Assembly (NCBI RefSeq): GCF_002706425.1
Contig: NZ_CP017713.1
Location: forward strand, 1,178,001 to 1,242,000
Length of the DNA: 64,000 nt
Origin: Loigolactobacillus coryniformis subsp. coryniformis KCTC 3167 = DSM 20001
Lineage (GTDB): Bacteria > Bacillota > Bacilli > Lactobacillales > Lactobacillaceae
Direction of reading: 5' to 3'
Shown piece after piece: positions 1 to 64,000 of this stretch. A model generated the notes under the pieces. The model made no database searches. It worked only from the letters and a program-made list of their open reading frames with translations, and was not told where the DNA came from. The number at the start of each line of letters is the position of its first letter. Positions within the stretch are counted from its first letter, which is position 1. A program made the translations under genes and the position numbers.

Positions 1-641
1 AAAATGAACCCGCACAGTATATTGTTGGTCACGCGCCGTTTTACGGACATGAATTTAAGGTCACAACCGCGACTTTGATCCCACGCTCAGAAACAGAAGA
101 GTTGGTTGAATGGGCATTAAATGAATTGCCAGCTACACCATTGAAAATATTGGATCTAGGAACTGGCAGTGGTGCAATCGCAGTTAGCTTAAAGTTAGCG
201 CGTCCCCAGTGGCAAGTTTGGGCTAGTGATATTTCGGCGGCAGCATTAACTGTTGCTGCCGACAATGCGCATGACTTGGGTGCAGCCATTAATTTTCGGC
301 AAAGTGATGTTTTTACTAATTTAGCGGTCGAAAAATTTGATGCGATCATCAGCAATCCGCCTTATATTGCCCCTAGTGAGCGTGATGTGATGGATGCCAG
401 TGTTTTAGCCCATGAGCCAGCAACGGCTTTGTTTGCCGCTGAAGCTGGTTTAGCAATTTATCGGCGTATTTTGACTGACTTACCGCAACATTTGACGATC
501 AACGGCCAGTTTTTTGGTGAGTTTGGTTATCATCAGCGACCAGCACTGGCTAAAATGGTTGCCGAATTATTACCGGCGAGTCAAGTGAAGTTCCGGCGTG
601 ATCTAGCTGGTCATGAGCGGATGCTCCAGATCAAACTATGA
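1..641 (+). CDS. prmC: PrmC, release factor glutamine methyltransferase (5' end outside window)
   Basis: The reading frame is open from base 3, so the gene starts before the window; about 212 C-terminal codons are visible. PrmC (HemK) uses S-adenosylmethionine to methylate the glutamine of the GGQ motif in peptide release factors RF1 and RF2. Visible landmarks are the SAM-binding LDLGTGSGAIAVSL segment and the diagnostic substrate-binding motif SNPPYI. The gene normally follows prfA, which would lie just upstream. It ends in TGA immediately before the ywlC region, so the two are probably cotranscribed. Identification is secure from the two motifs and the gene order. Confidence 0.95.
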   Translation, partial: NEPAQYIVGHAPFYGHEFKVTTATLIPRSETEELVEWALNELPATPLKILDLGTGSGAIAVSLKLARPQWQVWASDISAAALTVAADNAHDLGAAINFRQSDVFTNLAVEKFDAIISNPPYIAPSERDVMDASVLAHEPATALFAAEAGLAIYRRILTDLPQHLTINGQFFGEFGYHQRPALAKMVAELLPASQVKFRRDLAGHERMLQIKL

Positions 642-659
642 ATGAAAGAAGGAAGTACG

Positions 660-1682
660 TTGCAAACAAAAGTTTTTAAACCAGATCAATTGGCGGCCGC
701 TGCTGCTGAATTGGCTGCTGGTGAATTAGTGGCTTTTCCCACGGAAACAGTCTACGGTTTAGGTGCCGATGCAACGAATGAAACGGCAGTAAAAAAAGTT
801 TATCAAGCAAAAGGAAGACCTAGTGACAATCCATTGATCGTTCACGTAGCTGATGTGGCAACAGTCAAAAAATATGTGGCTGATTTTCCCACGACAGCTG
901 AAAAACTGACCCAAGCCTTTTGGCCAGGTTCGTTGACGATCATCTTGCCATTACAACCTAATGCTTTCTCGAAAACAGTTACTGGTGGCTTGAATACAGC
1001 GGCTTTTCGTAATCCGCGTAATCAAGTGACCTTGGATCTGATCAAGCAATTAGGGCGGCCAATCGTTGGACCGTCAGCTAATACTTCGGGAAAACCAAGT
1101 CCAACATTGGCAGAACATGTTTTACATGATTTGGCGGGTAAAATTGCTGGTGTTGTTGATGATGGTCCAACGGGTGTCGGCTTAGAATCGACTGTGATCG
1201 ACTTGAGTACAGCAACTCCCACAATTTTGCGGCCTGGCGCAGTGACTAAAGAAGATATTGAAGCAGTGATCGGTTCGATCGATGCTGATCATCATAAAGT
1301 CAAAGCAGATGAAGTCCCTAAGGCACCGGGAATGAAATATAAACATTACGCGCCGAATGCGCAAGTTTATATGACAGCGGCTACGGACTTCAAGGCGGCG
1401 GCCGCTTGGGCACGTGAACAGGGTGAACCATTCGGCTTATTGGCAACGGATCAGGTGTTAGCTGAATTTTCTGCTTTAGCACCAGCTTATCGTTTTTCTT
1501 TAGGTGATTCGATCGTAACAGCCAGTCAGCATTTATTTGATGGCTTACGGCACTACGATCAATTACCTGAGGTCAAGTTGATTTTAGCAGAGGAATTCCC
1601 AGCCCAAGGCTTAGGTGTTGCTTACATGAATCGGTTAGCTAAGTCAGCAGGTCAACAGCGCTTTACGAAAAGTGAACACTAA
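660..1682 (+). CDS. ywlC: L-threonylcarbamoyladenylate synthase (Sua5/YwlC type)
   Basis: Makes threonylcarbamoyl-AMP from threonine, bicarbonate and ATP, the first step of t6A modification at position 37 of ANN-decoding tRNAs. The N-terminal YrdC-like domain carries KGRPSDNPLIVH and SANTSGKPSPT; a C-terminal Sua5 domain follows a short linker, giving about 340 residues, the long Sua5 form. I place the start at TTG 660 because AGAAGGAAG lies a few bases upstream; the in-frame ATG at 642 abuts the prmC stop and has no Shine-Dalgarno site. Likely cotranscribed with prmC, as in most Firmicutes. Confidence 0.93.
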   Translation: MQTKVFKPDQLAAAAAELAAGELVAFPTETVYGLGADATNETAVKKVYQAKGRPSDNPLIVHVADVATVKKYVADFPTTAEKLTQAFWPGSLTIILPLQPNAFSKTVTGGLNTAAFRNPRNQVTLDLIKQLGRPIVGPSANTSGKPSPTLAEHVLHDLAGKIAGVVDDGPTGVGLESTVIDLSTATPTILRPGAVTKEDIEAVIGSIDADHHKVKADEVPKAPGMKYKHYAPNAQVYMTAATDFKAAAAWAREQGEPFGLLATDQVLAEFSALAPAYRFSLGDSIVTASQHLFDGLRHYDQLPEVKLILAEEFPAQGLGVAYMNRLAKSAGQQRFTKSEH

Positions 1683-1699
1683 TTATAATTAGTATTTTC

Positions 1700-1757
1700 T
1701 AGACGTGTCTAGCTAAATGGTTGTTAAGTAACAATCAAACGCTTCAAGACACGTCTA
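1700..1757. repeat. Inverted repeat upstream of glyA
   Basis: AGACGTGTCT at 1701-1710 and AGACACGTCT at 1747-1756 are perfect 10-base inverted arms. The 36-base interval holds a second dyad, TTGTTAAGTAACAA (1721-1734). The right arm is followed only by ATTTTG, so it is a weak terminator for ywlC at best. The right arm also overlaps the glyA -35 region, so it could be an operator. Which role is correct cannot be decided from sequence. Confidence 0.6.
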
Positions 1758-1774
1758 TTTTGATATGGTATAAT
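1746..1774 (+). promoter_or_regulatory. glyA promoter, extended -10
   Basis: TATAAT at 1769-1774 is preceded by TGG, an extended -10 element. The -35 hexamer AAGACA (1746-1751) lies 17 bases upstream. About 78 bases separate it from the glyA start; this 5' leader contains a small hairpin with arms TTACGC (1810-1815) and GCGTAA (1821-1826). Confidence 0.7.
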
Positions 1775-1852
1775 CGGCTTATTCGGTGAGGTTAAGGCTG
1801 GCTCATTGATTACGCATTAAGCGTAAATATCAGTTTTGGAGGATGATGCGCA

Positions 1853-3103
1853 ATGGATTTTCACGTTGATGATCAGGAAGTTTGGCAGGCAATTCGACAA
1901 GAGGAGCAACGGCAAGAACATAATATTGAGTTAATCGCATCGGAAAATATTGTTTCTGATGCGGTACGCGCTGCTCAGGGTAGTGTCTTAACTAATAAAT
2001 ATGCAGAAGGCTATCCAAAACATCGTTTTTATGGTGGCTGTGAATATATTGATGTGATCGAGCAATTGGCGATTGATCGTGCCAAAGAATTATTCGGTGC
2101 AGAGTACGCTAATGTTCAACCGCACTCTGGTTCTGGGGCTAATATGGCAGCCTATTCGGCTTTACTCGAACCCGGTGATCGTGTGATCGGGATGAGTCTT
2201 GCTGAAGGTGGACATTTGACGCACGGTGCACCAATGAGTTTTAGTGGTCAAACTTATGACTTCAAAAGTTATGGGGTAGATGCTAAAACGGGTCGGATTG
2301 ATTTTGATGCAGTGCGTCAATTAGCCCATGATTTTCAACCTAAATTGATTGTCGCTGGTGCTTCGGCTTATAGCCGTGAGATCGACTTTAAGCAATTCCG
2401 TGAAATTGCTGATGAGGTTGATGCGTACTTAATGGTGGACATGGCCCACATTGCTGGTTTAGTAGCAGCGGGCCTACACCAAAGCCCTGTACCATATGCT
2501 GACATTGTTACTACGACCACCCATAAAACTTTACGTGGGCCACGTGGCGGCCTTATCTTGGCAAAAGAGCAATATGCTAAGGCAATCAACTCAGCAGTCT
2601 TTCCTGGCATCCAAGGTGGTCCGTTGGAGCATGTGATTGCTGGTAAGGCAATTGCTTTGAAAGAAGCTTTACAGCCAGAGTTTAAGGCCTATGCCCAGCA
2701 GATCATTGTTAATGCTCAAGCCATGGCCGAGGTTTTTGCTGCGGATGAGCGCATAAAAATTATTTCCGGTGGCACAGATAATCATTTAATGTTATTGGAC
2801 GTCACAAAATTTGGTTTAACAGGTCGCGATGTTCAGGATCTGCTGGATACAGTCAGCATTACTGTCAATAAAAATACGATCCCTAACGAACAAAATGGCC
2901 CATTCCGGACTAGTGGGATTCGGGTGGGGACACCGGCGATCACAACTCGTGGTATGAAAGAAGCCGAAGCTAAGCAAGTGGCACAATTAATTTTACGGGC
3001 AATCGAGCAACGCGAAGATCCAAATGCATTGGCCGAAGTTAAGCGGGATGTATTCGCTTTAACGGAACAATTTCCGATCAATGCAAAAAGATTTGAATTT
3101 TAA
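1853..3103 (+). CDS. glyA: Serine hydroxymethyltransferase
   Basis: PLP enzyme that interconverts serine and glycine while charging tetrahydrofolate with a one-carbon unit; cytosolic. At 416 residues it has the normal bacterial length. The PLP-binding lysine is in [14 protein letters not shown], and LIASENIVS near the N-terminus and [13 protein letters not shown] are family signatures. The ATG at 1853 is preceded by TTGGAGGATGATGCGCA, a strong ribosome binding site. The gene has its own promoter and lies between ywlC and upp, the usual Firmicute order. Confidence 0.97.
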
Positions 3104-3150
3104 CTAGCCATAGCGACTATAATTCGCTAAAATATAAGTAATCAAATTGG

Positions 3151-3191
3151 GAAAACGGGACACGCTGATTTTTTTGGTGTGTGCCGTTTTC
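3151..3191 (+). promoter_or_regulatory. Hairpin in the glyA-upp gap with U-rich loop
   Basis: GAAAACGGGACACGC (3151-3165) can pair with GTGTGTGCCGTTTTC (3177-3191), with one mismatch inside the helix and one wobble. The T-rich run sits in the loop rather than after the stem, so it does not look like an intrinsic terminator. It lies 38 bases before upp and could be a leader structure or processing site. No PyrR-type consensus is visible. Confidence 0.5.
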
Positions 3192-3229
3192 TGCAGTCTG
3201 CAACTAATATCAATAAGAGGAGCGTAATC

Positions 3230-3859
3230 ATGGGAGAACTACATGTAATTGACCATCCGTTAGTCCAGCACAAGTTAACGATCATTCGCGATAAAAAGGT
3301 GGGGACACAACAATTCCGCCAGGTTGTCAACGAAATCGCAACTTTAATGGCCTACGAAGTTACTCGTAATATGGCGACAGAAGATGTGGTCGTCGAAACC
3401 CCAATTGCAAAAACAACGCAAAAATCATTAACCGGTAAAAAGGTGGCTATTGTGCCAATTTTACGGGCCGGCTTGGGTATGGTCGATGGCTTCTTAGAAT
3501 TGATTCCCGCAGCTAAAGTTGGTCATATTGGGATGTACCGTGACCATGAAACTTTGAAACCAGTCGAATACTTTGTCAAAATGCCGACTGATATTGATCA
3601 ACGGGAATTGTTTGTTGTTGATCCAATGTTGGCTACCGGCGGTTCTGCGATCATGGCGATCGATGCCCTGAAAAAGCGCGGCGCAAAGCAAATCAAATTT
3701 GTCGGCTTGGTTGCAGCACCAGAAGGCGTCAAAGCCTTGCAAGAAGCACACCCCGATGTTGATATTTACGTCGCTGGTCTAGATGACTATCTAAATGAAG
3801 ATGGCTACATCGTTCCAGGTTTAGGCGATGCTGGTGATCGACTATTCGGGACAAAATAA
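3230..3859 (+). CDS. upp: Uracil phosphoribosyltransferase
   Basis: Salvages uracil by joining it to PRPP to give UMP. The start is the ATG at 3230, giving the standard 209 residues; AGAGGAG sits 7 bases upstream. An in-frame ATG at 3179 would add 17 residues overlapping a hairpin and is rejected. The PRPP-binding loop is in [11 protein letters not shown], and [17 protein letters not shown] is the typical uracil-binding C-terminus. It precedes the ATP synthase operon, a common Firmicute arrangement. Confidence 0.97.
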
Positions 3860-3869
3860 CGTGAACTTT

Positions 3870-3915
3870 AAACTCAGCTGATCTAGCAATGCCTAGATTA
3901 GCTGAGTTTATTTTG
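3870..3915 (+). terminator. Intrinsic terminator of upp
   Basis: AAACTCAGCT-G-ATCTAG pairs with CTAGAT-T-AGCTGAGTTT across a CAATGC loop, followed by ATTTTGTT. A long stem and T-rich tail directly after upp. Confidence 0.85.
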
Positions 3916-4298
3916 TTGTGAGCTACTTACAGGTGCCTCACTAACAAAAAAAGTAGCTATTTCACAAACAAAGTTCCAGCACTATAATCGCTAGCGGGCC
4001 AAAATAGCTGGAAGCTATTTGGTTTATTTGACTTAGCGGATCAGAATATTTTTGGCTGCAACGTAACCTTGAATTTATTTCCTTTGTATCTAATATTATG
4101 GATATTAAACGTAAAAAATAAATTCATATTTATTTTTTTCATGAAAAACTGTGTGCTACTAGGCTTTTTATGATTATAAATCGCTTTCGTATGTCGATAA
4201 TCAATTTTGTATTTTTAGTGTATTGGTGGTATTATAACGATTGTATTTTAGATGGGTCTGCAACATGTGCTGTCTAAAGTCTTTTCTGCAAATGTGCT
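3916..4298. other. AT-rich non-coding interval upstream of atp operon
   Basis: No convincing gene. It holds an inverted repeat AGCTACTT (3921-3928)/AAGTAGCT (3951-3958) and a second hairpin, CCAAAATAGCT (3999-4009) with AGCTATTTGG (4013-4022), followed by TTTATTTG, which may be a back-up terminator. From about 4060 the sequence is very AT-rich. A weak extra promoter candidate is TTGTAT (4207-4212), 17 bases, TATTAT (4230-4235). A 35-codon ATG frame at about 4170 lacks a ribosome binding site and is not called. Confidence 0.5.
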
Positions 4299-4327
4299 TT
4301 GATGCGGTCTTAGTTCTATGATACACT
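4299..4327 (+). promoter_or_regulatory. atp operon promoter
   Basis: TTGATG (4299-4304), 17-base spacer, TACACT (4322-4327) with an upstream TG in the extended -10 position. It is the best sigma-A match ahead of atpB and leaves a leader of about 75 bases. Confidence 0.65.
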
Positions 4328-4410
4328 CAGAATACAGTGACTTTGTGTACATATGTTTTAACCGTGCAACACTGTGGAAGCAAATCGGTTGTGAAAAGAG
4401 GTGAGATTCT

Positions 4411-5127
4411 GTGAATGAAGAGAGTTACGTTGTAAAGTTTTTGGGGATTCCCTTCAACATTACCAACGTTGTCTCAGGATTGATAGCAATGGTCATCGTA
4501 TTCTGTTTGGTTTGGTTCTTGTCGCGTAATTTGGCATTACGGCCAAAAGGCAAGCAAAACGTGTTGGAATGGATCATTGATTTTACCAATGGTATTGTCT
4601 CGACTAACGTTCCTGGTGAGCAAGGGAAACGGTTCAATTTATTAGCTTTTGTACTGTTTTTATTTATTTTTGTTGCGAACCAAATGGGGCTGTTAGTGCA
4701 AGTCATTATTGGCGGCAAGACTTTGATCAAATCACCGACGGCTGATCCAATGGTTACGATGTCTTTAGCTCTGCTGGTCTTATTAGTATCACATTATTTT
4801 GGTGTTATGATCTTTGGTTTCAAGGGATATTTGGTCAATTCCTACATGCGACCAGTAAGTTTCATGTTACCAATTAATGTGCTGGAAGAGTTTACTAATT
4901 TCCTGACGCTAGCATTCCGTCTATACGGGAACATTTTTGCCGGTGAAGTGCTGCTGACTCTGATCGGCGGCGTCGCAAAGTCTCACGGCCTCGTGACAAC
5001 AATTGTCGCGTTACCGCTGGAGATGATCTGGCAAGGATTCTCAATCTTCATTGGTAGTATCCAAGCTTATGTATTCGTCACCTTGTCCATGGTTTATATC
5101 TCGAAAAAAGTTGAAGTCGAAGAATAG
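4411..5127 (+). CDS. atpB: ATP synthase Fo subunit a
   Basis: Membrane subunit that forms the two proton half-channels against the c-ring. At 238 residues it has several hydrophobic segments and the essential arginine in LAFRLYGNIFAGE near residue 170. The start is GTG 4411 behind AAAAGAGGTGAG. It is first in the eight-gene atpBEFHAGDC operon; no separate atpI was found upstream. In lactobacilli this enzyme mainly hydrolyses ATP to expel protons. Confidence 0.96.
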   Translation: MNEESYVVKFLGIPFNITNVVSGLIAMVIVFCLVWFLSRNLALRPKGKQNVLEWIIDFTNGIVSTNVPGEQGKRFNLLAFVLFLFIFVANQMGLLVQVIIGGKTLIKSPTADPMVTMSLALLVLLVSHYFGVMIFGFKGYLVNSYMRPVSFMLPINVLEEFTNFLTLAFRLYGNIFAGEVLLTLIGGVAKSHGLVTTIVALPLEMIWQGFSIFIGSIQAYVFVTLSMVYISKKVEVEE

Positions 5128-5142
5128 ACCAACAAACCTTAG

Positions 5143-5370
<228 letters not shown>

Positions 5371-5377
5371 TCGCTGT

Positions 5378-5402
5378 AGGCAGCATTAAGTCTGCCTTTT
5401 TT
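5378..5402 (+). terminator. Terminator-like hairpin between atpE and atpF
   Basis: AGGCAG (5378-5383) and CTGCCT (5392-5397) flank an 8-base loop and are followed by TTTTTTG, the pattern of a weak intrinsic terminator inside the operon. Two further dyads follow before atpF: CAGAAATTTCTG (5410-5421) and a TGTCCG/CGGAACA hairpin. They could cause partial termination or stabilise the upstream atpB-atpE message. Confidence 0.6.
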
Positions 5403-5477
5403 GATTGAACAGAAATTTCTGCGAATTAAGCGGTGTCCGTGCCGCGGAACACATTCTTACAAAGGAGGTGTCAATAG

Positions 5478-6002
5478 ATGCTTTCACATTTCGTTATTGG
5501 TGCTGCCAGTGGTTTATACATTGGTGATCTATTGTTTTATGCCATTTCGTTCATTATCTTAGTTGCGTTGATCAAGCACTTTGCTTGGGGACCAGTGACT
5601 AAAATGATGGATGAACGGGCCAACAAGATTTCTGGTGACTTGGACTATGCGGAAAAGTCCCGGAATGAAGCGACTGAATTAGCGGCTAAACGCCAAGCTG
5701 AATTAGATCGTTCACAAACAGAAGCCACTAGTATTGTGACAACTGCGCGCCAAAATGGTGAAAAGCAGCGACAAACCATCATCGAACAAGCACAAACTGA
5801 TGCAACAACTTTAAAGGCTAATGCCCAAAAAGATATTGTTCAAGAACGTGCGGATGCACTGAAGAGTGCCCAAAATGATGTCGCTGCCTTATCTATTGAG
5901 ATTGCTTCTAAAATCATTCAAAAAGAACTGAATGCCACTGACCAAAAGGCACTGATTGATTCTTATATCGAAGGGTTGGGGAAGCAAAATGGCGCTAGAT
6001 AA
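5478..6002 (+). CDS. atpF: ATP synthase Fo subunit b
   Basis: Peripheral stalk subunit: one N-terminal membrane helix (about residues 15-32) followed by a long charged, alanine- and glutamine-rich coiled coil that reaches F1. At 174 residues the length is normal. AAGGAGGTG precedes the ATG at 5478. The last 14 bases overlap atpH, suggesting translational coupling. Confidence 0.95.
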
Positions 6003-6531
6003 GTATACGATCGGGCAACGTTATGGCACGGCCTTATTTGATCTAGCGACAGAACAAGGAACGATCGATGCGGTTTATGCCGACGTTGCTGCATTACAGC
6101 AAGTATTTGCTGATACACCAACTTTGGCGGCCACACTGACTAATGCGACGTTGACCTTAGAACAAAAGCAACCTATTTTAACTAGCTTGCAACAAGGTGC
6201 AACTGACAGTGTTAAAAACTTGATCCAAATGGTTTTTGATTATGGTCGGATGAATGAAATGCCATTTATCCTAGCTGCATTTATGCAACGTTATGACCAA
6301 GTTAATGGTATTGTCCATGCTAAAGTGACATCGGCAGTTGCTTTGACGACGGAGCAGCAGCAGGCTTTATCGACACAATTAGCGGCCCGTTTAGGTGCTA
6401 AACAGATCACAATCGATAATACGGTTGATGAAGCCGTGATCGGTGGCGTGATCGTTGAAGCTAATAATTTGGTTATTGACGGCAGTATTCGCAGTAAGCT
6501 TGCACAAGTTCGGCAATTACTATTAGGTTAA
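5989..6531 (+). CDS. atpH: ATP synthase F1 subunit delta
   Basis: Connects the peripheral stalk to the top of F1. I use the ATG at 5989 inside the end of atpF (180 residues, [20 protein letters not shown]), the usual delta N-terminus. An ATG at 5956 would add 11 residues with no family support. The C-terminal [20 protein letters not shown] segment is the typical delta signature. A gap of about 80 bases separates it from atpA. Confidence 0.95.
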
Positions 6532-6595
6532 AAGGTATTTTGAGATTAGTTTAATTAGCGTTTTGCGACATTTTGTCCAAAAACGGTTTATTTAA

Positions 6596-8137
<1,542 letters not shown>

Positions 8138-8151
8138 AAGGAGATGAGATT

Positions 8152-9087
8152 ATGGCTGAATCATTAACTGAGATCAAACGCCGGATCGCATCGACTAAAA
8201 GTACCGAAAAAATCACCCAGGCCATGCAAATGGTTTCGGCGGCTAAGTTGAATCAGATCGAAAAGAAATCGACCGCTTATCAGCTATACTCTTCTAAAAT
8301 TCGTGAAATCGTGACCCACATGGCAGCTGCACAGTTGTTGGCAATTAATAATGCCAATGATCTGCGTGAAAAAAATGATGAGCCACAAACCACTCAGGAT
8401 CAGCTTAAAGTCAGCAGTATGCTCCAACAGCGACCAATCAAAAAGACTGGTTACTTGGTCATTACTTCTGACCGTGGTTTAGTCGGTAGTTATAACAGTA
8501 GTGTCATCAAAGCCGTTACTGATATGATCACCAACGACCACAAATCTGCTGATGAATACGTCTTTATGGCGGTTGGTGGTACAGGTGCAGATTTCTTTAA
8601 GAATCGGGGCATGAATATTGCCTACGAATATCGTGGTGTTAGTGATGTCCCAACTTTTAATGAAGTGCGGGAGATCGTAACAACTGCGGTTTCGATGTAC
8701 GATTCTGGTGTATTTGATGAGTTATACGTTTGCTACAACCATCATGTCAATACATTACGTTCAGAATTCCGTGCTGAAAAGATGTTACCAATCACTGATT
8801 TAGATGTTACTGAAGTGCAAGATCAGCACATTGAGTACATTGCAGATCCTTCACAAGAAGAAGTGCTGGATGCAATTTTACCGCAGTATGCCGCTAGTTT
8901 GATTTTTGGTGCCTTAATGGATGCCAAAGCTGCTGAACATTCTGCCGGTATGAATGCAATGCGTAGTGCAACTGATAATGCCAATGATTTGATCGATAAA
9001 TTGACGTTGACCTATAACCGGGCGCGTCAAGGTGCGATCACACAAGAACTTACAGAAATTACGGCTGGGGCCAGTGCATTAGAATAG
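8152..9087 (+). CDS. atpG: ATP synthase F1 subunit gamma
   Basis: Central rotor shaft whose coiled coil turns inside the alpha-beta hexamer. Both conserved ends are present: the N-terminal IKRRIASTKSTEKITQAMQM helix and the C-terminal MNAMRSATDNANDLIDKL helix. At 311 residues it is slightly long, with an insertion around residues 65-95, as in other lactobacilli. AAGGAGATGAG precedes the start. Confidence 0.96.
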   Translation: MAESLTEIKRRIASTKSTEKITQAMQMVSAAKLNQIEKKSTAYQLYSSKIREIVTHMAAAQLLAINNANDLREKNDEPQTTQDQLKVSSMLQQRPIKKTGYLVITSDRGLVGSYNSSVIKAVTDMITNDHKSADEYVFMAVGGTGADFFKNRGMNIAYEYRGVSDVPTFNEVREIVTTAVSMYDSGVFDELYVCYNHHVNTLRSEFRAEKMLPITDLDVTEVQDQHIEYIADPSQEEVLDAILPQYAASLIFGALMDAKAAEHSAGMNAMRSATDNANDLIDKLTLTYNRARQGAITQELTEITAGASALE

Positions 9088-9106
9088 TCCTAGTAATTAA
9101 AAATGA

Positions 9107-10573
<1,467 letters not shown>

Positions 10574-10584
10574 GAGGTGCACAA

Positions 10585-11010
10585 ATGGCTGACAAACCAG
10601 TTTTGACAGTTAATATTGTCACTCCTGATGGGATCGTATACGATCATCACGCAACGATGGTTATTGTGAAGGCCCTCGATGGACAATTGGGGATCATGCC
10701 GAATCATGAACCAATCATTGCACCGCTACAAATTGATGAAGTTCGCGTTAAACGTGTAGATAATCCGGGACACGAAGATGCAATTGCCGTTAATGGTGGT
10801 TTCATGGAAATGTCCAACAATGTTGCTTCAATCGTCGCTGATTCAGCAGAACGAGAACGTGATATTGATGTATCACGGGCACAGTTAGCTGAACAACGCG
10901 CTGAAGAGCGGATCAAAACGGCTAAAGCAAAGCATGATGCGGATGAATTGGCACGGGCGCAAATTAAGTTACGCCGTGCGGTGAACCGAATCAATGTAGC
11001 TAAACATTAA
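10585..11010 (+). CDS. atpC: ATP synthase F1 subunit epsilon
   Basis: Rotor-stalk subunit that couples gamma to the c-ring and can inhibit ATP hydrolysis. The 141-residue protein has the N-terminal beta-sandwich (VTPDGIVYDHHATMV, LGIMPNHEPIIAPL) and a C-terminal helical region rich in Arg, Ala and Glu. It is the last gene of the operon and is followed by a strong terminator. Confidence 0.96.
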   Translation: MADKPVLTVNIVTPDGIVYDHHATMVIVKALDGQLGIMPNHEPIIAPLQIDEVRVKRVDNPGHEDAIAVNGGFMEMSNNVASIVADSAERERDIDVSRAQLAEQRAEERIKTAKAKHDADELARAQIKLRRAVNRINVAKH

Positions 11011-11020
11011 GTTTTTTATA

Positions 11021-11062
11021 AATAAGCCAATGGTAAATTCGTTTACCGTTGGCTTATTTTTT
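11021..11062 (+). terminator. atp operon terminator
   Basis: AATAAGCCAATGGTAAA and TTTACCGTTGGCTTATT form a long stem capped by TTCG, followed by TTTT. A textbook intrinsic terminator. Confidence 0.92.
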
Positions 11063-11135
11063 AGTTAGACTGATTTAATGCGATCTTTACGAATCTTGAA
11101 TTCGGGCGATCTGAGTCGTTAGGTACAGTAAATGA

Positions 11136-11164
11136 TGATAAGCACTGATATAATAAGCTTATCA
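11136..11164. promoter_or_regulatory. Inverted repeat upstream of the DUF1146-murA promoter
   Basis: TGATAAGC (11136-11143) and GCTTATCA (11157-11164) are perfect 8-base arms separated by 13 bases, ending 8 bases before the -35 hexamer. The position suggests a protein-binding operator; the regulator is unknown. Confidence 0.45.
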
Positions 11165-11172
11165 GGAAAATT

Positions 11173-11201
11173 CTGACAATTCGATTAGTCTATGATAGAA
11201 T
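11173..11201 (+). promoter_or_regulatory. Promoter of DUF1146-murA unit
   Basis: CTGACA (11173-11178), 17-base spacer, TAGAAT (11196-11201) with TG in the extended -10 position. Five of six bases match at each hexamer. Confidence 0.75.
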
Positions 11202-11221
11202 AGTGACAGGAAAAACAGTTG

Positions 11222-11255
11222 GATGCAATGCTGCTTTGAGGTTGCATCTATTTTT
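11222..11255 (+). terminator. Leader hairpin with T-tract before DUF1146 gene
   Basis: GATGCAA (11222-11228) pairs with TTGCATC (11242-11248), followed by TATTTTT. It lies just after the promoter, within the 5' leader, so it could act as an attenuator of the DUF1146-murA message. The stem is short, so termination would be partial. Confidence 0.5.
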
Positions 11256-11289
11256 AACGGCCTAATCTAGTTAAAATGGGGATAATAGC

Positions 11290-11523
11290 ATGCAGAACAT
11301 CGGTATTCAAGCAGTAATTACATTGGCGTCTTATTTTATTTTTACCGGTGTGGCGTTTTGGGCTTTACAGGCGGTGCGCTTTGATCATTTACTGCGTGCC
11401 GGTCATGTCCCTCAGGCGCAGACTTTGTTTATTATTTTAGCTGCTGTTTTAGGTTATCTATGTACTAGCTTTTTCTTAAGTTTTATCGATAACACCCGTA
11501 ACTTGATTTTCTTGTTACGTTAA
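11290..11523 (+). CDS. DUF1146 small membrane protein (YwzB-like)
   Basis: 77 residues with two hydrophobic segments, about residues 5-27 and 45-68, joined by a short polar loop. DUF1146 proteins of unknown function are encoded between atpC and murA in many lactobacilli and bacilli, matching this position. It is followed 28 bases later by murA. Function unknown; a cell-envelope role is inferred from context only. Confidence 0.85.
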
Positions 11524-11551
11524 TCTAGTCAGTGTGACGGAGGGAAATTCC

Positions 11552-12916
11552 ATGGAAAAATTGATCGTGCGCGGTGGTCAAACATTGAACGGAACGGTTG
11601 AAATCGAAGGTGCCAAAAATGCAGTTTTACCTATTTTGGCAGCTAGTATCTTGGCTTCTGAAGGCCAGATGACATTGGATAATGTGCCGATTTTATCTGA
11701 TGTGTTTACGATGAATGAAGTTTTGAATATGTTGCAACTGAATTTAGAATTTGATCAGTTGCGTAAGACGATCGTGCTGGATGCGACTGGGGAGTTATCC
11801 TTTGAAGCACCACTAGAGTACGTTTCAAAAATGCGGGCATCAATCGTTGTTTTAGGCCCATTGTTGGCGCGTTTAGGTCATGCGCGTGTGGCTATGCCTG
11901 GTGGCTGTGCAATTGGCACGCGCCCGATTGATCTGCATCTAAAAGGTTTCGAAGCTTTAGGTGCGACGATCGAACAGCATGCTGGTTATATTGATGCATG
12001 GGCGGACAAATTAGTCGGTAGTAATATTTACTTAGATTTTCCTAGCGTTGGTGCCACACAAAATATTATGATGGCAGCAACCTTAGCTGAAGGCACTACT
12101 GTGATCGAAAATGTTGCTCGGGAACCGGAAATCGTTGATCTAGCTAACGTACTTAATAAAATGGGTGCTAAAGTGGTTGGCGCCGGAACTGATACGTTGC
12201 GGATCGAAGGCGTTAAGTCGTTACATGGTTGCAGTCACAGCATTATTCAAGATCGGATCGAAGCTGGAACATTTATGGTGGCAGCGGCGATCACCGGTGG
12301 TAACGTGTTGATCAAAGATGCAATCAAAGAACATAATAAACCATTGATTTCTAAGCTAGAAGAAATGGGTGTCACTGTCGTCGAAAATGATGCTGGTGTT
12401 CGAATCATCGGTAATCAACAGTTACGGCCAACTAGCGTTAAAACACTGCCACATCCAGGCTTCCCAACGGATATGCAAGCACAAATGACTGTGTTGCAAT
12501 TAGCAGCTACGGGAACGAGCTTGATGACGGAAACCGTCTTTGAAAATCGCTTTATGCATTTAGATGAATTGCGCCGCATGAATGCTGATTTTAAAATTGA
12601 AGGCAGTTCAGTTTTGTTATATGGACCGACTGAATTTAATGGTGCGGAAGTGGCAGCTTCTGATTTACGTGCGGCTGCTGCATTGGCAATCGCTGGTTTG
12701 GTTGCTAAGGGCTTTACTCGGGTCACTAACTTAAAATACTTAGATCGTGGGTACTATCATTTTCAGCAAAAATTACGTGCGTTGGGGGCTCAGATCATAC
12801 GGGTGACTGAACCAGCTAATCAAGAGCGTCTGGATGCTGCTTCTTTTGCTAAGGAATTAGCTTATCAACAAGAACAGGATCGCGTGCAGAGTTTAGCAAC
12901 AATGATCAAGCGATAA
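11552..12916 (+). CDS. murA: UDP-N-acetylglucosamine 1-carboxyvinyltransferase
   Basis: Transfers enolpyruvate from PEP to UDP-GlcNAc, the committed step of peptidoglycan precursor synthesis. The PEP-reactive, fosfomycin-target cysteine is in [15 protein letters not shown] near residue 117, and the N-terminal lysine is in [13 protein letters not shown]. The ATG at 11552 follows ACGGAGGGAAATTCC; 454 residues. Low-GC Firmicutes usually carry two MurA paralogues; this position is that of the second (MurZ/MurA2-like) copy. Confidence 0.95.
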
Positions 12917-12919
12917 TTT

Positions 12920-12960
12920 TAAAGCTATTCGTCGGTTTTAGAGCCGAGAATAGCTTTTTT
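12920..12960 (+). terminator. murA terminator
   Basis: AAAGCTATTC-G-TCGG and CCGA-G-AATAGCTTT form a stem with one internal mismatch, followed by TTT. It separates murA from mreB. Confidence 0.88.
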
Positions 12961-13028
12961 GATAAAATCTTTACTTTTAAACGGGTTATAGAGCGCCAAG
13001 TGAGGTTTTCGTCCTTATGAAGTTATGC

Positions 13029-13064
13029 TATAATTCAATATTGATTGGGCTAGTGAATTAGCCC
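13029..13064 (+). promoter_or_regulatory. mreB promoter -10 and leader hairpin
   Basis: TATAAT at 13029-13034 is preceded by TGC (extended -10); the -35 is poor. A perfect GGGCTA (13047-13052)/TAGCCC (13059-13064) hairpin lies near the expected 5' end of the message, with no T-tract, and may stabilise the transcript. Confidence 0.6.
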
Positions 13065-13116
13065 GCAACCGAAGTGGAATTAGCTGCTCGGTTCATGTGA
13101 GAGGAGAAATATAAAT

Positions 13117-14100
13117 ATGGCGAAAGATATCGGCATCGACCTAGGCACCGCTAATGTTTTGATCCACGTTGAGGGCAAGGGCATCGTGCTTAATGAACCT
13201 TCAGTTGTGGCAATCGATACAAAGAGCGGTAAGGTACTTGCCGTGGGCACAGAGGCATATAAAATGGTTGGACGGACGCCAGGTAACATTCGAGCGATCC
13301 GGCCGTTAAAAGATGGTGTCATTGCTGATTTTGATATTACGGAAGCAATGCTGTCCTATTTTATTGATAAATTAAATGTTAAAGGGGTATTATCCAAACC
13401 CAATATTTTAATTTGTTGCCCAACAAATATTACTTCAATTGAACAAAAAGCAATTATTGAAGCTGCAGAAAAATCCGGCGGCCGTAATGTTTACTTAGAA
13501 GAGGAACCAAAAGTAGCCGCGATCGGTGCCGGGATGGATATTTTCCAACCCCAAGGCAACATGGTCATTGATATTGGTGGTGGGACTAGTGACATCGCCG
13601 TTTTATCAATGGGTGATATTGTGACTAGTCAATCATTACGACTAGCCGGGGATAAAATGGATGCTGAGATTGCCGCATTTGTTAAGAAAGAACATAGTCT
13701 GTTGATCGGTGAACATACGGCAGAAAAGATCAAGATCGAAATTGGTGAAGTGTATGGTCAGGATACTGGTAAAACCTTGGATGTTCGTGGCCGCGACATG
13801 GTGACTGGTTTACCACGGACCATTACGATCACTTCTAAAGAGATCGAATCTGCTTTACATGATACCATGATGGTCATTGTGCAAGCAGCCAAGGATGTTT
13901 TAAATCAAACACCACCAGAACTGTCAGCGGATATTATTGATCATGGGATCATGTTGACTGGTGGCGGTGCATTATTACATGGTATCGCCCAGTTATTTAC
14001 GGATAACTTGAAGGTACCAGTCATCGTGGCTGAACAGCCGTTAGATGCGGTTGCATTGGGTACTGGCGTGTTACTGGGGAACATTAATAAAAGACGATAG
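13117..14100 (+). CDS. mreB: MreB/Mbl-family rod-shape actin homologue
   Basis: Bacterial actin that forms membrane-associated filaments guiding lateral wall synthesis. Actin-fold nucleotide motifs are visible: IGIDLGTANVLI at the N-terminus, VIDIGGGTSDIAVLS near residue 150 and LTGGGALLHG near residue 280. It is 327 residues. Pairing with rodA and absence of mreC/mreD here suggests the second MreB (Mbl-like) locus; which paralogue it is cannot be settled without comparison. Confidence 0.93.
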   Translation: MAKDIGIDLGTANVLIHVEGKGIVLNEPSVVAIDTKSGKVLAVGTEAYKMVGRTPGNIRAIRPLKDGVIADFDITEAMLSYFIDKLNVKGVLSKPNILICCPTNITSIEQKAIIEAAEKSGGRNVYLEEEPKVAAIGAGMDIFQPQGNMVIDIGGGTSDIAVLSMGDIVTSQSLRLAGDKMDAEIAAFVKKEHSLLIGEHTAEKIKIEIGEVYGQDTGKTLDVRGRDMVTGLPRTITITSKEIESALHDTMMVIVQAAKDVLNQTPPELSADIIDHGIMLTGGGALLHGIAQLFTDNLKVPVIVAEQPLDAVALGTGVLLGNINKRR

Positions 14101-14114
14101 ACTGAGGTGATATC

Positions 14115-14303
14115 ATGAATAATGATTCCAATCGATTTGATATTTTTGTTAAGCCAGTTTTGGTTCGGATCCTGTTAGTGGCTATTGCCATGACGATTGC
14201 TATCGTAATCGGTGCAATGATCGGCTATGCAGTTGGCGGTGGCAATCCATTGCGGGTTTTCTTACCTAGTACTTGGGGTCACCTATTAGACTTTGTGCGT
14301 TGA
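14115..14303 (+). CDS. EpuA-family small membrane protein
   Basis: 62 residues with one membrane segment (about residues 14-38) after a short basic, polar N-terminus. It matches the EpuA family, often annotated as DNA-directed RNA polymerase subunit beta because of genome context in other species; that name is not a demonstrated function. It sits 14 bases after mreB behind GAGGTGATATC. Confidence 0.8.
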   Translation: MNNDSNRFDIFVKPVLVRILLVAIAMTIAIVIGAMIGYAVGGGNPLRVFLPSTWGHLLDFVR

Positions 14304-14310
14304 TGAATTA

Positions 14311-14339
14311 GAGGCTGAGCATTAGCTTGGCTTCTTTTT
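14311..14339 (+). terminator. Terminator after epuA
   Basis: GAGGCTGAGC (14311-14320) pairs with GCTTGGCTTC (14325-14334) with G-T wobbles around an ATTA loop, followed by TTTTTG. The wobbles make it weaker than the neighbouring terminators. Confidence 0.6.
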
Positions 14340-14409
14340 GCTAGAAATATGGCGTAAAATTGGTCTAGGCGTAATCCGCGAATCCAAGAGGTAAAAGTGA
14401 GGTTTAGGT

Positions 14410-14703
14410 ATGCGGTATATAGTGATCAAATTAATCAGTTGGTATCAACACTTTTCAGCACAGACGCCAAATCATTGCCGCTACTATCCGACTTGTTCGC
14501 ATTATACGCAAACGGCGATATTGCGTTTTGGGGCTATTCGCGGCGGTTTAATGGGCATTAGTCGAATCCTACGGTGCCAGCCGCTTAGTCAAGGTGGGAT
14601 TGATCCAGTACCACAACGATTTACTTTATTCCGAAATAAAAACACAGTAGATATAGCGAAAGCGAGTGAGAAATATTATGGCGAAACAGCCCAGCAAGAT
14701 TGA
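14410..14703 (+). CDS. yidD: YidD, membrane protein insertion efficiency factor
   Basis: 97-residue protein assisting YidC-dependent membrane insertion. The family signature HCRYYPTCSHYTQTAI with two cysteines and the later RCQPLSQGGIDPVP are both present. It is expected at the inner face of the membrane, anchored by an N-terminal amphipathic helix. It overlaps the next gene by 26 bases, so the two are probably coupled. Confidence 0.93.
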   Translation: MRYIVIKLISWYQHFSAQTPNHCRYYPTCSHYTQTAILRFGAIRGGLMGISRILRCQPLSQGGIDPVPQRFTLFRNKNTVDIAKASEKYYGETAQQD

Positions 14704-14896
14704 GCTTAGTATTGAAGAAGAAAAACAGGCCGGCGAAACGATTAATGTTGTTTATGATGGTAAACACCGGGTCGGTAGTATTCGACCCGAGGCAGGTCAG
14801 TTTGTTGTTGAATTGACTAATGGTGAAGTCTATCACGCTAAGACCTATGATGAAGGTTTGAATACATTGATCATGCAATATCATTTACACAAGTAA
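14678..14896 (+). CDS. DUF2969 family protein
   Basis: 72-residue acidic cytosolic protein of unknown function, typical of lactobacilli next to yidD and rodA. Recognisable by the SIEEEKQAGETINVV start and GSIRPEAGQF core. I use ATG 14678; a GTG at 14666 is also in frame, and neither has a strong ribosome binding site, consistent with coupling to yidD. No membrane segment or catalytic motif is visible. Confidence 0.75.
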   Translation: MAKQPSKIELSIEEEKQAGETINVVYDGKHRVGSIRPEAGQFVVELTNGEVYHAKTYDEGLNTLIMQYHLHK

Positions 14897-15034
14897 AAAT
14901 GATTATCAGTTGAGAAAATAGATCTGTTAAAACAATATTAGAAGTGAATTACCATGTCTTTAACATAACCGTGCAATTCTAAAAATGGCACTTAGTTTGG
15001 TAAGTGGCTGTGTTTATTTGCCAGACTCTAAGTA

Positions 15035-15064
15035 TTACCGTTAATGTTAAATTTGTGGTATAAA
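15035..15064 (+). promoter_or_regulatory. rodA promoter
   Basis: TATAAA (15059-15064) with TGG immediately before it (extended -10) and TTACCG (15035-15040) 18 bases upstream. A small hairpin CACTTA (14989-14994)/TAAGTG (15001-15006) precedes it and may end the DUF2969 message. Confidence 0.55.
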
Positions 15065-15102
15065 AATTGTCCATTATTGTGAAGTAGAGGAAAGGTGAGT
15101 TG

Positions 15103-16308
15103 ATGAATCGACAAACAGCTCGCGAGGAACGCGAGAACTCACGGATCGATTACGGTATTATATTTCCGATCATGATGTTAGCATTGGTTGGTTTAGCCTC
15201 GATTTATGTCGCTGCTAGTAATGATACTAAAAGTGTTAACGTTGTTAGAATGGTCGTTACCCAATTGATTTGGTACGTGATCGGGATCGGGATCGTTGCC
15301 GTGATGATGCAATTTGATTCCGAACAATTATGGAAGATCGCACCTTATGCTTATGGCTTCGGGATCTTTTTGATGATCATCATTTTGGTTTTTTATAGCC
15401 GAGCCTATTACGTTCAGACCGGGGCCAAAAGTTGGTTTGCCTTTGGTCCGTTTACGTTCCAGCCGTCTGAGGTGATGAAGCCCGCGTTTATATTGATGGC
15501 AGCGCGGGCGGTTCGCGGACATAACGATAAGTATCCGCAACATACGGTACAGACGGATATGCTATTGCTAGGTAAGCTGATTTTATGGATTTTGCCTGTC
15601 CTACTATCGTTACATTTCCAAAATGATTTAGGGACTACATTAGTCTTTTTAGCCATCCTAGGCGGTGTTATTCTGGTTTCTGGCGTTACTTGGAAAATTC
15701 TAGTACCGTTGATTTCAACGGTCACGGTGATTGGTGGAACTGCCTTAGCTTTTGTTACCACCACTTGGGGGCGTAACATTTTAGGCCGTCTCGGGTTTAA
15801 AGCTTATCAGTTTGCGCGGATCGATACATGGCTGAATCCATCCAATGATACCAGCAGTTCCAGTTATCAGTTATGGCGTAGTATGAAGGCAATTGGTTCG
15901 GGGCAGATTTTTGGTAAAGGTTTCAACCATGTTGAAGTTTATGTGCCTGTACGTGAATCTGATATGATTTTTTCCGTTATCGGTGAAAACTTTGGCTTTA
16001 TTGGTTCCACGTTATTGATCTTATTGTATTTCTTGTTGATCTATCAAATGATTCGGGTTACTTTTGATACTAAAAACGAATTTTATGCTTATATTTCAAC
16101 TGGCGTCATTATGATGATCTTGTTCCATACCTTTGAAAATATTGGTATGAACATTGGCCTATTACCATTGACTGGTATTCCGTTACCATTTGTTTCGCAG
16201 GGTGGTTCAGCTTTGATCGGAAATTTGATTGGTATCGGGATGATCATGTCGATGCGTTTCCACTATCACAGTTACATGTTTAGCGCCGACAGCGAAAAGT
16301 TTAATTGA
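15103..16308 (+). CDS. rodA: RodA-type peptidoglycan glycosyltransferase (SEDS family)
   Basis: Polytopic membrane protein of 401 residues with about ten hydrophobic segments, which polymerises lipid II for wall elongation. SEDS landmarks are FGPFTFQPSEVMKPAFI, the loop with FGKGFNHVEVYVPVRESDMIFSV, and the C-terminal TGIPLPFVSQGGSALI. Co-location with mreB supports RodA rather than FtsW. The start is ATG 15103, behind AGAGGAAAGGTGAG. Confidence 0.93.
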   Translation: MNRQTAREERENSRIDYGIIFPIMMLALVGLASIYVAASNDTKSVNVVRMVVTQLIWYVIGIGIVAVMMQFDSEQLWKIAPYAYGFGIFLMIIILVFYSRAYYVQTGAKSWFAFGPFTFQPSEVMKPAFILMAARAVRGHNDKYPQHTVQTDMLLLGKLILWILPVLLSLHFQNDLGTTLVFLAILGGVILVSGVTWKILVPLISTVTVIGGTALAFVTTTWGRNILGRLGFKAYQFARIDTWLNPSNDTSSSSYQLWRSMKAIGSGQIFGKGFNHVEVYVPVRESDMIFSVIGENFGFIGSTLLILLYFLLIYQMIRVTFDTKNEFYAYISTGVIMMILFHTFENIGMNIGLLPLTGIPLPFVSQGGSALIGNLIGIGMIMSMRFHYHSYMFSADSEKFN

Positions 16309-16337
16309 TGCGAAATTGGTAAATTAACGGTTGTGAC

Positions 16338-16366
16338 TTGACACTGATTTGTAATCTGCTTATAAT
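16338..16366 (+). promoter_or_regulatory. metNIQ promoter (perfect consensus)
   Basis: TTGACA (16338-16343), 17 bases, TATAAT (16361-16366): both hexamers match the sigma-A consensus exactly. A constitutively strong promoter fits control by the T-box immediately downstream. Confidence 0.92.
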
Positions 16367-16383
16367 TGGAAACAATTCAATAA

Positions 16384-16648
16384 AGCACGTCGAAGGAAAG
16401 AAGCTAAGTAAACATTTATAGTGAGCTGTTGGCCAGTGGGAAACAGTAATGTACTTAGTTGAATGGTTCTGGAGTGCTGCTAGGTGAAAGTAAGTAAGCT
16501 AGCACGGGGAGCGACCGTTACTCGTTGAGTCTATGACTCATTAAGGTTGATGGAGCAATCTATCAACAAATTAAGGTGGTAACACGTAAAGTTAAGCTTT
16601 TCGTCCTTTGACAGCTATTTAGTCAAGGATGAAAAGCTTTTTATTTTT
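16384..16648 (+). ncRNA. T-box leader, methionine-specific, ahead of metNIQ
   Basis: The T-box sequence AAGGTGGTAACACG lies at 16574-16587, followed by a terminator whose arms are AAGCTTTTC-G-TCCTT and AAGGA-T-GAAAAGCTT, then TTTATTTTT. Stem I can be drawn with AGCAC (16384-16388)/GTGCT (16474-16478) and CTAAGTA (16404-16410)/TACTTAG (16452-16458). The specifier loop between them exposes ATG at 16463-16465, the Met codon. The bulge TGGT pairs with an ACCA 3' end, as expected for a tRNA with discriminator A. Uncharged tRNA-Met should therefore allow transcription of the methionine transporter. Confidence 0.92.
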
Positions 16649-16693
16649 CTAAACACCGCATGAAAATTATTAAGAGAAAGAGATGATCAACGC

Positions 16694-17728
16694 GTGATTG
16701 AAATTAAGGACGTCAGCAGAATTTACCGTGGTAAGAAAAAAACGATCACGGCCGTAAAAGACGTCAACCTAACGATCAATGATGGCGAGATTTATGGTAT
16801 CGTTGGCTATTCTGGTGCCGGTAAAAGTACTTTAGTCCGAATGCTTAATGGGTTAGAAACGCCAACTAGTGGGACAGTTACGATCAATGATACCGTGATG
16901 AGTGATTTAAAAGGCAAGCCACTGCGGGAAGCACGCCAAAAAATGGGAATGATCTTTCAGTATTTTAACTTATTGTGGTCGCGGACGGTTCTAGAAAATG
17001 TGACTTTTCCATTAGAATTAGTCGGTATGAGCAAGGTTGATCGCGAAGCTAAGGCTAAGAAGTTGATCGATACTGTTGGTTTGCAGGGACGCGAAAATGC
17101 TTATCCAAGTGAATTATCTGGTGGGCAACAACAACGGGTTGCCATTGCGCGGGCGTTAGCAAATGATCCGCAGATTCTATTATCTGATGAAGCCACTAGT
17201 GGTTTGGATCCGAAAACAACTGATGAAGTCTTGGATTTACTCTTGAAGATCAACCGCGAGTTAAAAATTACGATCGTCGTGATCACCCATGAAATGCATG
17301 TGATCCGTAAAATTTGTGATCGTATGGCAGTTATGGATGAAGGAGCAGTGGTCGAAGAAGGCAATGTCTTCGATATTTTCCGTAATCCTAAAATGGAAAT
17401 TACGCGTCAATTTGTTTCTGAAGAAGAAACGCCGCAGCTAAACGATACGACTGTGGTGATCAATGAGTTGCTAGCGCAAGTACCAACGGGGAAAATCGTT
17501 AAATTGACTTTCCACGGTGATCAGGCTAAGTTACCGATCATTTCTGAAATGTTGCGACAATTTCCCAATGTTGATCTTAATATTGTTGACGGCAGTATTC
17601 ATCAAACGCAGGAAGGATCAATTGGAACTTTGTATCTGCAATTGTTAGGTGACGATGCTGAAATTGCAGGTGCAACCGATTATCTGCATAAAATGCGTGT
17701 GGGAACGGAGGTGATTCGTGGTGAGTAG
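16694..17728 (+). CDS. metN: Methionine ABC transporter, ATP-binding subunit
   Basis: ATPase of the MetNIQ importer. Walker A is GYSGAGKST (about residue 38), the ABC signature LSGGQQQRVAIARAL, Walker B ILLSDEATSGLDP and the switch histidine in THEMHVI. A C-terminal extension of about 90 residues corresponds to the NIL domain that binds methionine and inhibits transport. The start is GTG 16694; the 3' end overlaps metI by 11 bases. The Met T-box supports the substrate. Confidence 0.95.
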   Translation: MIEIKDVSRIYRGKKKTITAVKDVNLTINDGEIYGIVGYSGAGKSTLVRMLNGLETPTSGTVTINDTVMSDLKGKPLREARQKMGMIFQYFNLLWSRTVLENVTFPLELVGMSKVDREAKAKKLIDTVGLQGRENAYPSELSGGQQQRVAIARALANDPQILLSDEATSGLDPKTTDEVLDLLLKINRELKITIVVITHEMHVIRKICDRMAVMDEGAVVEEGNVFDIFRNPKMEITRQFVSEEETPQLNDTTVVINELLAQVPTGKIVKLTFHGDQAKLPIISEMLRQFPNVDLNIVDGSIHQTQEGSIGTLYLQLLGDDAEIAGATDYLHKMRVGTEVIRGE

Positions 17729-18419
17729 TACAACAGGCTTCTCCTCATACTTCCACTTTTCACAAGTTGATTGGCCCAGCATGTGGTCGGCAACGATCGA
17801 AACAATTTGGATGACGATTTTCTCATTGGTTTTAGTCGCTATTTTAGGTGTTTTACTTGGCTTGTTATTATTCGAAACAACCGGCAGTACTAATTTCTGG
17901 GCTCGATTGGTTCATGGCTTGACGGCCTTATTCGTTAATGTTTTCCGGTCGGTTCCGTTTATTATTTTAATCGTGTTGTTATTGCCACTGACTAAAAAAT
18001 TAGTGGGTACCATCATTGGGCCTAAGGCGGCTTTGCCGTCATTGATCATCTCCGCCGCACCTTTTTATGCGCGAATGGTTGAATTGGCCTTCCATGAAAT
18101 TGATCATGGTGTGATCGAAGCGGCGGAAGCCATGGGCGCAACGCGGTGGCAGATCGTCTATAAAGTGTTGTTGCCAGAGAGTAGTCCCGCACTGGTTTCA
18201 GGGATTACCGTTACTGGTATTTCCCTGATCGGTTTTACCGCAATGGCTGGTGTGATCGGGGCTGGTGGCTTAGGGAACTTAGCTTACTTAGATGGTTTCC
18301 AAGCTAGCAATAATACGGTTACCTTAGTTGCAACCATCATTATTTTATTAGTTGTTTTTGTTTGTCAAACAATCGGTGATTTCGTGGTCAAACGACTGGA
18401 TAAGCGAGTTGCCAATTAA
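17718..18419 (+). CDS. metI: Methionine ABC transporter permease
   Basis: 233-residue membrane subunit with about five hydrophobic segments and the coupling-helix EAA loop around EAAEAMGATRWQIVYKVLLPE, which docks on MetN. GTG 17718 is preceded by GGAGGTGATTC; a second GTG three bases later is also possible. It overlaps metN by 11 bases, implying coupled translation. Confidence 0.95.
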   Translation: MVSSTTGFSSYFHFSQVDWPSMWSATIETIWMTIFSLVLVAILGVLLGLLLFETTGSTNFWARLVHGLTALFVNVFRSVPFIILIVLLLPLTKKLVGTIIGPKAALPSLIISAAPFYARMVELAFHEIDHGVIEAAEAMGATRWQIVYKVLLPESSPALVSGITVTGISLIGFTAMAGVIGAGGLGNLAYLDGFQASNNTVTLVATIIILLVVFVCQTIGDFVVKRLDKRVAN

Positions 18420-18462
18420 GTTTTGGTTATAAAATGTTTTATGAAAAATGGAGGGATTTTTT

Positions 18463-19284
18463 ATGTCAAAGAAACATCGTTTAATTAAGTTTGTTACGGC
18501 TGCGGCTGTACTTGTGCTAGGGGCGAGCACATTTGGTTCTACGGCTGAAGCCGCAACTACATTGAAAGTCGGTGCAACTAAAACACCACATTCAATTATT
18601 TTAAATCACGTTAAGCCTCAATTGAAAAAAGAAGGCGTCAATCTAAAAGTAACGGTCTTCCAAGATTATTCCTTGATCGATAAGGCTTTAGTCGCTAAAA
18701 ACTTGGATGTTACTTATTTTGCGCACAAACCTTATCTAGAACAAGAAATTGCGAAAAATGGGTATAAGATCAGCGATATTGGTGCTGTGCATTTGGAACC
18801 AATCGGTGCTTATTCTAAGACAGTTAAAAGTTTGAAGAACGTTAAAGATGGTGCAACGGTCTTAGTTTCAAATAACCGGCCTGATTATGGTCGTATCTTA
18901 CAGATTTTGAAGGATGCGAATCTGATCACAATCAAAAAAGGGACTAAACTAACAGATGCTGATTTCACGGACATTGCGTCTAATCCTAAACATCTAAAAT
19001 TTAAGCACAATTATGATCCAAAATTAATGCCTGAATTATACAAGAACAACGAAGGTGACGTAATTTTCATCAACGCTAACTTTGCCGTTCAAGGTGGTTT
19101 GAATCCGAAAAAAGATGCAATCGCTTTGGAGAAACAATCATCACCGTATGCTAATATTCTTGAAGTTCGTAAAGGTGACGAAAACAAACCAACTATTAAG
19201 AAATTAAAGAAGGCTTTGCAATCTAAATCAACACAAAACTGGATCAGCAAACATTTCAAAGGTGCAGTTTTACCAGCTAAATAG
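18463..19284 (+). CDS. metQ: MetQ/NlpA-family methionine-binding protein without lipobox cysteine
   Basis: Extracellular solute-binding component, 273 residues from ATG 18463 behind TGGAGGG. Family features include ATKTPHSIILNHVKPQLKKEG, PYLEQEI and GAVHLEPIGAYS. The signal peptide has a basic start, a hydrophobic core (FVTAAAVLVLG) and STAEA-A before the mature domain. Most Gram-positive MetQ proteins are lipoproteins, but here the position expected for the lipidated Cys (residue 22, AGC at 18526-18528) is Ser. As written, it would be cleaved by signal peptidase I and lack a lipid anchor. Confidence 0.92.
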   Translation: MSKKHRLIKFVTAAAVLVLGASTFGSTAEAATTLKVGATKTPHSIILNHVKPQLKKEGVNLKVTVFQDYSLIDKALVAKNLDVTYFAHKPYLEQEIAKNGYKISDIGAVHLEPIGAYSKTVKSLKNVKDGATVLVSNNRPDYGRILQILKDANLITIKKGTKLTDADFTDIASNPKHLKFKHNYDPKLMPELYKNNEGDVIFINANFAVQGGLNPKKDAIALEKQSSPYANILEVRKGDENKPTIKKLKKALQSKSTQNWISKHFKGAVLPAK

Positions 19285-19293
19285 AACTAAGGA

Positions 19294-19319
19294 AAACTAC
19301 GAGAAATCGTAGTTTTTTT
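19294..19319 (+). terminator. metNIQ terminator
   Basis: AAACTACGA-GAAA-TCGTAGTTT followed by TTTT: a 9-base stem capped by a GNRA-type tetraloop. Confidence 0.93.
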
Positions 19320-19484
19320 GTTTAAATTAAAGTAAGCGTTGCCAAGCTAAGTAATGTTAAAAGCGACTATCAGGATATTCTTAATAAATTCTCATTTTAC
19401 AAAAATAAGTCTTGGTTGGCGGAATTATAAAGCATAACAACTTTTTTGTGGCAAGAAATTCTTTAAGGAACTCGCCAAGGGTTA

Positions 19485-19513
19485 TTGAAAAAGGTTCTCA
19501 ATTAAGTTAGAAT
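19485..19513 (+). promoter_or_regulatory. suf operon promoter
   Basis: TTGAAA (19485-19490), 17 bases, TAGAAT (19508-19513). The leader of about 80 bases holds the palindrome AAAACGTTTT (19549-19558) and a small ACTGG/CCAGT hairpin, either of which could bind a regulator. The rest of the 19320-19484 interval shows nothing else recognisable. Confidence 0.75.
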
Positions 19514-19599
19514 GAGTATTGTTTAATATTGGAAACGATTTTTCTCTTAAAACGTTTTCACTGGATAAACCAGTAATTCCTGATATCGGAGGAGAGCAC

Positions 19600-20394
19600 A
19601 TGTCAAAGTTAGAAGTAAAGAATCTACACGTTGCCGTCGTTGATGAAGATAAAGGTCAGCAAAAAGAGATCCTCAAAGGGGTCAATTTAACCATGCAAAC
19701 CGGCGAAATTCACGCCATCATGGGACCAAATGGTACTGGTAAGTCGACCTTATCACAAGCAATCATGGGCAATCCTGCATATAAAGTCACTGAAGGTGAC
19801 GTTTTGTTAGATGGTAAGAGTCTTTTAGATATGCCAGTAGATGAACGGGCACGTGCTGGTCTATTTTTGGCAATGCAATACCCAGCTGAAATTGCCGGGG
19901 TAACCAATGTCGAATTTATGCGGGCAGCAATCAATGCTCGGCGCGCCGATGATGATCAGATCCCAGTATTAGAATTTATGAAGTTCCTCGATAAAAATCT
20001 GGATATCTTAGATATGACCGACGATATGGTTGAACGTTACTTAAACGAAGGCTTCTCTGGCGGCGAAAAGAAACGCAACGAGATCCTACAGTTAATGATG
20101 ATCCAACCTAAATTTGCTATTCTTGATGAAATCGATTCTGGCCTTGATATTGACGCATTAAAGGTTGTCTCCAAAGGGGTCAATTCGATGCGTGGACCTG
20201 AATTTGGTTCATTGATCATCACCCATTATCAGCGTTTGCTGAATTATATTGTTCCTGATACCGTTCATGTCATGATGGGTGGACGAATTGTTGAAAGCGG
20301 CGGCCCTGAATTAGCTGAAAAATTGGAAGCTGAAGGCTACGCTGGTGTACGGGACGATCTTGGTTTGGATGTCAAACTAACAGACGAAATCTAA
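19600..20394 (+). CDS. sufC: SufC, Fe-S assembly ATPase
   Basis: ABC-type ATPase that works with SufB and SufD in the SufBC2D scaffold for iron-sulfur clusters. Walker A GPNGTGKST, signature FSGGEKKRNEILQ (the SufC-specific form) and Walker B FAILDEIDSGLD are visible. The start is ATG 19600 behind GGAGGAGAGCAC, giving 264 residues; an upstream TTG at 19519 would start inside the leader and is rejected. Confidence 0.96.
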   Translation: MSKLEVKNLHVAVVDEDKGQQKEILKGVNLTMQTGEIHAIMGPNGTGKSTLSQAIMGNPAYKVTEGDVLLDGKSLLDMPVDERARAGLFLAMQYPAEIAGVTNVEFMRAAINARRADDDQIPVLEFMKFLDKNLDILDMTDDMVERYLNEGFSGGEKKRNEILQLMMIQPKFAILDEIDSGLDIDALKVVSKGVNSMRGPEFGSLIITHYQRLLNYIVPDTVHVMMGGRIVESGGPELAEKLEAEGYAGVRDDLGLDVKLTDEI

Positions 20395-20407
20395 GGAGGC
20401 GCAGGTT

Positions 20408-23394
<2,987 letters not shown>

Positions 23395-23437
23395 TTATTG
23401 ACCGTTTGAACCATATATTGAATAAGGGGGACAGCTT

Positions 23438-24886
23438 ATGCCAATGCCTGAAACTGAAAATACAAAAAATAACGCTACCGTTGCTAGTAGCGTTGATGAA
23501 TTAGGTTTGGATAAAGATTATGACTTTGGCTTTCACGATGATGTCACACCTGTTTTTTCAACGGGTCACGGCTTGACCGAAGATGTCGTTCGCGCCATCT
23601 CTAAGGAAAAAGACGAACCGCAATGGATGTTAGATTTTCGTCTGAAATCATACGAATTATATAAAAAACTACCCATGCCAGCATTTGGTCCAGATTTGTC
23701 AGGATTAGATTTGGATAATATGCTTTATTATCAAAAAGCAACGGATAAAAAATATCGTGACTGGGAAGAGGTTCCTGAAGATATCAAAAATACGTTTGAT
23801 CGCTTAGGGGTTCCAGAAGCGGAACGTAAATATTTAGCGGGTTCCTCAGCACAATACGAATCAGAAGTTGTTTATCATAATATGCGCGATGAGTTCAATA
23901 AGTTAGGAATCATCTTTACCGATACCGATACTGCCTTGAAGGAGTACCCAGAATTATTCCGTAAGTGGTTCGCTAAGTTAGTTAAACCATCCGACAATAA
24001 ATTTGCGGCTTTAAATTCAGCAGTGTGGTCCGGTGGTTCATTTATTTATGTGCCTAAAGGCGTGAAAACGGACGTGCCGATTCAATCGTATTTCCGTTTG
24101 AATGCGGAAAATTCTGGTCAATTTGAACGAACATTGATCATTGTTGACGAGGGTGCCAGTGTACAATACGTTGAAGGTTGTACCGCACCTAATTATTCCT
24201 CTGACAGTTTGCATGCTGCCGTTGTTGAAGTTTTTGCCCAAAAGGACGCTTATATGCGTTATACGACCATTCAAAACTGGTCCAATAACGTTTACAGTCT
24301 GGAAACAAAACGGGCACAAGCGATGGAAAATGCCACGATGGAGTGGGTCGATGGTAACTTAGGTTCTAAGATTACCATGAAGTATCCGAGTGTTTATTTA
24401 GATGGCGAAGGCGCAACTGGAACGATGCTTTCGATCGCGGTTGCGGGCCATAATGTTGATCAGGATGCTGGTGCGCGGATGATCCATAACGCTAAAAACA
24501 CCTCCTCATCAATTGTTTCTAAGTCGATCTCTAAAGACGGCGGGGCGGTTGATTATCGTGGTACAGTGCGTTTTGGTCGTCATTCAGATGGTTCTAAAGC
24601 ACATATTGAATGTGATACGATCATTATGGATGAAGAATCTAGCTCAGATACAATTCCGTACAACGAAATTTTGAATGGCAATGTATCGATGGAACACGAA
24701 GCAAAAGTTTCTAAAATTTCTGAAGAACAATTGTATTATTTGATGAGCCGTGGTATTTCTGAAGCCAAGGCGACTGAAATGATCATCATGGGCTTCGTTG
24801 AACCATTTACTAAGGAATTACCGATGGAATATGCCGTTGAATTAAACCGTTTGATTGGTTATGAAATGGAAGGGACCGTCGGCTGA
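23438..24886 (+). CDS. sufB: SufB, Fe-S scaffold subunit
   Basis: 482-residue main scaffold subunit, binding nascent clusters in the SufBC2D complex. Family motifs: [39 protein letters not shown] with the conserved cysteine, and [19 protein letters not shown]. Last gene of sufCDSUB, preceded by AGGGGGACAG. Its clusters would serve, among others, the Fe-S-rich formate dehydrogenase encoded downstream. Confidence 0.96.
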
Positions 24887-24931
24887 TGTCTTAACGATAT
24901 GGTTGGTTAAGAAGTATCGTTGTTTTACACA

Positions 24932-24977
24932 AAAAGCAGCTCAATACCCTAAATTAGGGTGTTGGGCTGCTTTTGTG
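24932..24977 (+). terminator. suf operon terminator
   Basis: AAAAGCAGC-T-CAA-T-ACCCT and AGGGT-G-TTG-G-GCTGCTTTT form a long hairpin with symmetric mismatches; the T run continues as TTTTG. A weaker AACGATA/TATCGTT dyad precedes it. Confidence 0.85.
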
Positions 24978-25004
24978 TCTTGAATTTATACTTTAAGTGC
25001 AACA

Positions 25005-25029
25005 AAAAACCGGCGTTAAGCCGGTTTTT
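25005..25029 (-). terminator. Terminator of the DUF378 gene (symmetrical)
   Basis: AAAAACCGGC-GTTAA-GCCGGTTTTT. It is symmetrical with T-tracts on both strands, so it ends the minus-strand gene and backs up the suf terminator. Confidence 0.9.
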
Positions 25030-25036
25030 CGATTAC

Positions 25037-25252
25037 CTAAGCTTCGCGCCTGACTGATTTGGCAATCAGTGAAAAGAACTTAAGTGAATAAAGTGCACAG
25101 ATCCCAACAACAATATACACGATTTTAGAGAGTAGTGCAGTTTGACCGCCGAAGATCGTCGCAACTAGATCAAAGTTGAATAAGCCCACAAGCAGCCAAT
25201 TTAAGCCACCAATAATCAATAAACCAAGTGCAATGCTATCTAAGGTTTTCAT
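25037..25252 (-). CDS. DUF378 family small membrane protein
   Basis: 71 residues with two hydrophobic segments, about 6-28 and 40-62, and a basic C-terminus (KSVRREA). It matches DUF378, a family of unknown function with the GGLNWLLVGLFNFDLVA motif near the N-terminus. AGAAAGGAGCG precedes the ATG on the minus strand. It stands alone between convergent terminators and the divergent formate operon. No function can be assigned. Confidence 0.85.
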   Translation of the reverse strand: MKTLDSIALGLLIIGGLNWLLVGLFNFDLVATIFGGQTALLSKIVYIVVGICALYSLKFFSLIAKSVRREA

Positions 25253-25537
25253 AAAATGCGCTCCTTTCTAAACAATTACTTTTGGGACAATTAAAGTGTA
25301 TCAGGTGATAGGTCTATGAGCTAGAAAGATGCAAAACGAAAAGTCTAGTAAGCATTGAGGATGAGGAAAACATAAATAATGCCGTAAATTATTTTAGTGG
25401 CGATGATGAATTTATAGCTCTCCTTTAATAGATAAATAATTATGCTGCAGAGGGCACAATTATTTTTTATTCGTCATCAATAAATTACTAGAAGCAGGAT
25501 TTTGTTGGGTTAGAGGAAGCAAATCAATAAATTTTGG
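25253..25537. other. AT-rich divergent intergenic region
   Basis: Separates the DUF378 gene from the formate operon. Apart from the minus-strand ribosome binding site (near 25260) and a possible minus-strand extended -10, TGATACACT (near 25300), I see nothing recognisable. No ORF of useful length with a ribosome binding site is present. Confidence 0.5.
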
Positions 25538-25565
25538 TTGACTATTTTTGTAAGCGTTTTATAAT
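25538..25565 (+). promoter_or_regulatory. Formate operon promoter
   Basis: TTGACT (25538-25543), 16 bases, TATAAT (25560-25565): near-consensus. It overlaps a cre-like element, so it is a good candidate for catabolite repression. Confidence 0.8.
25548..25562. promoter_or_regulatory. cre-like CcpA site overlapping the -10
   Basis: TTGTAAGCGTTTTAT matches the catabolite response element consensus WTGNAANCGNWNNCW at all positions but one. Its location between the -35 and -10 hexamers would let CcpA block RNA polymerase. Confidence 0.6.
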
Positions 25566-25633
25566 TAATTGAAAAGGCAAAAATATTTAGTCATAAAAAA
25601 TATTATTTTGAAATGTAAAGGAGGGACCAGGCA

Positions 25634-26215
25634 ATGATTGCAGCTACGGATGTGACGGGGATTATTCTTTGTGGCGGACATAGCTCGCGAATGGGATTTA
25701 ATAAAGCATTGTTAAAATTGGACGGACAATATGTCATCTTACAGACTGCGGTCAAACTCAAAGAATTATTTCCGGCAGTGGTATTGATGACGAATAACCA
25801 GCAAAATTTTCGGGTGAGTGATGCGTTTGCTGGTTATCCGATTTGGGAAGATGACTATCAAAACTCTGGTCCCTTAGGTGGTCTGGTCACTGCTTTGGCT
25901 AGAGTAACTACGCCATATATTTTTGTGACTGCGTGTGATATTCCGAATATTTCTTTAACTATGATCCGGCAATTATTGAATAGCGTGCAGTCTGAACAGG
26001 TTATTTTGTATCAACAGGATAACCATATTGAATCCCTCTTTGGACTTTATCATCGTTCTTGTTTACCACTATTTACAGCGCAATTAGCTCAAGGTAATGG
26101 ACAAATTCGCTATTATTTTTCGCAATTACGTGTTAGATTACTTTCCAGTCCTTTAACCGAGTTAAGGAATATTAATACGCCGGCTGAGTTACCTGGGTGG
26201 CGTATTAAAAAATGA
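25634..26215 (+). CDS. mobA: Molybdenum cofactor guanylyltransferase
   Basis: Attaches GMP to molybdenum cofactor to give the guanine dinucleotide form used by formate dehydrogenases. The nucleotidyltransferase signature ILCGGHSSRMGFNKALL is at residues 12-28, and VTACDIPNIS carries the metal-binding aspartate. It is 193 residues, behind AAAGGAGGGACC. First gene of the formate operon, consistent with co-production of cofactor and enzyme. Confidence 0.92.
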   Translation: MIAATDVTGIILCGGHSSRMGFNKALLKLDGQYVILQTAVKLKELFPAVVLMTNNQQNFRVSDAFAGYPIWEDDYQNSGPLGGLVTALARVTTPYIFVTACDIPNISLTMIRQLLNSVQSEQVILYQQDNHIESLFGLYHRSCLPLFTAQLAQGNGQIRYYFSQLRVRLLSSPLTELRNINTPAELPGWRIKK

Positions 26216-26224
26216 GGTGAAAAT

Positions 26225-27049
26225 ATGAACAGTTTAAAAGCAAATCAAGTTATTGAAACGTTCAGTTTAAAGGCGAAGACTAAAAGTCAGCTTGGTTTAG
26301 GGAAATTATTGCTGTTAGGGATGATGGCAGGTGCTTTTATTGCAATTGGTTATTTGGCGTTTGTCCGAGTTGCTGGGACTGTACCTAAAAGTTGGGGGAG
26401 TTTTTCAACTTTTTTGGGTGCCTGTTTATTTCCAATTGGATTGATTGCAATCACGTTTTTAGGTGGTGAATTAGTTACTGGGAATATGATGATTCTCACG
26501 TTCGGTTTTTTGAAAAAACAGCTCACTTTAGTTGCAGTGATCAAAAACTGGGTACTTGTGCTGCTTGCTAATTGTTTAGGTGGTGCGCTGTTTGGCTTGC
26601 TTTTTGGTCATTTAGTCGGATTAACTGAAGGTGATTTTGCAGCTAAAACGATTGCGATCGCAACTGCAAAATTAGCGGATAGCCCTAGTGCAATGATCAT
26701 ATCTGGTGTTGGTTGCAATATTTTAGTTGGAATGGCCATTTTTCTAGCGGCAATGAGCCAGGACTTTTTTGGTAAGGTAATCGGTGTCTGGTTTCCAATC
26801 ATGATCTTTGTGGTTTGCGGGTTTCAGCACGTGGTTGCCAATGCCTTTATTCTAACTGCAGCGGTTCTGGCTGGCGGTCATTTTTCAGCTAGCGCGTTGG
26901 TGCTCAACATTTTACTTGTTTTTATTGGTAATGCAATCGGTGGCGCGCTTGGCTTAGCTGTACCTGTTTATTATGCCAATCGTGAATCGGCGGTGGTTTC
27001 TACTACTGAGAGTCCTGAATCAATCAAGCAGGTGATCGTCAATGAATGA
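26225..27049 (+). CDS. Formate/nitrite transporter family channel (FocA/FdhC-like)
   Basis: 274 residues with six hydrophobic segments, the FNT fold. Family features include AGAFIAIGYLAF, the LFPIGLIAITFLGGELVTGNMM stretch and GNAIGGALG near the end. FNT channels move formate, nitrite or hydrosulfide; formate is inferred because the next genes encode formate dehydrogenase. It follows mobA by 9 bases and overlaps the next gene by 8. Confidence 0.9.
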   Translation: MNSLKANQVIETFSLKAKTKSQLGLGKLLLLGMMAGAFIAIGYLAFVRVAGTVPKSWGSFSTFLGACLFPIGLIAITFLGGELVTGNMMILTFGFLKKQLTLVAVIKNWVLVLLANCLGGALFGLLFGHLVGLTEGDFAAKTIAIATAKLADSPSAMIISGVGCNILVGMAIFLAAMSQDFFGKVIGVWFPIMIFVVCGFQHVVANAFILTAAVLAGGHFSASALVLNILLVFIGNAIGGALGLAVPVYYANRESAVVSTTESPESIKQVIVNE

Positions 27050-27620
27050 GTTGATTGCAGTACCGCAAATGATTCAAATTGGCTCAACTGGTCGCAATAG
27101 TGGTAAAACGGTTGTTGCTAAAAAATTGATTCACAGATTTAAACAGCGTCATACACTGGTCGCTTTGAAGATTATTACAATTACTGGTACGCGCGGTAAA
27201 TGTCAACGTGGCGGTGTTGGCTGTGGTATCTGTACGAGCATTGATTCTGGATATGAATTGACTGAAGAAAAGAATCGGCGGGGCAAAAAAGATACGATGG
27301 AATTATTAAAGGCGGGTTGTCAGCAAGTATTTTTGTTAAAGGCATTTCGTGAGCATTTGCTGGATGGTTTTGAAGCATTTTTAGCGCAGATTCCAGCTGA
27401 TGCATGCATTATTTGCGAATCAAATTCACTCCGTTCTTACATTCGGCCCGGTATTTTTCTGATGTTGAATAATCAAAAAAAACAGGTTAAGCCGACTGCG
27501 GCTAGTGTTTATAATTTAGCTGATTTAGTGATGACTGCACCAACCGATCAGGAGCTGATGCAGATCAGCATTCAAGCGACGGCAACACAACAGGAAGTCT
27601 GGGCGACGCAAGCAGTCTAA
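27042..27620 (+). CDS. P-loop NTPase-like protein with cysteine cluster, formate operon
   Basis: 192 residues. The N-terminus reads as a beta strand followed by GSTGRNSGKTVVAKKLI, a nucleotide-binding loop resembling MobB and related GTPases but with non-standard spacing. Residues about 50-66 hold a cysteine cluster, GKCQRGGVGCGICTSI, followed by a charged region with KKDTMELLKAGCQQVF. A MobB-like role in guanine dinucleotide cofactor delivery, or a metallochaperone role, is suggested by context but not shown. It overlaps the channel gene by 8 bases, so it belongs to the operon. I do not recognise a characterised family. Confidence 0.75.
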   Translation: MNELIAVPQMIQIGSTGRNSGKTVVAKKLIHRFKQRHTLVALKIITITGTRGKCQRGGVGCGICTSIDSGYELTEEKNRRGKKDTMELLKAGCQQVFLLKAFREHLLDGFEAFLAQIPADACIICESNSLRSYIRPGIFLMLNNQKKQVKPTAASVYNLADLVMTAPTDQELMQISIQATATQQEVWATQAV

Positions 27621-27796
27621 GGCTGTGTTTGAATTTTATGATTGCTCAACCCAAGGCGCACTGAGAAACAATCTTTTAACTTTATTTTAATGATCTAACA
27701 CGTTACCAAGTGTCGCTTGTTGTCTGATTAAGTTGATGCTTAAAAGATGGTTGCTTTTTCAAACGCATCCAGAATGAAGGAAGGTTATCGAAATAA

Positions 27797-28285
27797 ATGG
27801 CTAATTTAACAATTAATGAAAAAAATGAAATTATTGATCGTTATCAAGCTAATCCTGAGCAAGCATTGAATATTTTAGTTGATCTACAGTTTGCTTCGAC
27901 TGATGGCTATATTGATCAGAAAACGGCACAGCTAGTTGCTAAACGTGTTGGGGTGACCGAAACACGTATTTATGAGTTGATTAGTTTCTATGCGATTTTG
28001 AAGGAGAAAACTCAGGCACGTTATGTCTTGAAAATCTGTAATAGCGCACCTTGCCGTTTTTCTGGTGAACCATTAGTCAGCCGTAGTCTCAAAGAAATTC
28101 TAGGTGTCAATGAAAATGAGATGACGGCTGATGGTTTGTTCTTATATCATGGGATTCCGTGTGTTGGTGCTTGTGCACAGACCCCCTTTATTAAGATCAA
28201 AGATCGTGTTTTCCCAAATTTAACTGCGCAACAAATCGTTCAATTAATCAGTGATCTTCGTGCTGGTCGTTATCCAGCACTATAG
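27797..28285 (+). CDS. NuoE-like [2Fe-2S] subunit of NAD-dependent formate dehydrogenase
   Basis: 162-residue thioredoxin-like ferredoxin, equivalent to the NuoE/HoxE/gamma subunit of soluble NAD-linked dehydrogenases. The four cluster ligands are in CNSAPC (near residue 81) and CVGAC (near 119). An N-terminal helical region precedes the fold. It passes electrons between FdhA and the flavin subunit. AAGGAAGG precedes the start; a gap of 176 bases separates it from the previous gene, with no clear promoter in it. Confidence 0.9.
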   Translation: MANLTINEKNEIIDRYQANPEQALNILVDLQFASTDGYIDQKTAQLVAKRVGVTETRIYELISFYAILKEKTQARYVLKICNSAPCRFSGEPLVSRSLKEILGVNENEMTADGLFLYHGIPCVGACAQTPFIKIKDRVFPNLTAQQIVQLISDLRAGRYPAL

Positions 28286-28312
28286 TATGGCAATCAGCAA
28301 AATAAATATTGC

Positions 28313-28350
28313 TGTCGCCAACTAAGCTGGTGTTGCTGCTTAGTTGGCGA
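28313..28350 (+). repeat. 13-bp perfect hairpin between NuoE-like and NuoF-like genes
   Basis: GTCGCCAACTAAG (28313-28325) and CTTAGTTGGCGAC (28338-28350) flank a 12-base loop. No T-tract follows, so it is not a standard terminator. An RNA processing or 3'-end protection element within the operon is the likeliest role. Confidence 0.75.
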
Positions 28351-28438
28351 CTAGATCAAGTGAAAAATGAGTCTTAGCGGTAACAGAAAAATTTTAGTAC
28401 AAAATTATCCACTATTGTGGAATAGCGGTGGTGAAAAA

Positions 28439-29740
28439 ATGGTAGTTAGAAATCAAGCCGTTTTAACGGCACGTTTTAATAAATTACAGGCTGATCCCAC
28501 TGATATTGATGCTTTTTGTCAGTTAGATGGTTACGCTGGTTTAAAAAAAGTAGTTGAAATGGACAAAACAGCGGTGTTAGATGAACTTGATCGCGCTGTA
28601 TTATTAGGTCGTGGTGGTGCTGCTTATCCCGCCGGCAAAAAATGGCGTCATCTTTTTTATGCTAAAGGGCAACCTAAATATATTGTCTGTAATGCCGATG
28701 AAGGTGAACCGGGCACATTTAAAGATAAGACGTTGATCGAACATGATCCATTAGCAATCATTGAAGGGATGACGATTGCTGGTTACATGTTTGATTCACC
28801 GCAGGGCTATATTTATATTCGTGGTGAATATCGCAATTTACACCGTTGTTTACGTAAAGCCTTAGTGCAAGCACGGACCGCCAATTTTTTAGGTGAAAAT
28901 ATTCTTGGTATCACTGGCTTTAATTATGATATTAAAATTATTTCTGGCGCCGGTGCGTATGTTTGCGGTGAAAGCTCAGCCTTATTAAATTCAATTGAAG
29001 GGAAGACGGGGCGGCCTCGAGTTAAGCCACCACATTTAGCTGATGTAGGTCTATATCTGCAGCCTACCTTAGTGAATAATGTGGAATCTTATGCCAATAT
29101 TCCGGTGATCATTCGTGAAGGTGGTGCAGCTTTTAAAGCATTGGGTACAGAAAAAGGCGGTGGAACCAAATTAATTTGCTTAACTGGTCATGTTAAAAAT
29201 CGGGGACTGTTTGAAGTTAATCTGGGAACGCCACTTTACGATATTCTGTATTCAGAAAAATATGGTGGTGGCAGTAGTACTGGGCGACCATTGAAATTTA
29301 TCCACTTTGGTGGTCAGTCTGGACCCATTGGGGCGGTAGCGCAACTAAAGGATTGTCTTTATTCTTATGATGGCTTATGGGCCAATAATTTAGCAATTGG
29401 TTCGGGCGCGCTAGTTGTCATGGATGATAGTGTCAGCATTATTGATTATTTAAATAGTGTCGCTGCTTTTTTTGCCCATGAATCTTGTGGTAAGTGTACA
29501 CCTTGCCGAATCGGCACATTACGAATTTTAGAAGCACTAGAAAAATTTCAGAAAAAAGAAGCTGTCCCTGGTGACCTAGAAGTTTTTGAATCGATGTTAA
29601 CGCATGTGACTCAGTTATCTGCTTGTGGGCTTGGCCAATCAGTTGCAACATCTATGGTCAGTAGCTTGAAGCTTTTTCCAGAAGAGTTTGAATTGGCGAT
29701 CAATCGGCAGACAGCTGAGCAGAAGGAGGTTTTGTGGTGA
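28439..29740 (+). CDS. NuoF-like flavoprotein subunit of formate dehydrogenase
   Basis: FMN- and NAD-binding subunit, 433 residues from ATG 28439; an ATG at 28367 would add 24 residues but has no ribosome binding site. FMN/NADH motifs are LGRGGAAYPAGKKW and CNADEGEPGTFKD; the N3-type [4Fe-4S] ligands are in SCGKCTPCRIGT plus a later cysteine in SACGLGQS. It takes electrons from FdhA through the NuoE-like subunit and reduces NAD+. It ends in TGA overlapping the fdhA start. Confidence 0.92.
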   Translation: MVVRNQAVLTARFNKLQADPTDIDAFCQLDGYAGLKKVVEMDKTAVLDELDRAVLLGRGGAAYPAGKKWRHLFYAKGQPKYIVCNADEGEPGTFKDKTLIEHDPLAIIEGMTIAGYMFDSPQGYIYIRGEYRNLHRCLRKALVQARTANFLGENILGITGFNYDIKIISGAGAYVCGESSALLNSIEGKTGRPRVKPPHLADVGLYLQPTLVNNVESYANIPVIIREGGAAFKALGTEKGGGTKLICLTGHVKNRGLFEVNLGTPLYDILYSEKYGGGSSTGRPLKFIHFGGQSGPIGAVAQLKDCLYSYDGLWANNLAIGSGALVVMDDSVSIIDYLNSVAAFFAHESCGKCTPCRIGTLRILEALEKFQKKEAVPGDLEVFESMLTHVTQLSACGLGQSVATSMVSSLKLFPEEFELAINRQTAEQKEVLW

Positions 29741-32454
29741 TGATGGAAACAAAAACAGCAACCGTAATGTTAACAATCGATGGACAAACGGTAACAGTTC
29801 CGGAGGGGACAACATTGCTAAAGGCTGCTGCAATGAACGGAATTGAGATTCCTACACTTTGCCATTTAAAAGAGTTAGCTCCCGATGGCTCTTGCCGGAT
29901 GTGTATGGTAGAAGTTGAAGGTGGTCGCAAAGGTGGCTTAGTGACAGCCTGTTCAGCACATGTGCATGAAGGAATGGTTATTCATACTCAAAATAAAAAA
30001 GTGCGTGACTCACGCCGTTTTGTATTGGATCTGTTGTTAAGTAATCACAAATTAGATTGTTTTAAATGCCCAAGTAACGGTGACTGTAAATTACAAGATT
30101 ATTCTTTGGAATATGGGATGCTTGAAACTAGTTTTCATGGGCAGCGACAACCAGGAAATCAGCAAGACACGACAAACCCGTTTTTTGATTATGACCCAGA
30201 AAAGTGTATCATGTGTCGGCGTTGTTCGCGCGTCTGCCAGTTACGCCAAGGACGTGACGTGATCAGTATTGCCAAGCGTGGATTTGATACCAAAATGATG
30301 CCAGCCTATGGTGAGGATTGGGATCAATCAATTTGTGAATCTTGTGGTAACTGTGTGTCTGTTTGCCCAACTGGTGCACTGGCTTCTAAAGATCAACAAA
30401 AGTTTCGTAAGTGGGCAACTACTAAAATACGAACAACTTGTCCGCATTGTGGCACTGGCTGTCAAGTCGATTTATTAGTTAAAAATAATGTGATCGTTGG
30501 TGCTGAACCAGCTGATGGACCCGCTAATCGTAATTTATTATGCGTAAAGGGAAAGTTTGCGTCTTACAAGTTTGTAGCGTCTGGGGACCGTTTAACGACG
30601 CCTCTGATCAAGCGCCAGGGTCAATTCGTACCTGCTAGTTGGGATGAAGCATTAACCTTGATTGCAGATAAGTTTACGGCGTTAAAACAAAACTATGGTG
30701 GCAATAGTTTAGCTGGGTTCTCTTGCTCGCGTTCGACTAATGAAGACAATTATGTTTTCCAAAAAATGGTACGGACTGCTTTTGGTAGTAATAATGTTGA
30801 TAATTGTGCACGTGTCTGTCATTCGGCAACAGTTCATGGGCTAGCTCATACTTTAGGTAGTGGGGCAATGACCAATACGATCGCAGATATTACCACTGAT
30901 GTTGACGTGATTTTATTGATCGGTTCTAATACTACTGAAGCTCATCCAGTGATTGGATCTCAGATTCGCCAAGCTGTTCAACATGGGACCAAGTTGATCG
31001 TTATCGACCCGCGCAAAATCGATCTAACCAAAAATAGCACAATGCATTTACAGGCTAAAGCAGGTACTAATGTGGCTTTGATCAACGGAATGATGAATGT
31101 AATCATACGCGAAGGGTTGGCCGATCAGGATTTCATTGCTAAACGAACTGAAGGTTACACCGCAATGCGTGAATTAGTGGCCGATTATACACCGGAAAAG
31201 GTAGCCAAGATTTGTGAAATTGAACCTGAAGAAATTATTAATGCGGCGCGGTTATACGCTAAAGCTGGCAAAGCACCAATTATCTATTGTTTAGGGGTAA
31301 CTGAACACAGTACTGGTACCGAGGGTGTGATGAGTATGTCTAATTTAGCCATGCTTGTTGGTAAAATTGGTCGTCCAGGCTGTGGCGTCAATCCATTGCG
31401 TGGACAAAATAATGTTCAAGGAGCCTGTGATATGGGCTGCTCACCATTTGATTTTCCTGGTTATCAAAAAGTAGCTGATAGTAAAACAATTGCCAAATTT
31501 GAAAAGGCGTGGGCAACAAAATTAAATCCCCAAATCGGTTTAACGTCAACACAAGTTTTACCTGCAGCTACACGTGGCGAGATTAAAGGCTTATATATTT
31601 TTGGTGAAGATCCCATTGTGACTGATCCGGATACCTCGCATGTGCGTCACGCCTTAGAATCATTAGATTTCTTAGTCGTTCAAGAATTATTTATGACGGA
31701 AACTGCGGCTTACGCGGACGTGATTTTACCAGGAATTAGTTTTGCGGAAAAAGACGGGACTTTTACTAATACAGAACGGCGAATTCAACGGATTCGTAAA
31801 GCAGTTGCACCGCGTGGTGGTGCGCGTGAGGATTATAAAGTTTTTTGTGAAGTCGCAACGCGGATGGGTTATGCAATGACCTATGATTCACCGAGCCAAA
31901 TTATGGCTGAGATTGCTCAAGTAGTTCCAACTTTTGCCGGGGTCAATTATAAACGTTTAGATATGTTAGGTAGTTTGCAGTGGCCTTGTCGATCATTGGA
32001 TGATCCGGGAACGCCCATTATGCATGTCGGGCAATTTAGCCGTGGATGTGGTTTGTTTATGGCCATTCCATATAAACCAGCTAAAGAATTGCCGGATGCT
32101 ACTTATCCATACCTAATGTCAACTGGGCGAATGTTGTACCAATATAATACTAGAGCAATGACGGGACGAACCGCAGGTATTAATAAATTAGCCAATCATT
32201 CATATATTGAAATCAATTATGAGGATGCTAATCGCTTGGGAATTAAGGATGGCGATAAAGTACAAGTTAGTTCTCGACGGGGTAAGATCCAAACTTATGC
32301 GGCGGTTGGTGATCAGGTAATGCAGAGTTCAGTCTTTATGACTTTCCATTTTCCTGACGGTAACGTTAACGAAATCACCAATCCAGTATTTGATGATATT
32401 GCGATTATCCCTGAATATAAAGTGTGTGCAGTGGCAATTGAGCCAGTGAAATGA
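29740..32454 (+). CDS. fdhA: Formate dehydrogenase catalytic subunit, cysteine type
   Basis: About 904 residues. The N-terminal 220 residues are NuoG-like: a [2Fe-2S] ferredoxin domain (CHLKELAPDGSCRMC), a His/Cys cluster (HKLDCFKCPSNGDC) and two [4Fe-4S] motifs (CIMCRRCSRVC, CESCGNCVSVC). The molybdopterin domain starts at CPHCGTGC. The metal ligand is Cys in ARVCHSATVHG, where many enzymes have selenocysteine. The C-terminal molybdopterin dinucleotide-binding domain holds NRLGIKDGDKVQVSSRRG. Start choice among GTG 29737, ATG 29740 and ATG 29743 is uncertain; AAGGAGG is at 29723-29729. Confidence 0.94.
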   Translation: MMETKTATVMLTIDGQTVTVPEGTTLLKAAAMNGIEIPTLCHLKELAPDGSCRMCMVEVEGGRKGGLVTACSAHVHEGMVIHTQNKKVRDSRRFVLDLLLSNHKLDCFKCPSNGDCKLQDYSLEYGMLETSFHGQRQPGNQQDTTNPFFDYDPEKCIMCRRCSRVCQLRQGRDVISIAKRGFDTKMMPAYGEDWDQSICESCGNCVSVCPTGALASKDQQKFRKWATTKIRTTCPHCGTGCQVDLLVKNNVIVGAEPADGPANRNLLCVKGKFASYKFVASGDRLTTPLIKRQGQFVPASWDEALTLIADKFTALKQNYGGNSLAGFSCSRSTNEDNYVFQKMVRTAFGSNNVDNCARVCHSATVHGLAHTLGSGAMTNTIADITTDVDVILLIGSNTTEAHPVIGSQIRQAVQHGTKLIVIDPRKIDLTKNSTMHLQAKAGTNVALINGMMNVIIREGLADQDFIAKRTEGYTAMRELVADYTPEKVAKICEIEPEEIINAARLYAKAGKAPIIYCLGVTEHSTGTEGVMSMSNLAMLVGKIGRPGCGVNPLRGQNNVQGACDMGCSPFDFPGYQKVADSKTIAKFEKAWATKLNPQIGLTSTQVLPAATRGEIKGLYIFGEDPIVTDPDTSHVRHALESLDFLVVQELFMTETAAYADVILPGISFAEKDGTFTNTERRIQRIRKAVAPRGGAREDYKVFCEVATRMGYAMTYDSPSQIMAEIAQVVPTFAGVNYKRLDMLGSLQWPCRSLDDPGTPIMHVGQFSRGCGLFMAIPYKPAKELPDATYPYLMSTGRMLYQYNTRAMTGRTAGINKLANHSYIEINYEDANRLGIKDGDKVQVSSRRGKIQTYAAVGDQVMQSSVFMTFHFPDGNVNEITNPVFDDIAIIPEYKVCAVAIEPVK

Positions 32455-32474
32455 ATGGGGAAAGGAGCGGGTTC

Positions 32475-33677
32475 ATGATTGAACTAGAACAGGCGATTGC
32501 ATTAGTTACAGGAGCATTATCACCACAAATTGATAGTGAATTGGTTCCTTTAGCACAAGCTAGTGGCCGTGTGACTGCCTGCGCCCTTAAAGCGCCCTTA
32601 GCGGTGCCAAACTTTGTTCGTTCAGCGATGGATGGGTACGCTGTCTACGCTACTGATGTTGTTCGGGCAAGTCCAGAGCAACCAAGACGATTAACTGTTT
32701 TAGGGACGATCTATGCCGGTGATCACATGAGCTATACACCACGAATGGGTACGGCAGTCCGAGTTATGACCGGTGCAGCAATTCCACCGGGTTATGATGC
32801 AGTGGTTAAACAAGAATTAACTGATCAGGGACAAGCTGTTGTACAAATTTATCAACCAATCAAGGCTGGGAAAAATCTGATGCCAATTGGTGAGGATATT
32901 ATCAGTGGACAAGTCGTATTTGAACCGTATACTTACTTGAATGGTGATAGTGTTGGTATATTAGCTAGCTTAGGTTATACGACAGTCCCAGTACTACAGC
33001 GTTTACGTGTTGGTTTGATTGCAACTGGCAATGAATTAGTTATCCCCGGACAGCCACTAGCACCGAATCAGATCTATAACAGCACAATTTATTCTTTAGC
33101 GGCGTATATTGAGCGTACTGGTGGTCAAGTCGTACTACAAACGATTTGTCAGGATAATCCAGCCGAATTAATGGCGTTATTGACGCAAAACAAACAAAAA
33201 GCTGATTTGTTTATTACGACCGGCGGTATTTCTGTTGGAGCAAAGGATTTTATACCGGCAACGCTGACAGCCAATGGAGGGCAACCACTATTTCATTTTG
33301 TGAATTTAAGGCCAGGAACACCGATCTTTGCAGCTAATTGGCAGCATAAATTGATTCTATCCTTGTCAGGGAATCCGTTTGCGGCAATGGTTAATTTTCA
33401 CTTGTTTTATTGGCCATTGTTAGTGCGTTTTCAGCGGAATGAACATTTTAATTTAAAAAAACAAACAGCGCGCTTAGTAGCGGGCAAAATGCCAGCAACC
33501 AGTATGCGCCGTTTTGTACGGGCAAAATTGACCGGAACTGAGGTAGTGATCGATAAAAAGGGGCATTACGCGTCGGTACTGCATAATATGATCGATAATA
33601 ATTGTTTAATTGAACAGATAAAGGGGAAGAGCTTACAGGTCGGCGATCAGGTAACTGTCTATTCATGGCCAGATTAG
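32475..33677 (+). CDS. moeA: Molybdopterin molybdenumtransferase
   Basis: Inserts molybdenum into adenylylated molybdopterin. Start ATG 32475 behind AAAGGAGCGGG gives 400 residues; an ATG at 32451 overlaps the fdhA stop. Family motifs: FVRSAMDGYA, GTAVRVMTGAAIPPGYDAVV, TTGGISVGAKDF and LSGNPFAA. Last gene of the formate operon. The remaining cofactor genes (moaA-E, moeB) and fdhD are not in the window. No convincing terminator follows it on the plus strand. Confidence 0.94.
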   Translation: MIELEQAIALVTGALSPQIDSELVPLAQASGRVTACALKAPLAVPNFVRSAMDGYAVYATDVVRASPEQPRRLTVLGTIYAGDHMSYTPRMGTAVRVMTGAAIPPGYDAVVKQELTDQGQAVVQIYQPIKAGKNLMPIGEDIISGQVVFEPYTYLNGDSVGILASLGYTTVPVLQRLRVGLIATGNELVIPGQPLAPNQIYNSTIYSLAAYIERTGGQVVLQTICQDNPAELMALLTQNKQKADLFITTGGISVGAKDFIPATLTANGGQPLFHFVNLRPGTPIFAANWQHKLILSLSGNPFAAMVNFHLFYWPLLVRFQRNEHFNLKKQTARLVAGKMPATSMRRFVRAKLTGTEVVIDKKGHYASVLHNMIDNNCLIEQIKGKSLQVGDQVTVYSWPD

Positions 33678-33700
33678 GTGTGGTCGTTAAAAAAGTGTAT

Positions 33701-33742
33701 AAAAAGAACGTTTGATCTGCGCCTCCAGCAAGTCAAGCGTCC
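33701..33742 (-). terminator. Minus-strand terminator of small peptide gene
   Basis: Read on the minus strand, GGACGCTTGA (33742-33733) pairs with TCAAACGTTC (33715-33706) with one wobble and one mismatch, followed by TTTTTATAC. It closes a compact minus-strand transcription unit. Confidence 0.65.
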
Positions 33743-33767
33743 GCCATACCGCGATATTGAATTGTTC

Positions 33768-33857
33768 CTAACCTTCATCACCAAGATGATGCTTATCATG
33801 AAATAACATGAGCACCAACCCTGTTACAATTATGGCACCTTCAATAAGAGCCGCCAA
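33768..33857 (-). CDS. 29-residue hydrophobic peptide, type I toxin-like (uncharacterised)
   Basis: Starts with TTG at 33857 exactly 8 bases after a perfect AGGAGG (33871-33866). It encodes 29 residues: a short N-terminus with one acidic residue, a membrane-spanning stretch (AIIVTGLVLMLF) and a polar, His/Asp-rich tail (HDKHHLGDEG). A near-consensus promoter and a terminator bracket it at proper distances. Size, single membrane span and charged tail resemble Fst/holin-like type I toxins, but I cannot place it in a family. Read-through from moeA would be antisense to it. Confidence 0.6.
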   Translation of the reverse strand: MAALIEGAIIVTGLVLMLFHDKHHLGDEG

Positions 33858-33895
33858 GTCATCAGCCTCCTGTAATTGGTCACAACTACAATTCT

Positions 33896-33924
33896 ATTGT
33901 AAAACGGAATAAGGTAATTGTTAA
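33896..33924 (-). promoter_or_regulatory. Promoter of small peptide gene
   Basis: On the minus strand: TTAACA (33924-33919), 17 bases, TACAAT (33901-33896); five of six bases match at each hexamer. The -35 lies 27 bases from the -35 of the divergent aromatic operon promoter. Confidence 0.7.
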
Positions 33925-33951
33925 GCACTAAATGTTTTTTTCAAAAAAAGG

Positions 33952-33980
33952 TTGACGGGCTCACAGACAGTTGTTATACT
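33952..33980 (+). promoter_or_regulatory. Aromatic amino acid operon promoter
   Basis: TTGACG (33952-33957), 17 bases, TATACT (33975-33980), near-perfect sigma-A. It is followed by an attenuator leader of about 325 bases before the first enzyme gene. Confidence 0.9.
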
Positions 33981-34010
33981 AATTTCATTCAATTCTAAGG
34001 ATTTTTTAAT

Positions 34011-34085
34011 ATGACGCAAGTAAACCGAATGTGTACCCTAATTTCACAATCGAATACGTATTATTACTATTGGTTCTTTAAGTAG
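34011..34085 (+). CDS. Aromatic leader peptide (24 residues, ends NTYYYYWFFK)
   Basis: ATG at 34011 is preceded by TAAGGA (33996-34001) with 9-base spacing. The 24-codon frame ends with four Tyr codons (34059-34070), one Trp (34071-34073), two Phe (34074-34079), Lys and TAG. Seven aromatic codons in a row directly ahead of an aromatic biosynthesis operon is the hallmark of an attenuation leader peptide. The stop codon touches the first hairpin. Its job is inferred to be to sense charged tRNA-Tyr, tRNA-Trp and tRNA-Phe through ribosome stalling. Confidence 0.88.
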   Translation: MTQVNRMCTLISQSNTYYYYWFFK

Positions 34086-34213
34086 TGTCTGCATCGGTAA
34101 GCTAGATGCAGACACGAAGTCTGCATCTATGCGAGCCAATAGTCTTTAAGCGTGTATTAAAAACTTGGCCACATGGATGATTTAAGAAAATCAGCTGTGT
34201 GGCTTTTCTTTTT
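34066..34213 (+). promoter_or_regulatory. Ribosome-mediated attenuator (competing RNA structures)
   Basis: Codon segment ACTATTGGTTC (34066-34076) is complementary over 11 bases (one wobble) to GAGCCAATAGT (34133-34143). Between them lie GTGTCTGCATC (34085-34095)/GATGCAGACAC (34105-34115) and a repeat GTCTGCATC (34119-34127) that can pair with the same central arm. Segment 34135-34149 can alternatively pair with 34157-34169 (12 pairs, a bulge and one mismatch), overlapping the 5' arm of a terminator: GCCACA (34168-34173)/TGTGGC (34198-34203) with inner TGATTT/AAATCA, then TTTTCTTTTT. Model: free codon segment gives termination; a ribosome stalled on aromatic codons gives antitermination. Confidence 0.8.
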
Positions 34214-34251
34214 GGGAACCTTTATTAGGCTATCTCTCTAAGATGAGGTCT

Positions 34252-34295
34252 AAGGTCGCACAGCAAATAACATGTTGTGCGACCTTTTACTTTTA
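34252..34295 (+). terminator. Second strong hairpin before the transketolase gene
   Basis: AAGGTCGCACA (34252-34262) pairs perfectly with TGTGCGACCTT (34276-34286); the tail TTACTTTTACTT is T-rich but interrupted. It could be a second terminator or an mRNA stabiliser next to the ribosome binding site at 34301-34306. Confidence 0.6.
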
Positions 34296-34312
34296 CTTAC
34301 GGAGGGATTTAT

Positions 34313-36346
34313 ATGTTTGATGAAACAGATCAGTTGAGTGTGAATGCATTACGGGCTTTAAGTATTGATATGATTGAGCGGGCAGGGTCAGGACATCCCG
34401 GATTACCTTTAGATGCTGCACCAATGGCTTACGTTTTATATAGTCGTCATTTACGAGTCGATCCACAAGCACCAGATTGGGTCAATCGTGATCGATTCGT
34501 CTTATCAGCAGGGCATGGTTCAGCCTTGCTATACAGCATGCTGCATTTGAGTGGTTTTCCAACCCGTATGGCTGATCTGAAACAATTCCGGCAATTACAC
34601 AGTATGACGCCAGGACATCCTGAACATGGTTTGGTTGCGGGAGTTGATGCAACGACAGGCCCCTTAGGTCAAGGTTTGGGAATGGCCGTTGGGATGGCGA
34701 TGGCGGAAACGCATTTGGCGGCGCAATATAATACGCCAGAACAGAAAGTGATCGATCATTTCACTTATGTGATTTGTGGTGATGGTGACTTGATGGAGGG
34801 AATCTCTCATGAGGCCGCCAGTTTAGCTGGTAACCTAAAGTTAAATAAATTAATTGTTCTGTACGATTCAAACGATGTCTCACTAGATGGTGCGACGGAC
34901 CGTACTTTTTCTGATGACGCCCAACAACGATTTGCAGGTTATGGTTGGGATTACCAAAAAGTAAGTGATGGTAATAATTTGGCGGCAATCGATGCGGCAA
35001 TTACAGCGGCTAAGTTGACAGACGCACCAAGTATGATCGAAATTAAAACCACAATCGGTTATGGCGCACCTAAACAAGGGACTCATTTGGTCCATGGGGC
35101 CCCCTTAGGCCAAACTGATTTGGCGGCGACTAAGCAAAGTCTTGGGTGGCAAGCAGCGCCGTTCACAGTGCCAGCAGCAGTTAAGCAACGGTTTGCTGAG
35201 CGGGTGCAGGAACGTGGCCAGGTGGCTCATCGACAATGGCAAGCATTACTAACCACCTATCAGCAGGCACAACCTAAATTAGCCGCTCAGTTACACCACG
35301 CGTTAGCACAAGAATTGCCAGTTGATTGGCAGAGTGATCTACCTAAATATCAAATTGGGGATAGTGAAGCTGGTCGGATCACGAGTCAAAAGATGATCCA
35401 AGCACTAGCGGCTAAGGTACCTAGTCTCTGGGGTGGTGCAGCTGATCTAGCTTCTTCGAATAAAACGGATATTGCTGCCAGCGGTTCCTTCAGCGCCACT
35501 GCGCGACAAGAACGCAATTTAAACTTTGGTGTTCGTGAATTTGCTGAAGCCGCAGCAATGAATGGCATTGCTTTGCACGGTGGTAGTCATGTGTTCGGTG
35601 GCACGTTCTTCGTTTTCTCAGACTATATGCGTGGTGCAATTCGTTTGGCGGCATTACAAAAATTGCCTGTGACTTATATTTTTACCCATGATTCATTGGC
35701 TGTGGGTGAAGATGGACCAACTCATGAACCGGTTGAACAATTGATGAGTCTACGAGCTATGCCTGGCATCAGTGTGATTCGTCCAGCTGATCCCAATGAA
35801 GCAGTTGCTGCTTGGCGTTTGGCAATGACTACCAATGACCGACCATCGGTGCTAGTATTAACACGGCAGGATTTGGCGGTATTAAAAGGTAGCTTAAATC
35901 ACCCTGACGGTGTCAGTCGTGGCGGTTATGTGATTTCACCACAACAACGTAAACAAGCTGAAGGGATCTTACTTGCGTCTGGTTCTGAAGTTGCTTTGGT
36001 GATCGCCGCCCAACAGCGTTTGCGCAAATTCGGCCATGATGTGGCTGTAGTCTCAATGCCGTGTTTCGATCGGTTCATGCAACAACCAGCGGCTTACCGT
36101 GAAAAAGTATTGCCGCGAAATATTCGCCGGCGGGTATCAATTGAGTTGGGCGCAACACTAGGTTGGGAACGGTTCATTGGTTTAGATGGCTTAAGCCTTG
36201 GTATTGATACCTTTGGTGCTAGTGGTCCTGCTGCTGAAGTCTTGGCGGAATATGGTTTTACTAGTGATGCTGTGGTTGCTGCTTATCAGAAATTATGGCG
36301 GGCCGATAACCGGCTACAAACGCCGATTCGACGGAGTGTGATTTAA
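34313..36346 (+). CDS. tkt: Transketolase
   Basis: Thiamine-diphosphate enzyme of the pentose phosphate pathway; makes erythrose-4-phosphate, a substrate of DAHP synthase. Start ATG 34313 behind GGAGGGATT gives 677 residues. Motifs: GSGHPGLPLDAAPMAYVL near the N-terminus, the ThDP motif ICGDGDLMEGISHEAASLAG, and the pyrimidine domain THDSLAVGEDGPTHEPVEQL. First structural gene of the aromatic operon, with its stop overlapping the aroE start (TAATG). This placement points to dedicated E4P supply. Confidence 0.96.
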   Translation: MFDETDQLSVNALRALSIDMIERAGSGHPGLPLDAAPMAYVLYSRHLRVDPQAPDWVNRDRFVLSAGHGSALLYSMLHLSGFPTRMADLKQFRQLHSMTPGHPEHGLVAGVDATTGPLGQGLGMAVGMAMAETHLAAQYNTPEQKVIDHFTYVICGDGDLMEGISHEAASLAGNLKLNKLIVLYDSNDVSLDGATDRTFSDDAQQRFAGYGWDYQKVSDGNNLAAIDAAITAAKLTDAPSMIEIKTTIGYGAPKQGTHLVHGAPLGQTDLAATKQSLGWQAAPFTVPAAVKQRFAERVQERGQVAHRQWQALLTTYQQAQPKLAAQLHHALAQELPVDWQSDLPKYQIGDSEAGRITSQKMIQALAAKVPSLWGGAADLASSNKTDIAASGSFSATARQERNLNFGVREFAEAAAMNGIALHGGSHVFGGTFFVFSDYMRGAIRLAALQKLPVTYIFTHDSLAVGEDGPTHEPVEQLMSLRAMPGISVIRPADPNEAVAAWRLAMTTNDRPSVLVLTRQDLAVLKGSLNHPDGVSRGGYVISPQQRKQAEGILLASGSEVALVIAAQQRLRKFGHDVAVVSMPCFDRFMQQPAAYREKVLPRNIRRRVSIELGATLGWERFIGLDGLSLGIDTFGASGPAAEVLAEYGFTSDAVVAAYQKLWRADNRLQTPIRRSVI

Positions 36347-37221
36347 TGATCGATGGTAAAACACAGTTATATGGATTCTTTGCGCATCCGGCGCAGCATA
36401 GCTTATCGCCGCTGATGTATAATACCACGTTTGCTGAACAGAAAATCAATGCAGTTTACTTAGCTTTTGATTTTACGGCTGATTTAGCTACTGCGGTTAC
36501 GAGTATGCGGACTTTGAATTTTGGTGGTGCTAATCTATCCATGCCATTTAAGGCACAGGTCATTCCACTATTAGATGAGATTGCACCGGAAGCTAAGTTG
36601 ATCGGTGCGGTCAATACGATCGTCAATCAAAACGGGCGCTTGATTGGCCATAGTACTGATGGTCCAGGATTCTTTGCTGGTTTGGCGCAGCAAGGGCAGA
36701 CTTTTCAGAACGCTCATTTGACAATTTTAGGTGCTGGCGGTGCTGGATTAGCCATTATTGCCGCGGCTGGTCAAGCGGGTGTCACCGCGATCGATGTGTT
36801 TAAGCGGCGTAACGCCACCTACGCGTCAGTAGCAGCCAAATTGACTGAAATCGCCGCGGCGACTAAAGTAACGATTAGATTACATGATTATGCGGCTACA
36901 AATGAGTTGACCGCTGCGCTAAAAAGTAGTGATTTATTGGTCAATGCCACTAATATTGGGATGGGTGCTGGTAGTACAGCGCTACCGATACCACAGACTG
37001 TGTTGACTCAGGTACCACCAACGACTGTAGTCAGCGATGTGATCTATTTCCCTAAAGAAACGGCATTTTTAAAGGCAGCGCGACAGCTCGGACATCCTAC
37101 GTATAATGGATTGCCGATGCTGATCCAGCAAGGTGTCTTAGCTTACAAACTATGGACTGGCGCTGAAATGCCCTTGGCAAAAGTAACCCAAGCATTAGAA
37201 CAACAGCTCTATCAAAAATAA
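36346..37221 (+). CDS. aroE: Shikimate dehydrogenase
   Basis: NADP(H)-dependent reduction of 3-dehydroshikimate to shikimate. N-terminal substrate motif HSLSPLMYN, catalytic lysine in NLSMPFKAQ, nucleotide loop GAGGAGLAI and NATNIGM. Length 291, typical. Translationally coupled to tkt by a one-base overlap. Related YdiB-type quinate/shikimate dehydrogenases share these motifs, but the operon favours AroE. Confidence 0.93.
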   Translation: MIDGKTQLYGFFAHPAQHSLSPLMYNTTFAEQKINAVYLAFDFTADLATAVTSMRTLNFGGANLSMPFKAQVIPLLDEIAPEAKLIGAVNTIVNQNGRLIGHSTDGPGFFAGLAQQGQTFQNAHLTILGAGGAGLAIIAAAGQAGVTAIDVFKRRNATYASVAAKLTEIAAATKVTIRLHDYAATNELTAALKSSDLLVNATNIGMGAGSTALPIPQTVLTQVPPTTVVSDVIYFPKETAFLKAARQLGHPTYNGLPMLIQQGVLAYKLWTGAEMPLAKVTQALEQQLYQK

Positions 37222-37238
37222 TAAAAATGAGGTAATTA

Positions 37239-38243
37239 ATGATGATCATACAATTAAAGACAAATGCAGACGAACAAATTATTGCGGGCTTGATTGCGCG
37301 TTTGGAAGCAACTCCAGCCACTGTTATTCGCATCAAAAACCATTTAGCAATTCCTGAAGTTAAAACGACTGAATTATCTGCTGCTGAAGCGGGTGTAGTT
37401 GCTGAAGTGATTGAAAAAACGCCAGCTGCCGTTTTAGGGAGTCGTTTGTTCCAACCAGAAGATACGATCATTAAATTGCCACATTCTGTGATCGGTGGTA
37501 AAGGTAATTTCACAATGATGGCTGGTCCTTGTTCAGTTGAATCAGAAGAACATGTCCGAAAAATGGCTAAGGTAGCTAAGGCAGGTGGTGCAACGCTATT
37601 GCGGGGTGGTGCCTATAAACCACGGACTTCACCATACAGTTTCCAAGGTTTAGGTGAAGATGGCTTGAAATACTTACGCGAAGCAGCTGATGAAAATGGT
37701 ATGGACGTGATCACAGAAGTTATGGATGAGACTCACGTTGACTTGATTGCTAAGTACACGGATGTTTTCCAGATCGGTGCTCGTAACATGCAAAACTTCT
37801 CATTACTAAAGGCAGTTGGTAAAACTAACGTTCCAGTAGCATTGAAACGTGGTTTAGCTGGAACGGTCGATGATTTATTAAATGCATCAGAATACATTGC
37901 GGCTGGCGGTAATCATCAGATCATGTTGTTAGAACGCGGTATTCGAACGTTCGATAATAAATATACCCGTAATACCTTTGACTTAGCAGCGGTTCCTGTG
38001 TTGCAAAAATTATCCCATTACCCAGTGCTTGTTGACCCTAGCCATGCAGTTGGTGAATGGGATCTAGTTACACCAATGGCCCATGCCGGTGTTGCTTCTG
38101 GTGCTTCTGGTATGATCGTCGAAATTCATGATGACCCAGAACACGCATTTTCTGATGGTCCACAAGCATTGAAGCCAGATACTTACTTAAAGATGACGGA
38201 ACAAGTTTACGCGATTCGTCAATTAATGGATAGTTGGGAATAA
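37239..38243 (+). CDS. aroF: DAHP synthase, type I-beta
   Basis: 3-deoxy-7-phosphoheptulonate synthase: joins PEP and erythrose-4-phosphate, the entry step of the shikimate pathway. The catalytic barrel carries MAGPCSVESEEH, LLRGGAYKPRTSPY, VDPSHAVG and EIHDDPEHAFSDGPQ. An N-terminal domain of about 80 residues resembles the ferredoxin-like regulatory domain of Thermotoga-type enzymes, so feedback control by aromatic amino acids is possible. 334 residues behind TGAGGT. No chorismate mutase domain is fused. Confidence 0.94.
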   Translation: MMIIQLKTNADEQIIAGLIARLEATPATVIRIKNHLAIPEVKTTELSAAEAGVVAEVIEKTPAAVLGSRLFQPEDTIIKLPHSVIGGKGNFTMMAGPCSVESEEHVRKMAKVAKAGGATLLRGGAYKPRTSPYSFQGLGEDGLKYLREAADENGMDVITEVMDETHVDLIAKYTDVFQIGARNMQNFSLLKAVGKTNVPVALKRGLAGTVDDLLNASEYIAAGGNHQIMLLERGIRTFDNKYTRNTFDLAAVPVLQKLSHYPVLVDPSHAVGEWDLVTPMAHAGVASGASGMIVEIHDDPEHAFSDGPQALKPDTYLKMTEQVYAIRQLMDSWE

Positions 38244-38263
38244 GGGTAGTGACAATCATATGC

Positions 38264-38288
38264 TTACTTAGTAATTTTTGCTAAGTAA
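38264..38288 (+). repeat. Intercistronic hairpin before aroB
   Basis: TTACTTAG (38264-38271) and CTAAGTAA (38281-38288) flank TAATTTTTG; CTTTCAG follows and there is no T-tract. A similar element lies before proA. The following GTGAGATAGAGGA is the aroB ribosome-binding region. Confidence 0.6.
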
Positions 38289-38324
38289 CTTTCAGCTTAA
38301 AGTGAGATAGAGGAAGAAGGCAGT

Positions 38325-39413
38325 ATGTTGCAAAAAATTGAAGTTAAGTTACCACAAAAAGAATACCCGATCTACATTGAAAATGGTCTTTTGACGCAAA
38401 TAGGTACCTTGGTGCGGGAGCACTGGACTAAAGTACAGCAAGTTGCGCTGATCAGTGATAGTAACGTTGCACCATTGTACGCAGAAAAGGTGCGGATTCA
38501 ATTGACTAATGCAGGTTTTCAAGTCTATCTTTACACCGTGACTGCTGGTGAAGCAGCTAAATCATTAGGTGTGGCGTCTTCACTGTATGATGAATTATTA
38601 GGTGATGGCTTCACGCGTAGTGCTGGTGTGATCGCGCTTGGTGGTGGTGTGGTCGGTGATCTAGCTGGTTTTGTGGCTTCAACTTTTATGCGCGGTTTAG
38701 CCTTTATTCAAATTCCAACTTCTTTGTTAGCCCAAGTCGATAGTAGTGTTGGTGGTAAAACCGCCGTCGATCTACCGGCGGGTAAGAATTTAGTTGGAAC
38801 GTTCTATCAGCCTGATGCAGTATTGATCGATCCGGCTACGTTGACGACTTTATCGCAGCGTTATTTAGTTGAGGGCTATGCGGAAGTAGTTAAAATGGCT
38901 GCCATTGCCAGCCCTGATTTTTGGCAATTGGTGACCCAAGTCCAATCGGTTGCAGCTATTTTAGATTTGGCTGAAGCATTGATCCAGGCCAGCGTGACTT
39001 TCAAAGCTAAGATTGTTATGGCGGATGAAAAAGAGGGCGGCTTACGACAAATCCTGAATTTTGGTCATACTTTTGGTCATGCAATCGAAGCCGGTGCCAA
39101 TGGTGCTTTGGCGCATGGTGAAGCAATCAGTATCGGCATGGTGGCACTGACGCAGTGTTTTGAACATGCCGGCTTAACGCCAGCGGGGATGACCGCTAAA
39201 TTACAGCAACAGTTAGCTGCCGTTGGGTTACCGCTAACTAGTAAATTAATTGGTCAGGCCGATTTTTATGCGCGAATCGCAAAGGATAAGAAAAATCGGG
39301 GTGGCCGGGTAAACTTGATCTATTTAAAGGCGATTGGCGAGCCAGCTATTTATCCAATGGCTCTGGCAGAATTACCACAATTTGTGGAAGAAAATCTATT
39401 GGCGGTGATGTGA
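38325..39413 (+). CDS. aroB: 3-dehydroquinate synthase
   Basis: Second shikimate pathway step, converting DAHP to 3-dehydroquinate with NAD+ and a divalent metal. The signature GGGVVGDLAGFVASTFMRG is at about residues 104-122, with IPTSLLAQVDSSVGGKTAVD after it; metal ligands are in LNFGHTFGHAIE. 362 residues. The stop overlaps the pheA start. Confidence 0.96.
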   Translation: MLQKIEVKLPQKEYPIYIENGLLTQIGTLVREHWTKVQQVALISDSNVAPLYAEKVRIQLTNAGFQVYLYTVTAGEAAKSLGVASSLYDELLGDGFTRSAGVIALGGGVVGDLAGFVASTFMRGLAFIQIPTSLLAQVDSSVGGKTAVDLPAGKNLVGTFYQPDAVLIDPATLTTLSQRYLVEGYAEVVKMAAIASPDFWQLVTQVQSVAAILDLAEALIQASVTFKAKIVMADEKEGGLRQILNFGHTFGHAIEAGANGALAHGEAISIGMVALTQCFEHAGLTPAGMTAKLQQQLAAVGLPLTSKLIGQADFYARIAKDKKNRGGRVNLIYLKAIGEPAIYPMALAELPQFVEENLLAVM

Positions 39414-40252
39414 TGTCACCACGTTTAGCGGTGTTGGGACCAGCGGGGACCTTTAGTGATATTGCTGCACAACAATATTTGCGTCAGCAGCAGTTTGCTT
39501 GGCAATTGACTTACTATAATTCAATCGATCAAGTAGCAGCTAGCGTGCAGGCAGAAACCGAGTACGCCTTATTACCATTAGAAAATACATTGGACGGCTA
39601 TGTTCAAAATACATTAGCAATTTTAAGTTATGCGGAGCTACAGGTAGTCGGTGAAGCGTTAGTGCCGGTGCGCTTTTCCTTAGCCGCAAATGCTGCTGAT
39701 TTGGCCAGTATTAAGCGGATCTACGTTCAGTTTAAAACCAAGGGACAGTGTGAACGAATCCTAGCGCAGTTACCACAAGCTGAACGTTTGACCACCGAAA
39801 GTAATATGCTATCGTTTAATAAATTACAAACGGCAGCGCACGGCGACGCAGCTATTATTCCTCAATTTCATTTGGCGGAGTTACCAGATACTTTTCTGAA
39901 ATTAGCTGATGTTACCGATACGACTGAAAATTATACTCGGTTTATCGTGGTCAAAAAACAGACTGCTGCTTTGCAACAAGTACAGCCGTGGCAACAAGAT
40001 TTTCGAGCTTTATGTTATATTACGCCGCACACAGATCGGGCTGGCTTATTGAGTGAGATTCTCCAGGAATTTGCCCAGCGACATTTAAATTTGATCTCGA
40101 TCATGTCGCGGCCTACCCGGCGTGAGTTAGGTCATTATCGCTTTTTTATTGAAATCGGTGGTCAAGCCGGCCAATCACCGGTGTTAGCGGATGCTTTGGC
40201 TCAGCTAGCACAACGGCATCACGTGAAGTACCTAGGTAGTTTTAGTCGCTAA
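39413..40252 (+). CDS. pheA: Prephenate dehydratase
   Basis: Converts prephenate to phenylpyruvate for phenylalanine synthesis. N-terminal GPAGTFSDIAAQQY and the TRF motif (ENYTRFIVV) mark the catalytic domain; a C-terminal ACT domain (about residues 195-275) carries MSRPTRR in place of the usual ESRP and is the expected phenylalanine sensor. Start is ATG 39413 or GTG 39410, coupled to aroB. Last gene of the operon; aroA, aroC, aroD, aroK and tyrA are not in the window. Confidence 0.93.
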   Translation: MSPRLAVLGPAGTFSDIAAQQYLRQQQFAWQLTYYNSIDQVAASVQAETEYALLPLENTLDGYVQNTLAILSYAELQVVGEALVPVRFSLAANAADLASIKRIYVQFKTKGQCERILAQLPQAERLTTESNMLSFNKLQTAAHGDAAIIPQFHLAELPDTFLKLADVTDTTENYTRFIVVKKQTAALQQVQPWQQDFRALCYITPHTDRAGLLSEILQEFAQRHLNLISIMSRPTRRELGHYRFFIEIGGQAGQSPVLADALAQLAQRHHVKYLGSFSR

Positions 40253-40370
40253 TTGCTGCCGCCATAACCAATTAAAATTTTATTTTCAATCCTCTTGCAT
40301 TTTCATGAAAATCCTTGTAGACTATCCACTATTGTCTAAACGAGGTTTGAAAATGAAAGGGGATTTTGTC

Positions 40371-41771
40371 GTGCGTACTTTAACTGCAGGGCGGCCATTA
40401 AAATTGATTCTCTGGTTTACATTACCATTATTAATTGGTAATTTTTTCCAGCAGTTTTATAATATTGCGGATACTTTGATTGTTGGCCAGACGCTAGGGG
40501 TTGAGGCTTTGGCGGCAGTTGGTGCAACTGGTGGGATCTCGTTTCTGATCATCGGTTTTGCTCAAGGTATGACCACTGGATTATCGTTGTTAACGGCACG
40601 CCGGTTTGGTGCGCATGATTTTCGTGGTGTCCGGCGTAGTTTTGGAGTTAGCATCGTGATCAGCTTAGTTGTTGCTAGCTTATTGACGGTGATCAGTTTA
40701 CGTTTCACACGTGAATTTTTAGTGATGATGGCAACACCGGTTTCAATTTTACCGCAGGCAGTTGCTTTCATTCAGATCATTTTTGCTGGGATCATCGCCT
40801 CAATGATGTTCAACTTACTATCAAACATGTTGCGTGCACTAGGTGATAGTAAAACACCGCTGATCTTTCTAATGATCGCCAGTGTAATCAATATTGGGCT
40901 TGATTTTTTGTTGATCATGGGCTTTCATTTAGGCGTTGCTGGGGCCGGTTACGCCACAGTTTCAGCGCAGATTGTGGCCAGCTTACTCTGTTTAGTTTAT
41001 ATTTGGCGGCACATTCCGTATTTACGAGTCACTTGGCGCGATTTGAAATGGGACAAAGCCTTGTACTGGGAACATTTACGGATGGGTTTACCACTGGGCT
41101 TTCAATCATCGGTTATCGCCATCGGTGCCATCATTTTACAAGTGGCGTTAAATGATTTAGGAACAAACGCTGTTGCCGCATCAACTGCAGCCAGTAAAAT
41201 TGATCAGATCGCGACCTTGCCGATGATGTCATTGGGAATCACGCTAGGTACCTATGCTGCACAAAATTTTGGTGCCCAGGAATATGGTCGAATCATCAAA
41301 GGTGTGCGTCAGAGTTTGTTGTTATCTGTTGTTTTCAGTTTAGTACTCAGTGTACTCATTATTATCAGTGGCCGTACATTAGTGACTTTCTTCATCGGTA
41401 ACGATATAGCAGTGTTAGATTTGGCGCAGACTTATTTCTTGGTGGTTGCCAGTGGCTATGTTTTTCTTGATATTTTATTTGTCATGCGCTACACACTACA
41501 GGGATTAGGCTACAGCATGATCTCGATCATTGCCGGAATTGCTGAATTAGGGATGCGCGCTTTAGCGGTTTTTGCTTTAGTCAAACCATTTGGCTATGCT
41601 GGTGCTGCTGCAGCTGAACCATTGGCGTGGATCGGCTCCTGTATTGTGTTAGTGATCACTTATTTACAGGCGATTCGGCGACTCCGTAAAGCCGAACAAT
41701 TGAAACAAAAAGTTCATGGGCAACCTGCTGAACCAGTGGCAGCACCGGAATTAGAATTAGTTGAAGAGTAA
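40371..41771 (+). CDS. MATE family multidrug/metabolite exporter
   Basis: Cation-coupled exporter of the MatE fold, 466 residues with about twelve membrane segments in two related halves. The start is GTG 40371, placed 8 bases after AAAGGGG; upstream ATG codons at 40305 and 40353 lack that spacing. The N-terminal PLLIGNFFQQFYNIADTLIVG is a strong family signature. Substrate unknown. It lies just after the aromatic operon, but a separate message is likely because of the 118-base gap. Confidence 0.9.
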   Translation: MRTLTAGRPLKLILWFTLPLLIGNFFQQFYNIADTLIVGQTLGVEALAAVGATGGISFLIIGFAQGMTTGLSLLTARRFGAHDFRGVRRSFGVSIVISLVVASLLTVISLRFTREFLVMMATPVSILPQAVAFIQIIFAGIIASMMFNLLSNMLRALGDSKTPLIFLMIASVINIGLDFLLIMGFHLGVAGAGYATVSAQIVASLLCLVYIWRHIPYLRVTWRDLKWDKALYWEHLRMGLPLGFQSSVIAIGAIILQVALNDLGTNAVAASTAASKIDQIATLPMMSLGITLGTYAAQNFGAQEYGRIIKGVRQSLLLSVVFSLVLSVLIIISGRTLVTFFIGNDIAVLDLAQTYFLVVASGYVFLDILFVMRYTLQGLGYSMISIIAGIAELGMRALAVFALVKPFGYAGAAAAEPLAWIGSCIVLVITYLQAIRRLRKAEQLKQKVHGQPAEPVAAPELELVEE

Positions 41772-41773
41772 CG

Positions 41774-41811
41774 AAAAGACGTCAACCACAAAAAAGTTGA
41801 CGTCTTTTTTA
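41774..41811 (+). terminator. Bidirectional terminator, MATE gene / PEBP gene
   Basis: AAAAGACGTCAAC and GTTGACGTCTTTT form a 13-base perfect stem, with T-tracts on both strands, between convergent genes. Confidence 0.93.
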
Positions 41812-41813
41812 AA

Positions 41814-42326
41814 TCAAGCCCGACTAGGTAACTCAATTTGAGCTTGTGCTAAAATATGGCCGGCGCTGGCGTGATAGAACTCATTCAGCCAATAGCCATT
41901 AGTTAGAGGTAATAACTGATCAAGTGCGTATACCGTTAATTGATAATTATGGGTTTTGTCCGGTGGTGTGGGGCCAATATAATGTTTGGCTGCGTCCAGA
42001 TCATTATTTTTAACAAACGGTGAAGCCAGACTATTCTTACCTTGGATCAATTGAGTCGTTAAGTCACGACTGGCGTTGGCTGGTAAGGTTGTTTGTTCTG
42101 GCGCGATATTAGTTACTAACCAGTGGATCCACGGGAAACCAGCAACTGGCACGGCATCAAAGTCTAACAAAGTTAGCGCCCAGGCTTTAGTTGCGGCCGG
42201 TAACTCAGCAACTTGCACTGGGAATGAACGATTGGGACCGCCATTAGTACCACGCGCGGTATCTGGTGCATATTTACCATATTCATCAGCTAAGTACCCA
42301 TTTTCAGTTGGGACAATAGGTTTCAT
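41814..42326 (-). CDS. YbhB/YbcL family PEBP-like protein
   Basis: 170 residues with the phosphatidylethanolamine-binding/Raf-kinase-inhibitor fold: LTLLDFDAV (usual LxxxDPDAP), FPWIHWLVTNI and YIGPTPPDKTHNYQLTVYALD (the GPxPP..HxY motif). No signal peptide, so cytosolic. Biochemical function in bacteria is unsettled. GAAAGTGGTGAG precedes the start. Monocistronic and convergent with the MATE gene. Confidence 0.9.
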   Translation of the reverse strand: MKPIVPTENGYLADEYGKYAPDTARGTNGGPNRSFPVQVAELPAATKAWALTLLDFDAVPVAGFPWIHWLVTNIAPEQTTLPANASRDLTTQLIQGKNSLASPFVKNNDLDAAKHYIGPTPPDKTHNYQLTVYALDQLLPLTNGYWLNEFYHASAGHILAQAQIELPSRA

Positions 42327-42414
42327 TTGCTCACCACTTTCATTAAAATAAAACGGCTATCGTCTTTAATTTACGCGTGTTGGCTGGCTAATTCAAGTTT
42401 TGACACCGACAGCT

Positions 42415-42442
42415 TTGTTCACTATCGGGATTGTGGTAGAAT
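42415..42442 (+). promoter_or_regulatory. proBA promoter
   Basis: TTGTTC (42415-42420), 16 bases, TAGAAT (42437-42442) with an extended TGG. An alternative -35 TTGACA lies at 42400-42405 but has no good partner. Confidence 0.6.
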
Positions 42443-42491
42443 GAGTATAATTTTAATGTAACACTAATAATTAATAAAGGATGAGTGTGTT

Positions 42492-43328
42492 ATGGCAGAG
42501 ATGCGGCAAATTGAAGCGCAACGGATCGTAGTCAAAGTGGGAACCAGTAGCCTCATTTACCCTAATAATCAATTGAATCTACACACGATCACTCGCTTAG
42601 CGCTGGTGCTCAGCGATCTGAAGAACCAGGGCAAAGAAGTGGTGCTAGTGTCATCGGGGGCGGTTGGTGTTGGGATGAATAAGTTGGGCTTGGCGCAACG
42701 ACCCACAACCTTACCGGAGCAACAAGCAGTGGCGGCCGTTGGTCAGGGTGAATTAATGGGCATCTATGGCCGGGCATTTGGTACCTATAATCAAACAGTT
42801 GGTCAAATGTTGTTGACGCGTGATGTGATCGCTTATCCACAAAGCCATAGCAACGCCTTAAATACCTTTCAGAATCTACTCAAAATGAATGTGATCCCGA
42901 TCGTCAATGAAAATGATAGTGTCGCAGTTGAAGAATTCAATCATTTGACTACTTTTGGTGAAAATGATGTGTTAGCGGCTATCATTACCAATCTGATCGA
43001 TGCCGATCTTTTAATCGTTTTATCGGATATTGATGGCTTTTACACGGCCAATCCAGCTAAAGATAAAAACGCGCGCTTGTTGGCTGAGGTACGGCAGATC
43101 GATCAGACGACCTTAGCTGCTGCTGGCGGTCACGGCACTAGATATGGGACTGGTGGGATGGTCACCAAGTTAAAGGCAGCAAAACGAATCATTGCTAATG
43201 ATCAGCAAATGGTTTTAGCTAACGGTAGCGATCCACAGATTATTTATCGGATTTTAGCTGGTGAACCTGTGGGGACATTATTTAAAGCGGCTAAAGTACA
43301 GCAATTAACTAGTGAACATCATGGCTAA
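42492..43328 (+). CDS. proB: Glutamate 5-kinase, short form
   Basis: Phosphorylates glutamate to glutamyl-5-phosphate, the first step of proline synthesis. Amino acid kinase motifs: VVKVGTSSLI, SSGAVGVGMNKLG, NENDSVA and FGENDVLAAIITN. At 278 residues it lacks the C-terminal PUA domain of the E. coli enzyme. The proline feedback site lies in the kinase domain, so regulation may persist. It heads proBA. Confidence 0.95.
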   Translation: MAEMRQIEAQRIVVKVGTSSLIYPNNQLNLHTITRLALVLSDLKNQGKEVVLVSSGAVGVGMNKLGLAQRPTTLPEQQAVAAVGQGELMGIYGRAFGTYNQTVGQMLLTRDVIAYPQSHSNALNTFQNLLKMNVIPIVNENDSVAVEEFNHLTTFGENDVLAAIITNLIDADLLIVLSDIDGFYTANPAKDKNARLLAEVRQIDQTTLAAAGGHGTRYGTGGMVTKLKAAKRIIANDQQMVLANGSDPQIIYRILAGEPVGTLFKAAKVQQLTSEHHG

Positions 43329-43371
43329 GGCCATATTTCTTGCGGCAGTATTTTGCCATAGTAACATCAAG

Positions 43372-43398
43372 GTTAATTAGTGTGTTTTGCTAATTAAC
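43372..43398 (+). repeat. Intercistronic hairpin between proB and proA
   Basis: GTTAATTAG (43372-43380) and CTAATTAAC (43390-43398) flank TGTGTTTTG, with outer AAGG/CCTT able to extend the stem. It is followed by TTAAAAGTGAAGTAGAGGA, like the region before aroB. No T-tract, so probably not a terminator. Confidence 0.6.
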
Positions 43399-43430
43399 TA
43401 CCTTAAAAGTGAAGTAGAGGAGGTAGTGGC

Positions 43431-44678
43431 ATGCAATCGATCCAGGAAATGGGGCAGGCTGCTCAAGCAGCCGCGTTTACATTAGGTCAATTGGCAACAA
43501 CTAAAAAAAATCAAGTTTTACTAGCGATGGCGGACGCACTAGTAGCAGCGACGCCAACAATTTTAGCCGCTAATCGACAGGACATGGCGGCGGCTAATGC
43601 CAATCAGGTACGTCAGGTGATGCGCGATCGTTTAAAATTGGATGAGCAACGAATTGAAGCAATGGCAATGGGGTTGCACCAAGTAGCAACTTTAGCCGAT
43701 CCAATTGGTGTGATCGATAAAGGTTGGCAAACCGATGCGGGGTTGCAAATTGCCCAACAACGAGTGCCATTAGGCGTGATCGCAATGATCTATGAAGCGC
43801 GGCCCAACGTAACTGTTGATGCGGCGGCATTGACTTTTAAATCTGGAAATGCGGTTATTTTACGTGGTGGTAAAGAGGCGTTGCAATCTAATATTGCTTT
43901 AGCCACTGTTTTGCAGCAAGTGCTTGTTGATTTACAGTTGCCAGCGGCAGCAATCCAATTGGTCACGGATACGTCACACGAGACGGCACAAGCACTGATG
44001 CGGCTCAATGATTACGTCGATGTCTTAATTCCACGTGGCAGTGGCAAATTCATTAAAACAGTTGTCCAGACAGCGACCGTGCCGGTGATCGAAACCGGGG
44101 CTGGTAATTGTCATATTTACGTTGATGACTCTGCTGATCTAGCGATGGCCCGGGATATTATTATCAACGCAAAAACGCAACGACCAGCAGTCTGCAATGC
44201 CATGGAAAAGTTAGTGGTCAATCAGCAAGTCGCGGCGCAATTTTTACCACAGTTGGCAGCGGCATTGGCACCATATAATGTTGAGTTGCGTGGCGATGAA
44301 CAAGCACAGGCAATTTTACCTACGATCACACCAGCTACTACTGAAGATTGGGCAACTGAATATAATGATTATATTTTGGCAATCAAAGTCGTACCTGACT
44401 TGGATGCGGCAATCAAGCATATTAATCGGTATAATACGAAGCATTCAGAAGCAATCATTACCAATGATTATGCGCATAGTCAGCAATTCACGAAACAAAT
44501 CGATGCAGCGGTGGTTTACGTTAATGCGTCAACCCGTTTTACCGATGGTTTTGAATTTGGTTTTGGTGCGGAAATCGGTATTAGTACACAAAAATTACAT
44601 GCCCGTGGACCGATGGGCTTGACTGCGCTGACCTCGACCAAGTATGTGGTTCGGGGTTCTGGTCAGATTCGTCAATAA
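43431..44678 (+). CDS. proA: Gamma-glutamyl phosphate reductase
   Basis: NADPH-dependent reduction of glutamyl-5-phosphate to glutamate semialdehyde, second step of proline synthesis. An aldehyde-dehydrogenase-fold protein of 415 residues with the catalytic cysteine in RPAVCNAMEKL and the nucleotide region LRGGKEALQSN. GAGGAGGTAGTGGC precedes the start. Confidence 0.96.
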   Translation: MQSIQEMGQAAQAAAFTLGQLATTKKNQVLLAMADALVAATPTILAANRQDMAAANANQVRQVMRDRLKLDEQRIEAMAMGLHQVATLADPIGVIDKGWQTDAGLQIAQQRVPLGVIAMIYEARPNVTVDAAALTFKSGNAVILRGGKEALQSNIALATVLQQVLVDLQLPAAAIQLVTDTSHETAQALMRLNDYVDVLIPRGSGKFIKTVVQTATVPVIETGAGNCHIYVDDSADLAMARDIIINAKTQRPAVCNAMEKLVVNQQVAAQFLPQLAAALAPYNVELRGDEQAQAILPTITPATTEDWATEYNDYILAIKVVPDLDAAIKHINRYNTKHSEAIITNDYAHSQQFTKQIDAAVVYVNASTRFTDGFEFGFGAEIGISTQKLHARGPMGLTALTSTKYVVRGSGQIRQ

Positions 44679-44681
44679 AGC

Positions 44682-44708
44682 AAAAAAGCCGCATTTGCGG
44701 CTTTTTTT
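44682..44708 (+). terminator. Bidirectional terminator, proA / ybaK
   Basis: AAAAAAGCCGC-ATTT-GCGGCTTTTTTT between convergent genes, with A- and T-tracts on both sides. Confidence 0.93.
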
Positions 44709-44712
44709 GCGT

Positions 44713-45225
44713 TCAGTCTTCTTCAGTAATATCGGCAAACTTAGCGCCAAGGAATTTGACTAGTTTACGCGGGTCTAACCGAACGGAGCGACCAATTTTA
44801 CCGGAAGAAACTAAAATCTCTGGTTGGATTTTGGCAGTGGTACTGAAGTAGATTGGATAATTATATTTTTGGTGAATACCGATCGGTGTATTTGCGCCAT
44901 GTTCATAGCCAGTTGTGGCAATTAATTCTTTTAGTGGCACTAAGCCAACCTTACGATTACCGGTCACTTTAGCAAATTTCTTATAGCTGATCCGTTCATC
45001 AACTGGGACAACCCCAACGATCGGGCCTGTTTTTTGGCCTGTCATGACCAAGGTTTTATAGATCATGTGGTCGTCAATATTCAATTCGCTTAATTTCAAT
45101 TGACGCACATCACCATCTTGTTCAGTCGGAAATTCGTATTGCGTATAATCGATTTTGGCCTGATCAAGAATTTTTTCGACTAAAGTTTTATTTAATTTAG
45201 CGTTTTTGTCATGTTTCTTACTCAC
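44713..45225 (-). CDS. ybaK: Cys-tRNA(Pro)/aminoacyl-tRNA deacylase, YbaK/EbsC family
   Basis: Trans-editing enzyme that hydrolyses mischarged aminoacyl-tRNA, typically Cys-tRNA(Pro). Family features: IYKTLVMTG, VVPVDERISYKKFAK with the catalytic-site lysine region, and the C-terminal SSGKIGRSVRLDPRKL. The start is GTG 45225, 8 bases after AAAGGA, giving 170 residues; a TTG at 45231 is too close to that site. Next to proA, a proline-related context that may be coincidental. Confidence 0.9.
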   Translation of the reverse strand: MSKKHDKNAKLNKTLVEKILDQAKIDYTQYEFPTEQDGDVRQLKLSELNIDDHMIYKTLVMTGQKTGPIVGVVPVDERISYKKFAKVTGNRKVGLVPLKELIATTGYEHGANTPIGIHQKYNYPIYFSTTAKIQPEILVSSGKIGRSVRLDPRKLVKFLGAKFADITEED

Positions 45226-45340
45226 GTTCAAGATCCTTTCTGCACATGATGCTTAGTACCAGCCAGACGGTCACTAAGCACGAATGAATTAATACTTTCA
45301 ATATAGCATTTTCATTGCGCAGATGCGAGCCGGCTGAACG

Positions 45341-45354
45341 GTTTAATGTTAAAC
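45341..45354. promoter_or_regulatory. Palindrome in divergent ybaK / DUF2785 region
   Basis: GTTTAA-TG-TTAAAC is a perfect dyad in the divergent promoter region; it may be an operator. No clear -35/-10 pair could be assigned to either gene. Confidence 0.35.
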
Positions 45355-45395
45355 TAGACATAAGATATTATGAAAATAAATGATGGAGGCAGCAT

Positions 45396-46367
45396 ATGAC
45401 GGATGCAGTAACTGAAACGCTTCGCCAGCTGGACCAGTTAAGAACTAGATTGAGTCGCGGCGAACTTTATCAACGTTTACCTCAAAAAGTTGGTGAGTTG
45501 ATCGATAATTTACCACATGAAAAAAGAACTCCGGTACCAGTGTTGAAAGACAATAAGGCGGCATTAGCGCAAATCAAGTCATTGCGCTTACAGATCAAGC
45601 AGAAAAAATTGACTGCGATCAGTGATGCTGAAATTGACTTTTTACTGGCACATTTAGCGGCAACCGATCCTTTGGTACGCGATAAAGGCGTCTATTTCTT
45701 ATTTAACGATATTCTCCAAGCACGATTATTAAGTGCAGCGCAAATCAAACGAATATTTCATCGTTTACTTGACCCCAATATATTGTACGGGCATATTTTG
45801 GAGACGAAAAGTAATGCCATTTTTTTACGTTCTTTTAGTGTCATGATCTTGTCAGGAATTTTGTATGTTGATCGGATGCATTATCACACATTACAAACCG
45901 CTGATTTAGAGGAAGTCAGCCTCAAGATCTCTGCTTACATGGCAATGGAAACAGATGGTCGCGGCTATATTGGGACCCGTGGTTGGGCACACGCGTATAG
46001 TCATGTTGGCAATGTACTGGATGAACTGACTGAAAGTACGTCACTTAATCGAGCTAATAAGCTGTTTTATTTAACGGTACTGTTAGCACGTTATCAGCGA
46101 TTGGAATCACCGTTGATCTTTGGTGAGGATCATCGGTTGGCGTTAGCAATCGCTAATTTGGTCAATAAAAATAAATTTTATGCGGATTATTTTTTATTGC
46201 TCTTGCAAGCTTGGCAGCGTGAATTAATGATTATGCGCCCACAAGAAAATGAAGGCTTTTGGAATTGTTGGTATAATCGCAATCGGTTATTACAAGCCTT
46301 GATCATTCGGGGTGATCTACCTCAGAAGATCCAAGATTTTTTAATGCAGATCGTTGATGTTTTTTAA
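45396..46367 (+). CDS. DUF2785 family protein
   Basis: 323 residues, mainly helical, no membrane segment. It matches DUF2785 through GRGYIGTRGWAHAYSHVGN and the surrounding alpha-helical repeat-like region. The conserved GWAHAxSH motif suggests a metal or substrate site, but no activity is established. ATGGAGGCAGC precedes the ATG. The following membrane gene starts directly after its stop. Confidence 0.8.
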   Translation: MTDAVTETLRQLDQLRTRLSRGELYQRLPQKVGELIDNLPHEKRTPVPVLKDNKAALAQIKSLRLQIKQKKLTAISDAEIDFLLAHLAATDPLVRDKGVYFLFNDILQARLLSAAQIKRIFHRLLDPNILYGHILETKSNAIFLRSFSVMILSGILYVDRMHYHTLQTADLEEVSLKISAYMAMETDGRGYIGTRGWAHAYSHVGNVLDELTESTSLNRANKLFYLTVLLARYQRLESPLIFGEDHRLALAIANLVNKNKFYADYFLLLLQAWQRELMIMRPQENEGFWNCWYNRNRLLQALIIRGDLPQKIQDFLMQIVDVF

Positions 46368-46394
46368 GTGACTGCTAACCATGGAGTGGTTGTT

Positions 46395-47768
46395 GTGTTG
46401 ATTATATTACTGTTGCTGAATGTAAGTAGTTACTGGGTTTATCATAACAGCGGGGGTAACCCGCTGTTGTTATTGATTTGGCTTTTGTTGGGATTAATAG
46501 CTAGTTATGCATGGGTAGAGCGTGCCCAAGCCTTAACTTGGTGGCAATTATTAGGTCATAGTCTACGTGGCAGCCTTTGGTTGCCTTTTTCTGGTTTATT
46601 AGCATTTAATTTTTGGCGGTATAGTTGGCAACCGCCAAGTGGTTTACTCGATCAATTTTTAAATCATCGCTGGCAAATTTTGCCGTTACTTTTGGTGCTT
46701 TACCTCGGTATCATTGGTTTTAGTGTGCGTCATCATTTTAGTGAATATTTACCGCACATGCTCCGCTGGCTAGGGTTACTTTTGCTGCTGGCAGTTAGTT
46801 TGCTGATCGTGCAATGGGGAAGTGATCAGATTGGCGGCACTTTCAGTCGTTATAGTGTGCGATTGCTTTGGTTAGTCTGGTTGAATGGTAAGTATCTTTT
46901 GTGGCTAGATTTATTATTGCGTTTGCGGCAACAGCAACTGGCATTAGATTATCGTTGGTTTAGTGTTGGACTTTTATTAGTAATAATTCTTGCTTGGCCA
47001 ATGAGTGGTCAATTTTTTGCTAAGACGGCCACACAACCGCAAATTATTGCCCATCGAGGTGTCAATGGTCAGGGGGTACAAAATACGATCAGTGCTTTAC
47101 GCTCAACGGTACCGGCACAGCCAAGTTTAGTTGAAATTGATTTGCGGACTACTCATGATCAGCAATTTATTGTTAGTCATGATGCTGATACTCAGCATTT
47201 GACGGGGCAGGCTAATAATATTGCGCACACTAATTTGGCTCACCTACAACATTTGACGTTGACGGAGAATGGACAGCACGCTCACTATGCCAGTTTTGCT
47301 GACTATTTACAGACGGCACAAAAGGTAAAGCAGCCGTTATTGATCGAATTAAAAGCGTCCGATCATTTTCAGCGAATGGCTCGTGAGTTTGTTCAGCAAT
47401 ACCGAACTAAATTACCAGCATCGGCGCAGTTTCATAGTGCTAGCTTAACGTTGGTCAATTTATTAAAGCAGGCGCGGTTCACACCGGTTGGCTATATTTT
47501 ACCGTTTACGCAAACTGGGTTGCCTGCAACTCACGCTGATTTTTATAGCGTTGATTGGCGTACCTTGAATCCACTGATCGTTGCACAAGCACGGCAGCAG
47601 GGTAAACCGTTATATGTCTGGACAGTTGATCAAGTTTGGGCATTACAAGCAGTTCGTCATTTAAATACCGCTGTGGTGATCACGGATCAAACAAGTCAAG
47701 TACAGCAACAGCTCCACCAACCGGCCGGTTATAATGGCAACTTATTATTGTTATTAGCAAATTTTTAG
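46395..47768 (+). CDS. Membrane-anchored glycerophosphodiester phosphodiesterase
   Basis: The first ~215 residues are a polytopic membrane region with about seven hydrophobic segments; the C-terminal ~240 residues are a GDPD domain with IIAHRGVNG, EIDLRTTHD and VSHDAD (metal and catalytic residues). It probably hydrolyses glycerophosphodiesters or polyglycerol phosphate outside the membrane. Start is uncertain: GTG 46395 has GGAG 8 bases upstream; GTG 46368 directly after the previous stop would add 9 residues. Confidence 0.9.
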   Translation: MLIILLLLNVSSYWVYHNSGGNPLLLLIWLLLGLIASYAWVERAQALTWWQLLGHSLRGSLWLPFSGLLAFNFWRYSWQPPSGLLDQFLNHRWQILPLLLVLYLGIIGFSVRHHFSEYLPHMLRWLGLLLLLAVSLLIVQWGSDQIGGTFSRYSVRLLWLVWLNGKYLLWLDLLLRLRQQQLALDYRWFSVGLLLVIILAWPMSGQFFAKTATQPQIIAHRGVNGQGVQNTISALRSTVPAQPSLVEIDLRTTHDQQFIVSHDADTQHLTGQANNIAHTNLAHLQHLTLTENGQHAHYASFADYLQTAQKVKQPLLIELKASDHFQRMAREFVQQYRTKLPASAQFHSASLTLVNLLKQARFTPVGYILPFTQTGLPATHADFYSVDWRTLNPLIVAQARQQGKPLYVWTVDQVWALQAVRHLNTAVVITDQTSQVQQQLHQPAGYNGNLLLLLANF

Positions 47769-47896
47769 TTCTTTTTTGCGTATATTAATTAATAGTGTGT
47801 TTCTATAAAAGTGTCATTCAGCAGCGAGAACTAGCATCAATACTTTTATTAGCCACGCTTTCTAATTAACTTATCCATTACAGGAGGACGAAAATA

Positions 47897-48484
47897 ATGT
47901 TAGAACAACAACGCTGTCCTTGGGCACAACAACAATTACGTGTGTTTCATGACCAAGAGTGGGCGGTACCAGTTACGGCTGAAGATGAGTTATTTAAATT
48001 ATTGGCATTACAGGTATGGCAGTCAGGCTTGAGCCAAAGCGTTTTATTGCGCAAACGGGCCGCAATTTGCGCGACCTTTCATGATCTAGCGCCGGAATGG
48101 TTACGACAAACCGAGACCCAAGTCTTGCTGGATCGTTTAGCTGATCCAGCATTGATCCGTAATCGGCGTAAATTATTGGCAATTCAGCATAACGCTTTTG
48201 CTTTAGATGCCTTGCATCAACAGGATGAATCGTTGTGCTATTTATTGTGGCAACGCACGCGCAAAACGCATTTTACGACTGCTACTGCAATTCCGCGTTA
48301 TGATGAAACTGCGGTTCGTTTAGCAGCACAGCTCAAAAAAGTCGGCTTCCAATTTATGGGGCCGACTAATTGCTATGCTTTACTTGCCACTGCAGGCGTG
48401 CTTAATTTACATTTAACTAGTTGCTGGCGTTATCCGGTGATCAATCGAGCACAACAGATGGTGAAGGAATCACTTGGTTTCTAA
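47897..48484 (+). CDS. tag: DNA-3-methyladenine glycosylase I homologue, atypical pocket
   Basis: 195 residues with the Tag fold. The zinc ligands are kept: Cys in QRCPWA, His in VFHDQEWAVP, and the HxxxC pair in LNLHLTSCW. Residues that recognise 3-methyladenine in E. coli Tag differ: Glu38 of LEGQQAGLSW is Gln here (LQVWQSGLSQ), Trp46 is also Gln, and Tyr16 is Phe. The base specificity or activity may therefore have changed. CAGGAGGACG precedes the ATG. The end overlaps the convergent PPK2 gene by 15 bases. Confidence 0.85.
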   Translation: MLEQQRCPWAQQQLRVFHDQEWAVPVTAEDELFKLLALQVWQSGLSQSVLLRKRAAICATFHDLAPEWLRQTETQVLLDRLADPALIRNRRKLLAIQHNAFALDALHQQDESLCYLLWQRTRKTHFTTATAIPRYDETAVRLAAQLKKVGFQFMGPTNCYALLATAGVLNLHLTSCWRYPVINRAQQMVKESLGF

Positions 48485-49354
48485 TTGCCATAGAATTTGT
48501 TGCAGCTCTTGGCGCCGTTGCGGACTGGTGCTCGGGTAAGCCAAAGGTAGGGTGCTTAGTTGCTGATTGATGATCTGCGAAACGATCAAACGTGAAGCCC
48601 ACTTATCGTCGGAAGGAATAATATACCAAGGATCATCATTGGATGCAGTGTGCTGCAATACATCAGCATAGATCCGTTGATATTTAGGCCAAAAAGCCGC
48701 TTCGCGAATATCGGCTGCGGAGAACTTCCAGTTTTTTTCGGGTAGTTCAATGCGGCGGGCGAAGCGTTTTTTTTGTTCGGTTGGGGTGATATGAAGAAAG
48801 AATTTGAGCACCATGTAGCCGCAATGGTTCGCATAAGTTTCAAAGTGGCGTAGATCTTGATAACGCGTGCGGAAAAAATCAGTCGGAATGTCACTCAATT
48901 GATCGATCCCCGGTAAATTTTCTTGCAATAAAATTTCTGGGTGGACTTGAGTGACCAAAACATCTTCATAATAAGAACGATTAAAAACGCCGATCTGACC
49001 GCGGCGCGGAAAGACTTGATGGACGCGCCAGAGAAAATCGTGAGCCAGATCCTGTTTCGAAGGTGTTTTGAAGTTATTGACTACGATGCCTTCGGGATTG
49101 ACACCACTTAAAATATGTCGGATCATGCTATCTTTGCCAGCAGCATCTAAAGCTTGAAAAATGATCAACACGCCATAACGGCTTTGGGCGTAAAGCTCAT
49201 CTTGATAGCTAGCCAATTGCTTAATATTTTTATCAATCGTTGATTTAATTTCGCTGGTAGCTAGTTTAGCCGGTATAGTAGTCGGCCAAGTGGCTAATTG
49301 CAACTTCTTTTTACCAGCATAGCGATATTGGTCTAAGTCCAGAATAGATTCCAT
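48470..49354 (-). CDS. ppk2: Polyphosphate kinase 2 family protein
   Basis: Transfers phosphate between polyphosphate and nucleotides. 294 residues with Walker A ALDAAGKDSMIRHILSGVNP and Walker B GVFNRSYYEDVLV, the PPK2 signatures, and the lid region RRIELPEKNWKFSAADI. Which PPK2 class (AMP- or ADP-using) cannot be told by eye. AGAAGAAGGCG precedes the ATG on the minus strand. It lies downstream of the usp gene but a terminator separates them. Confidence 0.92.
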   Translation of the reverse strand: MESILDLDQYRYAGKKKLQLATWPTTIPAKLATSEIKSTIDKNIKQLASYQDELYAQSRYGVLIIFQALDAAGKDSMIRHILSGVNPEGIVVNNFKTPSKQDLAHDFLWRVHQVFPRRGQIGVFNRSYYEDVLVTQVHPEILLQENLPGIDQLSDIPTDFFRTRYQDLRHFETYANHCGYMVLKFFLHITPTEQKKRFARRIELPEKNWKFSAADIREAAFWPKYQRIYADVLQHTASNDDPWYIIPSDDKWASRLIVSQIINQQLSTLPLAYPSTSPQRRQELQQILWQLETK

Positions 49355-49386
49355 TAAAAACGCCTTCTTCTAATTGATTGTAAAGG

Positions 49387-49417
49387 AAAAGCCAAGAACT
49401 GACTGTTCTTGGCTTTT
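49387..49417 (-). terminator. usp terminator
   Basis: AAAAGCCAAGAAC and GTTCTTGGCTTTT form a 13-base stem with a five-base loop, directly after the minus-strand usp gene. Confidence 0.9.
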
Positions 49418-49423
49418 AATGGT

Positions 49424-49921
49424 TTATTCGGCTTGAATACTAGCTTTTTTACCGGCTTGATTCAAGGCTGGTTTGTTGTCCAAGTCTGTCCGTACAACAA
49501 GCACATCGCAAATTGCCGTCCGCGTTACGTATTCGGTAACGGAACCGATCAATAAACGTTCAACCGCGTTTAAGCCAGTTGCACCGATCATGATCAAGTC
49601 AATATTGTGTTCCTTAGGAATTTCCTTGGCGATGATAACTTTTGGTGCACCGTACTCAATGGCATAATTAACGTTATCTAAACCATTCTTTTTAGCGGTA
49701 GCTACATATTGTTCCATCGTTTTCTTGGCAGTGTCAGTCACTTGCTCAACCATTGCGGAATCGAAGCTAGAAACATTTTGGAAAGCACGGGTATCGACAA
49801 CGTGAATCAAGAATAATTCACCGTTATTCCGTTTAGCAACTTCCACGGCTTTGCGGAAAGCTAGTTCGGCTTCGTAAGAACCATCAATAGCGACTAAAAT
49901 ATGTTTGTATTGTTGTAGCAT
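49424..49921 (-). CDS. Universal stress protein, ATP-binding type
   Basis: 165-residue UspA-fold protein. N-terminal HILVAIDGSYEAELAF and the nucleotide motif GATGLNAVERLLIGS (G-x2-G-x9-GS) mark the ATP-binding subgroup. The start is ATG 49921 after GGGGTGATC; a GTG at 49930 overlaps that site. A lysine/alanine tail follows the domain. Role in stress survival is inferred from the family. Confidence 0.93.
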   Translation of the reverse strand: MLQQYKHILVAIDGSYEAELAFRKAVEVAKRNNGELFLIHVVDTRAFQNVSSFDSAMVEQVTDTAKKTMEQYVATAKKNGLDNVNYAIEYGAPKVIIAKEIPKEHNIDLIMIGATGLNAVERLLIGSVTEYVTRTAICDVLVVRTDLDNKPALNQAGKKASIQAE

Positions 49922-49998
49922 AATGATCACCCCAATTATTTTTATCTCATCCTTATTGTACGTTATTTTAGGGTGATGTGTAAATGAAAGCGGCTAAA

Positions 49999-50271
49999 TT
50001 ATATTTGATTTGCGAAACTTATGGCAAAAACGGCGGCTAAAACACAACCCATCAGCAGGCAAACTAACCAAAAAGTCACATTATTGGTGATCGTGCTGAC
50101 AAAAGTTAAACCACCGATCACTGCAAAGTAATTACGGTAACGAGTCAAAAAACTTTTTAGCTGTGGTTCCTGCTGCGGTTGGTGATTTAAAAATTGGCCA
50201 TTAAGTTGACGATGTAAATAATAGCTGATTGCAAATAAAACTAAGGCAAAAATAAGTAGCCCGATACGCAT
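49999..50271 (-). CDS. Small membrane protein, possibly DUF3899-like
   Basis: 90 residues: an N-terminal hydrophobic segment (3-20), a basic and Gln-rich cytoplasmic-looking loop (21-47) and two further hydrophobic stretches (48-64, 66-86). TAGGAGAACAAG precedes the ATG. I do not recognise a characterised family with certainty; DUF3899 is a guess from length and layout. It is separate from usp by about 75 bases. Confidence 0.6.
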   Translation of the reverse strand: MRIGLLIFALVLFAISYYLHRQLNGQFLNHQPQQEPQLKSFLTRYRNYFAVIGGLTFVSTITNNVTFWLVCLLMGCVLAAVFAISFANQI

Positions 50272-50456
50272 GATCTTGTTCTCCTATTCCACAATTAAAG
50301 TCTATTTATTGGCCAGGTACGCTAATAAATCCTGCTGTGCCACTGTCGCTTGTTTTGAAAATACTGTCTAGCCAGTATTAATTACTAGAACTGATTTGCT
50401 AAACAGAACTTGCTTTCCGCTGTCGCAAGCAACATGGTTCTTTAAAATCAAAATAA
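50272..50456. other. Intergenic region between small membrane gene and 6S RNA
   Basis: No gene seen. It contains an inverted repeat CTTGC/GCAAG near 50409-50427 and AT-rich sequence likely to hold the minus-strand promoter of the small membrane gene, but I could not assign hexamers with confidence. Confidence 0.4.
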
Positions 50457-50676
50457 TAAAAAAGACGACTCTTGCGAATCGTCCTAGATGATCTGGTGGT
50501 GCCGTTGCAATTCCGTTTGTATTGAACCCGCAAATTAGCAGGTGGGTTCGGCTATTTACCCATGCTAGCGTCCTCGTGAAAAGGCTGGCTTTGATGAGTT
50601 AAAATTGTCGTTCCCGTATTTAAATTACTTGATCGGTCAACACATTGTGGAAAAATGCGCACACCTCAGAAAATCT
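50457..50676 (-). ncRNA. ssrS: 6S RNA candidate
   Basis: A minus-strand unit of about 200 nt with no ORF, its own promoter and a strong terminator (GACGATTC-GCAA-GAGTCGTC then seven T). Near the 5' end, TTTTCTGAGGTGTGCGCA resembles the start of known 6S RNAs (CTGAGATGTTCGCA in E. coli). That segment can pair with GGCACCACCAGA near the 3' end, forming the closing stem with a bulge. 6S RNA lies close to rarA in Bacillus, matching this neighbourhood. It would bind sigma-A RNA polymerase in stationary phase. A covariance search is needed for proof. Confidence 0.72.
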
Positions 50677-50682
50677 ATCCTT

Positions 50683-50711
50683 ATACTAGCATATGGATTC
50701 GGATTGTGCAA
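50683..50711 (-). promoter_or_regulatory. 6S RNA promoter
   Basis: On the minus strand: TTGCAC (50711-50706), 17 bases, TAGTAT (50688-50683) with extended TGC. It starts just 12 bases beyond the rarA stop. Confidence 0.75.
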
Positions 50712-50722
50712 TTATTACGCAA

Positions 50723-51991
50723 CTAATGGCGTTGGGCAGCTAGTAAACGTTGGTATTGTTCCGCTAACGCTTTTTCGTATTTACCGTTAGTTTTGGGCTG
50801 ATAATAAGTTGCTTGCTTTAAACGATCCGGCAAGTATTGTTGTTTGACCCAATCGTTTGGATAATCGTGAGGAAATTTATAGCCAACGCCACGATTCAGT
50901 TTAGCGGCACCTTTGTAGTGGGCATCGCGTAGTTGATCAGGGACTTCACCGGCTTTACCGGCGCGAATGTCTTCTAGCGCGGCATCGATCGCAACGATTC
51001 CGGAGTTTGATTTTGGTGATAGTGCTAGGTCGATCACTGCGTCAGCCAGAGGAATACGCGCCTCAGGGAAACCTAGTTTTTCCGCTGCTTGTACGGCGCT
51101 AACCGTGCGCGCACAGGCTTGCGGATTACCAAGACCAATGTCTTCATAAGCGATAACCATTAGCCGGCGGGCAATACTCGGTAGATCGCCGGCTTCGATC
51201 AGTCGGCCCATGTAATGAAGAGCGGCATTAACATCACTGCCGCGAATCGATTTTTGAAACGCTGAGATCACATCATAATGTGCATCGCCATTTTTGTCGT
51301 TACTAACAGCTTTACGTTGAACGCATTCTTCAATGATCGGTAACGTAATATTGATTTTGCCATCCGTTGCGGGAGTTGATTTAACCGCTAGTTCTAAACC
51401 ATTTAAAGCACTACGTAGATCACCATTAGTGGCTTGGGTCAAAAAAGTTTCTGCAGTATCATTTAAATGAACTGGTGATTCACCAAGTCCACGCGTTTTA
51501 TCTTTTAGTGCGCGCTCAATCGCGACTTTAATGTCGTTTTCTGCCAGCGGTTTAACTTCAAAAATCTGTGTCCGACTGCGAATGGCGGGATTGATCGAGA
51601 TATAAGGATTTTCGGTCGTTGCACCGATCAAAATAATCCGGCCATTTTCCAAATGTGGCAGTAAAAAGTCTTGTTTAGTTTTGTCTAAGCGATGAATTTC
51701 ATCCAGTAGCAAGATGACAGTGCCGCTCATTTTGGCTTCTTCAGCGACGATCTGTAGATCCTTTTTACTGTCGGTGGCGGCATTGAGCATTCGAAATGCA
51801 TAATGAGTTGACCCGGCAATAGCGCTGGCAATACTAGTTTTTCCGGTGCCAGGCGGGCCATATAAAATCATTGACGATAACATTTTGGCGTCGACCATTC
51901 GCCGAATGATTTTACCAGGACCAACTAAGTGTTGCTGACCAACAACTTCATCGATATTAGTCGGTCGCATGCGGTAAGCAAGTGGCTGCAT
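50723..51991 (-). CDS. rarA: RarA, replication-associated recombination ATPase
   Basis: AAA+ clamp-loader-like ATPase acting at stalled replication forks. Walker A GPPGTGKTS, Walker B LLLDEIHR and sensor 1 GATTENP are present, with the MgsA C-terminal region afterwards (HYKGAAKLNRGVGYKFPHDY). The start is ATG 51991, 7 bases after AAGGAGG, giving 422 residues; the preceding in-frame ATG overlaps that site. Divergent from gshF. Confidence 0.95.
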   Translation of the reverse strand: MQPLAYRMRPTNIDEVVGQQHLVGPGKIIRRMVDAKMLSSMILYGPPGTGKTSIASAIAGSTHYAFRMLNAATDSKKDLQIVAEEAKMSGTVILLLDEIHRLDKTKQDFLLPHLENGRIILIGATTENPYISINPAIRSRTQIFEVKPLAENDIKVAIERALKDKTRGLGESPVHLNDTAETFLTQATNGDLRSALNGLELAVKSTPATDGKINITLPIIEECVQRKAVSNDKNGDAHYDVISAFQKSIRGSDVNAALHYMGRLIEAGDLPSIARRLMVIAYEDIGLGNPQACARTVSAVQAAEKLGFPEARIPLADAVIDLALSPKSNSGIVAIDAALEDIRAGKAGEVPDQLRDAHYKGAAKLNRGVGYKFPHDYPNDWVKQQYLPDRLKQATYYQPKTNGKYEKALAEQYQRLLAAQRH

Positions 51992-52074
51992 CACAAAACC
52001 TCCTTCGCTCATTTAAGAACTTAATTGTTGAATAAACTAAATCATTGTTGATTTGCTGAAAATGCTAACAGAAC

Positions 52075-52104
52075 ATTATAGCACGGTAAACAAAGTTGAC
52101 TCAA
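52075..52104 (-). promoter_or_regulatory. rarA promoter
   Basis: On the minus strand: TTGAGT (52104-52099), 18 bases, TATAAT (52080-52075) with extended TGC. It is back-to-back with the gshF promoter. Confidence 0.7.
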
Positions 52105-52112
52105 ATGATGGG

Positions 52113-52141
52113 CTGTTAGTGACGGAGATTTCTTGTATAAT
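52113..52141 (+). promoter_or_regulatory. gshF promoter
   Basis: TATAAT at 52136-52141, with a weak -35 CTGTTA (52113-52118) 17 bases upstream. The -10 is convincing, the -35 less so. Confidence 0.55.
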
Positions 52142-52179
52142 AAAGTTACTTTATGTTGTAGAGAAAGTGAGCTGAAATT

Positions 52180-54426
52180 ATGTTAGATCAGATTGGCACC
52201 CAATTAAAAAAATATCAGCACGAAGCTTTTTTGTTTGCTGGTCACTATGGGATTGAAAAGGAGGGTCAGCGAGTAAATACGCAAGGGGATTTGAGTCAAA
52301 CACCATTGCCATTTACACAACCGCATCCTTATGTAAAAAATGATTTTGCCCAGGCTCAAGCAGAAGTGGCGACTGATTATTTTGATACTTGTCAGCAAAC
52401 TTTTCAGCAATTACAGGGGCTAGATGCGGTATTATTACGGGCCTTACCAGAAAATGAGGTCTTATGGCCATTGTCAATGCCACCAAAGTTGCCATCAGCG
52501 GCAGAGATCAAAATAGCGGCGCCCACTGCAGCTGGGTCACATTACCGCCAACAAATTGCGCATAAATATGGCTATCAGATGCAGATGATGTCGGCGGTGC
52601 ACGTTAATTTTTCATTATCGGAACGCTTGATGCGCTTTTTATTTGAAGTTCATTATCATAATCAATTTAATGATGACTATATTGCTTTTCATAATGCGGC
52701 TTATTTGAAACTGACTCAGAATTATTTGCGGTATCGTTATGTGCTGACTTATTTATTTGGTGCTAGTCCGTTGGCTGCAGCTAATTTTTCAACCGCTGTG
52801 CCAGATCATTTGGTTCGCAGTTTGCACGCTAGTCGGCGCTTTGGTTATGTTAATCGCGCTAGTCAGGAAGTCTCTTTCCAATCCATCACGGCTTATGTTG
52901 CTGATTTGCAGCAATTGATCAATAACGGTGAATTGCAAGGACCACGCGAATTTTATTCACCAGTCCGGTTACACGGTAATTCGCTAGCTGAATTAGAGTC
53001 AGCTGGCATTCATTACTTGGAGTTACGTAACTTAGACATAGATCCTTATGCAGCTGATGGTTTAAGTGCAACCACATTAAACTTTTTCCGTTTATTTTTA
53101 GCCTATCTACTGGTAACACCTAGCGTGCCCGTCGAACAAGCGCCAACTGTTTTAGTGCAAGCAGCGGCCCAAAATGAAACCGTAGCGTTAGAGTCACCGT
53201 TAGGGGTCTCGCGCTTACAGCCGCAATTACAAGAATTTATGCAGTCGTTAGGAAAATTTGCTCAGAACTTTCAGGCACCAGTTGAATTGCAGCAGGCTTT
53301 GCAAACAATGCAGGCTCGTGTCGTTGATTATCGGTTAACGCCTAGCTATCGCTTAAGTGAAGAAATTAACGGTGGTTCATTGCAGCAATTTGCTTTGCGA
53401 CAGGCACAAATATTCAAGCAACAAGCGATTGCACAGCCTTACCAATTACCGGGATATACACAATTGGCTGCGGATAGTCAGTTGCTGCTAGCTAACGCTT
53501 ATCAGCGTGGTTTAGCTGTGCGTTTGCTGGATGAACAAGCTGGCGTATTTCAACTAGCTGAGCATGAAGTGATCGGACCCGGTGCCAGTACGCGTTTGAA
53601 TTCACAAACGGCGGTTATGGCTAGCCAAAATAAGTTAGTGACAAAGAAGTTATTGGGCCAAGCAGGTTTAATTGTGCCAGCCGGTGCCGAATATACACAG
53701 GTTGCGACTGCGATGGCTGACTTTGCTGATCTTGCAAAACAGGGATTAGTGGTCAAGCCTAAGTGGGGAACTAAGGGGCAAGGTATTACTGTTTTCCAAA
53801 CTGCGCCAACCGCTGAGCTATTTAAGGCGGCGCTGGAGCGAGCTTTGACAACTGGAACTAGTGCTTTGGTGGAGAATTATGTACCAGGCACAGTTTATCG
53901 TTTTCTAGTCATTGCTGGACGTGTTTGCGCAGTGGCAGAATGCATGCCGGCTAATGTTGTTGGCGACGGTCGGCAAGCTTTGACTGCTTTAGTCGTACGT
54001 AAAAATAAACAAGCCAATCGAGGGTTAAATCGTCCTTTGCGACCAATACCATTAGATGGACAAACGAATTTTGATTTACAACAACAAGGATTGCAGCGTT
54101 CGATCATTCCGGCGCGGGGCAATCAGGTTAATTTAAGATTGGCTGCGAATTTTGCTACTGGTGCTGATGCGGTGGATGTAACTGCAGATATGGACGCTAG
54201 TTACAAAGAAGTGGCAGTGGCGGCAGCGCAAGCATTACAGTTACAAGTTGCTGGGGTCGATATTGTGATCGATAATCTTTATCAGCCGGTAGATGCAGCC
54301 CATCCAGAATTAGCGACGGTTTTAAGTGTGACCGCACGACCTGAATTAGCCGTACATGAGGCTCCTTATTTTGGTACTACACAACCAGTCACCGCGGCTT
54401 TACTCGATCAATTATTGACTAAATAA
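52180..54426 (+). CDS. gshF: Bifunctional glutamate-cysteine ligase / glutathione synthetase
   Basis: One 748-residue protein for both steps of glutathione synthesis. The N-terminal ~470 residues are a gamma-glutamylcysteine ligase domain (HYGIEKEGQRV, HVNFSLSE, YLELRNLDIDP); the C-terminal part is an ATP-grasp domain (VVKPKWGTKGQGITVF, VENYVPGTVYRFLVI, TARPELAVHEAP). This GshF form is found in streptococci, listeria and some lactobacilli. GAAAGTGAGC precedes the ATG. Cytosolic; its product protects against oxidative and acid stress. Confidence 0.95.
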   Translation: MLDQIGTQLKKYQHEAFLFAGHYGIEKEGQRVNTQGDLSQTPLPFTQPHPYVKNDFAQAQAEVATDYFDTCQQTFQQLQGLDAVLLRALPENEVLWPLSMPPKLPSAAEIKIAAPTAAGSHYRQQIAHKYGYQMQMMSAVHVNFSLSERLMRFLFEVHYHNQFNDDYIAFHNAAYLKLTQNYLRYRYVLTYLFGASPLAAANFSTAVPDHLVRSLHASRRFGYVNRASQEVSFQSITAYVADLQQLINNGELQGPREFYSPVRLHGNSLAELESAGIHYLELRNLDIDPYAADGLSATTLNFFRLFLAYLLVTPSVPVEQAPTVLVQAAAQNETVALESPLGVSRLQPQLQEFMQSLGKFAQNFQAPVELQQALQTMQARVVDYRLTPSYRLSEEINGGSLQQFALRQAQIFKQQAIAQPYQLPGYTQLAADSQLLLANAYQRGLAVRLLDEQAGVFQLAEHEVIGPGASTRLNSQTAVMASQNKLVTKKLLGQAGLIVPAGAEYTQVATAMADFADLAKQGLVVKPKWGTKGQGITVFQTAPTAELFKAALERALTTGTSALVENYVPGTVYRFLVIAGRVCAVAECMPANVVGDGRQALTALVVRKNKQANRGLNRPLRPIPLDGQTNFDLQQQGLQRSIIPARGNQVNLRLAANFATGADAVDVTADMDASYKEVAVAAAQALQLQVAGVDIVIDNLYQPVDAAHPELATVLSVTARPELAVHEAPYFGTTQPVTAALLDQLLTK

Positions 54427-54428
54427 AA

Positions 54429-54467
54429 AACGTAGCCACACCGTGTTTGGTTACGGGTGGCTACGTT
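54429..54467 (-). terminator. Terminator between gshF and yueI
   Basis: AACGTAGCCAC (54429-54439) and GTGGCTACGTT (54457-54467) form a perfect 11-base stem with an inner CCGT/ACGG extension. The T-tract is on the minus strand (TTTTTTATT), so it mainly ends the minus-strand gene; gshF may also stop there. Confidence 0.85.
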
Positions 54468-54469
54468 CA

Positions 54470-54919
54470 TTAATGATCACGATGGAATAAATTATCTAAA
54501 AACGAATGCTGCGGCGTTTCTTTTTCTTCGGCTTGATAAAAGTGACTAATATCAACCTTAGCCTGGTTGACCGCTGTTGTTGTAACTAATAACAATGCAA
54601 TCGCCTCCGGTGCGGTGCTGGTGGTATCATCATTAACCATGGTAAAAGCGAGATCGTGTTGTGTGGCGTATTGTAAATAAGGTTTCAGTTGCGCTGAATT
54701 TAAGCGGCCATTGAGTAATAATTTAGTCGCTGCCAATTTTGGCGCGATTGACTTAAAGGCTGGTAATGTCCGTTGATCGGTTAATTGCGCCACCTGAATT
54801 TGCAATAAAACTCGCTCACGTAGCGAACCGAGATAACGACGACGCTCATCTGGTTTAGTCTGGGGTGTGCCTGTCATGCGACTTTTTAATTGGCTTTCGA
54901 GGTCATTGTTTTCCGTCAC
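54470..54919 (-). CDS. yueI: YueI family protein (DUF1694)
   Basis: 149 residues, no membrane segment. DUF1694 features: RMTGTPQTKPDERRRYLGSLRERV at the N-terminus and KLLLNGRLNSAQLKPYL in the centre. The family has a ribosomal L7Ae/eL30-like fold by homology; its function is unknown. AAAGGGATGACCC precedes the ATG on the minus strand. Confidence 0.85.
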   Translation of the reverse strand: MTENNDLESQLKSRMTGTPQTKPDERRRYLGSLRERVLLQIQVAQLTDQRTLPAFKSIAPKLAATKLLLNGRLNSAQLKPYLQYATQHDLAFTMVNDDTTSTAPEAIALLLVTTTAVNQAKVDISHFYQAEEKETPQHSFLDNLFHRDH

Positions 54920-55016
54920 GCTGGGTCATCCCTTTCATCATTATTTGATACCATCATGATAGCATATCCAATTAATAAACCAAATTTAGTGCAGTAAGTT
55001 TAAAAGGGGAGTGAGT

Positions 55017-55640
55017 ATGATCAGTTTTACAGCAAATGATTTTAAAGTTTTTAACGAGCAAACGGTAGCAGGGCGGATGGCGTTGATTCGTGAGCAGCTT
55101 GATCCTAAGTTTGAGATGCTTGGTGCAACGCTCAGTACCCAATTGGCGGTAGTTAAATTGCCGGTTTATATTAATGTAGCTAAACACTTACGTCGCCATA
55201 TTAATCCGGCACCAAATACTTGGTTTGCATTAGGACCATATAAACGTGGATATAAAATGGTGCCTCATTTTGAAATCGGCTTTTGGGATGATCGTTTGTT
55301 TACTTGGTTGTGCTTGTTGGAAAATATTCAGCAACCAGCGCCATATGCCGCGATTTTACACCACCAACAGCATTTGATCGAACACTTGCCGGTTGGTGAC
55401 TGGCAGTTGTCGGGTAATCATATGGCTAAGCCAATTCAACCGTTAAATACAGCTAATTTAGTTGCACAAACGCAGCGTTTTACTGAAGTTAAAAAAGGCG
55501 AGTGGCTGTTAGGCAAAGAGTGGTTTAAAACAGATCCTATTTTTGCAACCAATGGTGCAATTGAAAACGAGATCCAGCAAACGGTTTTAGAACTAGCGCC
55601 GCTTTATCGTGAACTATTAGCAGCAATTCAACCAGACTAA
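55017..55640 (+). CDS. DUF1054 family protein (YktB-like)
   Basis: 207 residues from ATG 55017 behind AAAGGGGAGTGAG; a GTG at 55011 overlaps that site. Family features: FTANDFKVF at the start, HLRRHINPAPNTWFALGPYKRGYKM in the centre and FKTDPIFATNGAIENEI near the end. Soluble protein of unknown function, conserved in bacilli and lactobacilli. Convergent with rpsD through a shared terminator. Confidence 0.88.
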   Translation: MISFTANDFKVFNEQTVAGRMALIREQLDPKFEMLGATLSTQLAVVKLPVYINVAKHLRRHINPAPNTWFALGPYKRGYKMVPHFEIGFWDDRLFTWLCLLENIQQPAPYAAILHHQQHLIEHLPVGDWQLSGNHMAKPIQPLNTANLVAQTQRFTEVKKGEWLLGKEWFKTDPIFATNGAIENEIQQTVLELAPLYRELLAAIQPD

Positions 55641-55673
55641 AAAAACGCCTGACACAATGTGTCGGGCGTTTTT
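55641..55673 (-). terminator. Bidirectional terminator, DUF1054 gene / rpsD
   Basis: AAAAACGCC-T-GACA and TGTC-G-GGCGTTTTT form a stem with one symmetrical mismatch; T-tracts are present on both strands. Confidence 0.9.
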
Positions 55674-55683
55674 AGCATTGATA

Positions 55684-56295
55684 TTACAATAATTGGTTGT
55701 AGTATTCAACGACAAGTGTTTCATCAATATCTGGTTCTAATTCGTCACGTTCTGGGAAACGAGTTAATGAACCTTCTAATTTGTCAGCATCGAAGCTTAC
55801 GAAAGCAGGACGGCCAACAACTGCTTCAAGAGCAGCTTGGATGATCACTAAGTTTTTAGATTTTTCACGAACTGAAATTACTTGGCCGACTTCAACGTGG
55901 TATGAAGGAATATCAACACGTTTGCCATCTACTAAGATATGACCATGGTTAACTAATTGACGTGCTTGGGCACGAGTTGTAGCTAAACCTAAACGGTAAA
56001 CCATGTTATCTAAGCGTTGTTCCAATAAGATCATGAAGTTAACACCTTGTTTACCTTCTTTGATCTTACCAGCTTTTTGGAACAAGTTAGAGAATTGGCG
56101 TTCGTTTAAACCATACATGAAACGTAGCTTTTGCTTTTCACGTAATTGAACACCATATTCTGATAATTTGCGGCGGCTGTTGGGACCATGATCGCCAGGT
56201 GCGTAAGGACGCCGAGCTAATTCTTTACCTGTACCAGATAAAGAAATACCTAAACGGCGAGATTTTTTCCATTGTGGGCCTGTATAACGAGACAT
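55684..56295 (-). CDS. rpsD: 30S ribosomal protein S4
   Basis: Primary 16S rRNA binding protein that nucleates 30S assembly. 203 residues, starting [21 protein letters not shown], with the S4 RNA-binding domain in [31 protein letters not shown]. No zinc-finger cysteines in the N-terminus, the C-minus form. ATTGGAGGAATTTTT precedes the start. Monocistronic, with a structured leader. Confidence 0.98.
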
Positions 56296-56470
56296 AAAAA
56301 AATTCCTCCAATAAGTTTATTTGGAGTAAAATAACGAATTGTAAGTTCAGTATACGTGCAGTTTGTTCTGCAACTTTCGCCTTATGCAGCCGCAGGTTAC
56401 TTGTTGAACTTTGGTGCAACAAACTGTTGACGTGCTTACCACTTACTGCTGCATTATTTTACACAACGAC
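56296..56470 (-). promoter_or_regulatory. rpsD promoter and structured leader (candidate S4 autoregulation)
   Basis: On the minus strand, TTGCTA, 17 bases, AATAAT is a fair promoter with the -10 near 56450. The ~150-nt leader contains a long-range 9-base pairing: CAGTTTGTT (minus strand, 56426-56418) with AACAAACTG (56367-56359), plus inner dyads. In Bacillus, S4 represses its own leader; this leader has the right position and size, but I did not match it to the known consensus. Confidence 0.5.
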
Positions 56471-56522
56471 CAGTGTAGCAAAGCTAAGGGGGAAAGTCAA
56501 TTATTGTTTTTATAGGCCGGGA

Positions 56523-56560
56523 AAAAGCCCACACCAGTTGTTATCGCTAGTGTGGGCTTT
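56523..56560 (-). terminator. Terminator of free-Met-sulfoxide reductase gene
   Basis: AAAGCCCACAC and GTGTGGGCTTT form an 11-base stem; on the minus strand it continues into TTCCC after the T-tract. It lies upstream of the rpsD promoter. Confidence 0.85.
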
Positions 56561-56620
56561 AAACGTGGTTGAAAAAGTAAATTATTGCGTACAGCTAAAC
56601 CTTTTTTCAATACACACTTT

Positions 56621-57073
56621 TTATAGATGCTTGACCAAGACAGCAGCAAATTCTTCTAACGCAGCTTGATCATCAGCGTTAAAACAATCAAACTTTAATG
56701 AATCAATGTCGAGAACACCAATTTTACGGTCGCCATCAGTTAAGGGTACAACAATTTCGGCATTGGTAGCTGAGTCGCAGGCAATGTGACCAGCAAATTG
56801 ATGAACATCAGCCACGACTTGCGTTTTTTGGGTGGCAAAAGCAGTGCCAACAACGCCCTTACCATTAGCAATGTGCATACATGCCACCTTACCTTGAAAA
56901 GGACCCAAGTCGAGTTCGTTCTTACTTTTATTATAAAGATAAAAGCCGACCCAATTGACATCAGTTAAGCTGTCATTTAATAATGCGGCAGCGTTAGCCA
57001 GATTAGCCATTAAATTTGGTTCGTTATATAGTAGCGCATCAACTTGTTGCGCCAAAAGTGAGTGTTTAGTCAT
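56621..57073 (-). CDS. msrC: Free methionine-(R)-sulfoxide reductase (GAF domain)
   Basis: 150-residue single GAF domain that reduces free Met-R-sulfoxide. Cysteines in GKVACMHIANGKGVVG and GHIACDSATNAEIVVPL correspond to the conserved redox pair; NWVGFYLY and IGVLDIDS are other family marks. Known homologues are YebR of E. coli and YtsP of B. subtilis. TTTGGAGGTCC precedes the ATG on the minus strand. Fits with gshF as antioxidant capacity, though not linked in an operon. Confidence 0.93.
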   Translation of the reverse strand: MTKHSLLAQQVDALLYNEPNLMANLANAAALLNDSLTDVNWVGFYLYNKSKNELDLGPFQGKVACMHIANGKGVVGTAFATQKTQVVADVHQFAGHIACDSATNAEIVVPLTDGDRKIGVLDIDSLKFDCFNADDQAALEEFAAVLVKHL

Positions 57074-57122
57074 TCTATTTGGACCTCCAAAATAAATTAG
57101 ATGCTGTTTTTGCGATTCGTTA

Positions 57123-57151
57123 GTGATGCACCGCGGTCACTATGATATAAT
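57123..57151 (+). promoter_or_regulatory. ezrA promoter
   Basis: TATAAT (57146-57151) with extended TGA; -35 GTGATG (57123-57128) is weak with 17-base spacing. Confidence 0.6.
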
Positions 57152-57222
57152 TTAGAGTAGATTTTAACGACCTTTACAAATAAATGCAAGGTAAATTGTG
57201 AAACGTGACGGGGGTTTTATTG

Positions 57223-58938
57223 ATGGAGTTAATTTTGATCGGTATTATTATTTTAGCATTAGTGCTATATGTCGGGGTGATTTTTTACCAGCGACGTAAT
57301 TCTAAGCAGATCGATGCACTGCAAGATCGAGAACAGAAGCTGACTAAATTACCGTTCAAAAAAACGATGAGTGCTGCACGGCAGCAGGGCTTAGCGGGAC
57401 AAAGTCAAGAAGAATACGCTAAGTGGCAGGAACGTTTACAAGAGATTCAGAAAAATTGCTTTGCTGATTTAGAGCGTAAATTATTATTAGCGGAAACGAC
57501 CAATAATCGTTATCGTTTCTTTGCAGCAGCAAAGACGATCAAAGAGCTGAAGCAGCAATTGACTACCGTTCAACAAGCTCTGGATGAGATCATGGCTGGT
57601 TTTGGTCAGATTCAAGCTGATGCAACGGCAAATCAAACGAAGGCCAAAGAATTACGTGAACTTTATCAGAAGTTACGTAAACAGTTATTGACCAAGAGCT
57701 TTTCGTATGGAGCCGCTGCTGACGGCTTAGAAGAAAAATTAAGTTATTTAGAAACATCCTTTGATAAGTATAATCGGTTTACTAAATCTGGTGATCATGT
57801 CGAAGGTAAAGCAATTTTAGGCCAATTGGACAAAGATATCACTGAGTTGAATGATTTGATGAAACGGATCCCGCCCCGTTTCAAAGAATTAAATAATGAA
57901 TTTCCGGAACAATTAGAAGAATTACGTCAAGGTTATCGGCGTCTGGCCGATGAGGCGTATCAATTCTATGATATTGACATTCCAGCTGAATTAACTGATC
58001 TAGATCAACATATTAATACTACTAGAAAATCACTTAAGAAATTAGATTTAACGGCGATCGAGGCAACCGACCAAGATATTGCACGGCGGATCGATCACTT
58101 GTATGATGTAATGGAAGCTGAAATCAAGGCACATGAAGAAGTTGAATCGCGCCATGATGAATTACAAGCTTTTATCAATCACGCCCAGAAACAAAATCGT
58201 GAATTACAAGATGAACTGGATCATTTAAATCAAAGTTACAGTCTAAATAATAATGAAATAAGTCAAGCACAAGAGTTAAAACATCAATTAGACGAAATTC
58301 GGACAACGTTTGAGAATGATATGCAGGAAGTAGCTGGTCAGACGGCAGTCTATTCAATGGTTGCGGAAAATTATAGCACCGCCTTTGCAGCTTTGACTGA
58401 GATCGAAAAGAAACAAAAAGCAATCAACGATAGTGTTCAAGGATTGCGGCGTGGTGAAGAAGAAGCCCAACGTTCGTTGCAATCATTTGAGTTTGAGATC
58501 CGTAATGTTAAACGTCAGGTTGAAAAACTTAATCTTCCTGGGCTGCCACGGCATTATTTAGATTTCTTCTTTATTGTCGCTGATGAGATCACTAAACTTG
58601 ATCAGGAATTAAATCAAGTTAAGATCGATCTAGATGTGATCACCAAGGAGCTGATCACTACCCAAGAAGACCTAAACAAGCTGAAAGAAGAAACCAACGC
58701 TTTGATCGACAGTGCACTATTGACTGAGCAGTTACTGCAATACGCCAATCGATATCGGCATAGTCATGCCGATGTGGCGCAAGCTAGTGATGAAGCGCTG
58801 CGTTTATTTAATAGCGAATATGATTACAAACAAGCGGCTGAAACCATTGCCACTGTTTTAGAGCAAGTCGAACCAGGTAGTTATAAAAAAGTTGAAGAAA
58901 GCTTCTATAAAACGAAGGATCAGGAGTTAAAGGTTTGA
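57223..58938 (+). CDS. ezrA: EzrA, septation ring regulator
   Basis: 571 residues: one N-terminal membrane helix (about residues 2-23, LILIGIIILALVLYVGVIFY) followed by long coiled-coil spectrin-like repeats rich in Glu, Gln, Leu and Lys. EzrA binds FtsZ and restricts ring formation to midcell. The start is ATG 57223 after GACGGGGGTTTTATTG; an earlier GTG at 57205 is in frame. Upstream of a NifS-like gene and thiI, the usual Firmicute order. Confidence 0.94.
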   Translation: MELILIGIIILALVLYVGVIFYQRRNSKQIDALQDREQKLTKLPFKKTMSAARQQGLAGQSQEEYAKWQERLQEIQKNCFADLERKLLLAETTNNRYRFFAAAKTIKELKQQLTTVQQALDEIMAGFGQIQADATANQTKAKELRELYQKLRKQLLTKSFSYGAAADGLEEKLSYLETSFDKYNRFTKSGDHVEGKAILGQLDKDITELNDLMKRIPPRFKELNNEFPEQLEELRQGYRRLADEAYQFYDIDIPAELTDLDQHINTTRKSLKKLDLTAIEATDQDIARRIDHLYDVMEAEIKAHEEVESRHDELQAFINHAQKQNRELQDELDHLNQSYSLNNNEISQAQELKHQLDEIRTTFENDMQEVAGQTAVYSMVAENYSTAFAALTEIEKKQKAINDSVQGLRRGEEEAQRSLQSFEFEIRNVKRQVEKLNLPGLPRHYLDFFFIVADEITKLDQELNQVKIDLDVITKELITTQEDLNKLKEETNALIDSALLTEQLLQYANRYRHSHADVAQASDEALRLFNSEYDYKQAAETIATVLEQVEPGSYKKVEESFYKTKDQELKV

Positions 58939-58948
58939 TAGTCGTTAT

Positions 58949-58990
58949 AAAAGGTGCTGTCCGTTCTGCGTTGAGCGGTGGTGCCTTTTT
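58949..58990 (+). terminator. ezrA terminator
   Basis: AAAGGTGC pairs with GTGCCTTT through two wobble pairs, with TTT after it. Moderately strong. Confidence 0.7.
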
Positions 58991-59012
58991 GATTGCTTAT
59001 TAAAAGTTAGTA

Positions 59013-59040
59013 TTGTCTTTTAAGATGAGTTTGTTATAAT
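59013..59040 (+). promoter_or_regulatory. Promoter of cysteine desulfurase-thiI operon
   Basis: TTGTCT (59013-59018), 16 bases, TATAAT (59035-59040). Confidence 0.75.
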
Positions 59041-59136
59041 AGTTGGGAATTTTGTTATTGATCGTAAGAGTTAGTCAACAATACGCTGTGAGTAAAATCG
59101 TCAGGCGTGGAATAACGAAAAAGGAAGAATGTTTGC

Positions 59137-60285
59137 ATGATTTATTTTGATAATAGCGCGACAACTGCGGCGGCACCAGAAGTTCTGCAGTCTTACCAAG
59201 CAGTCAGTCAGGATTTTTTTGGTAATCCGTCTAGTTTGCATGCGTTAGGCGATAAAGCCGATAATTTATTACAACAGTCGCGACAACAAATCGCTCAGTT
59301 GATCCAAGCCGAACCTGATGAAATTTATTTCACCAGTGGTGGTACCGAAGGCGACAATTGGGTCGTTAAAGGAACCGCAATCGCAAAACGCCAATTTGGT
59401 AAACATTTGATCAGCACAGAGATTGAACATCCGGCAGTTAAAAATTCATTAGCCCAATTGGAACAGTTAGGCTACGAGGTGACTTATTTACCCGTTGATA
59501 AGCGTGGGTTTATTGATCCCGCTGACTTAAAAGCAGCCTTGCGATCAGATACGATCCTAGTTTCGATCATGGCAGTCAATAATGAAATTGGTAGTGTTCA
59601 ACCACTTAAAGAAGTTGCCGATATTTTGGCTGATTATCCACGAGTGCATTTCCATGTTGATGCGGTACAATCGATCGGTAAGGGACTATTACCATTACTG
59701 AGATTACCACGGATCGACTTTTTAACCTTCTCAGCGCATAAATTCCATGGTCCCCGGGGAACGGGCTTTATCTATGCGAAGCGTGGGCGCCAGTTAGCGC
59801 CTTTGATGACTGGTGGTGGTCAAGAAAACAATTGGCGTAGTGGTACAGAAAATCTACCGGCAATCGCGGGGATGGCTAAGGCATTACGTTTATTGTTAAC
59901 TGATGAGTCAGCCAAGGTACAACAACAGCAGGCAATCAAAACTAAAATTTATCAGCACGTGGCGCAACAGCCTAAGGTCACAATTTTCTCGGAAAATACT
60001 GCTGATTTCGCACCGCACATTCTTTGCTTTGGCATTCAAGGTGTTCGTGGTGAAACCATCGTCCATGCTTTTGAGGAGCATGATATTTATATCTCAACCA
60101 CCAGTGCTTGTTCCTCTAAAAAAGGAACGATTTCGGGTACGTTAGCAGCTATGCACGTTCCTGATGAGATTGCAACGAGTGCTGTTCGGGTTTCTTTAGA
60201 TGAAAATAATACTTTGGCTGAAGCAGAGGCTTTCATCAAAGCTTTTGATCAGATTTATGCGCGTTTTGAATTGATCAACTCATAA
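59137..60285 (+). CDS. iscS: Cysteine desulfurase, NifS/IscS group I, partner of ThiI
   Basis: 382-residue PLP enzyme that removes sulfur from cysteine. The PLP lysine is in FSAHKFHGPRGTGF and the catalytic cysteine in the long loop TTSACSSKKGTISG, so it is group I, unlike SufS above. It is followed by thiI, so it is the probable sulfur donor for tRNA 4-thiouridine rather than for cluster assembly, as for NifZ-ThiI in B. subtilis. AAAGGAAGAATG precedes the ATG. Confidence 0.93.
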   Translation: MIYFDNSATTAAAPEVLQSYQAVSQDFFGNPSSLHALGDKADNLLQQSRQQIAQLIQAEPDEIYFTSGGTEGDNWVVKGTAIAKRQFGKHLISTEIEHPAVKNSLAQLEQLGYEVTYLPVDKRGFIDPADLKAALRSDTILVSIMAVNNEIGSVQPLKEVADILADYPRVHFHVDAVQSIGKGLLPLLRLPRIDFLTFSAHKFHGPRGTGFIYAKRGRQLAPLMTGGGQENNWRSGTENLPAIAGMAKALRLLLTDESAKVQQQQAIKTKIYQHVAQQPKVTIFSENTADFAPHILCFGIQGVRGETIVHAFEEHDIYISTTSACSSKKGTISGTLAAMHVPDEIATSAVRVSLDENNTLAEAEAFIKAFDQIYARFELINS

Positions 60286-60306
60286 TCGTACAAGGAACAG
60301 ATTTTT

Positions 60307-60327
60307 CGTGGCATAAATTTTGCCATG
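60307..60327 (+). repeat. Intercistronic hairpin before thiI
   Basis: CGTGGCA (60307-60313) and TGCCATG (60321-60327) flank TAAATTT; no T-tract follows. Similar in size and placement to the hairpins before aroB and proA. Confidence 0.5.
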
Positions 60328-60365
60328 AGGAATAGTCGACTTTAATCGTGAAATAGGAGAATTTA

Positions 60366-61583
60366 ATGGAATATACAGAAATTATGGTGCGCTACGGTGA
60401 ATTATCAACTAAAGGTAAAAACCGGCGCAGCTTTATCGATCGTTTATACAGTAATACACGCAAGGCGCTACATCGTTTTCCAGCGTTAGAAATTCATGCT
60501 CGCCGTGATCGGTTACACGTTGTTTTGCATGGTGAAGACAGTGCCGCAGTGATGAAACGTTTAGGCCAAGTTTTTGGCATTCAAAACTTTTCACCATCGA
60601 TCCGAGTAGAACGTGATATGGATCAGGTCCGGGCAACCGCAATCGCTATGATTAAGGAACAATATCAGCCTGGTGACACATTTAAGGTCAATACGCGTCG
60701 TTCAGATCATAACTTTGAATTAGACACCAACGAAATGAACGCCGAGCTTGGTGGCGTAATTTTGGACAATGTTCCAGGAATTACGGTGCGTGTGCATAAG
60801 CCAGAAATCACATTGCGAGTTGAAGTTCGTTTGGATGGTATTTATTTATCTAGCCGGACGATTCAAGGTGCTGGTGGGTTGCCAGTTGGGACTGCCGGTC
60901 GGGGTATGTTGATGTTATCTGGTGGAATCGATTCGCCAGTGGCTGGTTATTTAGCCATGAAGCGTGGTGTAGCGATTCAAATGGTGCACTTTTTTAGCCC
61001 GCCATATACGAGTGCCAAAGCGCTAGCCAAGGCCAAGGAATTGACTTCAAAATTAGCACCGTATGCTGGTAGCATTCAGTTTATTGAAGTGCCATTTACG
61101 CATATTCAAGAAGAAATCAAAAATAAAGTGCCTGAAGGCTATTTGATGACTGTACAGCGGCGTTTAATGTTACGTTTGACTGATAAAATTCGTGAACAAC
61201 AGCGAGGGTTAGCTATTTTTAATGGGGAAGCCTTAGGTCAAGTCGCCTCACAGACAATGGAAAGTATGGTCGCAATCAATGATGTGACCACAACACCAAT
61301 TTTGCGGCCAGTTGTTTCAATGGATAAAAACGAGATCATCAAAATTGCCGAAGAAATCGATACGTTTAATTTATCGATCATGCCGTTTGAAGATTGCTGT
61401 ACGATTTTTGCGCCACCAGCACCAAAGACACGGCCTAACTTGGAAAAGACGCGGGCCTATGAAAAGTTCATTGATGTTGAGGGCTTGATGGCTGAAGCGT
61501 TAGCTGGTATTAAAATGACTGAAATTAAAGCTGACGAAGAATTTTTGTCTCAAGATCAGACTGAAATCGCCAGTCTGCTTTAA
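60366..61583 (+). CDS. thiI: ThiI, tRNA 4-thiouridine synthase
   Basis: Activates U8 of tRNA with ATP and inserts sulfur. 405 residues: ferredoxin-like and THUMP domains in the first ~165, then the PP-loop pyrophosphatase domain with [20 protein letters not shown]. The C-terminal rhodanese domain of the E. coli protein is absent, the normal Firmicute short form. The conserved cysteine is in [25 protein letters not shown] precedes the ATG. Confidence 0.95.
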
Positions 61584-61590
61584 TTTAGCA

Positions 61591-61619
61591 TTGCACTACT
61601 GCCGATTTTTTGCTACAGT
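61591..61619 (+). promoter_or_regulatory. valS promoter, overlapping a dyad
   Basis: TTGCAC (61591-61596), 17 bases, TACAGT (61614-61619) with extended TGC. The inverted repeat ACTACTG (61595-61601)/CAGTAGT (61616-61622) overlaps both hexamers; it could end the thiI message or act as an operator. Confidence 0.65.
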
Positions 61620-61629
61620 AGTTTCAAAG

Positions 61630-61930
61630 CATTGAACAAGCGAGTAGTTGTGGAATCGCGGCATAGAGAAAAAGTGAATTGCTGCAAGCTTTACGCGATA
61701 CACAATGAAGGTAACTTGGGAGCTGTTACTTTGAAATCTAGGTTGTTTAAGTTAGTTTTTATCGCTAATTTGATCTAGAAGTGGTTGGAAAAATTGCTTT
61801 TTTAACCACTCGAGTAGGAGTAGCCGGTAGATAGCCGTTATGATCAATTAAGTGGCGCAGTATGCGCAATTTAGGTGGTACCGCGAATAACAGCATTCGT
61901 CCTATTGATTTAGGACGGGTGCTTTTTTAT
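61630..61930 (+). ncRNA. T-box leader ahead of valS, Val specifier
   Basis: The T-box core TTAGGTGGTACCGCG is at 61871-61885, followed by a terminator with arms AGCATTCGTCCT and AGGACGGGTGCT and then TTTTTT. An AGTGGTT/AACCACT stem lies between stem I and the T-box. Aligning the stem I register with the Met T-box in this window (specifier, three bases, YTGGRAG) puts GTA, a Val codon, at 61711-61713. The TGGT bulge fits a tRNA with discriminator A. Control by uncharged tRNA-Val is therefore expected. Confidence 0.88.
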
Positions 61931-61968
61931 TTGCAGTGAACGATATTAATTTTAGAGGGGTGACGTCA

Positions 61969-64000
61969 ATGGCTGACAAAAAACAGATGTCAACTAAGTA
62001 CGATCCGCATCAGGTTGAACCTGGGCGGTATGAAGAATGGCTCAAAAAAGATTTATTCAAACCAAGTGGCGATCCGGAAGCAAAACCGTATTCAATCGTG
62101 ATCCCACCGCCTAATGTAACTGGTAAGCTACATTTAGGCCATGCTTGGGATACCACGTTACAGGATATGTTGATCCGTCAAAAACGGATGCAAGGGTATG
62201 ACGTTTTGTGGTTACCAGGGATGGACCATGCTGGTATCGCCACTCAGGCCAAAGTTGAAGGTCACTTACGCGAAAAGGGTATTACGCGCTATGATTTAGG
62301 CCGTGAAAAATTTGTTGACGAAGTATGGGATTGGGTCCATGAATATGGTGATATCATTCATCAGCAATGGGCTAAGTTAGGTATCTCAGTCGACTATTCA
62401 CGTGAACGCTTCACTTTGGATGAAGGTTTGTCCAAGGCTGTCCGTAAAGTCTTTGTTGAACTATACAAAAAAGGCTTGATCTATCGCGGTGAATATATCA
62501 TCAACTGGGATCCGCAAGCGCGGACGGCTTTATCTGATATCGAAGTCATTCATCAGGATGATCAAGGCGCTTTTTATCATGTTAAATACCCGTTTGTTGA
62601 TCCTGATTATACGTTTGATGGTAAGAACTACATTGAAATTGCAACCACCCGGCCAGAAACGATGTTTGGGGATGTGGCTGTTGCGGTCAACCCAGATGAC
62701 GAACGTTATAAAGATCTGGTTGGTCGTGAAGTTGTCTTACCATTACAAGGGCGGCATTTACCAATCATTGCCGATCCGTACGTTGATAAGGAGTTTGGAA
62801 CGGGGATGGTTAAAATTACCCCAGCCCATGATCCTAATGATTTCCAAGTTGGTAATCGCCATAATTTAAAGCGGATCAATACAATGAATGAAGATGCATC
62901 AATGAACGCCAATGCCGGCAAATATGAAGGTATGGACCGTTTTGATGCCCGTAAAGCTATGGTGGCTGATTTAGATCAGGAAGGCTACTTATTACGCACA
63001 GATCCAATCGTGCATAGTGTGGGCCATTCTGAGCGGACTGGCGTTCAAGTTGAAGCGCGCTTATCAACACAGTGGTTCGTCAAGATGAAGCCATTAGCTG
63101 AAGCGGCTTTGAAGAACCAAAATGGGGACGATCGGGTTGATTTTGTGCCTGAACGGTTTGAAAACACCTTCACGCAATGGATGGATAATGTACATGATTG
63201 GGTGATCTCACGGCAGCTTTGGTGGGGACATCGGATCCCAGCTTGGTATAACAAGGAAACTGGCGAGACGTATGTTGGTATGGAAGCGCCAGCCGATCCA
63301 GAAAATTGGGAACAAGATTCAGACGTACTTGATACGTGGTTTAGTAGTGCTTTATGGCCATTTTCAACGATGGGTTGGCCCGACACTGATGCGCCTGACT
63401 TCAAGCGCTATTTCCCAACTAACACCTTAGTAACAGGCTACGATATTATTTTCTTCTGGGTTTCCCGGATGATCTTCCAGAGCTTAGAATTTACTGGTAA
63501 ACGGCCATTTGAACACGTTTTGATCCATGGTTTGATTCGTGATGAACAGGGCCGCAAGATGAGTAAATCCTTGGGTAATGGGATTGATCCAATGGAAGTT
63601 ATCGAAAAGTATGGTGCCGACGCTTTACGCTGGTTCTTAAGCACTGGTTCAACTCCAGGGCAAGATGTACGCTTCTCTTATAGCAAAATGGACGCCGCAT
63701 GGAACTTTATTAACAAGATCTGGAACGCCAGCCGTTTTGTGATCATGAATTTAGATTCTACGACTACGTCAACAATGCCAACTGCGGATCAACGTGACTT
63801 GGCTGATCGCTGGATCTTGAGTCGTTTAAATGACACCGTCAAAGACGTGACGCGCTTATTTGAAGACTTTGAATTTGGTGAAGCGGGCCGCTTGCTTTAT
63901 AATTTCATCTGGAACGATCTTTGTGATTGGTACATTGAAATGAGTAAAGAAGTCTTGTACGGCGATGATCAGACGGCCATTGCAAACAAACAACAGGCTT
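61969..64000 (+). CDS. valS: Valyl-tRNA synthetase (3' end outside window)
   Basis: Class I aminoacyl-tRNA synthetase charging tRNA-Val, with editing of mischarged Thr. From ATG 61969, behind AGAGGGGTGACGTCA, the frame stays open to the last base: about 677 codons of a protein usually near 880. Seen: [17 protein letters not shown] (HIGH motif), [13 protein letters not shown], the editing domain with [16 protein letters not shown], and the KMSKS motif in [14 protein letters not shown]. The anticodon-binding domain has begun by the window end. T-box regulated. Confidence 0.97.

Follow-up and report, generated by a model that had tools for sequence, protein, structure and literature searches.

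A putative leader-peptide attenuator with Tyr, Trp and Phe codons and a chain of alternating helices ahead of an aromatic amino acid operon in Loigolactobacillus

The locus described here raises the question of how the aromatic amino acid operon tkt-aroE-aroF-aroB-pheA of a Loigolactobacillus is controlled. In Lactobacillales, discussion of how genes for aromatic and other amino acids are controlled usually centres on T-boxes, each of which has one specifier codon and so cannot respond to two or three amino acids together. For the 64,000-nucleotide stretch of DNA that was analysed (the window), a sequence-only reading had proposed a trp-type attenuator sensing Tyr, Trp and Phe in front of the following genes:

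34313 to 36346, forward strand: transketolase gene tkt, first of the operon (NCBIfam TIGR00232, above cut-off)
36346 to 37221, forward strand: shikimate dehydrogenase gene aroE (TIGR00507, above cut-off)
37239 to 38243, forward strand: DAHP synthase gene, aroF type (TIGR01361, above cut-off)
38325 to 39413, forward strand: 3-dehydroquinate synthase gene aroB (TIGR01357, above cut-off)
39410 to 40252, forward strand: prephenate dehydratase-like gene pheA (best match NF008865, 170.8 bits, below the cut-off of 219)

A MATE transporter gene follows the operon. Directly upstream of the leader, the stretch 27797 to 33677 carries a moeA-like gene and a formate dehydrogenase alpha gene, the latter above the cut-off of TIGR01591 and accompanied by genes for NuoE- and NuoF-like partners.

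Between this stretch and tkt, the elements needed for a translated leader were found in order:

33952 to 33980, forward strand: sigma-70-type promoter TTGACG-17-TATACT with TG before the -10 element (consensus scan and congeneric conservation)
33997 to 34001, forward strand: Shine-Dalgarno sequence of the leader ORF, AAGGA (from the sequence; AAGGAG in six other congeneric leaders printed)
34011 to 34085, forward strand: leader peptide ORF, 24 codons and a TAG stop (homologous ORF in 72/72 leaders)
34059 to 34079, forward strand: aromatic codon run Tyr-Tyr-Tyr-Tyr-Trp-Phe-Phe, the proposed sensor (from the sequence and the codon table of 72 leaders)

The near-consensus promoter of the earlier reading was borne out. 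It matches the consensus at 10 of 12 positions; the scan found six promoter-like sites in the surrounding 1 kb with 2.9 expected, and the consensus match alone is no better than chance often gives. TTGAC and TGTTAT are present at the same place in all seven congeneric leaders printed. The 24-codon ORF with its own Shine-Dalgarno site and the ending NTYYYYWFFK was likewise confirmed, its product being MTQVNRMCTLISQSNTYYYYWFFK. A short ORF with its own ribosome-binding site thus lies between promoter and operon, and the codon cluster Tyr4-Trp-Phe2 stands ahead of tkt-aroE-aroF-aroB-pheA, both as expected of an attenuator.

Homologous leaders were collected from related genomes. A DNA search detected the leader in seven of eight Loigolactobacillus genomes, the window's own included, with no match in the remaining one (G006); across the family it gave some match in 39 of 397 genomes, the weakest ones being short. 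A covariance model, R1, was built from 26 aligned leaders (27 were collected and L047 was left out). At E ≤ 0.01, R1 matched 166/397 genomes and 23/40 genera of the family and 218/395 genomes and 57/81 genera of the order; most of the matches at E 0.001 to 0.01 count as candidates. In a class-wide sample, 14 of 299 genomes matched at E ≤ 0.001, 13 of them within the order, including the window's own. The only match outside it (G838) carries two leaders (L127 and L140), which it may have acquired by horizontal transfer. A short aromatic ORF was present at the expected place in 33/33 further loci read and in all 17 loci of a second set, L127 among them; detailed reading covered the best-scoring matches and not a random sample. 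A pattern scan of named genomes returned 22 stretches, of which 4 were from Loigolactobacillus, 3 from Paucilactobacillus and 15 from unrelated taxa. The gap limits of that scan were too narrow for several known leaders, and the 15 unrelated stretches were taken for chance.

The comparisons below use 72 leaders, obtained from 80 matches by removing eight rows: L120, L121 and L123 (copies of L026, L029 and L036), L142, L100, L095 and L101 (near copies), and L137 (terminator misplaced). With the best-scoring in-frame start taken in the homologues, the peptides are 13 to 27 codons long, all 72 start with ATG, and 69 have a Shine-Dalgarno sequence matching at least 4 of 6 positions. Tyr and Phe codons are clustered near the end of the peptide in 72/72, so the conserved aromatic codon run that the earlier reading had named as a check was recovered in every leader analysed. 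In the aligned run, codon positions 2, 3, 4 and 6 encode Tyr or Phe in 62, 67, 72 and 66 of the 72 leaders, and the middle position 5 encodes Trp in 38, Ser in 29, Arg in 2, Gly in 2 and Tyr in 1. Sensing of all three amino acids, as claimed from the window's run, is therefore not general: 39 leaders have Trp codons besides Tyr and Phe, and 33 have Tyr and Phe without Trp. Among those read, the Trp-free leaders outside Lactobacillaceae all had FYFSYFR or a near variant.

The leader RNA was found to be strongly structured. The stretch 33990 to 34225 folds with z = -5.99, with 0/200 shuffles as good. Six helices alternate along the leader (A:B, B:C, C2:3, 3:4, 4:5 and 5:6), and a codon lock, 1:2, adds to them; the segments involved are as follows:

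34066 to 34076, forward strand: segment 1, codon side of the 1:2 lock (complementarity, covariation, swap test)
34085 to 34098, forward strand: segment A, beginning at the stop codon and pairing with B (pairing, covariation)
34101 to 34115, forward strand: segment B, pairing with A or C (pairing, covariation)
34119 to 34132, forward strand: segment C, pairing with B, or by its 3' part with segment 3 (pairing, covariation)
34124 to 34139, forward strand: segment C2, the end of C and the start of 2, pairing with 3 (pairing, swap test, covariation)
34133 to 34143, forward strand: segment 2, complementary to the Tyr-Trp-Phe codons (complementarity, covariation)
34165 to 34180, forward strand: segment 3, pairing with C2 or 4 (pairing, covariation)
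34191 to 34210, forward strand: segment 4, pairing with 3 or 5 (pairing, swap test)
34252 to 34286, forward strand: hairpin 5:6, a conserved intrinsic terminator (consensus scan; kept in relatives)

The 11-base complementarity of 34066-34076 with 34133-34143, noted from the sequence at the outset, is complete with one G-U pair. The toggle of A, B and C, which the sequence-only reading had missed, spans 34085 to 34132, and over the 72 leaders the start of A has a median offset of 0 from the stop codon. More than four consecutive segments, all of whose neighbours can pair, were found in the window and in the 72 leaders, as in a his-type relay. The proposed trp-type attenuator therefore held as a leader-peptide attenuator whose codon run pairs downstream, and gave way to a longer chain with a second terminator. 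An alternative hairpin of 34135-34149 with 34157-34169 exists as described, with -7.6 kcal/mol in isolation. As the main antiterminator it was rejected, being weak and without a uniform matching fold among relatives; it is overlapped by C2:3, the main antiterminating pair (34124-34139 with 34165-34179), which has -19.0 kcal/mol as a duplex and the better support of the two.

The intrinsic terminator assigned to 34168-34213 is real in the window, where hairpin 3:4 is followed by a U-run (approximately 34167-34213). The second and more regularly conserved one, 5:6, had been missed; it lies, with a T-rich tract behind it, immediately ahead of the ribosome-binding site of tkt and was the sole terminator returned there by the consensus scan (one found, 0.8 expected). 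Behind 3:4, a U-run (six or more T in 9) was observed in only 30/72 leaders, those of Loigolactobacillus included. For 5:6, a first search (even lengths only, stricter tail) placed a terminator in 56/80 leaders and a second in 80/80, of which that of L137 was judged wrong. Since the T-rich tail was itself a search criterion, its occurrence after 5:6 in 72/72 leaders carries no weight alone, and shuffled sequences were therefore used as a control: a hairpin of -14 kcal/mol or lower with a T-rich tail was found in 72/72 leaders and in 11/216 shuffles.

The helices were also examined for coevolution. The helices of the OFF state, scored on the 80-match alignment, which was fitted to the same structure, were paired in 96.2% of cells, with two-sided changes in 21/25 pairs; 0/500 shuffles scored as high, and slid versions were at most 49.8% paired. 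In a MAFFT alignment of 26 sequences that was not fitted to the structure, two-sided changes occurred in 11/25 pairs. The codon-run helix 1:2 was 98.1% paired, and compensatory changes at 7/9 of its pairs supplied the covariation that the sequence-only reading had called for. Two of its pairs were exchanged almost evenly: pair 17-111 is C-G in 34 and G-C in 32, and pair 15-113 is U-A in 36 and A-U in 33. Helix A:B, which is absent from the covariance model, was 87.0% paired, with 7/11 pairs two-sided. C2:3 was 73.2% paired (core helix 91.6%, outer helix 49.2%); its two-sided pairs were not above shuffles (304/500 as high), although its other measures were, and its support is weaker than that of the OFF helices. 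Mutually exclusive helices with compensatory changes were thus traced from the codon run to the terminator, with C2:3 as the weaker member.

In a swap test over the 72 leaders, the duplex formed by each leader's own two arms was compared with duplexes of arms exchanged between distant leaders. The own duplex was the stronger for all seven helices, each with 0/2000 permutations (own/swapped in kcal/mol: 1:2, -12.8/-6.8; A:B, -13.6/-10.4; B:C, -14.6/-10.9; C2:3, -12.7/-10.2; 3:4, -15.2/-10.4; 4:5, -13.5/-7.3; 5:6, -21.2/-6.5). The results for 3:4 and B:C are partly built in because both helices are in the aligning model, and 5:6 passes by construction because it was defined by folding. For the six control pairs the difference did not exceed about 0.5 kcal/mol, and in two cases, where it was about 0.4 kcal/mol, the permutation result was nominally low (52 and 55 of 2000). 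As relatives, the 72 leaders are not independent: they fall into six clusters, two of which hold 68 members. When each cluster was represented by a single row, reducing the test to six, the direction was the same, chain pairs giving 0.0013 to 0.019 and eight control pairs 0.078 to 0.82. The ORF, the segments and their alternative pairings, and the conservation and coevolution of these are computational observations.

These data bear on a simpler design, a four-segment trp-type attenuator in which 1:2 or 2:3 forms, 3:4 at 34168-34213 is the sole terminator, and A:B:C and 5:6 are incidental. Helix 1:2 is the best supported of all, as this design would have it, and the U-run behind 3:4 in Loigolactobacillus fits it as well. 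It leaves unexplained the low frequency of that U-run across the 72 leaders next to a strong 5:6 hairpin in every one, and the better pairing of 4:5, A:B and B:C within than across leaders. We consider the four-segment design unlikely, though the best surviving of the alternatives.

Somewhat less probable still is an arrest peptide, in which the nascent chain itself would stall the ribosome, for example on a free aromatic compound. TnaC, which stalls on a free compound, provides the precedent. Conservation of the peptide goes further than codon hunger would demand, as in the LN before the run, and the ending FYFSYFR recurs in many relatives outside Lactobacillaceae. Against this, the endings vary by group (WFFK, WFRK, WFMK, YYWSK and WFFHKCL), and the middle Ser or Trp codon and those adjoining it sit in helix 1:2, so that RNA pairing accounts for part of the peptide conservation. 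The gene contexts are those of biosynthesis or uptake, where sensing of starvation is expected.

The reading preferred here is that the leader is a ribosome-mediated transcription attenuator of the tkt-aroE-aroF-aroB-pheA operon, which we regard as very likely; ribosome stalling, the order of folding and the amino acid response are what we infer. Its core idea, a leader-peptide attenuator with an aromatic peptide, is well supported by the comparison of sequences. The 24-codon peptide would be translated while polymerase makes the downstream RNA. If charged Tyr-, Trp- or Phe-tRNA were scarce, the ribosome would halt on 34059-34079, covering segment 1 and leaving A free. A:B could then form, freeing C2 to pair with 3 as the first step of antitermination, and segment 4, freed in turn, would pair with 5; terminator 5:6 would be blocked and the operon read (ON). 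With all three amino acids plentiful, the ribosome would reach the stop codon and cover segment A, upon which B:C, 3:4 and 5:6 would form and transcription would end (OFF). After release of the ribosome, or if the leader were not translated, pairing of the codon run with segment 2 would keep the leader OFF.

To model these states, the RNA was folded by partition function with its 3' end placed immediately ahead of segment 6; where the masked stretches begin and end was chosen by the author. With segment 1 masked, as for a stalled ribosome, the window gave 10.9, 11.7 and 11.8 expected pairs for A:B, C2:3 and 4:5 and 0.3 for 3:4. With A masked, as for a ribosome at the stop codon, B:C and 3:4 had 10.7 and 10.1 expected pairs and 4:5 had 0.9. 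Window RNA starting 30 bases before the codon-run match formed 1:2 and 3:4. For the window, equilibrium folding therefore predicts ON for the stalled state and OFF for the stop and free states. Over the 72 leaders, comparing stalled with free, C2:3 went up in 49 and down in 1, 4:5 went up in 39 and down in 6, and 3:4 went down in 39 and up in 9; 4:5 was higher in the stalled than in the stop state in 26 and lower in 14, and in a close relative (L003) it also folded in the stop state. The predicted pattern is clean for the window and mixed in its relatives, many of which follow it only partly. When untranslated window RNA was folded from 33995, pairing of the Shine-Dalgarno region with 34150-34168 led to 4:5 in place of 3:4. 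For the complete leader, segment 6 included, the minimum-energy fold was 3:4 with 5:6 in all three states; therefore, the switch would have to work by timing.

Gene context, taken as the first long ORF downstream, was read at 60 loci, 59 of them distinct (L042 and L074 are the same place), with gene names given by matching representatives. The first gene behind the leader was aroE at 15 loci, an aminotransferase gene at 14, a gene for a TrpX-like ABC binding protein at 13 (TrpX match of 354 bits, below the cut-off of 390), tkt at 9, a DAHP synthase gene at 7, and a chorismate synthase gene and a PTS EIIC-like gene at 1 each. At the last of these (L034), the leader at 1484-1552 precedes a PTS_EIIC_2 (PF13303) membrane protein gene at 1771-2808, with no aromatic gene; the protein is possibly an uncharacterised transporter of aromatic compounds or shikimate. 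The TrpX-like "tryptophan" binding proteins were observed behind Trp-free Tyr and Phe leaders (L082-L104 and L128-L139, for example L104 at 1766-2743), a hint that some of them may carry Tyr or Phe. One locus, L094, has two leaders of the family, at 161-301 and 1501-1642, approximately 1.3 kb apart.

A wider joint reading, for and against which we see the chances as evenly balanced, is that one homologous relay RNA runs an old, order-wide aromatic regulon of Lactobacillales that covers synthesis, transamination and uptake. As parts of the same reading, the RNA would be ON only with a ribosome on the aromatic codons and OFF if translation is complete or absent. Its specificity would have shifted as base pairs of the codon lock were flipped, with the segment opposite the codon run changing along with it, so that Trp sensing would be gained or lost by compensatory mutation inside the helix as Trp (TGG) and Ser replace each other. 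Enterococcal RNAs filed as small RNAs would be terminated products of the attenuator.

This last part concerns Rfam family RF02863 (sRNA_2410), which differs from the present leader in being filed as a small RNA gene. Its gathering score of 61 was reached by 7/29 homologous loci searched, and the same RNA family therefore occurs in other members of the order; the window itself scored 18.7 bits, and a search of its own genome returned 0 matches. By the main text of PMC5593968, the Enterococcus faecium sRNA_2410 is 195 nt long and was validated on Northern blots with two transcripts; the words "leader" and "attenuat" do not occur in that main text. A trans-acting small RNA, as the entry implies for relatives, would fit the filing, the seven loci at gathering score and the blots. 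A terminated leader would resemble a small RNA, and the translated-looking ORF, the alternative helices with a terminator and the aromatic genes directly downstream all point to a cis-acting leader. The low score of the window also counts against the small RNA; we regard a trans-acting role as very improbable.

Least credible is a T-box or metabolite riboswitch, given the conserved aromatic ORF, the lack of a T-box (RF00230) match on the leader and of any Rfam family there at gathering score, even though T-boxes are plentiful in the window's own genome (44 matches, 16 of them above the cut-off) and the trpB motif (RF04312) matches weakly (21.1 bits in the window and 43.8 bits in L094, gathering score 59). 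The Trp (RF00513) and His (RF00514) leader families likewise gave nothing at gathering score in the window and nothing at E ≤ 5 for 33900-34330. Elsewhere in the window, T-boxes lie at 61623-61907, upstream of a valyl-tRNA synthetase-like ORF, and at 16381-16611, upstream of MetN/MetI-like ABC transporter ORFs (genes named by inspection), and a 6S RNA (RF00013, 60.8 bits) lies at 50486-50675 on the minus strand.

If much of the order shares the leader-peptide relay, it would offer a second way, beside T-boxes, of responding to charged tRNA, one in which a single leader could serve two or three amino acids together, beyond the reach of a T-box. The uncharacterised sRNA_2410 becomes testable as an attenuator, and the leaders offer a natural series for the evolution of attenuator specificity under RNA pairing constraints. 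The relay would also matter for food lactobacilli, whose growth and flavour are influenced by transamination and by how well aromatic amino acids are supplied.

Among known systems, the E. coli trp attenuator has a codon run, mutually exclusive hairpins and a terminator. The present leader is like it in its expected OFF state with or without complete translation, and differs in having more segments, a second terminator hairpin, and Tyr and Phe codons besides Trp. The enteric his attenuator has six alternately pairing segments, A to F, ending in a terminator. A run of regulated codons in the peptide and a relay of more than four segments are shared with it, whereas here the codons are aromatic, their run serves as an arm of the lock helix 1:2, and the stop codon marks the start of A. 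In the ilvGMEDA and thr leaders, a single peptide carries codons of several amino acids that share a branched pathway. In this they resemble both the present leader and the branched-chain ilv leader-peptide attenuator of Staphylococcus aureus, a Firmicute; the latter, as described in the available part of PMC5794164, has branched-chain codons, and the likeness is one of description. With his-gene leader-peptide attenuators also reported in Firmicutes (PMC2965389 and PMC9413887, in the parts available), the earlier statement that no Firmicute example is known holds for the exact design and not for leader-peptide attenuators as such. In the accessible text of PMC8632094, attenuation is proposed for the Acholeplasma uORFC-13-1 motif upstream of aroF, which likewise combines an upstream ORF holding a Phe codon with a terminator ahead of a DAHP synthase gene; compared by description, it belongs to another lineage and is characterised by one or more Phe codons within a U-run in place of a Tyr-Trp-Phe run. 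The trpB motif shares occurrence in Firmicutes, ABC transporter genes, and a P1 stem with a terminator; in the portion of PMC11109978 available it is a riboswitch candidate for which its authors leave a classic attenuator possible. No description of the aromatic leader was found in a literature search that covered mainly openly available papers. Leader-peptide attenuation is thus already known, and what appears new is its putative aromatic relay variant in Lactobacillales.
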